A DNA stretch of 38,036 nt, taken from positions 1 through 38,036 of IMG/VR virus record IMGVR_UViG_3300042887_002225; one strand, written 5' to 3'. This document shows, piece by piece, positions 1 through 38,036 of this stretch. Source of the DNA: a virus. The notes beneath the pieces are model-generated. The model was given only the letters and a program-made list of their open reading frames with translations. It was not told the DNA's origin and made no database searches. Made by a program: the position numbers and the translations under genes. How positions within the stretch are numbered: the first letter of the stretch is position 1; the number at the start of each line of letters is the position of its first letter.

Positions 1-299
1 GCATATTTATACACCTTGTAAATCCTCAAGACCAAGTTTATCAGAACAACCTTATTACTTCAAAGTATGAAATCATTGGAGAGGTAACAGATTTAATACC
101 ATATACAAAAGATATTGTAAATGATGAGGAACAAACACAGGTGTATTTAGACAGGTTGGAACAACTACAAACGATATACTTTAAGTTTATAACTAATTTA
201 AATAAGCACCCAAAGAATAAAATTGCCATCGGACAGGTAATGCGAAAAGAAGTATTGCACGAATACGATGATAACCTTATTGGATATGTGTTTACTTTT
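1..299. repeat. Terminal direct repeat (left copy), circular-assembly overlap
   Basis: Bases 1-299 match bases 37738-38036 at 296 of 299 positions. The differences are at 128 (G here, T at the right end), 137 (A/G) and 223 (T/G). The repeat lies inside one continuous reading frame that starts at 37626 and ends at 338, so the simplest reading is that the contig closes on itself. Three mismatches, two of them changing an amino acid, suggest that a mixed population was assembled. The alternative is a genuine short terminal redundancy. Confidence 0.9.
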
Positions 300-338
300 A
301 CAATGGAAATTATTGAACCTGTTGTTTATCAATGTTAG
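1..338 (+). CDS. Tail terminator / tail completion-like protein, 3' part (5' part at 37626-38036)
   Basis: The frame is open from base 3 to the TAG at 336-338. Joined to the piece at 37626-37737 across the circular junction it gives a 149-residue protein. It is small and mixed alpha/beta, with a hydrophobic N-terminal strand (PRIFIHLV), a central helical stretch and a final beta-rich segment (GYVFTFTMEI). That resembles gpU-like tail terminators in size and strand pattern, but I see no diagnostic motif. It lies between the frameshifted chaperone-like gene and a gp10-like gene, which supports a tail-tube completion role. The 7-base overlap with the next start (332) suggests coupled translation. 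The family call is inference. Confidence 0.55.
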   Translation, partial: IFIHLVNPQDQVYQNNLITSKYEIIGEVTDLIPYTKDIVNDEEQTQVYLDRLEQLQTIYFKFITNLNKHPKNKIAIGQVMRKEVLHEYDDNLIGYVFTFTMEIIEPVVYQC

Positions 339-823
339 AGCAAGAAATAAATAGAATATTGAACGAAGAAGGTGCAAATATCATCGCAGAAATTCGTTCT
401 TTAATTATTTCAACAGGTGCAAATGCAAGCGGTAAGACAAGCAACTCATTACAAGCAAATATTTCAGTAACAAAGAATAAAATAAACTTTGGAATAAATG
501 GTGGTGCTGGCTTTGAGTTTATTGAAACAGGAAGAGGAGTAACAAAAAAAGGTAGCAGGAAAGGTAAGTTAAAAAGCATAATAAGACAATGGATTGATGA
601 TAAAGGTATTCAACCCGAGGGCAAAATGACAAAGGACGCACTTGCTTTTGTTATTACAAGAGCCATACATCAAAGAGGAACATTACTAAACTTACTCGGG
701 GAAACAAGGGAAATACAATCAGCTGTATTGACACAAAAAAGAATTGATAGTGTTATTGATAAAGTTAAAATAGAAATACAAAAAGATTTTGCAGAACAAA
801 TTGCAAATACATTTAAGTTATGA
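332..823 (+). CDS. Tail completion / HK97 gp10-like minor protein
   Basis: 163 residues, ATG start overlapping the previous stop by 7 bases. The N-terminal third is helical. A segment ASGKTSNSLQANISV then resembles the 'tG.L..si.v' signature of HK97 gp10-like neck and tail-completion proteins, followed by a beta-rich part (FEFIETGRGVTKKGSRKG) and a WIDDKGI segment typical of the same group in Bacteroidetes phages. It probably joins head to tail or caps the tail tube. The next gene starts 4 bases before its stop (ATGA overlap), so it belongs to the tail operon. The family assignment is from memory of the pattern, with no profile search. Confidence 0.5.
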   Translation: MLEQEINRILNEEGANIIAEIRSLIISTGANASGKTSNSLQANISVTKNKINFGINGGAGFEFIETGRGVTKKGSRKGKLKSIIRQWIDDKGIQPEGKMTKDALAFVITRAIHQRGTLLNLLGETREIQSAVLTQKRIDSVIDKVKIEIQKDFAEQIANTFKL

Positions 824-2364
824 TACAACTAATTAAAAGACCCGAAGTAAACGATACAGATTTACCATTATTATCAAGATGGCAATCAAACCGACTACCT
901 TACATTTTTGAGTTTCAAAGAACGGATAGCATCATTTTATCAATCGTTCCACACTTTACAGGCAACATTCAAGTACAAGTACCTATTCCAATAGCGAATG
1001 GACTTGCAATAATCAACAGCACTTTAACAATTTATTCTGCTAATGGTCTTTACAATGGTGTTACAGGTACATTAAAATCAGTAGGTAATATCGGTTCAAG
1101 TTATTATTTAATAACAGACATTCCATATATCGGTAGTGATACAGGCGGTTATATTATTGCAAATGCAAGGGAACTATACAGAGCGTATGTAAAACTTGTT
1201 GGTATTACACCTACAACAAATCAAGAGATTGAACTTGGTACTTTATACGGAACTCCACAGGCAAACGGACTTGTTAAAATGGATGTAAAGGCATTATTGA
1301 CTTATGCTATGCAGAAGCAAAATCTATTTACATTTAATGTACGCAATCTAAAAGACATTTACTCTTATTTAAGTTTTAAGTTGTATTACAATGCAGGTTA
1401 CAATATTGGAATAAACTCATATAAGGAATTTACAACTGACAAATTAGATAGTAATGGTAATACAGCAATAACATACTACGCTATTGATGGTGTTAAAAAC
1501 ATACTTGAACAATATGGACAAAACTTTGCTGATTACCTTACAACACCAAAACAAAGAGAGGTAAAATTCTTAACTGAATTTCAAACACCGACTAAATTCA
1601 TAGGATTTCCATTTGCTTTGAATTGGATATTTAATAAAGACCTTTCAGCAGGTAAAACAAACATTACACTTGAAGAAGATGAATATGATGCAACAGGAAA
1701 CAACACAAACCATTACGATGAGATAATTAATAAATCAGAAAGCGGTGGAGTAAACCATTTGTTGCTTACAGGGAATTATACAACAGGAACGGAGTACATT
1801 GAAGCTTGGATTGAAGCAAACGGAACAGCAGGGGAATACTATGTAGCAGAAAATTATGTAGCCGACTTTTATACGGATGATGTATTAAATAGTAGCGGTG
1901 CTTCAATAAGAGTGACAGAAAAAAAGAAGGTGTATATTGATACAAGATGCAGAAAAAATCCTGTTTATTTAATGTGGAAGAACTCGCTCGGTGGCTGGGA
2001 TTATTGGTTGTTTGATAACAATACAGAGGAGAATTATCTTGCTAAACATAATACAGATTACTCTTTATATGTAGAGAACATTGAAACTACAAATGTTAAA
2101 AGTAAGTTTGTAATTGCAGACCAAGTAAAGACAATAACCTGCGGAGATAGTGTTTCTATATCTTCAATAAAAGGAATAGCAGGGATTGAGAAAAGTCCAC
2201 AGGTGTTTATGTTGCACGATGCAACAAAACTTACAACAAATCCTTCTCTCGCTTGGATTGGTGTAAATGTAGCACCAAAAGGATTTAAGTATTCACCATT
2301 AGCAGACAGGGTTGATGTTGAAGTTACATTTGAATTACCAAACTTCTATACAATACCAAACTAA
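820..2364 (+). CDS. Large virion (tail/baseplate) protein, unknown family
   Basis: 514 residues, mostly beta-strand, Asn/Thr/Tyr-rich, with no membrane segment and no enzymatic motif. It opens with IQLIKRPEVNDTD and has a Cys-containing middle (DTRCRKNPVYLMW, then ITCGDSVSIS), ending in a beta-rich tail (VEVTFELPNFYTIPN). This layout resembles large tail-associated proteins of Bacteroidetes phages that precede the tape measure gene. ATGA overlaps on both sides (start 820, next start 2364) place it in a tightly coupled tail operon. It is probably a distal tail, baseplate or fibre-anchoring component. The exact role is unknown. Confidence 0.6.
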   Translation: MIQLIKRPEVNDTDLPLLSRWQSNRLPYIFEFQRTDSIILSIVPHFTGNIQVQVPIPIANGLAIINSTLTIYSANGLYNGVTGTLKSVGNIGSSYYLITDIPYIGSDTGGYIIANARELYRAYVKLVGITPTTNQEIELGTLYGTPQANGLVKMDVKALLTYAMQKQNLFTFNVRNLKDIYSYLSFKLYYNAGYNIGINSYKEFTTDKLDSNGNTAITYYAIDGVKNILEQYGQNFADYLTTPKQREVKFLTEFQTPTKFIGFPFALNWIFNKDLSAGKTNITLEEDEYDATGNNTNHYDEIINKSESGGVNHLLLTGNYTTGTEYIEAWIEANGTAGEYYVAENYVADFYTDDVLNSSGASIRVTEKKKVYIDTRCRKNPVYLMWKNSLGGWDYWLFDNNTEENYLAKHNTDYSLYVENIETTNVKSKFVIADQVKTITCGDSVSISSIKGIAGIEKSPQVFMLHDATKLTTNPSLAWIGVNVAPKGFKYSPLADRVDVEVTFELPNFYTIPN

Positions 2365-4664
2365 TGACAAGGATTGAATTAATAGTTAACGATGAACAAC
2401 TTGACCTTTATGAGAGTACAGCGGTTGCTCTTGTATTGCAATCACAGAACTTTAATGAGTTATCTGAAAAGTCAAGTTCATTTAGCAGGTCGTTTACAAT
2501 TCCAAGGACAGACAACAATGCAAGGATATTAAAGAATGTATTTACATTTAACATAGCGGATAGATTAGCATATAATAAACTAAATGCTGTATTAAAGGTA
2601 AATGGAATTGAGATTGGCAAAGGAAATATCATAATTGAAAATGATGGTATTGGTTATAATGAATTGCGGTTGACTTTTTATTTTGATGCTTCTCCATTCT
2701 ATCAAATAATTTCAAGAAGAATGCTTTTAGATTGCAACTTTAACGAGTTTGACCATTACTACAATAATCAAAACATACTTGCTTCTTTTGATGATGATAA
2801 AGATTATATCTATCCTTTTATACAATACAACTCAAATGGAATAGGGGAAGTTTATGTTGGTGCGAGTTCATTATTTGCTGACTACGATAGAATGTTACCT
2901 GCAATAAAGTTCTCTGCAATTATAAAAGCAATTAGTAAAACGCTGGGATATACGATAAAAGGAAATATATTTGATAAAACAGAATTTAAGTCAGCTATAT
3001 TCCCATTCGCAAAAGGAAAATTTGAAAGAGATAAATATTATTACAAACGATATACTTTTAACACCGCTTGTTTAACAAATCAAACACTTACAACAAACAG
3101 CGTTATTCAATTAACAGAAGAAGATTCAAGTGGTAATCTTAAAGCAGAAGGATTAAGTATTGTACCATTCAGTCAGTATTACAATCAAACAGCAGTAGCA
3201 CCTATTACATCGTACTCCACTACAAATTCATTAAAGTATTTATCTTTTGCAGATAATGTTAAATGTAAGGTTGCTGTTAAGTGTGACATAACAATAAATA
3301 CGGCAAGTTCAAATATTATTGTTACTTCTAATGGTAGTTACAGAGATAGCGTTATTGCTACATTAACTAATCAAGCAACAGGACAAGTAATACTACCGAC
3401 AACAGGTTCTACATTTGCATCTACAATACAAACAGGAACATATACACTTGAATATATTACAGAGGAAAGGTTTGTCGCTCATAATTATTATAGCATAAGT
3501 GTAACAAGTAACAAACTAAACAACACAATAAGCAATTTAACTCTTGATGTAACATACATTGAAGATTACGGAACAACAGATGAGAATAGAAAAATTCAAA
3601 AATCAGTTCCCGATAATGTTTATTCAACTTATAGTTCATCAAATTATTATAGGGGCGGTGCAAATCCCGACTATGTAAATGTTTCAAGTGGAACAGGAGC
3701 AGGTTTGTATAAAGCGTTACAAGATGGTGGTAATAACAATATTTTACCACAACCTAATTTATTTTGGTCTTTGGTAGCAGGTGGTGTTGTAGATATTAAA
3801 TGGTCTAATACAATTGTAACAGCAGGTACAATACTACCCGATATTACAATAGGCACTTTCTTAAAGATGATTGCTCAATTATTCTGCTGTACTATTATTG
3901 TAGATGAGAATACAAGAGTTGTTGAGTTTTATTCTTTGGAAGATACCTACAACAATATAAATAGTCAATTAGATTGGTCAGATAGAATAGTAAATATTGA
4001 AGCATCTGTTTGGAATACAAGAGCAAGTGCCTACGGACAGAATAGTATTTTTAAGTTCAATAATGCGGAAGAGGTTGGTGAAATTGGTAAAGGTGTTATT
4101 CAAGTAAATGATACTACACTTGATGAAGATAAAAAGGTAATTGAAATTGCTTACGGATTTCCACAGGAAAAACTATTTAAGCAATATGTTTTCCCTGCTA
4201 TAACATACGACTATACAATAATGTGGATTAAGAAATTTATAGTAAATGCAACAAATCCTTATGAAGTAGCAGGTGATGATAAAATCTTGATTGGCAACTA
4301 TTACATAAGTACGGATTCCACTTTATTCGGAGATGTTAGATGGAGTAAGAAATATGAGTTTGTAAGTATAACAAATAAAAAAGTGATTGGCATTTCTGCG
4401 AATGGCGACAGAACACCAGCACCAACTCAAAAAACAATCGGATTTAATTTTGCTCTTAATAGTTATTACAAGTACATAAATTACATTCTTTCCGTTTACA
4501 AAGAATTAAATTGCTTTATGATTTTAAGTTCAAATGATATTGCAAATATAGATTACCGCAAAACAATTTATATTCAACAATTTAACTCTGTATTCTATTT
4601 GCAAAAGATAAATGATTGGACAGAGGGGAAACCAACAAAAGTTGAACTATTAAAATTAATTTAA
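2364..4664 (+). CDS. Large tail/baseplate protein, unknown family
   Basis: 766 residues, soluble and beta-rich. The N-terminal 130 residues (RIELIVNDEQLDLYE, then SFSRSFTIPRTDNNARIL and LRLTFYFDAS) look like the repeated N-terminal module of Bacteroidetes tail proteins. The middle is long and Thr/Ser/Asn-rich, suggestive of a fibre or carbohydrate-contacting region, and the end returns to an ordered fold. It overlaps the previous stop by one base and lies 3 bases before the tape measure protein. A baseplate hub or tail-tip role is plausible. No catalytic site is visible, so it is not called as an enzyme. Confidence 0.6.
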   Translation: MTRIELIVNDEQLDLYESTAVALVLQSQNFNELSEKSSSFSRSFTIPRTDNNARILKNVFTFNIADRLAYNKLNAVLKVNGIEIGKGNIIIENDGIGYNELRLTFYFDASPFYQIISRRMLLDCNFNEFDHYYNNQNILASFDDDKDYIYPFIQYNSNGIGEVYVGASSLFADYDRMLPAIKFSAIIKAISKTLGYTIKGNIFDKTEFKSAIFPFAKGKFERDKYYYKRYTFNTACLTNQTLTTNSVIQLTEEDSSGNLKAEGLSIVPFSQYYNQTAVAPITSYSTTNSLKYLSFADNVKCKVAVKCDITINTASSNIIVTSNGSYRDSVIATLTNQATGQVILPTTGSTFASTIQTGTYTLEYITEERFVAHNYYSISVTSNKLNNTISNLTLDVTYIEDYGTTDENRKIQKSVPDNVYSTYSSSNYYRGGANPDYVNVSSGTGAGLYKALQDGGNNNILPQPNLFWSLVAGGVVDIKWSNTIVTAGTILPDITIGTFLKMIAQLFCCTIIVDENTRVVEFYSLEDTYNNINSQLDWSDRIVNIEASVWNTRASAYGQNSIFKFNNAEEVGEIGKGVIQVNDTTLDEDKKVIEIAYGFPQEKLFKQYVFPAITYDYTIMWIKKFIVNATNPYEVAGDDKILIGNYYISTDSTLFGDVRWSKKYEFVSITNKKVIGISANGDRTPAPTQKTIGFNFALNSYYKYINYILSVYKELNCFMILSSNDIANIDYRKTIYIQQFNSVFYLQKINDWTEGKPTKVELLKLI

Positions 4665-4667
4665 ACA

Positions 4668-7600
4668 ATGGCTGAAAAGAAAACAATACTTATAGATTTA
4701 CAATTTGATACTGCAAATATCAATAAAGGTCTTACAGATGTCCGCAGGAATATTAAAGGATTAAACGAAGAAGTAGGTGGATTAAAAAAGACATTTACTG
4801 ATTACGGAAAGGAGTTTGATGCGACTACTGAAAAGCAAAAGAAAAGAAGCGGTGATGCAGAGAAGCAAGCAAAGAAAGAAGAAGAAGCACTTGCTAAAAA
4901 GATAAAGCAAGAAGAAGAAGCATCTAAAAAGAAAGCGGAACAAGATGCACTCGCTTTACAACAGGCGGAAGCACTTGAACAAGCAATTAATCAAGTAGGA
5001 GATACCATTGGAGAAAGTTTAGGAGCAAGTCCAAGAGCACAAGAATTAATTGGACAGCTGGAAAATACAAAGAAGAACATTGATTTACTTACTGCGAGTA
5101 ATAAAACATTAAAGGATGGATTAAAAGAAGTTGAAGTTGGTAGTGAATCATACAATAGAATAAATAAAGCATTACAAGGTAACGAAGCACAACTAAAAAC
5201 TCTTAAAGGTGAATATTCTAATTTATCAAAAGAATTACAGAATAACATTAAAGAGAACGAAGCAAACGAGGGGAGTTACGAGCAGTTGTATCGTAGGTGG
5301 ACACAGGCAGATATCGCATTAAAGAACCTGCAAGGTACAATGAAAATAAATGCTGATGGTACTGTAGAGTTAACAGCTGAATATAAAAAAGCAAAAGCAG
5401 AAGTTGATAATTTAAAAACAGGTTTAATAAAGTTTGGAGAAGGAATTAAAGATGGAAGATTAAATGTAGGTAACTACAAGAACAGCATAAAAGAAGCGTG
5501 GCAAGAGATGGGACTATTTGGTCAAGCCACAAGTCAATTAAATCAATTAGTAACTCAAACAAGTGCGGGTGTAACATTAGCAAAAGAAGGTGTTAAATTA
5601 TTTGCTGATGGTATTGGTACGGTATCAAGAACAATATCAAGCGTATCGGGTATAAGTTTCTTTAATCCCGATGAAGCAGAAGAGGAGGTGGAAGCGGTTG
5701 AGAAGGTTACTGAAAGCATTACAACGGCTACAGAAAGTTTAGGAGAGGTAACCGAACAGGCAACAGAAGTAAAAGAAAGTATTGCCGATGTAGGTAAAGC
5801 AGGAACTGAAAGTGGTAAACAAATTTCAGTTGGAACAAATGTTGGTTCTAATGGAATGAAAGTTTTAAAAGGTGCTATTGTCGCAACAGGAATTGGAGCG
5901 TTGGTTGTTATTGTAGGTTCACTTATTCAATACTTTCAAAAGTTTCAGAAGGGAATGGACTTGGTTGCAAAAGTTACAGCAGTAGTAGGAAGTGTAATAA
6001 ATTCTATTGTAGGTACGGTGGTTAAATTAGGTACTGCTATTGCAACTCTTGACTTTGGTGCTTTTGTTGGTGCTTTTAAGAACGCTGGTAATGAAGCGGT
6101 GGAAAGTGCAAAGAAGACAGCACAACTTGAAGATGCAAAAGTTAAGTTAGAAGAAGCGGAAATAAGAAATAAAAAAGCAGTTGATGAGTACAACGATAGT
6201 TCACAAAGAGCGAGATTGTTATCAGAGGACAGAACTAAATCAGCAACTGAAAGAATTAAATTAATTGAACAAGCAAATCAAGATGAGAAGAAGGCTCTTG
6301 AACTAACACTTGGAATTGAAGCGGAAAGATTAAGAATATTAAATGAAGAGATTGCAAAGAAACAAAAGTCGGGTTCTGTTACAAGAGAGGAGTTAGATAA
6401 ACAGGCAGACCTTGAAATAAAAGTTGGTGATATAAAAGATGAAATTGCAAATAAAGAAATTCAAACAGCAAAAGAAACATCAAGATTAAGAAACAGGTTA
6501 AATGCAGAAGCAATAAGTAACGCAAAAGCACTTGCACAAGCAGAACTTACCATTGCAGAAGCAGGAGGTAAAAAAGCATTTGATTTAAGAAGACAAATAG
6601 CAAAACAAGAAAGAGATGAAGCAATTGCAACCGCTGAAGAAACAGGTGCAAGTAAAGAAGTAATCGAAAAACAATACCAAGCAAAAATCGCAGTCATCAA
6701 TGCAGAAATAACAGCTGATAGAAAAGCAAGAGCAAAAGAAATTGAACAAGCCGAAAGTCAAGCAATAAATAACAGATTGAATTTAATTGTAGATGGTAAA
6801 ACAAGGGAATTACAATTAGAAGCACAATCATTAAAAGATGCACTTGCAAATATTGAAAAGAAAGGAAAAGCAGAAGCAGATTTAAGACAATCATTAATTG
6901 AAGCAAGTGCAAAAAGAGTGAGGGAAATTGAGATTAAATATGCGGAAGAGACATACAACGAAATACTTGCAAAAGATAAAGAGTTTACCGACCAACAAAT
7001 TGCACAAAGAGAACAAAGTGCAAATCAAAGATTAACTCAATTAAGTCAACAACAGGCAAATGAAATAACCGCTTTAATAAATGCAGGTGCAACAGCAACA
7101 GAAATAGAAAATAGAAAGGTAGAACAACAGCGAGAATTTGCAAATCAAAGTTTATTAATTGAACAGCAAAGATTAGCTGAAACACTTGCATTACAAAGAG
7201 CATCAGCAGGTACACAGGCATTACAAACACAGGAGTTATTTAATAAAGAGAAGGCAATACTTGACCAGCAATTAGCAAGTAAAAAAATTAGTCAAGAGCA
7301 ATACGATACTGAATTAGCACAAAAGAAAAAAGAGAACGATGATTTATTGCTCAAAGTTACAACAGAAAATTCAGCACAAATAATATCTACGGAGCAAGCA
7401 CTTGCTCAAACTCAATTAGATATACAACAAACAAAGAATGACCAACTAATTGAAGATTCTAAACGAACAACTGAAATATTAAAGCAACAGCAAGAGCAAC
7501 AATTCTCTGATGCTTTAAATATTGTTAATGCTTTTAAGTCCTTATTTGCAACTGATACTAAAAACAGAAAAGAATATAAAGATGTACTAAAAGCATTAAG

Positions 7601-8165
7601 TATTGCAGAGATATGGATTAATACATATAAGGAGATTAGTAACTATTGGATAGGTGCTTCAATGGATACAGCTAAAACTTTGTATGGTGGTGTTGGTGCT
7701 ACGATTCTTGCAAGTGTATTATCAGCTGGAGCATTGGCGAGAGGTATAGCAAATACATCAAAAGTTTCAAAGAACGAAGAAGGTGGTTATACATTAGAAA
7801 ATGCAATGAAGGAATACAACCCTGTTTATTCCGCAAACTTTAAAGGTGGTTATGTCCGTACACCTACAATATGGAATTTAGCAGGTGAAAAAGGAACGGA
7901 GTATGTTGCTCCTAATTGGCAGATACAACAAAATCCTGCTTTATTTAGTTCATTAGAACAATGGAGAAGTACAGGTGTAAAGCCGTTTGCCGATGGTGGT
8001 TTTACAACTACAAACATAACCGCTCCTTTAATGAACTCAATGGAAATGCTTACGAGTGCAATTTCGAGTGGATTTGCATCTGCTCCAAGTCCGATAGTGT
8101 CAGTTCAAGAAATTAACACCATACAAAATCGTGTCACAACAATTGAAAGCAGAGCAAGTTTATAA
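4668..8165 (+). CDS. Tape measure protein
   Basis: 1165 residues, the longest protein in the genome and much the most helical. Long charged coiled coils rich in Glu, Lys, Ala and Gln occupy about residues 1-250 and 500-960. A short hydrophobic segment (GAIVATGIGALVVIVGSLI) lies near residue 410 and a second hydrophobic patch near residues 1000-1025. The C-terminus carries GGYVRTPTIWNLAGEKGTEY, the GEKGxE element common in tape measure proteins. Family knowledge: it sets tail length and enters the host envelope. Its length predicts a tail of roughly 170 nm at the usual 1.5 angstrom per residue. It sits directly after two large tail proteins, not directly after the chaperone pair, which is unusual. 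Confidence 0.93.
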   Translation: MAEKKTILIDLQFDTANINKGLTDVRRNIKGLNEEVGGLKKTFTDYGKEFDATTEKQKKRSGDAEKQAKKEEEALAKKIKQEEEASKKKAEQDALALQQAEALEQAINQVGDTIGESLGASPRAQELIGQLENTKKNIDLLTASNKTLKDGLKEVEVGSESYNRINKALQGNEAQLKTLKGEYSNLSKELQNNIKENEANEGSYEQLYRRWTQADIALKNLQGTMKINADGTVELTAEYKKAKAEVDNLKTGLIKFGEGIKDGRLNVGNYKNSIKEAWQEMGLFGQATSQLNQLVTQTSAGVTLAKEGVKLFADGIGTVSRTISSVSGISFFNPDEAEEEVEAVEKVTESITTATESLGEVTEQATEVKESIADVGKAGTESGKQISVGTNVGSNGMKVLKGAIVATGIGALVVIVGSLIQYFQKFQKGMDLVAKVTAVVGSVINSIVGTVVKLGTAIATLDFGAFVGAFKNAGNEAVESAKKTAQLEDAKVKLEEAEIRNKKAVDEYNDSSQRARLLSEDRTKSATERIKLIEQANQDEKKALELTLGIEAERLRILNEEIAKKQKSGSVTREELDKQADLEIKVGDIKDEIANKEIQTAKETSRLRNRLNAEAISNAKALAQAELTIAEAGGKKAFDLRRQIAKQERDEAIATAEETGASKEVIEKQYQAKIAVINAEITADRKARAKEIEQAESQAINNRLNLIVDGKTRELQLEAQSLKDALANIEKKGKAEADLRQSLIEASAKRVREIEIKYAEETYNEILAKDKEFTDQQIAQREQSANQRLTQLSQQQANEITALINAGATATEIENRKVEQQREFANQSLLIEQQRLAETLALQRASAGTQALQTQELFNKEKAILDQQLASKKISQEQYDTELAQKKKENDDLLLKVTTENSAQIISTEQALAQTQLDIQQTKNDQLIEDSKRTTEILKQQQEQQFSDALNIVNAFKSLFATDTKNRKEYKDVLKALSIAEIWINTYKEISNYWIGASMDTAKTLYGGVGATILASVLSAGALARGIANTSKVSKNEEGGYTLENAMKEYNPVYSANFKGGYVRTPTIWNLAGEKGTEYVAPNWQIQQNPALFSSLEQWRSTGVKPFADGGFTTTNITAPLMNSMEMLTSAISSGFASAPSPIVSVQEINTIQNRVTTIESRASL

Positions 8166-8418
8166 CGAAATTAAACGGCTCAAAGAAAATGGTTCACTAC
8201 CTAAATTGATATCCGTAGGTCTGATAAGTCCAAAGGCAAGTACATACTTTGACATAACAGAAAGAGTAAACAACCAAGCGGAAAGACATAGAAGGACATC
8301 AAACAAAATAATAATAAGCCAAGTTGCAACAGAGTTTAGATGTTCAGAAACAACCATTTACAGAGCGTTAAAAACAATGCGTAAACCTTTGCACACTCCT
8401 GCAAAAAAAGTGATATAA
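8131..8418 (+). CDS. Small helix-turn-helix protein at the end of the tail operon
   Basis: 95 residues from a GTG that lies 35 bases inside the tape measure gene in another frame; no in-frame ATG gives a comparable product. The C-terminal part (VATEFRCSETTIYRALKTMRK, positions about 64-84) reads as a helix-turn-helix of the resolvase or MerR-like type, and the tail is basic. It is the last gene before the promoter at 8427. It could be a small regulator of the head genes, or a structural protein with a fortuitous HTH-like sequence. Codon use and continuous spacing argue that it is translated. The function is inference. Confidence 0.6.
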   Translation: MSQQLKAEQVYNEIKRLKENGSLPKLISVGLISPKASTYFDITERVNNQAERHRRTSNKIIISQVATEFRCSETTIYRALKTMRKPLHTPAKKVI

Positions 8419-8426
8419 ATTATACA

Positions 8427-8438
8427 TACATTTGTTAT
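8427..8438 (+). promoter_or_regulatory. Bacteroidetes-type promoter, leaderless start for protease operon
   Basis: TACATTTG at 8427-8434 matches the Bacteroidetes -7 consensus TAnnTTTG. The ATG of the protease follows after only four bases (TTAT). Transcription would begin at or next to the ATG, giving a leaderless mRNA. No clear -33 TTG is visible. Confidence 0.6.
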
Positions 8439-9569
8439 ATGAGTAAAGTAGGTCAAATAAATATAGTCGGCTCAATTGGTGGTTACGAAGTAACATTACA
8501 GAATGTAATGGAGCAGGTTAAATCAGCAGGTGTTGTAGATGAGTATTTAGTAATTATAAATAGCGGTGGAGGAGAAGTATTTGAAGGATATGCGATATAC
8601 AACTATTTACTTTCTTTAAACAAACCACTTACAACTCGTGGAGTTGGAATTGTTGCTTCAATCGCTACGGTGATATTTTTAGCAGGTAAAAAAAGACAGC
8701 TGTATAATACAACTCAATTCTTAATACATAATCCTTGGAGTGGTGCTGAAGGTGATGCATCAGAATTTATTCGTAAAGCAGAAGAGTTAAGAAACATTGA
8801 AAACAATTTAATTGACTTTTACGCACAACATACAGGAATAGATAATACAACTATTCAAGATTTAATGAACGAAGACAAATTTATTAGTTCTGAAAATGCT
8901 TTAGAATTAAAATTTGCAACTGAAATCTTATCTCCTGTTAAGGCATTTGCTACATATAAAAACAATAATCAAAATAAAAATCAAATGAGCAAAATCGGAA
9001 AAATTTTCAAACAAGCATTTGCGGAATTAAAAAACGCTGGTGTTGTATTGAACGAAAGTGTTATGACCAAAGATGGTCAAGAGTTAGAAATAACTATGTC
9101 GGGTTCAACTATTGCAGTTGGAGATGAAGTAATGGTAGAAGGACAACCTGCGGAAGGAAGTTACTATCTTGCTGATGGAACAGAGATTGAGTGCAAAGGT
9201 GGTATTATTACTGCTGTAATGCAAGCAAGTGCATCAACTGATGAAACAACCGCTTCAAAGGAATTAGAAATTCTAAATGCAAAGAAATCTGAATTAGAAG
9301 AGCAAATTGCTAATTTAACAAGTGAGTTAGAAGCGTTGCGTTCAGAGAATGAAACATTAAAAGGAACAAACGAGCAAATGGTTGAAGAGGTTGAAGCAAT
9401 TACAAACCACCTTCGTAAGTTAAACATTAAAGCTTCTATTCCATCTGCTAAAACATCTTTCAATAAAACTGCATTAGATACTACTACAGAATTAAGCAAA
9501 GATGATATCAAAGCAAGATTTAAAGAATTTCAAGCAAACAAGAAAAATAAAGTAACATTAGCAATTTAA
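8439..9569 (+). CDS. ClpP-like (S14) prohead protease with C-terminal scaffold domain
   Basis: 376 residues. Residues 1-165 are a ClpP/SppA-type serine protease: the strand INSGGGEVFEGYAIYNYL matches the 'aSGGg..aG.aiyn.L' motif, the nucleophile is Ser74 in IVASIATVIFLAG, and the catalytic His is His97 in LIHNPW. An acidic residue downstream would complete the triad. Residues 183-376 form a separate domain ending in a coiled coil (about 270-320) and a positively charged tail, typical of scaffolding proteins. The major capsid gene follows 16 bases later. The role is to cleave the scaffold during prohead maturation. An in-frame ATG at 8985 may produce the scaffold alone. Confidence 0.9.
   Translation: MSKVGQINIVGSIGGYEVTLQNVMEQVKSAGVVDEYLVIINSGGGEVFEGYAIYNYLLSLNKPLTTRGVGIVASIATVIFLAGKKRQLYNTTQFLIHNPWSGAEGDASEFIRKAEELRNIENNLIDFYAQHTGIDNTTIQDLMNEDKFISSENALELKFATEILSPVKAFATYKNNNQNKNQMSKIGKIFKQAFAELKNAGVVLNESVMTKDGQELEITMSGSTIAVGDEVMVEGQPAEGSYYLADGTEIECKGGIITAVMQASASTDETTASKELEILNAKKSELEEQIANLTSELEALRSENETLKGTNEQMVEEVEAITNHLRKLNIKASIPSAKTSFNKTALDTTTELSKDDIKARFKEFQANKKNKVTLAI
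8985..9569 (+). CDS. Probable nested scaffold protein (internal start within protease gene)
   Basis: An in-frame ATG at 8985 (Met183 of the protease) begins MSKIGKIFKQAFAELK and follows an A-rich stretch (AAAATAAAAATCAA) like that upstream of other starts in this genome. The product would be 194 residues: a small beta-rich part (SGSTIAVGDEVMVEG), a coiled coil and a basic end. Lambda C/Nu3 and many other phages make scaffold this way. I see the start and context directly; its use is inference. Confidence 0.5.
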   Translation: MSKIGKIFKQAFAELKNAGVVLNESVMTKDGQELEITMSGSTIAVGDEVMVEGQPAEGSYYLADGTEIECKGGIITAVMQASASTDETTASKELEILNAKKSELEEQIANLTSELEALRSENETLKGTNEQMVEEVEAITNHLRKLNIKASIPSAKTSFNKTALDTTTELSKDDIKARFKEFQANKKNKVTLAI

Positions 9570-9585
9570 AAAAAAGGAAAATAAA

Positions 9586-10677
9586 ATGGCATTAGTAACA
9601 GGACTTCCAACACTCTTGACTAAACAAGTTGAGAGTATGAGCGAAACATTATTTGAGGGTTTCTTCGCTGACCCTTTGTTGACTTCTTTAGTGACCGTAC
9701 AACAGGACATCAAAGCAGACAAGCAATTAATCGTATTCCAAAGACATACAGGATTAAGCGGTAAGAATGTTACGGCTTGTCCTACTCCAACGAACTCAAC
9801 TTGGGGTTTTAATACGATAGAGAAAACTTGGCAACCAAAGTATATCGGAGACCGATACGCAGAGTGTTACCAAACATTTATGGCTACATTTACTCAATGG
9901 ATGCTAAATGCAGGTGTAAACAAATCTGACTTTACAAACACAGAATTAGCAGGTTTCATTTTGGAGCAAATGCAAGATATGTTAGCAGAAGTAATGCAGA
10001 GAATGTTTTGGTTTGGTGACAAAGGAATTGTTGCTGGAACAAACAACAATTTAACTTCGGGGCAACTTGCATTCTTTAATTCTATTGACGGAATTTGGGC
10101 TCAATTATTTGATATCGTTACAGCTGATTCTGCTCGTTATTCAACAACAGGATTAAACACTTACAACATTGAAACTACTTACGCTGACCAAAAGTTTGAT
10201 GCTACCGCAACTACTAATCAAGTAGCAGGTAACGCTTTAGATAGCTTATGGTATGATGCAGATATGCGTTTGCGTGGAATGTCAAAATCAGATTTGGCTT
10301 ACTATGTAACACAATCTGTTTATGACCAATTAGAGAAAGAAAGAAAAGCAGTAGGTGGTATTGACTTACCTTACAACAGACAAGAAGCAGGTATCAGCGG
10401 ATTGACTTGGAATGGTATTCAGATTTTACCTATTCAGTTATGGGATAGAATGATTGCTTCTTACTTTGGTAATGATGCAACACCAACTTACTCTTACTTA
10501 CCGCATCGTGCATTACTTTCTACAAAATCTAACTTATTGTTAGGAGTTGAAACAACAGGAAGTTTATCAGAACTTGATGCTTGGTATTCTCGTGATGATG
10601 AGAAGATGTATGCTAAATTTGGTGCAATGGTTGATGCGAAAGTCGCATTAGATAATATGGTACAAGTTGCTTATTAA
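9586..10677 (+). CDS. Major capsid protein
   Basis: 363 residues, no Cys cluster or membrane segment, placed directly after the protease/scaffold gene. The sequence (e.g. QDIKADKQLIVFQRHTG and FWFGDKGIVAGT) and the end (DEKMYAKFGAMVDAKVALDNMVQVAY) resemble major capsid proteins of Bacteroidetes siphophages, expected to have the HK97 fold. The start has AAAAAAAAGGAAAATAAA upstream, a weak GGA plus the A-rich element favoured in this phylum. Codon use is less AT-biased than in neighbours (e.g. GACCCTTTG), consistent with high expression. It is not unequivocal without a structure search, but the position and size are decisive. Confidence 0.85.
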   Translation: MALVTGLPTLLTKQVESMSETLFEGFFADPLLTSLVTVQQDIKADKQLIVFQRHTGLSGKNVTACPTPTNSTWGFNTIEKTWQPKYIGDRYAECYQTFMATFTQWMLNAGVNKSDFTNTELAGFILEQMQDMLAEVMQRMFWFGDKGIVAGTNNNLTSGQLAFFNSIDGIWAQLFDIVTADSARYSTTGLNTYNIETTYADQKFDATATTNQVAGNALDSLWYDADMRLRGMSKSDLAYYVTQSVYDQLEKERKAVGGIDLPYNRQEAGISGLTWNGIQILPIQLWDRMIASYFGNDATPTYSYLPHRALLSTKSNLLLGVETTGSLSELDAWYSRDDEKMYAKFGAMVDAKVALDNMVQVAY

Positions 10678-10681
10678 TTTA

Positions 10682-10688
10682 TAGGAGG
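10682..10688 (+). promoter_or_regulatory. Strong Shine-Dalgarno site before 10696
   Basis: TAGGAGG lies 7 bases before the ATG at 10696. Most genes here have only A-rich leaders, so a full Shine-Dalgarno site supports the long start of the next gene and suggests high translation. Confidence 0.6.
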
Positions 10689-10695
10689 ATAAAAA

Positions 10696-11454
10696 ATGAA
10701 AACAAATAAATTACAGGTAATGTATATGCTTATAACATCGTTGTTATTTGCAATAGTATTCGGCTCACTCGTTGGAGGAGAAGACACTTCAGTAAGTTAC
10801 GCAGTTGCAACACTTTCTTTTGTTGGTGGTTTAGTAATGTCTTATGGATATTCTGAAAGCGACAGAAAGAAAATGGCTATGACTTGTGGTGCTATCGCAG
10901 GTGGTGTAACATTAAATTGCGAAGACCCTCTTGTAGCAGGTGTTGTAGCGACTTTCTATCTTGCTAATAAAAATGATATTGCTTCTGTTACTTACGATGC
11001 AACAAATCCAATGTTGGTTACAGATATCACAATGAAAGCAAGTAAATTCTTTTACAAGTTTGAAGGTCAGTTACAATCTACAGAGCCTTTGTTTGCAATG
11101 GTAAAAGGAAAGTATGTAAACCAATATGAGCATACATTAGGTTTCTTAATCTTCAATATTTCTCCTGCGGTTAAAAAGGAGATTGTAAATATGAAAGATG
11201 GTAACTTTGTTGCAATCGTTGAGAACAATTATGTTTCTACAACAGGCGACACAAAGTATGAAATTTATGGTGTTGGTGCTGGTCTAAAAGCTGAAACAAT
11301 GGAGCGTAATCCAAACGATACTGAAAATCTTGGAGCGTTTAAAATTTCATTAAAGACACAAGAGTATGCTCGTGAGAGTAAACCTCCTGTATCTCTATTC
11401 GATACCGATTTGGCAACTACTGAGACATTGATTTGTACTCTTTGGGATTGTTAA
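10696..11454 (+). CDS. Structural protein (candidate major tail protein) with N-terminal membrane hairpin
   Basis: 252 residues. Residues 8-27 (VMYMLITSLLFAIVFGSLVG) and about 33-51 are two membrane segments separated by an acidic turn (GEDTS). From Met60 (ATG at 10873) the protein changes character into a soluble beta-rich domain starting MAMTCGAIAGGVTLNC, which closely resembles abundant structural proteins of Bacteroidetes phages that follow the capsid gene. A strong Shine-Dalgarno precedes 10696, and an A-rich AAAGAAA precedes 10873. Either the two parts are a fusion or the gene has two starts and yields a 252-residue and a 193-residue form. The operon ends at the terminator at 11477. Confidence 0.7.
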   Translation: MKTNKLQVMYMLITSLLFAIVFGSLVGGEDTSVSYAVATLSFVGGLVMSYGYSESDRKKMAMTCGAIAGGVTLNCEDPLVAGVVATFYLANKNDIASVTYDATNPMLVTDITMKASKFFYKFEGQLQSTEPLFAMVKGKYVNQYEHTLGFLIFNISPAVKKEIVNMKDGNFVAIVENNYVSTTGDTKYEIYGVGAGLKAETMERNPNDTENLGAFKISLKTQEYARESKPPVSLFDTDLATTETLICTLWDC

Positions 11455-11476
11455 TTCATTCGTTTATTGTTAGATT

Positions 11477-11511
11477 AAAAAAGGGTAGGGTATAATGCCC
11501 TACCTTTTTTT
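11477..11511 (+). terminator. Rho-independent terminator after capsid operon
   Basis: Perfect stem GGTAGGG (11484-11490) / CCCTACC (11498-11504), extended by a G.U and A-T pairs, loop TATAATG, followed by seven T. The A-run on the 5' side makes it likely to work on both strands. Confidence 0.9.
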
Positions 11512-11513
11512 AT

Positions 11514-11525
11514 TACATTTGTAAT
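11514..11525 (+). promoter_or_regulatory. Bacteroidetes-type promoter, leaderless start for portal operon
   Basis: TACATTTG at 11514-11521 fits TAnnTTTG, followed by TAAT and the ATG at 11526. The spacing is identical to the promoter at 8427, and it lies immediately downstream of the terminator, as expected for a new transcription unit. Confidence 0.65.
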
Positions 11526-11993
11526 ATGGCTAATGTAAAAAAAGTAAAAGAGTTTCTTGCTTCAATTTCTGTTGAGAAATATATGACAGATGAAGAAATA
11601 CAAAATGAATTTGATAATTACTACACAACAATTTACAAGACAATTAACTTTTGTAAAGGTTGTTCAAACGATATAAATATGGCTTTAATGAGATTGCAAA
11701 AAGAAGTAGGCAAACAAGAAGATGATGCTGAATTAAATAGTAATGTTGTACCAACTAAATATAAATTTAAAAAAGATGTAAGGTTGTATAGCAATTCTTT
11801 GAAGATGATGGTTACAAAACATAATCTTACTGATATTATTGCAGAAAAACTTATTGCAGAGAATGGAAAGCATAGCGATTTGTTTGACATAGTAGAAATA
11901 CCTGCTCCTGCTATAACAATCCAAGCATTTACAGAAGCACCTGCAAAGAAAAAAGGTCGTAAAAAAAAAATTGAAACAATAACTGCATTGTAA
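11526..11993 (+). CDS. Unknown protein preceding the portal
   Basis: 155 residues, largely helical. It has two Cys (CKGC, about residues 43-46), an Ala/Pro-rich linker near the end (IPAPAITIQAFTEAPAKKKGRKKK) and a strongly basic lysine patch at the C-terminus, encoded partly by ten consecutive A at 11961-11970. The basic patch could contact DNA or acidic portal surfaces. It is first in the portal operon behind a leaderless promoter and 1 base before the portal start. I do not recognise the family; a head-assembly or DNA-packaging accessory role is a guess from position. Confidence 0.65.
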   Translation: MANVKKVKEFLASISVEKYMTDEEIQNEFDNYYTTIYKTINFCKGCSNDINMALMRLQKEVGKQEDDAELNSNVVPTKYKFKKDVRLYSNSLKMMVTKHNLTDIIAEKLIAENGKHSDLFDIVEIPAPAITIQAFTEAPAKKKGRKKKIETITAL

Positions 11994-11994
11994 G

Positions 11995-13314
11995 ATGAAC
12001 AATAATAGTAAAATAGCGGTTCCATCATTTGCAACTAAACGAGTTTACAATCGTGATGATAAAAGTTTGGGTGTACAAATGTATGATATAGACAACCTAT
12101 ATCCGCAACGAGTTCGTAATGCAATTAATTCAAGTGGAACAGGTACATCTTGCACAAATCTTTATGCAAAGCATTTAAGAGGAAGAGGATATAAAGATGA
12201 AAATCTTGAAAAGTTAGTTGTAAATGAAAAAGGACAAACACTTGGCGACTTACATAAGCTGATTTGCTACGACAGGTCAATGTATTTAGGATTTGCTTTT
12301 CATATTACATACAATGCTTTACTACAACCGATGTCCATAAAGTATATTCCTTTTGAGTTTATACGATTATCACTTCCCGATGACTTGGGTAATGTAACAA
12401 GCGTTAAAATTCATAGTGATTGGGGAAGAGAAAGCGGTAAGGCATTTGATAAAAAACTTTTGATAGAGGTTGATTTGTACTCAAACGACATTGATACTAT
12501 TTATTCTCAAATAGATAAAGCAGGTGGTTTTGAAAATTGGAAAGGACAGGTGTATTATTACTCTGAAAAGGGGGATTTAATTTATCCACCTGCTGTATGC
12601 GACCCTGTATTTGAAGATGTACTTACTGATGCTGGTATTAAGATGTGGAAGTTTAGAGGTATTAGTACGGACTTTATGGCTAACTACTTTTGGATTTTTA
12701 ATGGAGAATTTGCAGATGATATTGAGAAGAATGAATATGTAGAAGCGGTAAATTCATTTCAAGGAGTTGACAATTCACATAAAGTTGTAGTTGTAGAATG
12801 TCCAACACCAAACAGCAAACCCGAGTTAATTAAAATTGAAAAGCAAGACAACGATAAAGTTTATGAACTTACTGAAACAACCGTAGTAGAAAATATCATT
12901 CGTAATTACGGGCAACCAAAGGCTTTACATTCAATCTCTGTAAGTGGAAGTTTAGGTTTAACAAGGGAAATTGAAGAAGGTAAAATTGTTTACGATGAAA
13001 GAACGGCTGATGAGAGGGAAAAACTTGGTGTTGTATTTAAGCAAGTATTAGAAAATTGGTTTGAAGGTAATCCATCACAAACAGATGATTATACCATTGT
13101 GCCGATTACAGGTTTAACAGAAGAGAAAAAAACAAAATCTATTTCAGAAACAATTGAAGTCGGTAAATTAACCGCACTACAAACGACAATCACAGACCAA
13201 GCATTAACACCTCAACAGAAAATAAATTTCCTTGTTATTGTATATGGTATAGATTATCAATTAGCGAGTGCGATGGTAAATGGAACTACAATACCTAATC
13301 AAGTTTTAGAATAA
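11995..13314 (+). CDS. Portal protein
   Basis: 439 residues. The beginning (YDIDNLYPQRVRNAINSSGTG followed by LRGRGY) is characteristic of Bacteroidetes phage portal proteins, which match this size. It has a mixed alpha/beta core, a long acidic segment (GEFADDIEKNEYVEAV) and a final helical region with a Gln/Thr-rich stretch (QTTITDQALTPQQKI). Family knowledge: it is a ring at one capsid vertex through which DNA is packaged. Here it lies downstream of the protease and capsid genes, not between terminase and protease. The next gene overlaps the last base. Confidence 0.8.
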   Translation: MNNNSKIAVPSFATKRVYNRDDKSLGVQMYDIDNLYPQRVRNAINSSGTGTSCTNLYAKHLRGRGYKDENLEKLVVNEKGQTLGDLHKLICYDRSMYLGFAFHITYNALLQPMSIKYIPFEFIRLSLPDDLGNVTSVKIHSDWGRESGKAFDKKLLIEVDLYSNDIDTIYSQIDKAGGFENWKGQVYYYSEKGDLIYPPAVCDPVFEDVLTDAGIKMWKFRGISTDFMANYFWIFNGEFADDIEKNEYVEAVNSFQGVDNSHKVVVVECPTPNSKPELIKIEKQDNDKVYELTETTVVENIIRNYGQPKALHSISVSGSLGLTREIEEGKIVYDERTADEREKLGVVFKQVLENWFEGNPSQTDDYTIVPITGLTEEKKTKSISETIEVGKLTALQTTITDQALTPQQKINFLVIVYGIDYQLASAMVNGTTIPNQVLE

Positions 13315-13856
13315 TGGCTGAACAAATAACACTACTTATAAATAGAAACGATATGGCTCCTTATTGCCAAGTCGCAATTCATAGCAGAGAAGAAGAGATG
13401 TTACAACCTCACATACTCGCTTCTCAATTGGTAGACATAAAGCATACATTAGGTAACGCTTTATATACCGATTTAGTTACAAATAGATTAGAAGATAAGT
13501 ATAAAACATTATTAGAAGGTGGTTCATATACAAATCAGAACGGATATGTAGTAACATTTCAAGGATTAAAAGCTTCTTTGAGTTGTTATACTTATGCTCG
13601 TTATATGTTTAGCAAAAATGCGGTGGATACACCTTTTGGTATGGTTGCAAAGACAAATGAATACTCTGAAAAAGCTGATGCTTCAATAATACAAACTATT
13701 GCAAGTGCTAAAAGAAGCGAAGCAACAGCATACTTAAACGAGTGTATTGAATTTATTAAGAACAATCTTGATATTTACACTTTATTCCAAACAGATTGCC
13801 ACTTAAAACCAGCAGGTAGATTAATTCATAAATTAAATTCAGCAAGTAGAATATAA
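13314..13856 (+). CDS. Head-tail connector-like protein
   Basis: 180 residues, helical throughout. It starts MAEQITLLINRNDMAPYCQVA and contains HILASQLVDIKHTLG, a pattern I associate with the Bacteroidetes DUF6712-type connector proteins. The central GGSYTNQNG turn and the helical end (AYLNECIEFIKNN) fit a helical bundle adaptor. Its position right after the portal (1-base overlap) supports a connector that seals the portal after packaging. Confidence is moderate because the family was recognised by pattern only. Confidence 0.6.
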   Translation: MAEQITLLINRNDMAPYCQVAIHSREEEMLQPHILASQLVDIKHTLGNALYTDLVTNRLEDKYKTLLEGGSYTNQNGYVVTFQGLKASLSCYTYARYMFSKNAVDTPFGMVAKTNEYSEKADASIIQTIASAKRSEATAYLNECIEFIKNNLDIYTLFQTDCHLKPAGRLIHKLNSASRI

Positions 13857-13860
13857 AACA

Positions 13861-15453
13861 ATGGCTATACAAGATATAATTTTACGCAGTAGTACACACT
13901 CCCCACTAACAACAAAAGGAAGTGAATTAACTTATGGAGAACTTGATGGTAACTTCATTGAGATTTACGATGCTATTACATCGTTAAATGATGTAAGCGG
14001 TATTGCTCCATTTAATATAGGAACAACTTATACAGGAACAGAATATGTTTCTTATAATGGTAATGTTTATGTTCATATTTCAGCAACTCCGACAACAGGT
14101 GTACTACCCGATACAGACCCGAGTGTTTGGCAATTAACTTCAACAGGTGCTTTAGCACATCAGCAAAATAAAGATTCATATTTAGCGTTTGGTAGTTCAT
14201 CACAAGTAAGTGCAACTGACCTCGCTGATATTATAAACAATCAAGTTATCAATATCACTTATGAAAATTTCATAACTGCAAAAAACAATTCGACACTAAA
14301 ACCAAATAGATTGTATTGCATAACAAACGCAAATAGTTTTATTGATACGAGTCTATATGTTAATTCACAATTTAAATTATATGTTAGGTCATTAAATAGC
14401 AATCAATATAGTTCGAAAGGATTTGTTTCAATGTTAGTTCCTAATTATGATGGTTATGATAATTATGATTATACTAATGCCTATACTGATGGTAACTATG
14501 TTGGTTATGGTTTGTATGTTTATTTATGCTACAATGATATTACGAATGGAGACATACCTCCAAACGAAACTTTGCATTGGTCAATTATTTCTTCTACATC
14601 TTATCCCGAATTTTATACAACTAAATTTTTTGATATTGATTTTAATATTCAAAGTGGGTTAATTAATATCGGTAAGGTTTATGATAATTTCAACAATACT
14701 TTTGGTTCAAATGATTTTTTAAATGCTAGTATTGTTACACCTGTAATAATTGGAAATAATGATATTGATACAACGAGTACTTGGTACAATATATATGGAC
14801 ACGCAAATAATGTATCACAAAATAAGTTAATCAATAGTTCTGTTATTGGTTCAAAAGGTGGAACATCTCCAAATGCTATTAATCAAAATTTTTTCAATAA
14901 AGGTGGAATATATTGTAATGAATTTATCAATGGTGATATTTATGGAAATAATTTTACGAATGCTTTTCTAAATTTAGAAGGTGGAAATTTTGAAGGAACT
15001 TTAGCAAATTTGAAAATATCATTTGCAGTTAGTAATACATTAAATGTAAACTTTGATACAATAGCAAATGGCGGTTATTTAAACGAGCAAGGTGGAAACA
15101 TTTATGCAACAATTGATATTACAGGTTGTTTGGGTGAAGTAGATTTGGATTCTTACTTAACTCATTCAGATATTTTTGGTGAGTTTAGATTGGATTGTAA
15201 TGCTGAAAGTATTTCAAGAATAAGAAAAGATTATTGGTTTTGTCCTATTGTTATAAAACCAAATACTTTGCACGGCTCAATTACTATTCAGATTGTTACA
15301 TTAGGTGGAGCATCGGCTGATAATTTTGTATCAACAGATTATAGTGGTAACATTGATTTGTTTTATGATAATGGAGATTATGCTATTATTGAAAGAATAT
15401 TTGTCAATGGAATTTATTGTTGGAATGTAACTAAAATTGTTAAGATAGTATAA
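13861..15453 (+). CDS. Tail fibre / virion surface protein
   Basis: 530 residues, beta-rich, with extreme Asn/Tyr/Ser/Gly content. The first 50 residues (LRSSTHSPLTTKGSELTYGELDGNFIEIYDAI) form a small N-terminal module seen at the start of many phage fibre proteins ('T.kg..ls..elD.Nf..l'), followed by a carbohydrate-binding-like segment (YNGNVYVHISAT, then PDTDPSVWQL). Residues about 300-450 have repeating NxFxNxx and GxIYxNxF patterns that suggest a right-handed beta-helix. It probably binds a host glycan. Codon use is more AT-rich than in the portal, which hints at separate acquisition. It ends with a 1-base overlap of the next gene. Confidence 0.65.
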   Translation: MAIQDIILRSSTHSPLTTKGSELTYGELDGNFIEIYDAITSLNDVSGIAPFNIGTTYTGTEYVSYNGNVYVHISATPTTGVLPDTDPSVWQLTSTGALAHQQNKDSYLAFGSSSQVSATDLADIINNQVINITYENFITAKNNSTLKPNRLYCITNANSFIDTSLYVNSQFKLYVRSLNSNQYSSKGFVSMLVPNYDGYDNYDYTNAYTDGNYVGYGLYVYLCYNDITNGDIPPNETLHWSIISSTSYPEFYTTKFFDIDFNIQSGLINIGKVYDNFNNTFGSNDFLNASIVTPVIIGNNDIDTTSTWYNIYGHANNVSQNKLINSSVIGSKGGTSPNAINQNFFNKGGIYCNEFINGDIYGNNFTNAFLNLEGGNFEGTLANLKISFAVSNTLNVNFDTIANGGYLNEQGGNIYATIDITGCLGEVDLDSYLTHSDIFGEFRLDCNAESISRIRKDYWFCPIVIKPNTLHGSITIQIVTLGGASADNFVSTDYSGNIDLFYDNGDYAIIERIFVNGIYCWNVTKIVKIV

Positions 15454-15854
15454 TGGATTTTGAGACTGAATTTGAAAGATTAATTAAATTAGGTTATTCT
15501 GCAAATAGTAGTTTGATACTTGCAAAGAAAAAAACATTTGCAGAAAAGACATTTGGTAGTTATCCAAAATCAATAAGCAATAATGCAAAGCGTGGAATTG
15601 AGTTAAATAAAAAAGTAAATAATAAATGTGCTACACAAGTTGGTAAAGTAAGAGCACAACAACTTGCAAACGGAGAAGCATTAAGTTTATCTACAATAAA
15701 ACGAATGTACAGTTATTTAAGTAGAGCCGAAACATACTACGACCCGAATGATACAAAAGCGTGCGGTACTATTTCTTATTTATTGTGGGGTGGATTATCT
15801 GCTAAAAGCTGGTCACATAACTTATTAAAACAAGAAGGAGAAATAAAAGAATGA
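15453..15854 (+). CDS. DUF5824-like phage protein
   Basis: 133 residues, basic and helical. It shows the pattern PKSISNNAKRGIELNKK, GKVRAQQLANGEALSLSTIKRM and a C-terminal SYLLWGG, matching the DUF5824 domain found in phage head or portal-associated proteins. No enzymatic residues are evident. Its position between two fibre-module genes is unusual for a head protein. Start and stop overlap both neighbours by 1-4 bases, so expression is coupled. The function is unknown. Confidence 0.65.
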   Translation: MDFETEFERLIKLGYSANSSLILAKKKTFAEKTFGSYPKSISNNAKRGIELNKKVNNKCATQVGKVRAQQLANGEALSLSTIKRMYSYLSRAETYYDPNDTKACGTISYLLWGGLSAKSWSHNLLKQEGEIKE

Positions 15855-16228
15855 TAAGAGGAGCGACATACGAAATAGAAATCACTATCAAAGATGATAA
15901 TGGTACTGCTGTTGATTTGACTGATGCAACAGGTTTACTCGTTGCTTTGTATGGTAAGGGAAACAGAATAATAGGTAAATGGAGTTTAAACGATAAGAGT
16001 GCTGAAGGTTTTGGAGATGTAGTTATCAGTAATGCAGTTGGTGGTATTGTTTCTGTTGCTTTATCTGTAAATGAGAGTTTAACCGCATTAGAAAAGATGG
16101 CAAATGTAGAAGTGGTTGTTTCATTTGAAAATCCTTTATTTGAAGGTAACTTACAAGTATGTATTGATACAGATATAGAACTTGAAGAAGTTAAGCGAAG
16201 CATATTTGAAGGAGTAACACCGATATGA
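15851..16228 (+). CDS. Fibre-associated beta-sandwich protein (BppU N-terminal-like)
   Basis: 125 residues, predicted beta-sandwich: RGATYEIEITIKDDNGTAVDLTDATG, then GGIVSVALSVNES and VVVSFENP. This arrangement resembles the small N-terminal domain of upper baseplate/fibre-anchoring proteins. No membrane or coiled region. It is between two candidate fibre genes and overlaps both neighbours by 4 bases. It could anchor a fibre on the baseplate; this is inferred from fold pattern and position. Confidence 0.55.
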   Translation: MIRGATYEIEITIKDDNGTAVDLTDATGLLVALYGKGNRIIGKWSLNDKSAEGFGDVVISNAVGGIVSVALSVNESLTALEKMANVEVVVSFENPLFEGNLQVCIDTDIELEEVKRSIFEGVTPI

Positions 16229-16431
16229 AATATACTGCTACTGCTGTTATCAAATTTAGTATTGTTGCAACTGCAAGTATTAAAGATAAAATAAATGCAA
16301 CTGCAATCATAAAAACATTATCCCCTGTATCAACTCCTTGTCCGCAGTATAATTTGATTGATGGTGGACAACCACAAACGATATACATTGACATAAACGG
16401 ATTTAATTTAATAAACGGAGGACAACCATAA
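16225..16431 (+). CDS. Small repetitive beta-strand protein
   Basis: 68 residues. The first half alternates Ala/Thr/Ile/Lys with an 'ATAxIK' recurrence (TATAVIKFS, TASIKDK, ATAIIKT), so it would make amphipathic beta strands. The second half contains a duplicated motif LIDGGQPQ and LINGGQP. The next gene begins with the related PAIIKIKIRTG, and part of the DNA recurs there too (CTGCAATCATAAAAA at about 16299 and 16442). It may be a fibre-tip or adaptor peptide that arose by local duplication. Stop and next start overlap (TAATG). Unknown family. Confidence 0.55.
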   Translation: MKYTATAVIKFSIVATASIKDKINATAIIKTLSPVSTPCPQYNLIDGGQPQTIYIDINGFNLINGGQP

Positions 16432-18281
16432 TGAGCCAACCTGCAATCATAAAAATAAAAATCAGAACAGGAACATCAGCAGAATGGTTAGATGCAAATC
16501 CTGTTTTATTGGAAGGTGAATTTGGATTTATTAGTGATGATTTACAAGTTATCATTGGTGATGGAACAAATAGTTATTTAACATTAATAGATTCATTTCA
16601 TAGAGATAATCAATTAGCAACAATTCAATATGTCGAAACTGCAATCGGTGGTTTTTATACTGCATTAGGTAATGAAACAACGGCAAGAACAAATGCAGAT
16701 AATGATTTGCAAGATTTAATAGATGCAATAGAATTAGATATTACAAACATAGAAGGTAGTGTAAGTACATTGCAAAGTGATGTAAGTACTATTCAAGGTT
16801 TATTATCATTATTAGATTTAACTTTAACTGCAAAAGGTCAGATATTAGTATTAGATGGTGTAGAAGGAAAATATATTCCATTGCAAGTTGGCACAAATGG
16901 ACAAGTACTAACAGCTGATGATACAAATTCATTAGGGGTAAGTTGGACAGATATCCCAGCACAATCAATAGCACTTGATGATTTAACAGATGTAAATGCA
17001 CCGCTTCCAACAACAGGTGATGTATTGGCTTTTGATGGTGTAGAATGGACAAATTCTGCTCCTTCAACACCAACACCACTCGGATATTATGGAATGTGGC
17101 AAGATGGATTTACACAAACTGCTCCTTCAAGTAATGTAGGAGTTGCAATGATTTTTAGAACAACTGATTTATCAAATGGTGTTTCTGTTGTTACTGATGG
17201 CACTAACTTAACTCGTATCACTTTTGCTCATACAGGAATTTATAATCTTCAATTTAGTTCGCAGTTTCAGAATATAGGTAATGCACTTCACGATGTAACT
17301 ATTTGGTTGAGGTTAAACGGAAGTGATGTTACAGGTTCAGCAGGTTTTGTTTCTGTACCACAAAGGAAATCTGTATCTGATTATGGACATATAATTGTAA
17401 GTTGGAATTATTTGCTTGATGTAATTGGTGGTCAGTATTATGAAATAGTTTGGAGTACAACAAATCATACAGAGGTATCTATGCAGTATTACCCTGCTGG
17501 AAGTCCACCACCTTCAACCGCATCAACCATTGTAACAATCACTCAACAAAGTGGTATAATGGCAGGTACGGGAATGACTGCTTTAAATGGATTGAGTGGA
17601 GCAGTACAAACATTTGCAAGTAATAGTAGTGGAACTGATTTTAATATTGCATCAACAGGAACTACGCATACATTTAATCTTCCAACCGCATCTGCAACAA
17701 ATAGAGGTGCTTTATCATCTTCTGATTTTACTACATTCAATAATAAACTAACAGGATTTGCACAATTTAGAAAAGCAGGAAGGTGGTATAACAATGGATT
17801 ATTCCCACCTGCAAACGCTAACTTTACAAATCAATTAGCGATTAGGTATGTTCCACTTTTTATTGATGCTGATATTACAATTAGTAGAATAGGAATTAAT
17901 GTAAATACTATTGCACCTGCATCTTCTACTTGTAGAGTTGGGTTGTATTCAAACGATGCTACTACTTGTCAACCATTAAATAGATTAATTGATTTTGGTA
18001 CAATGGCAATTGATAGTACGGGTAGCAAAAGCATAACGGGATTATCATTATCATTAACAAAAGGACTGTATTGGTTTGCATATGTCGCAAGTGCAAATAG
18101 TGGTACTATTACAGGAATAGGAACAGGTGCGATATTTGATGTTAAAGGACAAGCAAACATAGGTCCTGTTGGATTTGCAGGTTTTAACCAAACTTTTACT
18201 TACGCTCCATTACCAGCATCAGCAGGTACTTTAACAGAAGTAAATAGCGGTGGAACAATTTGTATCTTTTATTATTATTAA
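16431..18281 (+). CDS. Tail fibre with Mtd-N-like head domain
   Basis: 616 residues. Residues about 6-47 (IKIRTGTSAEWLDANPVLLEGEFGF, then IGDGTNSY) match the short N-terminal domain found in Mtd and hyaluronidase-type fibre proteins ('R.gT.aeW...npvL..GE.g.e...'). Residues about 60-130 are a heptad-like coiled coil. A middle domain with DGVEGKYIPL / DDLTDVNAPLP elements follows, then a C-terminal beta-sandwich ending FYYY. Trimeric fibre architecture and host binding are inferred. It is the last large gene of the structural block. Confidence 0.75.
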   Translation: MSQPAIIKIKIRTGTSAEWLDANPVLLEGEFGFISDDLQVIIGDGTNSYLTLIDSFHRDNQLATIQYVETAIGGFYTALGNETTARTNADNDLQDLIDAIELDITNIEGSVSTLQSDVSTIQGLLSLLDLTLTAKGQILVLDGVEGKYIPLQVGTNGQVLTADDTNSLGVSWTDIPAQSIALDDLTDVNAPLPTTGDVLAFDGVEWTNSAPSTPTPLGYYGMWQDGFTQTAPSSNVGVAMIFRTTDLSNGVSVVTDGTNLTRITFAHTGIYNLQFSSQFQNIGNALHDVTIWLRLNGSDVTGSAGFVSVPQRKSVSDYGHIIVSWNYLLDVIGGQYYEIVWSTTNHTEVSMQYYPAGSPPPSTASTIVTITQQSGIMAGTGMTALNGLSGAVQTFASNSSGTDFNIASTGTTHTFNLPTASATNRGALSSSDFTTFNNKLTGFAQFRKAGRWYNNGLFPPANANFTNQLAIRYVPLFIDADITISRIGINVNTIAPASSTCRVGLYSNDATTCQPLNRLIDFGTMAIDSTGSKSITGLSLSLTKGLYWFAYVASANSGTITGIGTGAIFDVKGQANIGPVGFAGFNQTFTYAPLPASAGTLTEVNSGGTICIFYYY

Positions 18282-18283
18282 AT

Positions 18284-18583
18284 ATGGCAAAAGAAATAAC
18301 TTACGAATGGATTTCCGATGGTGTTAATCAAGAAATATCATCTACATTATTACCCGATATCGGTCTTGTTACAAGTGGAATTGTAGACCTTGTAAATGGA
18401 AAAGCAGTAGTTGAATGTTACTACGCAGGTCAACCGATTATTGTAACTCGTAACCAAGATAACACAACTGCGATAGGCAACTTATACATATACACCACAA
18501 ATACAATACAGCAAGTTAGTTTTGAGATTAGAAGCACAAACATAAACGATAATGGTAGTGTGTTTTGGCAGGTAGTTTTTTAG
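18284..18583 (+). CDS. Small beta-rich protein after tail fibre
   Basis: 99 residues from the ATG at 18284, two bases after the fibre stop; the longer frame from 18260 would start inside the fibre gene and adds only hydrophobic residues. It is beta-rich and acidic with one Cys (VECYYAGQP). No motif is recognised. It could be a fibre accessory or assembly factor by position, but this is a guess. It ends the structural unit; a promoter follows at 18621. Confidence 0.6.
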   Translation: MAKEITYEWISDGVNQEISSTLLPDIGLVTSGIVDLVNGKAVVECYYAGQPIIVTRNQDNTTAIGNLYIYTTNTIQQVSFEIRSTNINDNGSVFWQVVF

Positions 18584-18620
18584 TTGCATAATACTGAAAA
18601 TAAAATCAAAAACCTAAATG

Positions 18621-18632
18621 TATATTTGTCAA
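18621..18632 (+). promoter_or_regulatory. Bacteroidetes-type promoter, leaderless start for lysis operon
   Basis: TATATTTG at 18621-18628 fits TAnnTTTG, followed by TCAA and the ATG at 18633. This is the same 4-base spacing as at 8427 and 11514. It decides the start of the next gene: an upstream in-frame ATG (18618) lies before the promoter box. Confidence 0.6.
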
Positions 18633-18884
18633 ATGGACTATGGTAAAATGAACGATAGAGAATTGTTACTCGTAGTGGTTGAGCGACAAAAGAACCACAT
18701 AGATGCTCACGAGAATTTAGTAAACAAAGTTGAGAGAATAGAAACTAAATTAATTGAAGACATAGAAAATAGAATAAGGCACTTGGAGAACGACCGATAC
18801 GAAAGAAAAGGAATGTATAAGTTGTGGTTGATTTTCATTGGTGCATTAAGTGTTGTTTCAATAGGAATAAGTTTATTCAAATGA
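18633..18884 (+). CDS. XhlA-like small membrane protein (lysis module)
   Basis: 83 residues from the ATG at 18633, chosen because it lies four bases after the promoter. Residues about 5-55 are a charged coiled coil (NHIDAHENLVNKVERIETKL), and residues about 62-82 are one membrane helix (LWLIFIGALSVVSIGISLF). That is the layout of XhlA/hemolysin-type proteins that act with a holin. The stop overlaps the endolysin start (ATGA), and holin follows, so it belongs to the lysis cassette. No enzymatic function is suggested. Confidence 0.7.
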   Translation: MDYGKMNDRELLLVVVERQKNHIDAHENLVNKVERIETKLIEDIENRIRHLENDRYERKGMYKLWLIFIGALSVVSIGISLFK

Positions 18885-19351
18885 AAATAGGAAAATACCT
18901 TACATTACAAGAGTGTATTAAAAGCAATACTGCAATTCGTAAGGGGATTGATAATACACCGCAGGGAAAAGAAGTAAGTGCAATGATTAAATTATGTGCT
19001 TGGATTTACGACCCTTTGTGTGAACAATACAATTGCAAAATTCCTATTACATCATTTTATCGTTCCGTTCAATTAAATAAAGCAATAGGTGGTAGTACTA
19101 CAAGCCAGCATTGTAAAGGAGAAGCAATAGATTTAGATTGCGATACTTTAACGAGTGGATTGAGTAATAAAATTATTTTCAACTACATTAAAAACAACTT
19201 GACATTTGACCAACTGATTTGGGAATTTGGTGATGATAACAATCCAAATTGGGTGCATTGTTCTGTTTCACTTGAAGGAGAACAAAGAATGAAAGTATTA
19301 AGAGCAATAAAATTAAAAAATAAAACAACTTATATCAAATGGGAAAATTAA
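18881..19351 (+). CDS. Endolysin, M15-family peptidase (D-Ala-D-Ala carboxypeptidase-like)
   Basis: 156 residues from ATG 18881. It carries the Peptidase_M15 signature: SFYRSVQLNKAIGGS, a zinc ligand His77 in SQHCKGEAIDLD, second ligand Asp84, catalytic Glu115 in LIWEF and third ligand His126 in WVHC. It should cleave peptide bonds in peptidoglycan stem peptides or cross-links. No signal peptide is present, so release depends on the adjacent holin. The frame from 18824 has no better start. It overlaps the gene before by 4 bases and the holin by 13. Confidence 0.92.
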   Translation: MKIGKYLTLQECIKSNTAIRKGIDNTPQGKEVSAMIKLCAWIYDPLCEQYNCKIPITSFYRSVQLNKAIGGSTTSQHCKGEAIDLDCDTLTSGLSNKIIFNYIKNNLTFDQLIWEFGDDNNPNWVHCSVSLEGEQRMKVLRAIKLKNKTTYIKWEN

Positions 19352-19566
19352 AATTAAAGAAAGGATATTATGCAGAGCCGACTGCAATGTGGTTAAAAAT
19401 CATTGGAGACTTTTTAAATTTAGTTAGTGCTGGAGTTTCTGTTACTGCTATTATTGATAATCAACCAAACCTTGCAATTATTTTTATTATCGTTGGTGCA
19501 TTAGGCAAAGCAATAACAAACGCATTTACTGAAATGCAATCAACAAATGAAGCGGTCAAAGAATGA
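19339..19566 (+). CDS. Holin-like small membrane protein
   Basis: 75 residues. Two hydrophobic helices (about residues 18-40, LKIIGDFLNLVSAGVSVTAI, and 46-62, LAIIFIIVGALGKAI) with a short polar turn (DNQPN) and basic N-terminus. This is a class II-type holin layout. It overlaps the endolysin end by 13 bases. Together with the upstream XhlA-like protein it would form the membrane part of lysis. The family is unnamed here; the role is inferred from topology and location. Confidence 0.75.
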   Translation: MGKLKLKKGYYAEPTAMWLKIIGDFLNLVSAGVSVTAIIDNQPNLAIIFIIVGALGKAITNAFTEMQSTNEAVKE

Positions 19567-19750
19567 GTTATTGATTTTTGATTTTCTTTTTATACTGCTT
19601 GTAACTTTAATTACAAGTTGTATTTTTTTTGATGATATATTAAGTTGTTTGATAAGCGACTGTTCTTTACAGCTGTTATTTTATTTTGTTATTTGTTCGC
19701 AGGTGGTGGTTTTAATCACCATCTTTTTTGCCTTTTATAATCGTAAGTAA
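19547..19750 (+). CDS. Small lipoprotein-like membrane ORF at end of lysis cassette
   Basis: 67 residues, overlapping the holin end by 20 bases. The N-terminus is basic, followed by a hydrophobic stretch and the lipobox-like ITSC (Cys25), then 16 polar or acidic residues and a second hydrophobic helix (LLFYFVICSQVVVLITIFFAF) with a basic end. Lipobox plus C-terminal membrane helix is the u-spanin layout, but the gap between them is far too short to span the periplasm. A strong terminator (19702-19729) lies inside its last codons, which weakens the case that it is a real gene. Confidence 0.45.
   Translation: MKRSKNELLIFDFLFILLVTLITSCIFFDDILSCLISDCSLQLLFYFVICSQVVVLITIFFAFYNRK
19702..19729 (+). 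terminator. Rho-independent terminator of late operon
   Basis: Stem GGTGGTG (19702-19708) / CACCATC (19717-19723) with one G.U pair, loop of 8 bases, followed by six T. It lies in the final codons of the ORF ending at 19750 and marks the end of lysis transcription. Confidence 0.75.
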
Positions 19751-20314
19751 CTACGATACAGGATAGCGAGTTGTCGTTTCCTGTTAAAGCACCATTCCCC
19801 AAAAAGTTCGTTTCCTGTTCGTAAGTGTAGAAAAATTATTATGCTTATTTTCAATGAGTTAGGAAAATTATGTTAAATTATTTTAACACTTACAGAAATT
19901 ATGATGAACATTGCTCCATCGTTCTTTGAATCCCACCGCTTATGAGTTGTATGTGCAATTGCAAGTGTACATACTTCGGCAAGATTAAGAGGTTGCTGTT
20001 AGGCATAACAGCAGGTTAGTGAGTGAAGGTTGTTTAATCACAAGTAGTAAACTCACTATATCGGGCAACAGGTTGTAGAAACCTGCTTTTGATACACCCA
20101 AAGTTTTTGGTAATGGTTCTTTGTGCGAAAGTGTTACCGTAGTAGTCAAATCTAAACATACTTTGATATAGAAATAGATAGCCATCTGTGATAGATGCCC
20201 AAGTAAGCGACAAACTGCTGAACAAGTTGAACGAATGGAAAACAGCAAAGAAATAAAACAACAACAGAAGCAGGATGATTACCTGTAGTAAGGGTGGGTA
20301 ATGTGGTAAGACAA
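19740..20314 (+). ncRNA. Long hairpin-rich non-coding region, candidate large ornate ncRNA
   Basis: About 570 nt with no credible gene on either strand, dense in inverted repeats: ATCGTA/TACGAT (19740/19752), GTAAGTGT/ACACTTAC (19821/19886), GTATGT/ACATAC (19949/19969), TGCTGTTA/TAACAGCA (19994/20006), TAGTGAGT/ACTCACTA (20017/20051), CAGGTT/AACCTG (20069/20080), GGTAAT/GTTACC (20109/20133), TCAAA/TTTGA (20146/20162) and CATCT/AGATG (20183/20193). A long-range pair TACAGG (19757)/CCTGTA (20282) could close the whole. It ends directly before a tRNA-like element. Known large phage RNAs such as GOLLD and ROOL have similar size and often neighbour tRNAs; I cannot assign it to either. It could instead be an origin. 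The strand is inferred from gene direction. Confidence 0.5.
19774..19819. repeat. Direct repeat pair TCGTTTCCTGTT
   Basis: Identical 12-base copies at 19774-19785 and 19808-19819, 34 bases apart start to start. TCGTAAGT also occurs at 19741 and 19820. They lie at the 5' end of the structured non-coding region and could be protein-binding sites or arms of alternative helices. Confidence 0.6.
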
Positions 20315-20400
20315 CCATACATAGTTTAACAGGTAAAACAGCAGAGATAATCGTTAAATGAATAATTTGTAAAGTCAGCGGTTCGAGTCCGCTTGTATGG
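20315..20400 (+). tRNA. tRNA-like element lacking a recognisable anticodon arm
   Basis: The acceptor stem is perfect over 7 bp (CCATACA 20315-20321 with TGTATGG 20394-20400). The D arm aligns with the consensus TAGCTCAGTTGGTAGAGCA as TA-GTTT-AACAGGTA-AAAC (20322-20339). The T arm is perfect: AGCGG, loop TTCGAGT, CCGCT (20377-20393). The 36 bases between D and T arms (20341-20376) do not fold into a 5-bp stem with a 7-base loop and T33; the best try (TTAAA / TTTGT around TGAATAA) is weak and leaves 14 extra bases. CCA is not encoded and the discriminator is T. It may be a degenerate tRNA, one with an insertion, or a tRNA mimic ending the upstream RNA. Confidence 0.5.
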
Positions 20401-20440
20401 TCAATGCAATAATGCAGTAAAACTCAAAAATAAAATTACA

Positions 20441-20617
20441 ATGGCATCAAACAGAAAAAGAATTGTTTTTATCGAACGCTCAAATCATTACGACTATTAT
20501 TTTGAGAATGGCGAGAAGTACAAAACATCGGGAGCAATTAACAAATCCGATATACTTGGAATGATTGAAGTATATGCAAGCTTCGGTTTCAAACCTGTAA
20601 TAAAAAAGATAAAATAA
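20441..20617 (+). CDS. Small early protein, unknown
   Basis: 58 residues from ATG 20441; an upstream TTG at 20393 would begin inside the tRNA-like element, so I reject it. The sequence is basic and beta/alpha (RKRIVFIERSNHYDYYFENG), without recognised motif. A-rich AAAAATAAAATTACA precedes the start, as typical here. It is the first gene of the early region and the first of five short genes separated by 1-18 bases or slightly overlapping. Probably a host-takeover or regulatory protein by position; this is a guess. Confidence 0.6.
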   Translation: MASNRKRIVFIERSNHYDYYFENGEKYKTSGAINKSDILGMIEVYASFGFKPVIKKIK

Positions 20618-20635
20618 CTTATAAATCAAAATAAA

Positions 20636-20953
20636 ATGAAAAGATTCAAAAACACACTTACAACAAAGGCAATCGTTATAACATCAAACGAAGGCGGTCA
20701 ATTTATTAAAAGCATTTTAGGTCAAATGGCTTTTGATTCATTACAAAGAACAATAGATTACAACGATGTATTGTTTGTGTCTGATACAATCATCTTCGTT
20801 AAAAGTTATGCTTTAGCTGAAGAGATTGCATTTAATATCCAGCACGAAGGTTTAGAAGAAGGTGGTTATGCATCAATATTAAAAGTTTCACAATCAGAAA
20901 CATTTGAAGAATTAACCGCACAAGAAATCACAAAATCATTATTCGGACAATAA
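20636..20953 (+). CDS. Early protein, unknown (105 aa)
   Basis: 105 residues, start ATG after TCAAAATAAA. Mixed alpha/beta with alternating strands (AIVITSNEGGQFIKSIL, then NDVLFVSDTIIFVKSYALAEEIAF) and an acidic C-terminal helix (SETFEELTAQEITKSL). No known family recognised, no membrane segment or Cys. It lies between two similarly small genes of an early operon, each with its own A-rich start. Confidence 0.65.
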   Translation: MKRFKNTLTTKAIVITSNEGGQFIKSILGQMAFDSLQRTIDYNDVLFVSDTIIFVKSYALAEEIAFNIQHEGLEEGGYASILKVSQSETFEELTAQEITKSLFGQ

Positions 20954-20971
20954 TTAAAAACTCAAAAGACA

Positions 20972-21235
20972 ATGTTAAAATTAGAAAAGCAATATCACGA
21001 TGCGTTTATCAAGGTTGTAAGCAACAGGAAGCGTAACGACAAACACTCATTAGGTTATTTAATAGGAATGATTAAAGGAACCTGTATTGAAAGCATTTAT
21101 TCAAGCGACTACAAGAGGGAGGAACTACTTAAAAGATTGATAGCACTTTCACTTACGGAGAAAGGTTGGAATAGATTAATGTCAAGCAACTATTTAGTAT
21201 TAGCAATTGAATTAGAATTATTAGAAACAAAATAA
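20972..21235 (+). CDS. Early protein, unknown (87 aa)
   Basis: 87 residues, basic and all-helical (YHDAFIKVVSNRKRNDKHSLGYLIGMIKG, then EELLKRLIALSLTEKG). No motif recognised. The following gene starts one base after the stop, so translation is probably coupled. A helical basic protein of this size could bind nucleic acid, but nothing in the sequence proves it. Confidence 0.6.
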   Translation: MLKLEKQYHDAFIKVVSNRKRNDKHSLGYLIGMIKGTCIESIYSSDYKREELLKRLIALSLTEKGWNRLMSSNYLVLAIELELLETK

Positions 21236-21236
21236 A

Positions 21237-21434
21237 ATGAAATTACAGCCGTATCAAATTTGGTTCAATGTTATCAAGGATAATGTTGAACAGGTAGAAA
21301 TGATTATTGCTTCTGATAGAGCGGAAGCATTTGATATTATAAACGACTTGCTTACACAGGGCATCAAGATGGTGAAGCTTCGTGATAATTGGGGACGCTG
21401 GTCTGAACATAAGATGGGAGGTGCTAATGAATAG
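21237..21434 (+). CDS. Early protein, unknown (65 aa)
   Basis: 65 residues. The pattern of a strand, a helix containing DRAEAFDIINDLLTQG, and a second strand (IKMVKLRDNWGRWSEH) suggests a small alpha/beta fold. No family recognised. The next gene overlaps its end by 8 bases (start 21427). Confidence 0.55.
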   Translation: MKLQPYQIWFNVIKDNVEQVEMIIASDRAEAFDIINDLLTQGIKMVKLRDNWGRWSEHKMGGANE

Positions 21435-21639
21435 AATAGTAATGCTACTTAACAGCAACCAACATATCTTACTTGATGTAATGCCATCGTTAAAGTTTAA
21501 ATACTATGCCGATGGCTATTGCCTTACAGTACTTACACCAAATCAATTTACTGACTTATACAGGCAACTATCAAATAAAGGTTACAATCCTTATATGCTG
21601 ATGTCTTGGTCAGCAACAGAACCACAAACAGCAGAATAA
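21427..21639 (+). CDS. Early protein, unknown (70 aa)
   Basis: 70 residues from ATG 21427, which overlaps the preceding stop by 8 bases; a longer frame from 21382 would lie deep in the previous gene and is less likely. It has a hydrophobic start (NRIVMLLNSNQHILLDVMP) too short and polar for a clear membrane anchor, and a Tyr-rich middle. No family recognised. Confidence 0.55.
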   Translation: MNRIVMLLNSNQHILLDVMPSLKFKYYADGYCLTVLTPNQFTDLYRQLSNKGYNPYMLMSWSATEPQTAE

Positions 21640-21642
21640 ACA

Positions 21643-21729
21643 ATGCAGGGGTGCGACTGCTTAAACGCACAATCTAACAATAACAATCGGGAACAGGATT
21701 TAACCCCTACTGAACACCAAATAAAATGA
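21643..21729 (+). CDS. Possible 28-aa coupled leader peptide
   Basis: ATG at 21643 opens a 28-codon frame ending in TGA at 21727-21729, overlapping the start of the next gene (ATGA). The peptide has two Cys (GCDC) and an Asn run (NNNN). The DNA also holds a nested pair of inverted repeats: AGGGGT (about 21646) with ACCCCT (about 21702) around GTGCG/CGCAC. It fills the gap exactly, so it may be a leader ORF that couples or regulates translation of the Asn-rich protein downstream. It could equally be only a structured 5' leader. Confidence 0.35.
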   Translation: MQGCDCLNAQSNNNNREQDLTPTEHQIK

Positions 21730-22505
21730 ATAACAATTCAACAATCACAAACAATGTAAACAACGAGTTTACAACAACAACAACAAATGCGGTTGAGATT
21801 ACTCCTGCTACTTTAGAACTTGCTAAACTTAAAGGTGAACTTGATACTTTAAATGCAGAGTTGAATCAATTTAGACAAGCACTTCAATTATCACGAGATA
21901 ACATTACAAACAGAGATGAAACAATTGCTAAATCTATATCAGCAGTTATCGGACAGCTGGATGGATGTACAATAGCAGAAATCATTTATGAGTTACCTGC
22001 TGACAAAGTAATTGATGTTGTAAGAGCATTAACTAATATGAACCATTCTTTTGTTAAACAGGGTGTAACTGATTCTGTATATAGCGAAAATTTCAATTCC
22101 AAGATTGAAGACCTTGATGCTTACATAAGTGAGCAGTACAACGAAGCGGAGATTGTTAATTTGATTGATGAAAAATATTCTTGGTCTACTTTATTAAATT
22201 ATGCTTTTAGAAACAACTCATTAGATAGTGATGATGTTGCTGATTACATTGATACGGAAGAAGTAGTTACAGAAGAGTTTAGAAAAGGTAATATTTCATT
22301 TGATGATGTTATGTCACACTTTGATGCAAGTGATTGCTTTCAATGGTTAGATGATGCAAGTGAATTAAATTGGGATAGCGTAAAAGATTATGTTGATTTA
22401 GATGCGGTGAAAGAAGAGATAGTACTTGATGCCGATATGGTTGAAACATACATCAACAATTTAGATAATCATTCATTTAGAAACTTAATCGCAAACATTT
22501 CTTAA
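21726..22505 (+). CDS. Acidic Asn/Asp-rich early protein, unknown
   Basis: 259 residues, strongly acidic. Residues 1-25 are low-complexity Asn/Thr (NNNSTITNNVNN, TTTTTN). Residues about 30-65 are a coiled coil (LAKLKGELDTLNAELNQFRQAL). The rest is a series of short helices with repeated Asp pairs (SLDSDDVADYIDTEE, FDDVMSHFDASD, WDSVKDYVDLDAV), possibly tandem copies of a small helical motif. A DNA-mimic or partner-binding role is conceivable given the charge, but no family is recognised. Confidence 0.65.
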   Translation: MNNNSTITNNVNNEFTTTTTNAVEITPATLELAKLKGELDTLNAELNQFRQALQLSRDNITNRDETIAKSISAVIGQLDGCTIAEIIYELPADKVIDVVRALTNMNHSFVKQGVTDSVYSENFNSKIEDLDAYISEQYNEAEIVNLIDEKYSWSTLLNYAFRNNSLDSDDVADYIDTEEVVTEEFRKGNISFDDVMSHFDASDCFQWLDDASELNWDSVKDYVDLDAVKEEIVLDADMVETYINNLDNHSFRNLIANIS

Positions 22506-22506
22506 T

Positions 22507-22947
22507 ATGATAAAGATAGAAGTAAAAACAAATTGGGAGTGCTATTCTCAATACGGGAATGAGCCGATAGAATTAGTTGCAATTAACAGCAATAATAAGC
22601 CGATGGAATTGTTTGAGGGGGATTGTCCCCCTCTTGATGCTGATACACTTGCATACATCGTTCACAATATTGTTGTGTATAAGCAAAACAACCACATAAC
22701 AGCATACTTGAATAAGCTATTCCCAGCTGATGCCTACGAGATTACAATCGGTAAGAAGCAAGTAAAAGCTTTATTAGAATGGTGCGAAGGTTTTACAGAT
22801 GATATGTTCTCTCCTTGCTATGTAGATGTATATTGTAGCAGGTCAAATAAGAAAACAATAAATATGTTGACTTGGGTGCTGAATAAGTTTGATGATGAGT
22901 GGTACGATGGCGAAAGGCATCAATTCATAATTAGAAAAATAAAATAA
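22507..22947 (+). CDS. Early protein with Cys/His residues, unknown
   Basis: 146 residues, one base after the previous stop. Seven Cys or His residues are scattered (WECYS, GDCPP, WCEGF, SPCYVDVYCS) but in no known zinc-finger spacing. N-terminal strand-rich half (IKIEVKTNWECY, ELVAINSNNKPMELF) and helical C-terminal half. No family recognised. The gene contains an exceptional GC hairpin at 22615-22633. Confidence 0.6.
   Translation: MIKIEVKTNWECYSQYGNEPIELVAINSNNKPMELFEGDCPPLDADTLAYIVHNIVVYKQNNHITAYLNKLFPADAYEITIGKKQVKALLEWCEGFTDDMFSPCYVDVYCSRSNKKTINMLTWVLNKFDDEWYDGERHQFIIRKIK
22615..22633. repeat. Perfect G/C-rich inverted repeat inside a coding region
   Basis: GAGGGGGA (22615-22622), loop TTG, TCCCCCTC (22626-22633): 8 bp with no mismatch. 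It encodes part of an otherwise ordinary stretch (FEGDCPPLD). No T-run follows, so it is not a classical terminator. Confidence 0.8.
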
Positions 22948-23003
22948 AAACAGGGAAGCCGAAAACTGATTAGAGTAGGCACAAATTAAAAACAATAAAC
23001 AAA

Positions 23004-23900
23004 GTGAAACAAACAACAGAAGAAAGAGTATTTGACATACTCGAAGCAACAAAAACAAATTGGTCAGTTAAGAAACTACCACTTGTATCAGCGGTCGACG
23101 GACTACCAACAGACAGCTACGGATTATTCCGCAACGACAATAACAAATGGCTGGGTACGGTAAAAGATAGGTATGAGCCTATGCAGAATGCAACACTTGT
23201 ACAACTACTTGTTCAAGCAACGGAGATGCTCAACCTTGATGTAAGCAAAGGTGGTATCTTACAGAATGGCTCAAAGGTGTTTTATCAAATGCAGTTAGCG
23301 GATGAATTTATCGGTAAGAGTGGCATCAAGCGTTACATTACAGCAAACAACAGCCACGATGGTAGCTGTTCAATCGGGTTTGGAACTACAAATACGGTTA
23401 TCGTTTGTCAGAATACATTCCATAAGGCATACAAAGACCTTGCAAAAGTTAAGCATACATCAAACGCATTGGTGCGAGTAAAAGCAATAGCAGAGGACTT
23501 ACGATTAACACTTGGATTTGAAGAGAAGGTAATGGACAGCTTCAAAAGAATGGCTGATATGCCTTTACAAGATGAGATTGTTGAGCGGTTAATCAAGAAG
23601 TTATTCCCACCTGTTAACGAGACAGACAAGTTAGAAGACCTATCTACAAAGACCAAGAATAAATTAGTTTTATTTGCTGATAACCTGCAAACAGAAATAG
23701 ATTTAGAGGGAAGAACCATTTGGGGATTGTTTAATGCTGTTACTCGTTACACAAACCATACATCAGCACCAAGCAATGAGGATAGTAAGCAGAACTACCT
23801 TATGAATGGTGGAGGATATAGGTTGAGCAATATTGCATACAACGAGTTGATGGCTTATGTTGAAAGTAAAACAGCACAAAGCGTATTTGTAACAATCTAA
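23004..23900 (+). CDS. DUF932 / TIGR03299-like phage-plasmid protein
   Basis: 298 residues from a GTG; no in-frame ATG lies nearby upstream and AAACAATAAACAAA precedes it. The pattern LPTDSYGLFRNDNNKWLGTVKDRYEPMQN, GSKVFYQMQLAD, GTTNTVIVCQNTFHKA and a late TRYTNH...LMNGGGYRLSN segment match the DUF932 (TIGR03299) family widely found in phages and plasmids near recombination genes. The biochemical role is not established. A terminator follows immediately, so it closes an early transcription unit. Confidence 0.85.
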   Translation: MKQTTEERVFDILEATKTNWSVKKLPLVSAVDGLPTDSYGLFRNDNNKWLGTVKDRYEPMQNATLVQLLVQATEMLNLDVSKGGILQNGSKVFYQMQLADEFIGKSGIKRYITANNSHDGSCSIGFGTTNTVIVCQNTFHKAYKDLAKVKHTSNALVRVKAIAEDLRLTLGFEEKVMDSFKRMADMPLQDEIVERLIKKLFPPVNETDKLEDLSTKTKNKLVLFADNLQTEIDLEGRTIWGLFNAVTRYTNHTSAPSNEDSKQNYLMNGGGYRLSNIAYNELMAYVESKTAQSVFVTI

Positions 23901-23920
23901 AATAAATTAATTCTAACTAC

Positions 23921-23950
23921 AAAGGGGAAGCAAGTGTGTTTCCCCTTTTT
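23921..23950 (+). terminator. Rho-independent terminator after DUF932
   Basis: AAAGGGGAA (23921-23929) pairs with TTCCCCTTT over 9 bp around a 10-base loop, followed by a run of T. It separates DUF932 from the recombination/replication unit starting at 23962. Confidence 0.85.
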
Positions 23951-23961
23951 AATTTAATGAT

Positions 23962-24384
23962 ATGAAAAATATAATTGACCTTACAGATGATGAACTTGCC
24001 GAGTTAGGTAAGCATACTCAACAGGCATTAATTAAATTGATGTTTGCTTACGATACTAATAATAAGCAAGACACAACGATTAATCGTGAACTATTTACAT
24101 TTGAATTTGCTGATAAAGGTAAAAGAGATTGGATTCAAGCAACGATAGGTATTATTACAGAGCCTGTTTTATTTCACGAAGACAACGCTCATATACATTC
24201 TTGGATAAGCACAAAGGTACACTACAAGATAGCAGAACAGATGAATGATTGTTTACTTCAAATGATTGATGTACTTGAAGAAAGTAACATTCCTTATGAA
24301 TATGGTAAAGAGTTGATAAGGATTGTTGAAAATAAATTCACTTCAATAGCAGAGCAATTAAATAACAGAAAAGAAATTTTATAA
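23962..24384 (+). CDS. Unknown protein, start of replication/recombination unit
   Basis: 140 residues, acidic and helical (IDLTDDELAELGKHTQQALIKLMFAY; later EQMNDCLLQMIDVLEESN). No motif recognised. It follows the terminator at 23950 by 11 bases, so a promoter may overlap that terminator, but I do not see a TAnnTTTG box. The ERF gene follows after 26 bases. It may be an accessory of the recombination module by position only. Confidence 0.6.
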   Translation: MKNIIDLTDDELAELGKHTQQALIKLMFAYDTNNKQDTTINRELFTFEFADKGKRDWIQATIGIITEPVLFHEDNAHIHSWISTKVHYKIAEQMNDCLLQMIDVLEESNIPYEYGKELIRIVENKFTSIAEQLNNRKEIL

Positions 24385-24410
24385 ATTCGTAGTATCTAAT
24401 TAATAAACAA

Positions 24411-25205
24411 ATGGCAAACAAAATTAAAGAGGTAGTTGAGATTACTCCTACCGCAGTTGAAAGTACTGCTTACAAGTATGATGAATTATTATTTCATACT
24501 GAACACTTTTGGACATCAATCCAAACGGACAAGATTAATCAAGCACTTGTTAAATTCCACAAACTTAATTTGAAGGTGGAAAAGAACGGAGAAGCAAATA
24601 TCAACGCTTCTGTTAAACGCAGGTATGTTAAATTGGATGATATAATGAATATCGTAAGACCAGCACTCGCAGACCTTGATTGTTACATAGACCAACATTT
24701 AGCAGGAGATAGCGTGATTACAAGAGTGGTTCATTCAAGCGGTCAGTTTATTGCTTCTAAATTGCATTATCAAACTTGGGAAGCGAACCAAGTAAACAAT
24801 TTACAACGGCTCGGAGGTGGTTTGTCTTACTTAAAAAGATACTCCGTAAGTGCTATCCTAAATATTGTGGCTGATGAAGACACAGATGGAGAAGGTAACG
24901 ATAATGTAGGTTATAAAAAACCTGTTCAACAGCAACCTGCTCAAAATGATAATAGAGAATGGTTAAACTTGACAAACAAGAACGGAAGTCCAAACGCAAA
25001 GGGACAATCTGCAATAAAGTTTATACAGGAAGGTGGTAAGCTATCAAAGATATTGGAGAAGTACAAAGTAAATAAAGCAGACCTTGAAACATTACGCAAA
25101 TTAGAACAAGAGTTGAGCAAAAGTGGTATCGTTGATAATTTTAGAGAAGAAGAAATTACAGAGATAGAGAATGATATGGACGATATGTTTGGGGGGGGTT
25201 ATTAA
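24411..25205 (+). CDS. ERF-family single-strand annealing protein
   Basis: 264 residues. ERF signatures are clear: KRRYVKLDDIMNIVRPALADLDCY corresponds to 'kYa.ld.il..irp.L...g', and GGGLSYLKRYSVSAILNIVADEDTDG to 'GG..tYakRY.L...lgi..dED.DG'. The C-terminal part is a linker and a helical segment ending in acidic EIENDMDDMFGGGY, reminiscent of acidic tails that recruit partners. The final glycines are encoded by a run of eight G (25191-25198). It would anneal phage single strands during recombination-dependent replication or repair. Confidence 0.9.
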   Translation: MANKIKEVVEITPTAVESTAYKYDELLFHTEHFWTSIQTDKINQALVKFHKLNLKVEKNGEANINASVKRRYVKLDDIMNIVRPALADLDCYIDQHLAGDSVITRVVHSSGQFIASKLHYQTWEANQVNNLQRLGGGLSYLKRYSVSAILNIVADEDTDGEGNDNVGYKKPVQQQPAQNDNREWLNLTNKNGSPNAKGQSAIKFIQEGGKLSKILEKYKVNKADLETLRKLEQELSKSGIVDNFREEEITEIENDMDDMFGGGY

Positions 25206-25207
25206 TT

Positions 25208-25696
25208 ATGCAAGAACTATCAATCAATAATCAGTGGCTACCAAGTAAGGTAGCCATTGATAATTTAGCGAAGACAATTATCAAACCTGTAATGGATGGT
25301 AATGCTGATGTAATAAAGTCAATAGCGACTATACGAGCGGTGCAAGAAGCACTTGATAAGGTATCAGAAACATTAAAACCACTTGTTGTAAATGAACTAC
25401 AGAAGTATTCAGCAAAAGAAAAGATTATTTCATACGGAACAGAATTTACTTTAAAAGAAACAGGTGTTAAATATGATTATTCTAAATGTGGTGATGCTGT
25501 ATTGCTTGACTTGATGAAACAGGTGGAGGAGTTAAATACCAAGATAAAAGAGCGACAAGCATTTTTAAAATCAATTAAGGATGTTGAGTTTATCGTTGAT
25601 ACAAGGACAGGTGAACTTTGCGAGATACATCCACCACAAAAAACATCAACTACAAGTTATGTTATAACATTTGCAAAGGAGGTGGACAATGGCTAA
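25208..25696 (+). CDS. Unknown helical protein in recombination module
   Basis: 162 residues, mostly helical with a short beta part (SYGTEFTLKETGVKYDYSKCGD) and a coiled coil (LLDLMKQVEELNTKIKERQAFLKSIK). Proteins of this design often sit between the annealing protein and the replication initiator in Bacteroidetes phages; no function is established. It starts 2 bases after ERF and overlaps the next gene by 8 bases, so co-expression is likely. Confidence 0.65.
   Translation: MQELSINNQWLPSKVAIDNLAKTIIKPVMDGNADVIKSIATIRAVQEALDKVSETLKPLVVNELQKYSAKEKIISYGTEFTLKETGVKYDYSKCGDAVLLDLMKQVEELNTKIKERQAFLKSIKDVEFIVDTRTGELCEIHPPQKTSTTSYVITFAKEVDNG
25676..25684 (+). promoter_or_regulatory. Shine-Dalgarno site selecting start 25689
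   Basis: AAAGGAGGT at 25676-25684 lies at ideal distance from the ATG at 25689. The alternative TTG at 25671 would lie before the site, so the ATG is preferred. Confidence 0.6.
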
Positions 25697-26612
25697 ACGA
25701 TTTATTGATACAAACATATTCCGTAAGTCATTTATGAAAGGAATATCAGTAGAAGCAAAATTGTTTTATGTTTATTTATTTTGTGATTGCGACCATTGTG
25801 GTATATGGCAGGTTGAGTTTGAAGTTGCAAAAGTTAGATTAGGATTAATTAATTTAAACGAGCAAGATGTATTAGATTATTTTGCAGGAAAGATTATTGT
25901 ATTTGATGCTGGTTCTAAATGGTTTTTACCGCAGTTTGTTTTATTTCAATATGGAGAACTAAAAGCAAACAACAAAATACATAAATCAGTTATTTCAAAC
26001 CTTACTAAATTTAACCTGTTATCAATCCTTGAAAATTATGATGATACCAAACCCTTACCAAACCCTTTGCAAAGGGTTAAGGATAAGGATAAGGTAAAGG
26101 ATAAGGAACAGGATAAGGAAATGGATATGGTTAAGGTTAATTCGGAGCAATTTAAAATAAAAGAATTAACGGATGAATTTACTTTAACTGATACAACCAT
26201 ACCACCAAAGGCAAGAAAGTCCGTGAAATCGGAGGAAAATACAGAAATTAAGAAGAATTATACCGAATTTATGTCGGCTTATTCCGATTTCATTAAAAGC
26301 AGGGGGTTACCGATGGCTGTAACTCAAGCTGATGGTAAGGCATTAAAGAGCATCATTACTTACATAAGTGCGGTTGAAAGTGTTCAAGCAGGAACGAGCA
26401 GGTCAATTGATATATGGAATTACATATTAAACAATTGGAATAAACTATCAACTTGGTTGCAAACTCAAATTCAACTACGACAAATTAATTCTCAACTACC
26501 AAACATAATTCAATATTTAAGAAACAATGGAAAGCAAAGCAATAACACAACATCAGCACAACAACTTGCCGAAGCATTACGAAGTGCTATTTCAAACGGA
26601 AGCAGTTTATAA
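25689..26612 (+). CDS. DnaD/DnaC-loader-like replication protein with internal repeats
   Basis: 307 residues from ATG 25689. The N-terminal part (residues about 1-110: AKRFIDTNIFRKSFMKGISVEAKLFYVYLFCDCDHCGIW) has the winged-helix look of phage replisome organisers. A lysine/aspartate linker (about 130-150, KDKDKVKDKEQDKEMD) is encoded by tandem hexamers. The C-terminal domain (about 185-290) contains YSDFIKSRGLPMAVTQADGKALKSII and WNYILNNWNKL, resembling the DnaD-type C-terminal domain. It probably recruits the host helicase at the phage origin. No polymerase or helicase is encoded in the window, so host replication enzymes are presumably used. Confidence 0.7.
   Translation: MAKRFIDTNIFRKSFMKGISVEAKLFYVYLFCDCDHCGIWQVEFEVAKVRLGLINLNEQDVLDYFAGKIIVFDAGSKWFLPQFVLFQYGELKANNKIHKSVISNLTKFNLLSILENYDDTKPLPNPLQRVKDKDKVKDKEQDKEMDMVKVNSEQFKIKELTDEFTLTDTTIPPKARKSVKSEENTEIKKNYTEFMSAYSDFIKSRGLPMAVTQADGKALKSIITYISAVESVQAGTSRSIDIWNYILNNWNKLSTWLQTQIQLRQINSQLPNIIQYLRNNGKQSNNTTSAQQLAEALRSAISNGSSL
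26061..26078. repeat. 18-bp perfect palindrome in replication gene
   Basis: AACCCTTTG followed by CAAAGGGTT is a perfect palindrome at 26061-26078, inside the coding region of the DnaD-like protein and directly before the hexamer array. No T-run follows, so a terminator is unlikely. A protein-binding site or origin element is plausible. Confidence 0.7.
26075..26140. repeat. Eleven tandem GG-hexamers, candidate iteron/origin
   Basis: Eleven consecutive six-base units all beginning GG: GGTTAA, GGATAA, GGATAA, GGTAAA, GGATAA, GGAACA, GGATAA, GGAAAT, GGATAT, GGTTAA, GGTTAA. They encode alternating Lys/Asp-type dipeptides. Lambda-like phages place their origin as iterons inside the initiator gene; this array would fit, but may just be a low-complexity linker. 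Confidence 0.65.
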
Positions 26613-26625
26613 TTCAGTTAACTCA

Positions 26626-27084
26626 ATGGTAAAAGCAACTATTGATAAGGATAAAACAACACTTTCAAAGATTATCAATAGTGGTAGTAAACAGATTGTT
26701 CAGTTACATATTACAGAAGCGATTGCAACTTATGTAAGTTTATTATCAAACAGCAAAGGAGTAAGCAACCAAGCAATACTTACGATGGGAGAATACCTTA
26801 CAGATAACAAGGAATTACAACAGCTATCAGTTTGCGAACTAAAAACATTTATCAATCTTGCATTTAAACAACAGCAGTATGGAAAGTTGTATGGAGGTTT
26901 TGGTTATGATGTATTACTTGATTGGTTAAATCAATTCCTTGATGAAAGATTTGCGGAGGTAATGAATGTACGAGATAACCAGCATAGGCAACATACAACA
27001 TTTGAAAAGCAAAGAAGAAGCAGAAGCGAAGGAGATGCCTTTGGTAGTATTAAAAGTGTTTACAAAGGGGGTAACAATGGATAA
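26626..27084 (+). CDS. Unknown protein downstream of replication initiator
   Basis: 152 residues from ATG 26626, 13 bases after the previous stop. An in-frame ATG at 26527 would add 33 residues but lies 86 bases inside the previous gene. The N-terminal two thirds are helical (EAIATYVSLLSNSKGVSNQAILTMGEYLTD, then ELKTFINLAFKQQQYGKLYGGFGYDVLLDWL), and the C-terminus is basic (KQRRSRSEGDAF). The helical plus basic-tail layout and the neighbour suggest a helicase-loader or replication accessory, but the family is not recognised. Confidence 0.6.
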   Translation: MVKATIDKDKTTLSKIINSGSKQIVQLHITEAIATYVSLLSNSKGVSNQAILTMGEYLTDNKELQQLSVCELKTFINLAFKQQQYGKLYGGFGYDVLLDWLNQFLDERFAEVMNVRDNQHRQHTTFEKQRRSRSEGDAFGSIKSVYKGGNNG

Positions 27085-27295
27085 CATAACAGCAGTTGAT
27101 TGGTTAGTTGAGCAATTAAATAATGGAGATATGCCAACAAAGGAAGCAATTATACAAGCCAACATAATGTTTGAACAACAGATAGTTGAAGCATTTAATA
27201 GAGGAATGGTTAATAATGTTGATTGGTTTGGTGATGGTATAATCGAAGAAGCACAAGAATACTACAACGAAACATACGGAGGTAACAATGGATAA
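27077..27295 (+). CDS. Small acidic protein common in Bacteroidetes phages
   Basis: 72 residues from ATG 27077 (MDNITAVDWLVEQLNNGD). I prefer it to the frame from 26966, which would overlap the previous gene by 119 bases. The AVxWLVEQL start and following ANIMFEQQIVEAFNRG match a frequent small family in Bacteroidetes phages whose function is unknown. A G-rich AAGGGGGTAAC precedes the start, and the next gene overlaps by 8 bases, so all three genes here are coupled. Confidence 0.65.
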   Translation: MDNITAVDWLVEQLNNGDMPTKEAIIQANIMFEQQIVEAFNRGMVNNVDWFGDGIIEEAQEYYNETYGGNNG

Positions 27296-28112
27296 AAATA
27301 TCTTTGTTGCAATAAGCGGTGGTCGCTCTTCTGCTATGATGTCCTACCATATACATACATCTGACAAATACAAAGATTATAACAAAGTGTATTGTTTTGC
27401 TAATACAGGAATGGAAAGGATTGAAACAATTGATTTCTTAAAAAACATTGAGCGTACTTGGGGAATTGATATTGTTAAAATAGAAGGTGTATATAGCAAT
27501 GTAAAAGGAGTTGGAATTGGTTACAAGATTGTTGATTGGGATGAACTGAATATGACCGCTCAACCATTTGAGAACGCTATTATGCATATGACAAAAGGTA
27601 GTTTCGGTGGATTACCTAATACAAATGCTCCGTATTGCAGTTCAAGAATGAAAACATATCCATCAAAAAAATTTGCTGATGAAATATTCGGTATCAATAA
27701 TTATGTTATGGCTCTTGGATTTAGATATGAAGATATGCCTAAAAGAATATCTTGGGCTGAAATAAAAGTTGACACAAAAAGGATATTCCCTTTAATAACA
27801 GATTTTGAAAAACCTGTTACACAAAACGACTTGAACTTATTCTTTGATAAACAGCCGTTTAAACTTGGCATACATTCAAAATATGGTAATTGCGAATTAT
27901 GTTGGAAGAAGAGTAATAAAAACCTAATTGAAATTATTCAATACGGAACTCGCTTTATTGATTGGATGCAAAAAATTGAGGACAAGTACGGAGATACAAT
28001 GTATAGGGACAGGGTTACAATAAAAGATTTGGTAAGGATGGCAAGTTTACCTACAACAGCTGAAATAGATTTTGATGACAACGATGATTCGTGTGTATGT
28101 ACATTTCAATAA
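27288..28112 (+). CDS. PAPS reductase / adenine nucleotide alpha-hydrolase family protein
   Basis: 274 residues. The PP-loop SGGRSSA (residues 10-16) lies after the first strand (IFVAI), and CFANTGMERIETIDFL follows, both typical of the PAPS-reductase/DndC group of ATP-pyrophosphatases. Cys117 (PYCSSR), the pair Cys202/Cys205 (NCELCWK) and two Cys near the end (CVC) could bind an iron-sulfur cluster or zinc. Phage members are often linked to nucleobase or tRNA modification; sulfate reduction is unlikely here since partners are absent. Given the base-modification operon 1.4 kb downstream, a modification role is a reasonable inference, not shown. Confidence 0.75.
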   Translation: MDKNIFVAISGGRSSAMMSYHIHTSDKYKDYNKVYCFANTGMERIETIDFLKNIERTWGIDIVKIEGVYSNVKGVGIGYKIVDWDELNMTAQPFENAIMHMTKGSFGGLPNTNAPYCSSRMKTYPSKKFADEIFGINNYVMALGFRYEDMPKRISWAEIKVDTKRIFPLITDFEKPVTQNDLNLFFDKQPFKLGIHSKYGNCELCWKKSNKNLIEIIQYGTRFIDWMQKIEDKYGDTMYRDRVTIKDLVRMASLPTTAEIDFDDNDDSCVCTFQ

Positions 28113-28122
28113 ATAAACAATT

Positions 28123-28398
28123 ATGCAGAAGAAAGAAATAATAGAAAAGATGATTAGATGCAGGGGTATCCGTAAAGAAGATGTAATACAATCATTAGGA
28201 ATAACAAGACCTACATTCGGTAAATTGCTACAAGATGTTAATTCATTAAATGGACATCAGCGAATTAAATTAGCGGTTGTACTTGGTGTTGATGTATCAG
28301 TTATTGATTGTATTATAAACAATACAGATAAGAATGTATCGGAGTTAACTCAAGCAGTTTTAAACATTATAAAACCTATACAAGATGGCAACAGATAA
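28123..28398 (+). CDS. XRE/Cro-like helix-turn-helix regulator
   Basis: 91 residues. Residues about 8-50 (IRCRGIRKEDVIQSLGITRPTFGKLLQDVNSLNGHQRIKLAVVLGVD) have the helix-turn-helix and following helix pattern of XRE/Cro repressors. The rest is helical, possibly for dimerisation. It lies 10 bases after the PP-loop gene, overlaps the next by 14 bases and sits just upstream of the promoter/terminator leader at 28830, so it could control that leader. It is the only clear repressor-like protein; with no integrase it does not by itself indicate lysogeny. Confidence 0.7.
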   Translation: MQKKEIIEKMIRCRGIRKEDVIQSLGITRPTFGKLLQDVNSLNGHQRIKLAVVLGVDVSVIDCIINNTDKNVSELTQAVLNIIKPIQDGNR

Positions 28399-28828
28399 AT
28401 TTGGAAACAGGTTGATTATCGAAAGGACAAAGTTCCATTCTCAACTATACATTGACCTTTATTTAAAACTACCTGCTGAAAAATACAGGAGGTCAATCGG
28501 AAGGATAAGTGTAACAAACAACCAACTACACCTACATCGTAGCAGGAATAAACACCTGTTAAATAAAGCAAACGCTTACGGATTTAACCATTACATACTA
28601 TCAGAAGGTACAACATTTGAAGATGTAGTAATACACGAAGAGGAGACCAGCAGGATTTATATGGTAAGCAAAAAGTTTATGTTGAGTAGTGGAATGTTCT
28701 TACACTTTAAAGAACAGGGTTTTGAAAGACAGATATTTTTAACGAGAGAATGGTTGGAGCATTACGAAGTTACAAATGAAGTAAAGAAAGAAAATCTTTA
28801 TAAGATATATCATAAGCAACTAATGTAA
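28385..28828 (+). CDS. Unknown basic protein
   Basis: 147 residues, basic, with alternating strands (NRLIIERTKFHSQLYIDLYLKL, then FEDVVIHEEETSRIYMVSKKF) and His-rich patches (QLHLHRSRNKH). No family recognised. It overlaps the HTH gene by 14 bases. The next promoter starts two bases after its stop, so it ends the early unit. It could be a DNA- or RNA-binding accessory, without evidence. Confidence 0.6.
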   Translation: MATDKFGNRLIIERTKFHSQLYIDLYLKLPAEKYRRSIGRISVTNNQLHLHRSRNKHLLNKANAYGFNHYILSEGTTFEDVVIHEEETSRIYMVSKKFMLSSGMFLHFKEQGFERQIFLTREWLEHYEVTNEVKKENLYKIYHKQLM

Positions 28829-28829
28829 T

Positions 28830-28837
28830 TATATTTG
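28830..28837 (+). promoter_or_regulatory. Bacteroidetes-type promoter before the modification operon
   Basis: TATATTTG fits TAnnTTTG exactly and begins two bases after the preceding stop. Transcripts would begin near 28841 and meet a terminator within about 20 bases. Confidence 0.5.
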
Positions 28838-28860
28838 TAATGCCTTTGTCTATTGAGTTT

Positions 28861-28896
28861 AAGGGGTTGAGCGTAATGTTCAGCCCCTTTTTTTTT
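28861..28896 (+). terminator. Terminator / possible attenuator
   Basis: Ten-pair stem (28863-28872 with 28878-28887, GGGGTTGAGC / GTTCAGCCCC, two G.U), loop GTAAT, flanking AA/TT and nine T. It lies between the promoter at 28830 and the first gene of the operon, so it may end early transcription or act as an attenuator. Confidence 0.85.
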
Positions 28897-28928
28897 GACC
28901 GCTATTTTGATATGTTAATTACAATGTT

Positions 28929-28936
28929 TACTATTG
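28929..28936 (+). promoter_or_regulatory. Weak promoter-like box before 28959
   Basis: TACTATTG differs from TAnnTTTG at one position. The following leader contains AAACATTTAAC, also found in the leader at 35954-35967. This would provide terminator-independent expression of the modification operon. Confidence 0.3.
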
Positions 28937-28958
28937 TAACCATAAACATTTAACGATT

Positions 28959-29189
28959 ATGATTACTTTATCAAAAGCACAGATTGAACTACTAAATCAG
29001 ATTAAAGCAGGTGGGAGTTTAATACAGGTGAACAATACTTGGATAAAAGAGAATGTATTTATTCAAAATAAAGATGGCAAGTGCAACAGAACAAACATAA
29101 AGGTTGTAAGAAAACTATTAGAGTTTGGATTAATTAAGCAAAAACCACAAGTTCATAATCTTATAGTAGAATTTGAACTATATGAATAA
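28959..29189 (+). CDS. Small winged-helix-like protein
   Basis: 76 residues: helix, helix (AQIELLNQIKAGG), a strand with Trp (NNTWIKENVF), a basic recognition-like helix (RTNIKVVRKLLEFGLI) and a final hairpin (HNLIVEFELYE). This looks like a small winged helix, but no family is recognised. It is the first gene after the attenuator-like leader and overlaps DUF1064 by 8 bases. It could be a regulator of the operon. That is inference. Confidence 0.55.
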   Translation: MITLSKAQIELLNQIKAGGSLIQVNNTWIKENVFIQNKDGKCNRTNIKVVRKLLEFGLIKQKPQVHNLIVEFELYE

Positions 29190-29613
29190 GTATAAAGCAA
29201 AAAGGATTAACACCGCTGACGGCATCTTTGATAGCATAGGTGAGTTTAAACAATGGCAATTACTTGTACTTGCAATGACAGAAGAAGATGATAGCAAGAG
29301 AATAACAAATATTGAAAGACAGGTAACCTATAAGTTTGTAGTAAATAATATTCTTATTGGAAAATACATTGCTGATTTTGTTATTACATACGCTGATGGT
29401 AGAAAGGAAGTGCAAGATTTTAAGAATCCATATTTGATAGGCAAAGGAAAGTCAACACCAGCAGGAGCAATCTTTCAGTATAAAAAAAAGTTAATGAAAG
29501 CAGTACATAACATTGATATAAATATAATTACAAATGGCAAATCCAAAAACAACCAAAGTCAAAGTAGAAGAAGTAAAACTGAACCCAAACAATCCAAGAG
29601 TAATAAAGGATGA
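29182..29613 (+). CDS. DUF1064 family protein (nuclease-like, phage)
   Basis: 143 residues from ATG 29182 (an alternative TTG at 29173 is less likely). NKYKAKRINTADGIFDSIGEFKQW is the hallmark start of DUF1064, followed by IERQVTYKFV and KYIADFVITYADGRKEVQDFK, where ADF...E.K residues resemble a restriction-endonuclease/resolvase-like active site. The C-terminus is a Ser/Lys/Gln tail (NQSQSRRSKTEPKQSKSN) that overlaps the next gene by 80 bases in another frame. A Holliday-junction resolvase role has been suggested for this family. Confidence 0.8.
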   Translation: MNKYKAKRINTADGIFDSIGEFKQWQLLVLAMTEEDDSKRITNIERQVTYKFVVNNILIGKYIADFVITYADGRKEVQDFKNPYLIGKGKSTPAGAIFQYKKKLMKAVHNIDINIITNGKSKNNQSQSRRSKTEPKQSKSNKG

Positions 29614-30157
29614 TAAGTTCAAGAAACTTGTAAATAGTATTAAGAACTTTCCCGAGATGTTGCAACTACGACCGATAGTTGTAGATGAGAATATGATTAT
29701 TCTTGGAGGTAATATGCGGTATCGTGCCTGTATTGAAGCAGGTCTAAAAGAAGTTCATATCATAAAAGCTGATGGACTTACTGAAGACCAAAAGAAAGAG
29801 TTTGTAATTAAAGACAACAATAGTTTCGGGGAGTGGGATTGGGATGCTCTTGCTAATGAGTGGGACACAACTCTTTTAGATGATTGGGGAATGAACATTC
29901 CTAAAATTGAAGAGTTTGCAGGATTAGAACCAACAGGAGTACACGCTAAAAGTTTAACTGAAAAGTTAGATACATTTATAAATGCGAGTATAAAGCAGGT
30001 TGTTTTATTTTACGAATTAGATGAGTACGAAGAAGTATTAAAAAAGTTGAGCGTAGTATGTGAGCAGAACAAATTCGAAGATAACAGCGTAGCCGTAATG
30101 TACTTATTAAATAACTATCTGCAATCAAATGAAAGTAGCAATACCAACTTATCATAG
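29534..30157 (+). CDS. ParB/Srx-like nuclease-domain protein
   Basis: 207 residues. Residues about 8-75 are a ParB-N-like domain: VKLNPNNPRVIKDDKFKKLVNSI, then PIVVDENMIILGGNMRYRACIEAGL, which replaces the usual GxRR motif with GGNMRYRA. The rest (FVIKDNNSFGEWDWDALANEW) matches the extension typical of phage ParB-like proteins near DNA methylases and modification genes. Such proteins are thought to bind or act on DNA, and recent work links the fold to CTP-dependent switches and nucleases. It begins 80 bases inside DUF1064 and overlaps the glycosyltransferase gene by 29, a packed arrangement that argues for joint function. Confidence 0.85.
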   Translation: MANPKTTKVKVEEVKLNPNNPRVIKDDKFKKLVNSIKNFPEMLQLRPIVVDENMIILGGNMRYRACIEAGLKEVHIIKADGLTEDQKKEFVIKDNNSFGEWDWDALANEWDTTLLDDWGMNIPKIEEFAGLEPTGVHAKSLTEKLDTFINASIKQVVLFYELDEYEEVLKKLSVVCEQNKFEDNSVAVMYLLNNYLQSNESSNTNLS

Positions 30158-30848
30158 GCATACAACAATCAATAAACAGGCATTACACTTTGCTTGTAAT
30201 GAACTTTTAGTAAAGAACGAAGATATTTACCTGTTTGTAAGCAATATGGAAGAGTACTCAAAGTATGCTTCTGTTGTAAATAAAGGTATAAACATAGTTT
30301 GTGCTAATACTGAAAGTGCAAAAGACAAGTTTAACTACATACATCAATACTTCGAGAATGGTACAAGAGTGCTTTTAATTGAAGATGATGTAGCTGGGAT
30401 TATAACCATTATAGATAAGAAGCCAAAATCAATAATAGAAAGCGGTTTCAATTTGATGGAGAAGTGTAATAAAAAGATTTGGGGTGTATATCCATCAGCA
30501 AATAAACTATTTATGCAAACGAGTTCTTTAATTGGATTCGGATTTATTGTAGCAAACATATACGGATTTGTTGCCTGTGATGATAAAAGGTTATTAGTAA
30601 GTGAAGAATGCAAAACTGATTACGAGAGAAGTGTCCTGTATTCAATTTATGCCGATGGTGTTGTAAGGTTAAACTATGTATCTGCAAAAACAAAGAACTA
30701 CACCAACAAAGGCGGAATGCAGTTGTTACAGGACAGGGCAAAGTTAGAGGAACAATCGTGTAACAACCTTGTAACAAGATTTCCAAGTTATATTGGATTT
30801 AAGAACGGGACAAAAAGCATTTACAAAGAAATAAAACTACTACGATGA
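30129..30848 (+). CDS. TET-associated glycosyltransferase-like protein (TAGT-like)
   Basis: 239 residues. The start MKVAIPTYHR, a first Rossmann-like half, NKGINIVCANTESAKDKFNYI, then VLLIEDDVAGI with the acidic EDD (residues 85-87, metal/nucleotide-sugar binding) are the pattern of glycosyltransferases found beside TET/JBP dioxygenases in phages. GTR-type residues follow in SLIGFGFIVANIYGF. It should transfer a sugar or related group from a nucleotide donor onto an oxidised base in DNA. Downstream genes supply a dioxygenase and a possible donor-making enzyme. Base specificity cannot be read from sequence. Confidence 0.75.
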   Translation: MKVAIPTYHRHTTINKQALHFACNELLVKNEDIYLFVSNMEEYSKYASVVNKGINIVCANTESAKDKFNYIHQYFENGTRVLLIEDDVAGIITIIDKKPKSIIESGFNLMEKCNKKIWGVYPSANKLFMQTSSLIGFGFIVANIYGFVACDDKRLLVSEECKTDYERSVLYSIYADGVVRLNYVSAKTKNYTNKGGMQLLQDRAKLEEQSCNNLVTRFPSYIGFKNGTKSIYKEIKLLR

Positions 30849-32632
30849 ATGTATTGATACCTATGATGGGAGTAGGTAAAAGGTTTTTAGATGCTGGTTA
30901 CAATACAGACAAGCCGTTTATCAATATAAATGGTAAAATGGTTATTGAGAATGTAGCAGAACCGCTTTTAAAAAGATACGGACATATAAATATTGCTTGT
31001 AGAAAGGAACAGGCAGATGTACTAAAAAAAGTTTTTACAGCTGAACAACTTACTATTTATGTATTAAATGATAGCAAAGGAGCAGGAGATACAATACAAC
31101 AGGTGGTAAGGCACTTTGATGATAGAGCAATACTTTGTGTAGATTGCGACACAATACTAAATGATGTAGCAGTAAGCAAGATATCTAATAGTGGTAATAT
31201 GATAATGTCTTTTAAAGATAATGAAAGAACAGGATTATACAGCTATTTAACATTAGATGGAGAGCGTATTACATCAATAGTTGAAAAAGAAGCAATAAGC
31301 ACCATCGCAAATGCAGGTGTTTATTTATTTAACAGCAAATCAGTCATATTAGACAACTACCTTGAAAATGCTGATGGAGAATACTACCTTTCTAAAATAG
31401 TAATGAACGCTATCAAGGAAAATACATTTACAACAACAGACATATCAAACGAGTTTGATTGTGTAGGTACTCCATTCCAACTTCAAAACTATTGCAAAAA
31501 GTTAAGCATAAAAGATAAGGTGTTTTGTTTTGATATTGATAGAACTCTAATACACGACATACTTTTACAGCAAGAACCGATAAAGAGTAACATTGATTAT
31601 TGTAATTACCTTTACGATAATGGTGCTAAAATCATTTTATTCACCGCTCGGGGTATGCTATCGTATAATGGAAATATCCAGCAAATACAAGACAATTTAG
31701 TTCCTGTAATTGAAAAACTCCTTACAGATTATAACATAAAGCACCACGAATTGATTATTGGAAAGCCGTATGCGGATTATTACATTGATGATAAGTCAAT
31801 AAATGCTTTTAAAGACCTGCAAAAAGAAACAGGTGTTTATTATGCTTTGGACAATGAAGCACGACAGCACCACAAACTTACAATACAACAGGATATAGTT
31901 ATAAAAAGCGGAGATTTAAGGAACGAAAGGTTCTACTATGATACATTACCTGCTGAATTGCTCAATAAATACTTTGCAGGAGTTCGTTATGTATCTAATA
32001 AAGAGATAATACTTGACAGGATTAAGAAAGCAACATACTCAAACCTTTTACTTTGTGGTAAATTAACAGAAAAACATATTATTGACCTGCTTGAAGCATT
32101 GTACAACATTCATACTTATAGCTGTAATGTAGATAAACAACTTGATGTTGATTGGGGTTACAACACAAAACCACTTGACAGATATAACAATAATGTTGAA
32201 CTTTACAATAAATTAGGCATAAGCATAACGGATATAACCAACTTGACTAAAATAAAAGCTGATTCGGAATGTTCAATAATACAGGGCGATGCGGTATTTA
32301 CAAATGTATTTGATGGTGTTAAGTTTATAGACCCGAGGGGTAATTGGTGCGACAAACAATCTATATTTGGGGACAGGCATTATGATTACGCAAAAGTGTT
32401 ACAGAGTTTGTACGGATATGATTACGCATTAAAAGACATTGAGATAGAACAAAACTATTTATTGAACCTTCGTAATGTATTTTTTAGTTGGTACGCTGGG
32501 AATTATCCTACAAGAAGCACCGAAGAGTTGAAAAACTATACTAAATTGCTTATGTTATCAATGCTACCACTTCATTCCGAAGATATTGAAAGGTGCAAAA
32601 GGTTTATTAAAATAATAAAATCAATAATATGA
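30845..32632 (+). CDS. Three-domain fusion: sugar-phosphate-type nucleotidyltransferase, HAD phosphatase, APH/choline-kinase-like kinase
   Basis: 595 residues. Domain 1 (1-215): nucleotidyltransferase start NVLIPMMGVGKRFLDAGYNTDKPFI with Asp100/Asp102 in VDCD. Domain 2 (225-345): HAD-type with D230xD232 (FCFDIDRTLI), T267 (FTARG) and DYYIDDK (311-317). Domain 3 (about 350-595): aminoglycoside/choline-kinase-like with QGDAVFTN (480-487; His of the usual HGD is Gln) and IDPRG (495-499). Together they could phosphorylate, trim and activate a small alcohol or sugar to an NDP-linked donor. The neighbouring glycosyltransferase is a natural user. The donor is unknown. The fusion order is unusual in my experience. 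Confidence 0.8.
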   Translation: MNVLIPMMGVGKRFLDAGYNTDKPFININGKMVIENVAEPLLKRYGHINIACRKEQADVLKKVFTAEQLTIYVLNDSKGAGDTIQQVVRHFDDRAILCVDCDTILNDVAVSKISNSGNMIMSFKDNERTGLYSYLTLDGERITSIVEKEAISTIANAGVYLFNSKSVILDNYLENADGEYYLSKIVMNAIKENTFTTTDISNEFDCVGTPFQLQNYCKKLSIKDKVFCFDIDRTLIHDILLQQEPIKSNIDYCNYLYDNGAKIILFTARGMLSYNGNIQQIQDNLVPVIEKLLTDYNIKHHELIIGKPYADYYIDDKSINAFKDLQKETGVYYALDNEARQHHKLTIQQDIVIKSGDLRNERFYYDTLPAELLNKYFAGVRYVSNKEIILDRIKKATYSNLLLCGKLTEKHIIDLLEALYNIHTYSCNVDKQLDVDWGYNTKPLDRYNNNVELYNKLGISITDITNLTKIKADSECSIIQGDAVFTNVFDGVKFIDPRGNWCDKQSIFGDRHYDYAKVLQSLYGYDYALKDIEIEQNYLLNLRNVFFSWYAGNYPTRSTEELKNYTKLLMLSMLPLHSEDIERCKRFIKIIKSII

Positions 32633-33450
32633 GAGTTATAGATGTTAAAAAAAGAGATTTAAACTTAAAAGAGTATAAATCACGCTACGCAACTGAATCC
32701 GATGCTGAAATCCTTATTAAAGGAGATGCTTTATTGGTAGAAGATGGAAAACCTATTTTATTATACAAAGCAATTGATTGGATTGATACAGAAGATTTAA
32801 GAACCTGCTGTAAAACCATTAAATACAATACGGCTACAAGAATTGCAACCGCTGAAAAACACGGAATATCAACTACGAGTGCTATTTTTGGTTTTAGAGG
32901 TCGTAGTCCATTACGACAAGATTATTGTTCTGTTACACAAATGGCATCTACATCACCAAAAGAACATACAATCATTTGCAACTTTGCAAGTAACCTATCC
33001 GAGATATACAAAGAATACTTTCCCGAAACATACGCATACCACAACCAAAAGTCAAGCGAAGTATTAAGCGAGTGGAGAATACCAAACAGCGTATTTACAA
33101 GTGGAATTATAAATAAAGACAATGTACTACAATACCACCACGATAGCGGAAATATAAATGGTGCTTTGAGTAATATGGTTGCATTTAAGAACGGAGTAGC
33201 AGGTGGGATGCTTGTTCTACCCGAATACAACATCAAATTACAAATAGAAGATAACACCTTAACAATATTTGATGGAGCAGGCATCGTACATGGAGTAACA
33301 CCATTTAAGAAGTTTACTGATGATGCTTACAGATATACAATTGTTTACTATTCCCTGTCAAGAATGTGGAAGTGCGAAACAATAAAAGATGAAGTTAAAA
33401 GGATTAGAAAGGTAAAGAAGGCAAGAGAGATTAAAAGATTAGCAGATTGA
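32629..33450 (+). CDS. TET/JBP-type 2-oxoglutarate/Fe(II) dioxygenase
   Basis: 273 residues. The double-stranded beta-helix dioxygenase motif is complete: HxD at His170-x-Asp172 (YHHDSGN), distal His221 in GAGIVHGVTPF, and the 2OG-binding Arg235 in YRYTIVYYS. The intervening LSNMVAFKNGVAGGMLVLPEYNI and the N-terminal FGFRGRSPLRQDYC match phage TET/JBP-like enzymes. These oxidise a C5-methyl of 5-methylcytosine or, in JBP, thymine in DNA. No methyltransferase is in the window, so the substrate could be thymine or host 5mC. It overlaps the fusion gene by 4 bases and the HNH gene by 4. Confidence 0.8.
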   Translation: MRVIDVKKRDLNLKEYKSRYATESDAEILIKGDALLVEDGKPILLYKAIDWIDTEDLRTCCKTIKYNTATRIATAEKHGISTTSAIFGFRGRSPLRQDYCSVTQMASTSPKEHTIICNFASNLSEIYKEYFPETYAYHNQKSSEVLSEWRIPNSVFTSGIINKDNVLQYHHDSGNINGALSNMVAFKNGVAGGMLVLPEYNIKLQIEDNTLTIFDGAGIVHGVTPFKKFTDDAYRYTIVYYSLSRMWKCETIKDEVKRIRKVKKAREIKRLAD

Positions 33451-33710
33451 AGAAACATACAACATTGTATTTTAAAGCATTCGGATTTGATATAAGTGAT
33501 TTTATTCCCTGCGAAGTGTGTAACTCAAAAGCGGTGGATATACACCATATAAAGTCAAGAAAGATAGGTGGTAGCACCCAAAAAGACACAAAAGATAATT
33601 TAATGGCATTATGTAGAGAGTGCCATATAAAGTACGGAGATAAAAAACAATATGTTGATTTTCTTATTGAAAAGCACAAACAAATCTGTGATATAAGTGT
33701 GAATGATTAA
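33447..33710 (+). CDS. HNH endonuclease
   Basis: 87 residues from a TTG that overlaps the previous stop (TTGA); no better in-frame start lies before the zinc site. Motif residues: Cys22/Cys25 (CEVC), the HH pair His33/His34 (IHHIKSR), Asn51 (DNL) and Cys56/Cys59 plus His60 (CRECH). It is immediately upstream of the Gp88-like, small terminase and large terminase genes, where HNH enzymes frequently support packaging cleavage. It could also act as a homing or host-DNA-degrading nuclease that spares modified phage DNA. Confidence 0.85.
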   Translation: MKKHTTLYFKAFGFDISDFIPCEVCNSKAVDIHHIKSRKIGGSTQKDTKDNLMALCRECHIKYGDKKQYVDFLIEKHKQICDISVND

Positions 33711-33719
33711 TGTTATACT

Positions 33720-34400
33720 ATGCAACTACTAACTCAAAACAGCGACTTAAAAAAGACAGGAATTTACGGATGGACATTACCTGCTCACAATATAACACTA
33801 TCAAACGGAGCAAAGTTTAATACCTGTCCTAATGCAGGTGTATGCGGTGCATTTTGTTATGCAAAGAATGGTACATACAACTTCCCAGCTGTAAAGAAAG
33901 CACATTTACAAAAGTTAGAACTTGTACTATACTCTCCCGATGTATTTGAGTGTATGATGGTGGAGGAGTTAAAAAAGCCGAAGTACAATGGTAAGTACAT
34001 TCGCATACACGATGCAGGTGATTTCTTCTCATACGAATATGCTTTAATATGGTTACGCATAGCGGATAGATATCCAAACATTACATTCTATACATATACA
34101 AAAGAGGTGCTTTTATTTAAACATCAATTAGTAGGAAGAATACCTGCTAACTTTATTACAATTTATTCATTCGGTGGTAAGCAAGATTGTTATATAGATA
34201 GAGATACCGACAGGCATTCAGATGTATTTATGGATTACGAGCAAATGATAGCAGAAGGTTACAACGACATAGGCGAAGATGATAAGCAAAGTGCTATACA
34301 CCCAAATCACAAAGTAGGATTATTTAGGAATAACATTCCTGCTTACATTAAGAAAATGAAGCAAAGTAAATTTAGCGACTATGGCAAATCACAATCCTAA
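33720..34400 (+). CDS. Gp88-like phage protein with conserved Cys triad
   Basis: 226 residues. The pattern LLTQNSDLKKTGIYGWTLPAH, TCPNAGVCGAFCYAKNGTY (Cys36, Cys42, Cys46) and KYIRIHDAGDFFSYEYALIWLRIADRYPNITFYTYTKE fits the gene-product-88 family of phages. The Cys spacing hints at metal or iron-sulfur binding; function is not established. It lies between the base-modification/HNH genes and terminase and overlaps the small terminase by 20 bases, so it could belong to either group. Confidence 0.75.
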   Translation: MQLLTQNSDLKKTGIYGWTLPAHNITLSNGAKFNTCPNAGVCGAFCYAKNGTYNFPAVKKAHLQKLELVLYSPDVFECMMVEELKKPKYNGKYIRIHDAGDFFSYEYALIWLRIADRYPNITFYTYTKEVLLFKHQLVGRIPANFITIYSFGGKQDCYIDRDTDRHSDVFMDYEQMIAEGYNDIGEDDKQSAIHPNHKVGLFRNNIPAYIKKMKQSKFSDYGKSQS

Positions 34401-34776
34401 ACAGAGCAACTTGAAACCATTTAAGAAAGGTCAAGATGAGAGAAGGCATTTAACAGGCAGACCAAGAGCATACATATCAACTCTAAAAGATAATGGTTAT
34501 AAGTTATCGGAGGTAAATGATTGTATACAGGTGCTTATGTCAATGACTTTAGATGAACTGAAACAGGTGTACGATAACCCAGCATCAACCATTCTTGAAA
34601 AGACAATAGCAAATTCGATGTTTACTTCATTAAAGAAAGGAAGTTTGTATTCAATAGAAAGTTTATTGAGTAGGGTATTTGGAACACCAAAGCAAACAAG
34701 TGATGTTTCAATGCAGATGCAATTTAAGGTGGAAGCACCAAACGAGCATACAAAGAACTTAATTGATAATCTGTGA
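34381..34776 (+). CDS. terS: Terminase small subunit
   Basis: 131 residues. N-terminal basic segment (PFKKGQDERRHLTGRP) is characteristic of Bacteroidetes phage small terminases; helical body (LSEVNDCIQVLMSMTLDELKQVYDN) and a C-terminal segment with SLLSRVFGTPKQ, all common in small terminases. It would recognise the packaging site and stimulate the large subunit that follows immediately (overlap of 4 bases). Confidence 0.75.
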   Translation: MANHNPKQSNLKPFKKGQDERRHLTGRPRAYISTLKDNGYKLSEVNDCIQVLMSMTLDELKQVYDNPASTILEKTIANSMFTSLKKGSLYSIESLLSRVFGTPKQTSDVSMQMQFKVEAPNEHTKNLIDNL

Positions 34777-35939
34777 AACTTACTAATGTATTTACTAAAA
34801 ACATTGAAGCGTACTCTAATGGTTACAGGTACATAATCAATCAAGGTGGAACGAGTAGTAGTAAAACCTATTCCGTATTACAATTACTTATACTGATTGC
34901 GATGCGTAAGGACAACCTGCTTATATCAATAGTTGCTGAAAGTTTACCGCATCTTAAAAGAGGTGCTTTAAGGGATTTTATCAAGATACTTGAACAGGAA
35001 GGTATTTATTCAGATGATATGCACAACAGGAGTAGTAATAGTTTCCAAGTTGGTAAAAGCACAATAGAGTTCTTTTCAGCTGATGAAAGTAGTAAGTTAC
35101 GAGGAGCAAGAAGGGATATTCTATTTATTAATGAGTGTAACAACATTGATAAAAGAGCGTTTGATGAATTAAGTGTCCGAACCAAGCAAACTACATTCCT
35201 TGACTTTAATCCTGTATCAGAATTTTGGGTACACGAAATGATTGAAACAAGGCAGGAAATATCATTTATAAAAAGCACCTACAAAGACAACAATTATTTA
35301 GATGCCAACATTGTAAAAGAGATTGAGAGCAGAAGATATACAGACCCGTATTGGTGGAAAGTATTTGGAGAAGGAGAGATTGGTGTATTAGATGGTGTTG
35401 TATTTAGTAATTGGAAAGTAGTGGATGAAGTACCACAATCACCAAAGAAGGTTTTAGGACTTGACTTTGGTTACACCAACGACCCGACAAGTATTATAGA
35501 AGTTACGTACTCTGATGGTGAAATTTACTTACACGAAGCGGTGTACCAAACACAACTTACAAATCAAATGATTGCTAAATTAATAATGCAAGATGAAACA
35601 TTAAAGACAAACATTGTAGTTTGTGATAGTGCCGAACCAAAGAGTATAGATGAATTGCGTTTAGCAGGTGTTCGTAGTATCCCAGCAGATAAAGGAGCCG
35701 ATAGTATTCGTAATGGCATTGACCTTATGAAGCAATACAAGATAAACATAACAAAGAGTTCGGTAAACCTTATTAAAGAGTTTAGAAATTACAGGTGGAA
35801 ACAGGATAGAGATGGAAAGAGTTTAAATGTTCCGATTGATATTTTTAATCACGGAATTGATGCTACAAGATATGCCGTTACATACCTGCTTGGAAGCCAA
35901 AATAAATTTATTAAACCTAAAATTCATATTCCAAAATAA
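34773..35939 (+). CDS. terL: Terminase large subunit (Terminase_3-like)
   Basis: 388 residues from a GTG overlapping the small-subunit stop. ATPase: Walker A-like GGTSSSKTYS (25-34) and Walker B DILFINECNN (about 112-121). Nuclease: LGLDFGYTNDPTS (first Asp), VVCDSAEPKSIDEL (second), and HGIDATRYAVTYL near the end (third). This is the PBSX/SPP1-type order. It cuts and pumps the phage DNA into the prohead. Slightly short for the family but all motifs present. A promoter and a new unit follow at 35942. Confidence 0.93.
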   Translation: MKLTNVFTKNIEAYSNGYRYIINQGGTSSSKTYSVLQLLILIAMRKDNLLISIVAESLPHLKRGALRDFIKILEQEGIYSDDMHNRSSNSFQVGKSTIEFFSADESSKLRGARRDILFINECNNIDKRAFDELSVRTKQTTFLDFNPVSEFWVHEMIETRQEISFIKSTYKDNNYLDANIVKEIESRRYTDPYWWKVFGEGEIGVLDGVVFSNWKVVDEVPQSPKKVLGLDFGYTNDPTSIIEVTYSDGEIYLHEAVYQTQLTNQMIAKLIMQDETLKTNIVVCDSAEPKSIDELRLAGVRSIPADKGADSIRNGIDLMKQYKINITKSSVNLIKEFRNYRWKQDRDGKSLNVPIDIFNHGIDATRYAVTYLLGSQNKFIKPKIHIPK

Positions 35940-35941
35940 AT

Positions 35942-35949
35942 TACATTTG
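35942..35949 (+). promoter_or_regulatory. Bacteroidetes-type promoter after terminase
   Basis: TACATTTG fits TAnnTTTG and is followed by TAAAC. Unlike the other boxes, the ATG is 20 bases away (35970), so this transcript would carry a short leader (containing AAACATTTAAC). Confidence 0.6.
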
Positions 35950-35969
35950 TAAACATTAAACATTTAACA

Positions 35970-36308
35970 ATGCAAAAGAAATACATTTACATAGCCATTT
36001 CCGTACTACTATTAGTAGTAACATTAGTTACAATAAATTATTTAAGGAAGCCAAAGTACCAAGAGATTTACAACTCTGATGTTAAAATAATAAAATCAAT
36101 TGATAGCAGTAAGTATTATATGAAGCAGTATACAGATAGTGTTAAATCACTAAATGATAGTGTTGAGTATTACAAGATGGCTATTGAAGAGAATAATCTT
36201 AAACTAAAAAAATTACAAGCAAAGAAAAATGAAGCATCTAAAAATAACAATGTTGTTGACCTTTCTGTTAATGACTACAAAAGGTTCCTCACAGAGCGTT
36301 ACAAGTGA
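35970..36308 (+). CDS. Membrane-anchored coiled-coil protein (possible i-spanin-like)
   Basis: 112 residues. Residues about 5-23 are a hydrophobic helix (YIYIAISVLLLVVTLVTINYL), followed by a long charged coiled coil (VKSLNDSVEYYKMAIEENNLKLKKLQAKKNE). One membrane helix plus periplasmic coiled coil is the design of inner-membrane spanin subunits. It overlaps the next gene, which has a signal-like N-terminus, by 80 bases in another frame, as Rz/Rz1 pairs do. The lysis genes are far away (18633-19566), so a structural accessory role is also possible. Confidence 0.55.
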   Translation: MQKKYIYIAISVLLLVVTLVTINYLRKPKYQEIYNSDVKIIKSIDSSKYYMKQYTDSVKSLNDSVEYYKMAIEENNLKLKKLQAKKNEASKNNNVVDLSVNDYKRFLTERYK

Positions 36309-36657
36309 TACAACCAAGTTAAATACCCAACTTGTTTGTTTACCAAAATCAATAATGGATAGCGTAATTGCCGACCTTAAAAGCGGTGATATTGCAAAGC
36401 AAGAGGTTTGTATATTAAATGAGCAAATAAAACTCCGTACAGCACACGAACAGAATTTAGAACGGATAATTGAAGGTAATAAAAAAGCAATTGCTCATTG
36501 TAACAACATCGTAGCCGAAAGTAGCGACCTCGCAGACCAATACAAAGTACGACTTGATAAGTCAAATAAAAAGTTAAAGCGTAATAAAGGTTGGTTAAAA
36601 GTATTAGTTGTTGTTTCAATTACATCGTTATTCTTAAATGTTGCTTCTTTTAATTAG
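36229..36657 (+). CDS. Signal-peptide protein with coiled coil and C-terminal membrane helix (possible spanin partner)
   Basis: 142 residues. Signal-like N-terminus (residues about 4-18, ITMLLTFLLMTTKGSSQ), with no lipobox Cys. Then a coiled-coil region (TAHEQNLERIIEGNKKAIAHCN, QYKVRLDKSNKKLKRN) and a C-terminal membrane helix (LKVLVVVSITSLFLNVASF). It shares 80 bases with the preceding gene in a different frame. The overlapping gene arrangement suggests a spanin-like pair, but the missing lipobox and the terminal membrane helix do not fit classic o-spanins. Unknown function otherwise. Confidence 0.5.
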   Translation: MKHLKITMLLTFLLMTTKGSSQSVTSDTTKLNTQLVCLPKSIMDSVIADLKSGDIAKQEVCILNEQIKLRTAHEQNLERIIEGNKKAIAHCNNIVAESSDLADQYKVRLDKSNKKLKRNKGWLKVLVVVSITSLFLNVASFN

Positions 36658-36659
36658 GA

Positions 36660-36857
36660 ATGGAAAATAAAAATAAAAGGTTGAGCATTTGTAACACCTG
36701 CGAATTTAAAAAAGAGTTGCTTGGTAATCTTACTTGTGGAACTCCTATTTTTGGCGAAGAGGTAACATACAACAATAAGCAGGTTAAATTATGTGGCTGT
36801 ATTATGAAGTTTAAAACAATAATACCACAATCACATTGTCCTTTAAAGAAATGGTAA
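36660..36857 (+). CDS. Small Cys-rich (zinc-binding-like) protein
   Basis: 65 residues with six Cys: CNTC (residues 11 and 14), LTCG (about 26), LCGC (about 44 and 46) and SHC (about 60). The C-x2-C, C-x-C spacing suggests zinc binding. Bacteroidetes phages often have such a mini-protein near the terminase/tail genes; its function is unknown. It overlaps the chaperone-like gene by 7 bases. Confidence 0.65.
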   Translation: MENKNKRLSICNTCEFKKELLGNLTCGTPIFGEEVTYNNKQVKLCGCIMKFKTIIPQSHCPLKKW

Positions 36858-37405
36858 CAATCAAGATAAACAACCACGAATACAACATTCCTACATCTTG
36901 GAGTGAAGTTACATTACGACAATACATAAACCTTGCTACTTATGTAGATGATATAAACCATATCAGATTACTTTCAATATTTACAGGCATTGATTACGAT
37001 GTATTAGCAAACTTCCCCTGCGATGATTTTCAAATAAAGGTAATTCCCGAAATGGATTTTCTAAAAGAGGAATTAAATGTCCTTACAATCAAAAGAGCAA
37101 AGGTGTTACATATTGGAGAGTTTGTATTTGATGTAATTCTTGACCCAAGCAAAGAACGACTTGGACAGAAACTTTTTATGCAACAGATTACAGAGAATGC
37201 GGTGGCAAATCATTATCCTCATTATTCACTCGTAGCACCTATCATAGCAAACTACTACGCTCCTTTTTCGCATCCAAGTAATAAATGGGATGAAAGACAT
37301 ATAAAGCAGTTTGAAGAGTTGGTTTTAGATATGCCATTATTTGAAGCGTACCCCGAAGCTGATTTTTTTTTAAGTGGTTATCTGACATACTCAAGAAAGA
37401 AGTAA
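36851..37405 (+). CDS. Tail assembly chaperone gpG-like, upstream frame of a frameshift pair
   Basis: 184 residues from ATG 36851; a TTG at 36836 gives five more residues but is less likely. The N-terminus KINNHEYNIPTSWSEVTLRQYINL is typical of gpG-like chaperones of Bacteroidetes phages. The frame ends at TAA 37403. Near codons 172-174 it holds nine T (37363-37371) including T TTT TTA at 37366-37372, a classic -1 slippery heptamer. The overlapping -1 frame stays open to 37629. These chaperones coat the tape measure protein during tail assembly. Confidence 0.7.
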   Translation: MVTIKINNHEYNIPTSWSEVTLRQYINLATYVDDINHIRLLSIFTGIDYDVLANFPCDDFQIKVIPEMDFLKEELNVLTIKRAKVLHIGEFVFDVILDPSKERLGQKLFMQQITENAVANHYPHYSLVAPIIANYYAPFSHPSNKWDERHIKQFEELVLDMPLFEAYPEADFFLSGYLTYSRKK

Positions 37406-37629
37406 ATGTTCTTGTAGTACCTCCCGATGAAGAGGAGATAGAAGCTGGGATTAACAGGTTTGATAAATTCAAGCAATTTAATGTAATTTATTCATTATCA
37501 AATGGCGATATAACAAAGTTTGATATTATCTTTAACATATCGTATCTTGATGCTTTTACAACAATGTATCGTAAAGCAGAAGAGTTGCGGTATACAAAGA
37601 AGTTACATCAAATATTAAAACGCAAATGA
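37363..37629 (+). CDS. gpT-like extension made by -1 ribosomal frameshift
   Basis: The -1 frame relative to the gpG-like gene has no ATG near its beginning but is open from 37363 to the TGA at 37627. A ribosome slipping at T TTT TTA would continue with KWLSDILKKEVNVLVVPPDEEE and end with YSLSNGDITKFDIIFNISYLDAF...LHQILKRK, 85 codons, giving a 259-residue gpGT-like fusion. The stop overlaps the next start (ATGA), evidence that this frame is translated. A downstream helper hairpin is weak (AAGAA / TTCTT near 37397-37416). A sequencing error of one T in the run could also explain the split. Confidence 0.65.
   Translation, partial: FFFKWLSDILKKEVNVLVVPPDEEEIEAGINRFDKFKQFNVIYSLSNGDITKFDIIFNISYLDAFTTMYRKAEELRYTKKLHQILKRK
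37366..37372 (+). promoter_or_regulatory. Slippery heptamer T_TTT_TTA
   Basis: In the zero frame the codons are xxT TTT TTA, the same U_UUU_UUA type used in known -1 frameshift sites. It lies within nine consecutive T. Confidence 0.65.
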
Positions 37630-38036
37630 GATTAATTGAACAAATACTGAAAGATACAGCACTTGCTACAGATGGTGTTGAACATTACGGAAGAGGTGCA
37701 AAAGCATACGCAAACATTGAATCACCAAAATATCCTCGCATATTTATACACCTTGTAAATCCTCAAGACCAAGTTTATCAGAACAACCTTATTACTTCAA
37801 AGTATGAAATCATTGGAGAGGTAACAGATTTAATACCATATACAAAAGATATTGTAAATGATGATGAACAAACGCAGGTGTATTTAGACAGGTTGGAACA
37901 ACTACAAACGATATACTTTAAGTTTATAACTAATTTAAATAAGCACCCAAAGAATAAAAGTGCCATCGGACAGGTAATGCGAAAAGAAGTATTGCACGAA
38001 TACGATGATAACCTTATTGGATATGTGTTTACTTTT
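37626..38036 (+). CDS. Tail terminator / completion-like protein, 5' part
   Basis: Starts at ATG 37626, overlapping the frameshift-product stop (ATGA). It runs to the end of the window and continues at base 3 of the window, ending at 338 (149 residues in all). See the entry at 1-338 for the description. This copy differs from the left copy by Glu to Asp and Ile to Ser plus one silent change. Confidence 0.55.
   Translation, partial: MRLIEQILKDTALATDGVEHYGRGAKAYANIESPKYPRIFIHLVNPQDQVYQNNLITSKYEIIGEVTDLIPYTKDIVNDDEQTQVYLDRLEQLQTIYFKFITNLNKHPKNKSAIGQVMRKEVLHEYDDNLIGYVFTF
37738..38036. repeat. Terminal direct repeat (right copy)
   Basis: Matches bases 1-299 with three substitutions; see the left copy. 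Joining the ends restores one continuous gene, so the genome is circular or terminally redundant. Confidence 0.9.

Follow-up and report, generated by a model that had tools for sequence, protein, structure and literature searches.

What does an uncultured phage do with four overlapping genes for a ParB-like protein, a glycosyltransferase, a three-domain fusion protein and a dioxygenase, and on which base of its DNA would they act? We examined this in IMG/VR virus record IMGVR_UViG_3300042887_002225, the whole 38,036 nucleotides of which we call the window. In our best explanation, the operon modifies the phage's own DNA after replication so that it contains thymine bearing a sugar, a reading that we consider probable from the protein sequences and gene neighborhoods described below.

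Operon layout and genome context

The four ORFs of the block lie on the plus strand between positions 29534 and 33450, with an overlap of 29 bases between the ParB-like and glycosyltransferase genes and of 4 bases at each of the two following junctions. These positions confirm a preliminary description of the DNA, which had placed a base hypermodification operon here with overlaps of 4 to 29 bases. The operon is real, and since as many as 80 further viral contigs contain the same block, it is not a chance arrangement.

Table 1. Positions of the operon, its protein domains and the neighboring genes in the window.
Feature	Size or residues	Position	Strand	Basis
ParB-like protein (ParB-CTPase fold)	207 aa	29534-30157	+	PF02195; phrog_620
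TET-associated glycosyltransferase (TAGT-like, GT-A type)	239 aa	30129-30848	+	phrog_25200; Acadian gp3
Trifunctional sugar-donor synthesis fusion (predicted)	595 aa	30845-32632	+	nucleotidyltransferase, HAD phosphatase, APH-type kinase
Sugar-1-phosphate nucleotidyltransferase domain	residues 1-218	30845-31498	+	PF00483
HAD phosphatase domain, EcbF/BcbF-like	residues 222-334	31508-31846	+	TIGR01689, PDB 1xpj/9iqw
APH/choline-kinase-like domain	residues 335-595	31847-32629	+	phrog_24015; RB69-type ORF53_52c homologues
TET/JBP 2-oxoglutarate/Fe(II) dioxygenase	273 aa	32629-33450	+	PF12851; AF2 fold
HNH endonuclease		33447-33710	+	PF01844 38.1 bits; 4-base overlap with TET
Small-terminase-like gene		34381-34776	+	context of block in relatives
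Large terminase		34773-35939	+	TIGR01547 122 bits

ParB, TAGT and TET are grouped next to the terminase in a block that is conserved across 81 related viral loci, in keeping with the earlier statement that phage TET/JBP genes pair with glycosyltransferases and ParB-like proteins. ParB is present in 74 of these loci and is nearly always directly upstream, most of them have the TAGT slot flanked by ParB and TET, and TerL-cluster genes were found near TET in 68 cases, mostly two genes downstream. An HNH gene is close to ParB-TET in 32 of the 81, and the one in the window is possibly part of the operon. The ends of the contig overlap by 299 bp (296 of 299 positions identical) and the genome is therefore probably complete.

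The ParB-like protein and the TET/JBP dioxygenase

The first protein scores above the Pfam cut-off for ParB_N PF02195 (31.9 bits versus 26.3) and matches phrog_620 at 1.5e-28, both of which uphold its description as ParB-like. Its conserved motif G-G-N-M-R occupies residues 58-62.

The dioxygenase scores 47.7 bits against the Pfam family Tet_JBP PF12851 (cut-off 34.9). Its sequence profile gave only a marginal match to CMD1 (0.027) in the PDB, so that structure comparison was required. The AlphaFold (AF2) model (pLDDT 92.1) is a double-stranded beta-helix with an HxD...H...R motif and, of its PDB matches, the best 26 are TET-family proteins without exception, including CcTet (4.5e-13), NgTet1 (5.7e-12), TET2 (8e-11) and CMD1 (8e-11). 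The preliminary description had named structure prediction as a check on this family, and the model places the protein inside it. The motif residues, His170-x-Asp172...His221...Arg235, are where that description had put them and are invariant in 46 relatives. From sequence and model together, we conclude that the dioxygenase is a TET/JBP family member predicted to oxidize thymine or 5-methylcytosine (5mC). The PHROG label "queuine tRNA-ribosyltransferase" for this family is contradicted by the fold.

The glycosyltransferase

The candidate glycosyltransferase scores 17.7 bits against PF20691, under the curated cut-off of 27.5, and its assignment as a TAGT is by transitive homology only. It matches phrog_25200 at 2.9e-21 and, by tblastn, Acadian gp3 at 2e-16, which itself scores 131 bits against PF20691; it also clusters with the TAGT of a related locus (L003) that passes PF20691 at 28.7. 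The TAGT-like call is upheld by the first two of these matches. The EDD motif noted earlier is E85-D86-D87, and 67 TAGTs show no variation at D86 and 91% conservation at D87. D164 is also invariant. The window TAGT is 54% identical to that of one other fusion-bearing locus (L034) and at most 32% identical to all others; the loci bearing the fusion have their own TAGT subfamily, which co-segregates with the fusion. A single-sequence TAGT search of viral contigs confirmed no relatives, and relatives were reached through TET.

A fusion protein predicted to synthesize the sugar donor

The N-terminal domain of the fusion passes the cut-off for NTP_transferase PF00483 (27.0 bits versus 21.2). Its motifs GxGxR (9-13), K23, D100/D102 and E147-K148 are invariant in six relatives, and its PDB profile matches are 4evw (1.5e-16) and 5xhw/6jq8 (about 5e-14). 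The middle domain has the HAD residues D230/D232/T234, T267, K307 and D315/D316 and scores 43 bits against TIGR01689, under the cut-off of 162. It matches PDB profiles 1xpj (2e-18) and 9iqw (5.8e-15) and has homologues in the Mosigvirus HAD protein (4e-12) and S-CBWM1 gp10 (9e-14). A PHROG label of "phosphoheptose isomerase" for this domain was ruled out by the HAD motifs and the 9iqw match.

The C-terminal domain matches phrog_24015 (1.1e-14) and the C-terminal part of RB69-type ORF53_52c homologues (HHalign probability 99%, E 2e-18), with a further match to RB69-type proteins at 4e-11; the N-terminal domain of the fusion aligns more weakly with the RB69-type module (HHalign probability 67%). 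The catalytic-loop motif of the C-terminal domain is (Q/H)480-G-D482...N487...D496, with Gln480 in the window and His in the relatives. Only this loop aligns with ordinary APH kinases, which HHalign matched weakly, and the putative kinase assignment rests mainly on the motif together with S-CBWM1 gp12, which passes PF01636. An AF2 model of the fusion made from four sequences was unusable (pLDDT 55). The earlier reading of a nucleotidyltransferase-HAD-kinase fusion is borne out by the PF00483 score and by the homology of the HAD and kinase parts to RB69-type phage proteins.

Only 3 of the 81 TET loci were found to have the fusion, and the core therefore does not require it to work. The ParB-TAGT-TET core was already known; the built-in sugar-donor fusion is the new part. 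Searching genome contigs with the fusion alignment yielded six loci, one with a full-length relative (L020). This relative and three others (L004-L006) are in phage or bacterial loci that resemble surface-glycan clusters, and homology therefore does not fix the fusion's product. The neighboring genes of L020 did not indicate the sugar.

More narrowly, the best explanation could take the donor to be activated arabinose, a pentose, on the model of RB69-type phages, whose DNA bears 5-arabinosyl-dC (PMC13390438). Homologues of the HAD and C-terminal domains occur among the arabinose-module proteins of Mosigvirus and Acinetobacter phage Acj9. However, the SIS isomerase present in both of those phages was not found in the window genome, heptose-pathway enzymes are among the nearest solved nucleotidyltransferases, and the Mosigvirus pathway is itself described as uncharacterized (PMC13390438). 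We hold arabinose to be a tentative choice, with the odds against it.

Which base is modified?

We found no match in the window genome to C5-methyltransferase PF00145, to the thymidylate synthase superfamily, and with it no thymidylate-synthase-type hydroxymethylase, or to the 5hmU DNA kinase family PF18751. As the genome is probably complete, the oxidized methyl must be a product of TET activity on thymine or on 5mC supplied by the host. A search of 36 other IMG/VR contigs belonging to the window's TET family likewise gave no C5-methyltransferase; as a positive control, the same search found the HhaI-type enzyme adjoining the TET of phage Melnitz at 2e-56.

In relatives, thymine-hypermodification enzymes (5hmU-kinase-type and ADDT) repeatedly replace TAGT, which argues for thymine as the likeliest substrate. 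One locus (L107) has an ADDT (71.7 bits) in the TAGT slot and another (L078) has an ADDT (35.1 bits), an FAD oxidoreductase and a P-loop kinase there, and Tonitrus, MossRose, MO526, Ottawa and Terij have ADDT (82-92 bits) and 5hmU-kinase-type PF18751 (70-199 bits) proteins beside their TETs. In the TET tree the rows with ADDT or kinase partners are scattered across the window's clade.

The alternative is that a host methyltransferase supplies 5mC, which TET oxidizes to 5hmC for TAGT to glycosylate. Solved TET relatives among the fold matches were crystallized with 5mC or 6mA DNA, Melnitz couples TET with its HhaI-type methyltransferase, and the T6 TAGT (PF20691) puts glucose on 5hmC that is already glucosylated (PMC13216743). 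We nevertheless think this unlikely given the thymine-type partners of same-clade relatives, the position of the Melnitz TET outside that clade, and the absence of C5-methyltransferase from the window genome and the 36 family contigs. The preliminary description had settled on neither the base nor the decoration; the present evidence favors thymine over cytosine and a sugar over an alcohol.

Proposed pathway

If the operon acts on thymine, TET/JBP would hydroxylate the thymine methyl in DNA to give 5-hydroxymethyluracil (5hmU). The kinase domain of the fusion would phosphorylate a sugar phosphate at C1, the HAD domain would then strip the sugar's other phosphate, and the nucleotidyltransferase domain would couple the sugar-1-phosphate to a nucleotide, yielding an activated sugar for TAGT to transfer onto the 5hmU hydroxyl. 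A probable role of the ParB-like protein is to position the machinery on DNA and, beside the terminase, to couple it with replication or packaging. The resulting glycosyl-5hmU would resemble base J and would block host nucleases. We observed the gene content, the folds and motifs, the terminal overlap, the lack of other hydroxymethyl sources and the co-segregation of TAGT with the fusion; that thymine is the substrate, how the reactions are ordered, which sugar is used, what ParB does and that nucleases are blocked we infer. For the full version, in which virion DNA carries TET/JBP-made 5hmU with an unusual sugar, for instance a pentose or heptose, and a dedicated nucleotidyltransferase-HAD-kinase fusion that co-evolved with its own TAGT subfamily makes the nucleotide donor of that sugar, we see an even chance.

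TAGT and the fusion could instead make a surface or virion glycan while TET acts separately, since the HAD and nucleotidyltransferase domains look like capsule enzymes and the four fusion relatives mentioned above have many glycosyltransferases or other genes for polysaccharides around them. This is very unlikely given the 4-base overlaps joining TAGT, the fusion and TET, the usual place of TAGT between ParB and TET, and the same complement of genes standing consecutively in S-CBWM1. Least probable of all, if by little, is that TET is a demethylase or RNA oxygenase for regulation and not for genome-wide hypermodification: TET/JBP enzymes elsewhere regulate genomes and a ParB-like partner could direct TET to a few sites, but TET is repeatedly paired with transferases that elaborate a hydroxymethylated base.

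These results suggest that the ParB-TET-terminase block is a modular platform with an interchangeable base-finishing enzyme: a glycosyltransferase, a kinase plus amino acid transferase, or a glycosyltransferase plus donor factory. Two phage TET settings are split by context, one with thymine-type partners and no C5-methyltransferase and the other, the Melnitz type, with one. Sugar-bearing thymine in this phage would be a base-J-like modification in bacterial viruses, which is a concrete prediction, and the operon would offer a small enzyme set for making sugar-decorated DNA.

Comparison with known systems

The ParB-TET-TAGT-terminase blocks of actinobacteriophages were reportedly described computationally by Iyer et al. 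in 2013. In Mycobacterium phage Acadian (gp1-gp6), as in the window, ParB-like, TET/JBP and TAGT genes are mutually adjacent and near the terminase. The window differs in its order, ParB-TAGT-fusion-TET, and in having its own donor-synthesis fusion, Acadian having a PIG-L deacetylase gene instead; the two TAGTs are only 27% identical. The cyanophage S-CBWM1 of Synechococcus has consecutive genes (gp8-gp12) for TET, TAGT, HAD phosphatase, nucleotidyltransferase and APH kinase. These are five separate genes, by blastp the nucleotidyltransferase has no detectable match to that of the window and the kinase a marginal one, and the S-CBWM1 TET is part of a longer protein in a different clade.

In RB69-type Mosigvirus and in Acj9, a nucleotidyltransferase-kinase fusion and a HAD phosphatase serve a DNA glycosyltransferase, although there the HAD is a separate gene and an SIS isomerase is present. 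The RB69-type acceptor is 5-hydroxycytosine made before replication (PMC13390438) and not a TET product as proposed for the window, whose genome gave no match to the TS-family hydroxylase for that precursor base. Rhodococcus phage Tonitrus, described as a thymidine hypermodification system (PMC11955845), resembles the window in having, near the terminase, a ParB-like protein together with a TET that belongs to the window's clade. Tonitrus has a 5hmU-type kinase and ADDT/aGPT-PPlase, whereas the window has a glycosyltransferase and no such kinase.

In kinetoplastids, base J is made by JBP1/2 and a glucosyltransferase, with thymine oxidized in DNA and then glycosylated. The same logic is expected for the window, but in a bacteriophage, with an unrelated transferase and a donor that would be made by the phage instead of host UDP-glucose.

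The four-gene block and its dioxygenase

The preliminary description proposed a DNA base hypermodification operon in the window, leaving base and decoration open. Its four open reading frames were confirmed, with overlaps of 29, 4 and 4 bases. Three of the predicted proteins scored above Pfam cut-offs (ParB_N, 31.9 bits; NTP_transferase in the fusion protein, 27.0 bits; Tet_JBP, 47.7 bits). The TET-associated glycosyltransferase (TAGT) fell below its cut-off (17.7 versus 27.5 bits). It is nevertheless homologous to confirmed members, because it matched gp3 of Mycobacterium phage Acadian (tblastn, 2e-16), which scores 131 bits against PF20691. Acadian gp4, whose gene adjoins that for TAGT, belongs to the PIG-L type deacetylases (42 bits): a possible sugar on Acadian DNA is an N-acetylated hexosamine from which the acetyl group is removed later.

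The dioxygenase residues His170, Asp172, His221 and Arg235 are present and invariant in 46 relatives. AlphaFold gave a confident model of the enzyme (pLDDT 92), for which CcTet, NgTet1, human TET2 and CMD1 account for the 26 best PDB matches. AlkB and FTO come behind, with E-values more than tenfold higher. Because the model is confident and these matches are all TET-family, the fold prediction, which might have placed the protein outside TET/JBP, did not refute the original assignment. In public phage records (e.g. NC_023701.1 gp2, MG450654.1 gp8) TET/JBP genes are often labelled queuine tRNA-ribosyltransferase, DpdA-like or SNF2 DNA repair protein.

Features of the window and of related loci
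Feature	Location	Strand	Note
ParB-like gene	29534-30157	+
TAGT gene	30129-30848	+
Fusion gene	30845-32632	+	595 aa
Sugar-1-phosphate nucleotidyltransferase	fusion residues 1-218
EcbF/BcbF-like HAD phosphatase	fusion residues 222-334
APH-like kinase domain	fusion residues 335-595
TET/JBP gene	32629-33450	+
HNH nuclease gene	33447-33710		4-base overlap with TET gene
GP88-family gene	33720-34400		PF17338, 154.6 bits; between HNH and terminase genes
PAPS-reductase-like gene	27288-28112		phrog_424, 1.5e-37; early region
Tail protein	16431-18281		major-tropism-determinant N-terminal domain (PF18454, 40.7 bits)
Matching contig ends	1-299; 37738-38036		296/299 identical
Nucleotidyltransferase-HAD protein	L004:8001-9023		phage cluster
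Acadian gp4	L017:2438-3022		deacetylase

None of the window genes scanned stood out as a reverse transcriptase.

The block across viral loci

A TET alignment search of viral contigs returned 469 encoding stretches, of which the best 80 were kept, giving 81 loci with the window. ParB is present in 74 of these, the TAGT cluster comprises 65 genes, and the large-terminase cluster 68, mostly two genes downstream of TET. In the slot beside TET, 61 loci have a TAGT alone, 8 have only a GT-B-like enzyme and 2 have both; 3 (the window, L002 and L034) have the fusion, 5 have a kinase, accompanied by ADDT or not, and 2 have no class. Since several loci are near-identical, these counts are not independent. 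One locus without a class, L107, carries ADDT at 71.7 bits. In L107 and five other uncultured phages with TETs near the window's (L074, L078, L079, L082, L087), this slot holds ADDT, an FAD oxidoreductase or a P-loop kinase, making them candidate TET-initiated thymine hypermodification systems. HNH genes lie near the block in 32/81 loci, usually upstream of ParB, unlike in the window.

The fusion and the TAGT subfamily that accompanies it

In each of the three fusion domains the catalytic residues are invariant across 6 relatives. A kinase, a phosphatase and a nucleotidyltransferase form the set that yields nucleotide sugars from terminal sugar phosphates, the GDP-heptose route being an example. 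Cyanophage S-CBWM1 encodes TET, TAGT, HAD, nucleotidyltransferase and APH kinase in five consecutive genes, and blastp against the window fusion gave clear homology for the HAD only; this row lends independent support to donor synthesis by the fusion. A protein lacking the kinase, from a phage cluster with many glycosyltransferases (L004), is 54% identical to the fusion and likely represents its source family. Relatives of the fusion occur in apparent surface-glycan clusters, a warning that the family reaches beyond DNA modification.

At L034, the only further fusion locus whose TAGT is complete, this protein shares 54% identity with the window TAGT, which the 32-residue TAGT tail in L002 also closely resembles; therefore all three fusion loci have a common TAGT subfamily, found at no other locus. 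Identity of the window TAGT to all other TAGTs is at most 32%, including that of L033, yet the L033 TET is 67% identical to the window TET. ParB breaks this pattern (40% to L034, 51% to L033). Most simply, transferase and donor would form a matched pair.

The probable modified base

The first and last 299 bases match at all but three variable sites, so the window is probably a complete phage genome of ~37.7 kb, most simply circularly permuted or an overlapping assembly, and gene absences therefore carry weight. The record is classed as linear despite this 299-bp terminal overlap. Searches of the window genome found no C5 DNA methyltransferase (PF00145), thymidylate synthase superfamily (PF00303) or SIS sugar isomerase (PF01380), with controls positive in most reference genomes, and no 5hmU kinase (PF18751), whose control was positive in only one.

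Two lines of evidence point to thymine as the probable substrate. No C5-methyltransferase occurs in the window or 36 other contigs of the TET family; as a positive control, the HhaI-type enzyme adjoining the TET of phage Melnitz was recovered at 2e-56. Host 5mC is a possible substrate. Thymine is also indicated by partners of homologous TETs: PF18751 kinases (70-199 bits) and ADDT (82-92 bits) in Tonitrus, MossRose, MO526, Ottawa and Terij. According to Lee et al., these enzymes reportedly work on 5hmU. In a quick tree with long branches, serving only for the broad clade split, TETs with 5hmU-type partners are intermixed with TAGT-paired TETs in the window's clade and the Melnitz TET lies outside. 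Tonitrus has been described as a thymidine hypermodification system (PMC11955845).

The best reading is that TET would convert T to 5hmU in DNA, the fusion would make a sugar donor, and TAGT would transfer the sugar to give glycosyl-5hmU. Sugar identity, order of reactions and biological role are what we infer rather than observe. Proximity to ParB and terminase suggests that this process is tied to packaging or to late replication.

Comparison with known systems

The fusion HAD matches a 128-aa HAD of Mosigvirus, the RB69-type arabinosyl-DNA phages, at 4e-12; PDB 9iqw appears to have the same sequence as this Mosigvirus protein. For the C-terminal part of the fusion, the match is to the latter half of an RB69-type ORF53_52c homologue (4e-11; HHalign E 2e-18). 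ORF53_52c is a candidate maker of the arabinose donor in RB69 (PMC6024577), where the modification is 5-arabinosyl-dC and the pathway is uncharacterised (PMC13390438). Thus the window unites in one polypeptide activities that RB69-type phages divide between two genes. ParB-TET-TAGT blocks are already a known kind; what sets this variant apart as new is that it adds the fusion and couples it with a single TAGT subfamily, together with the argument for thymine from context.
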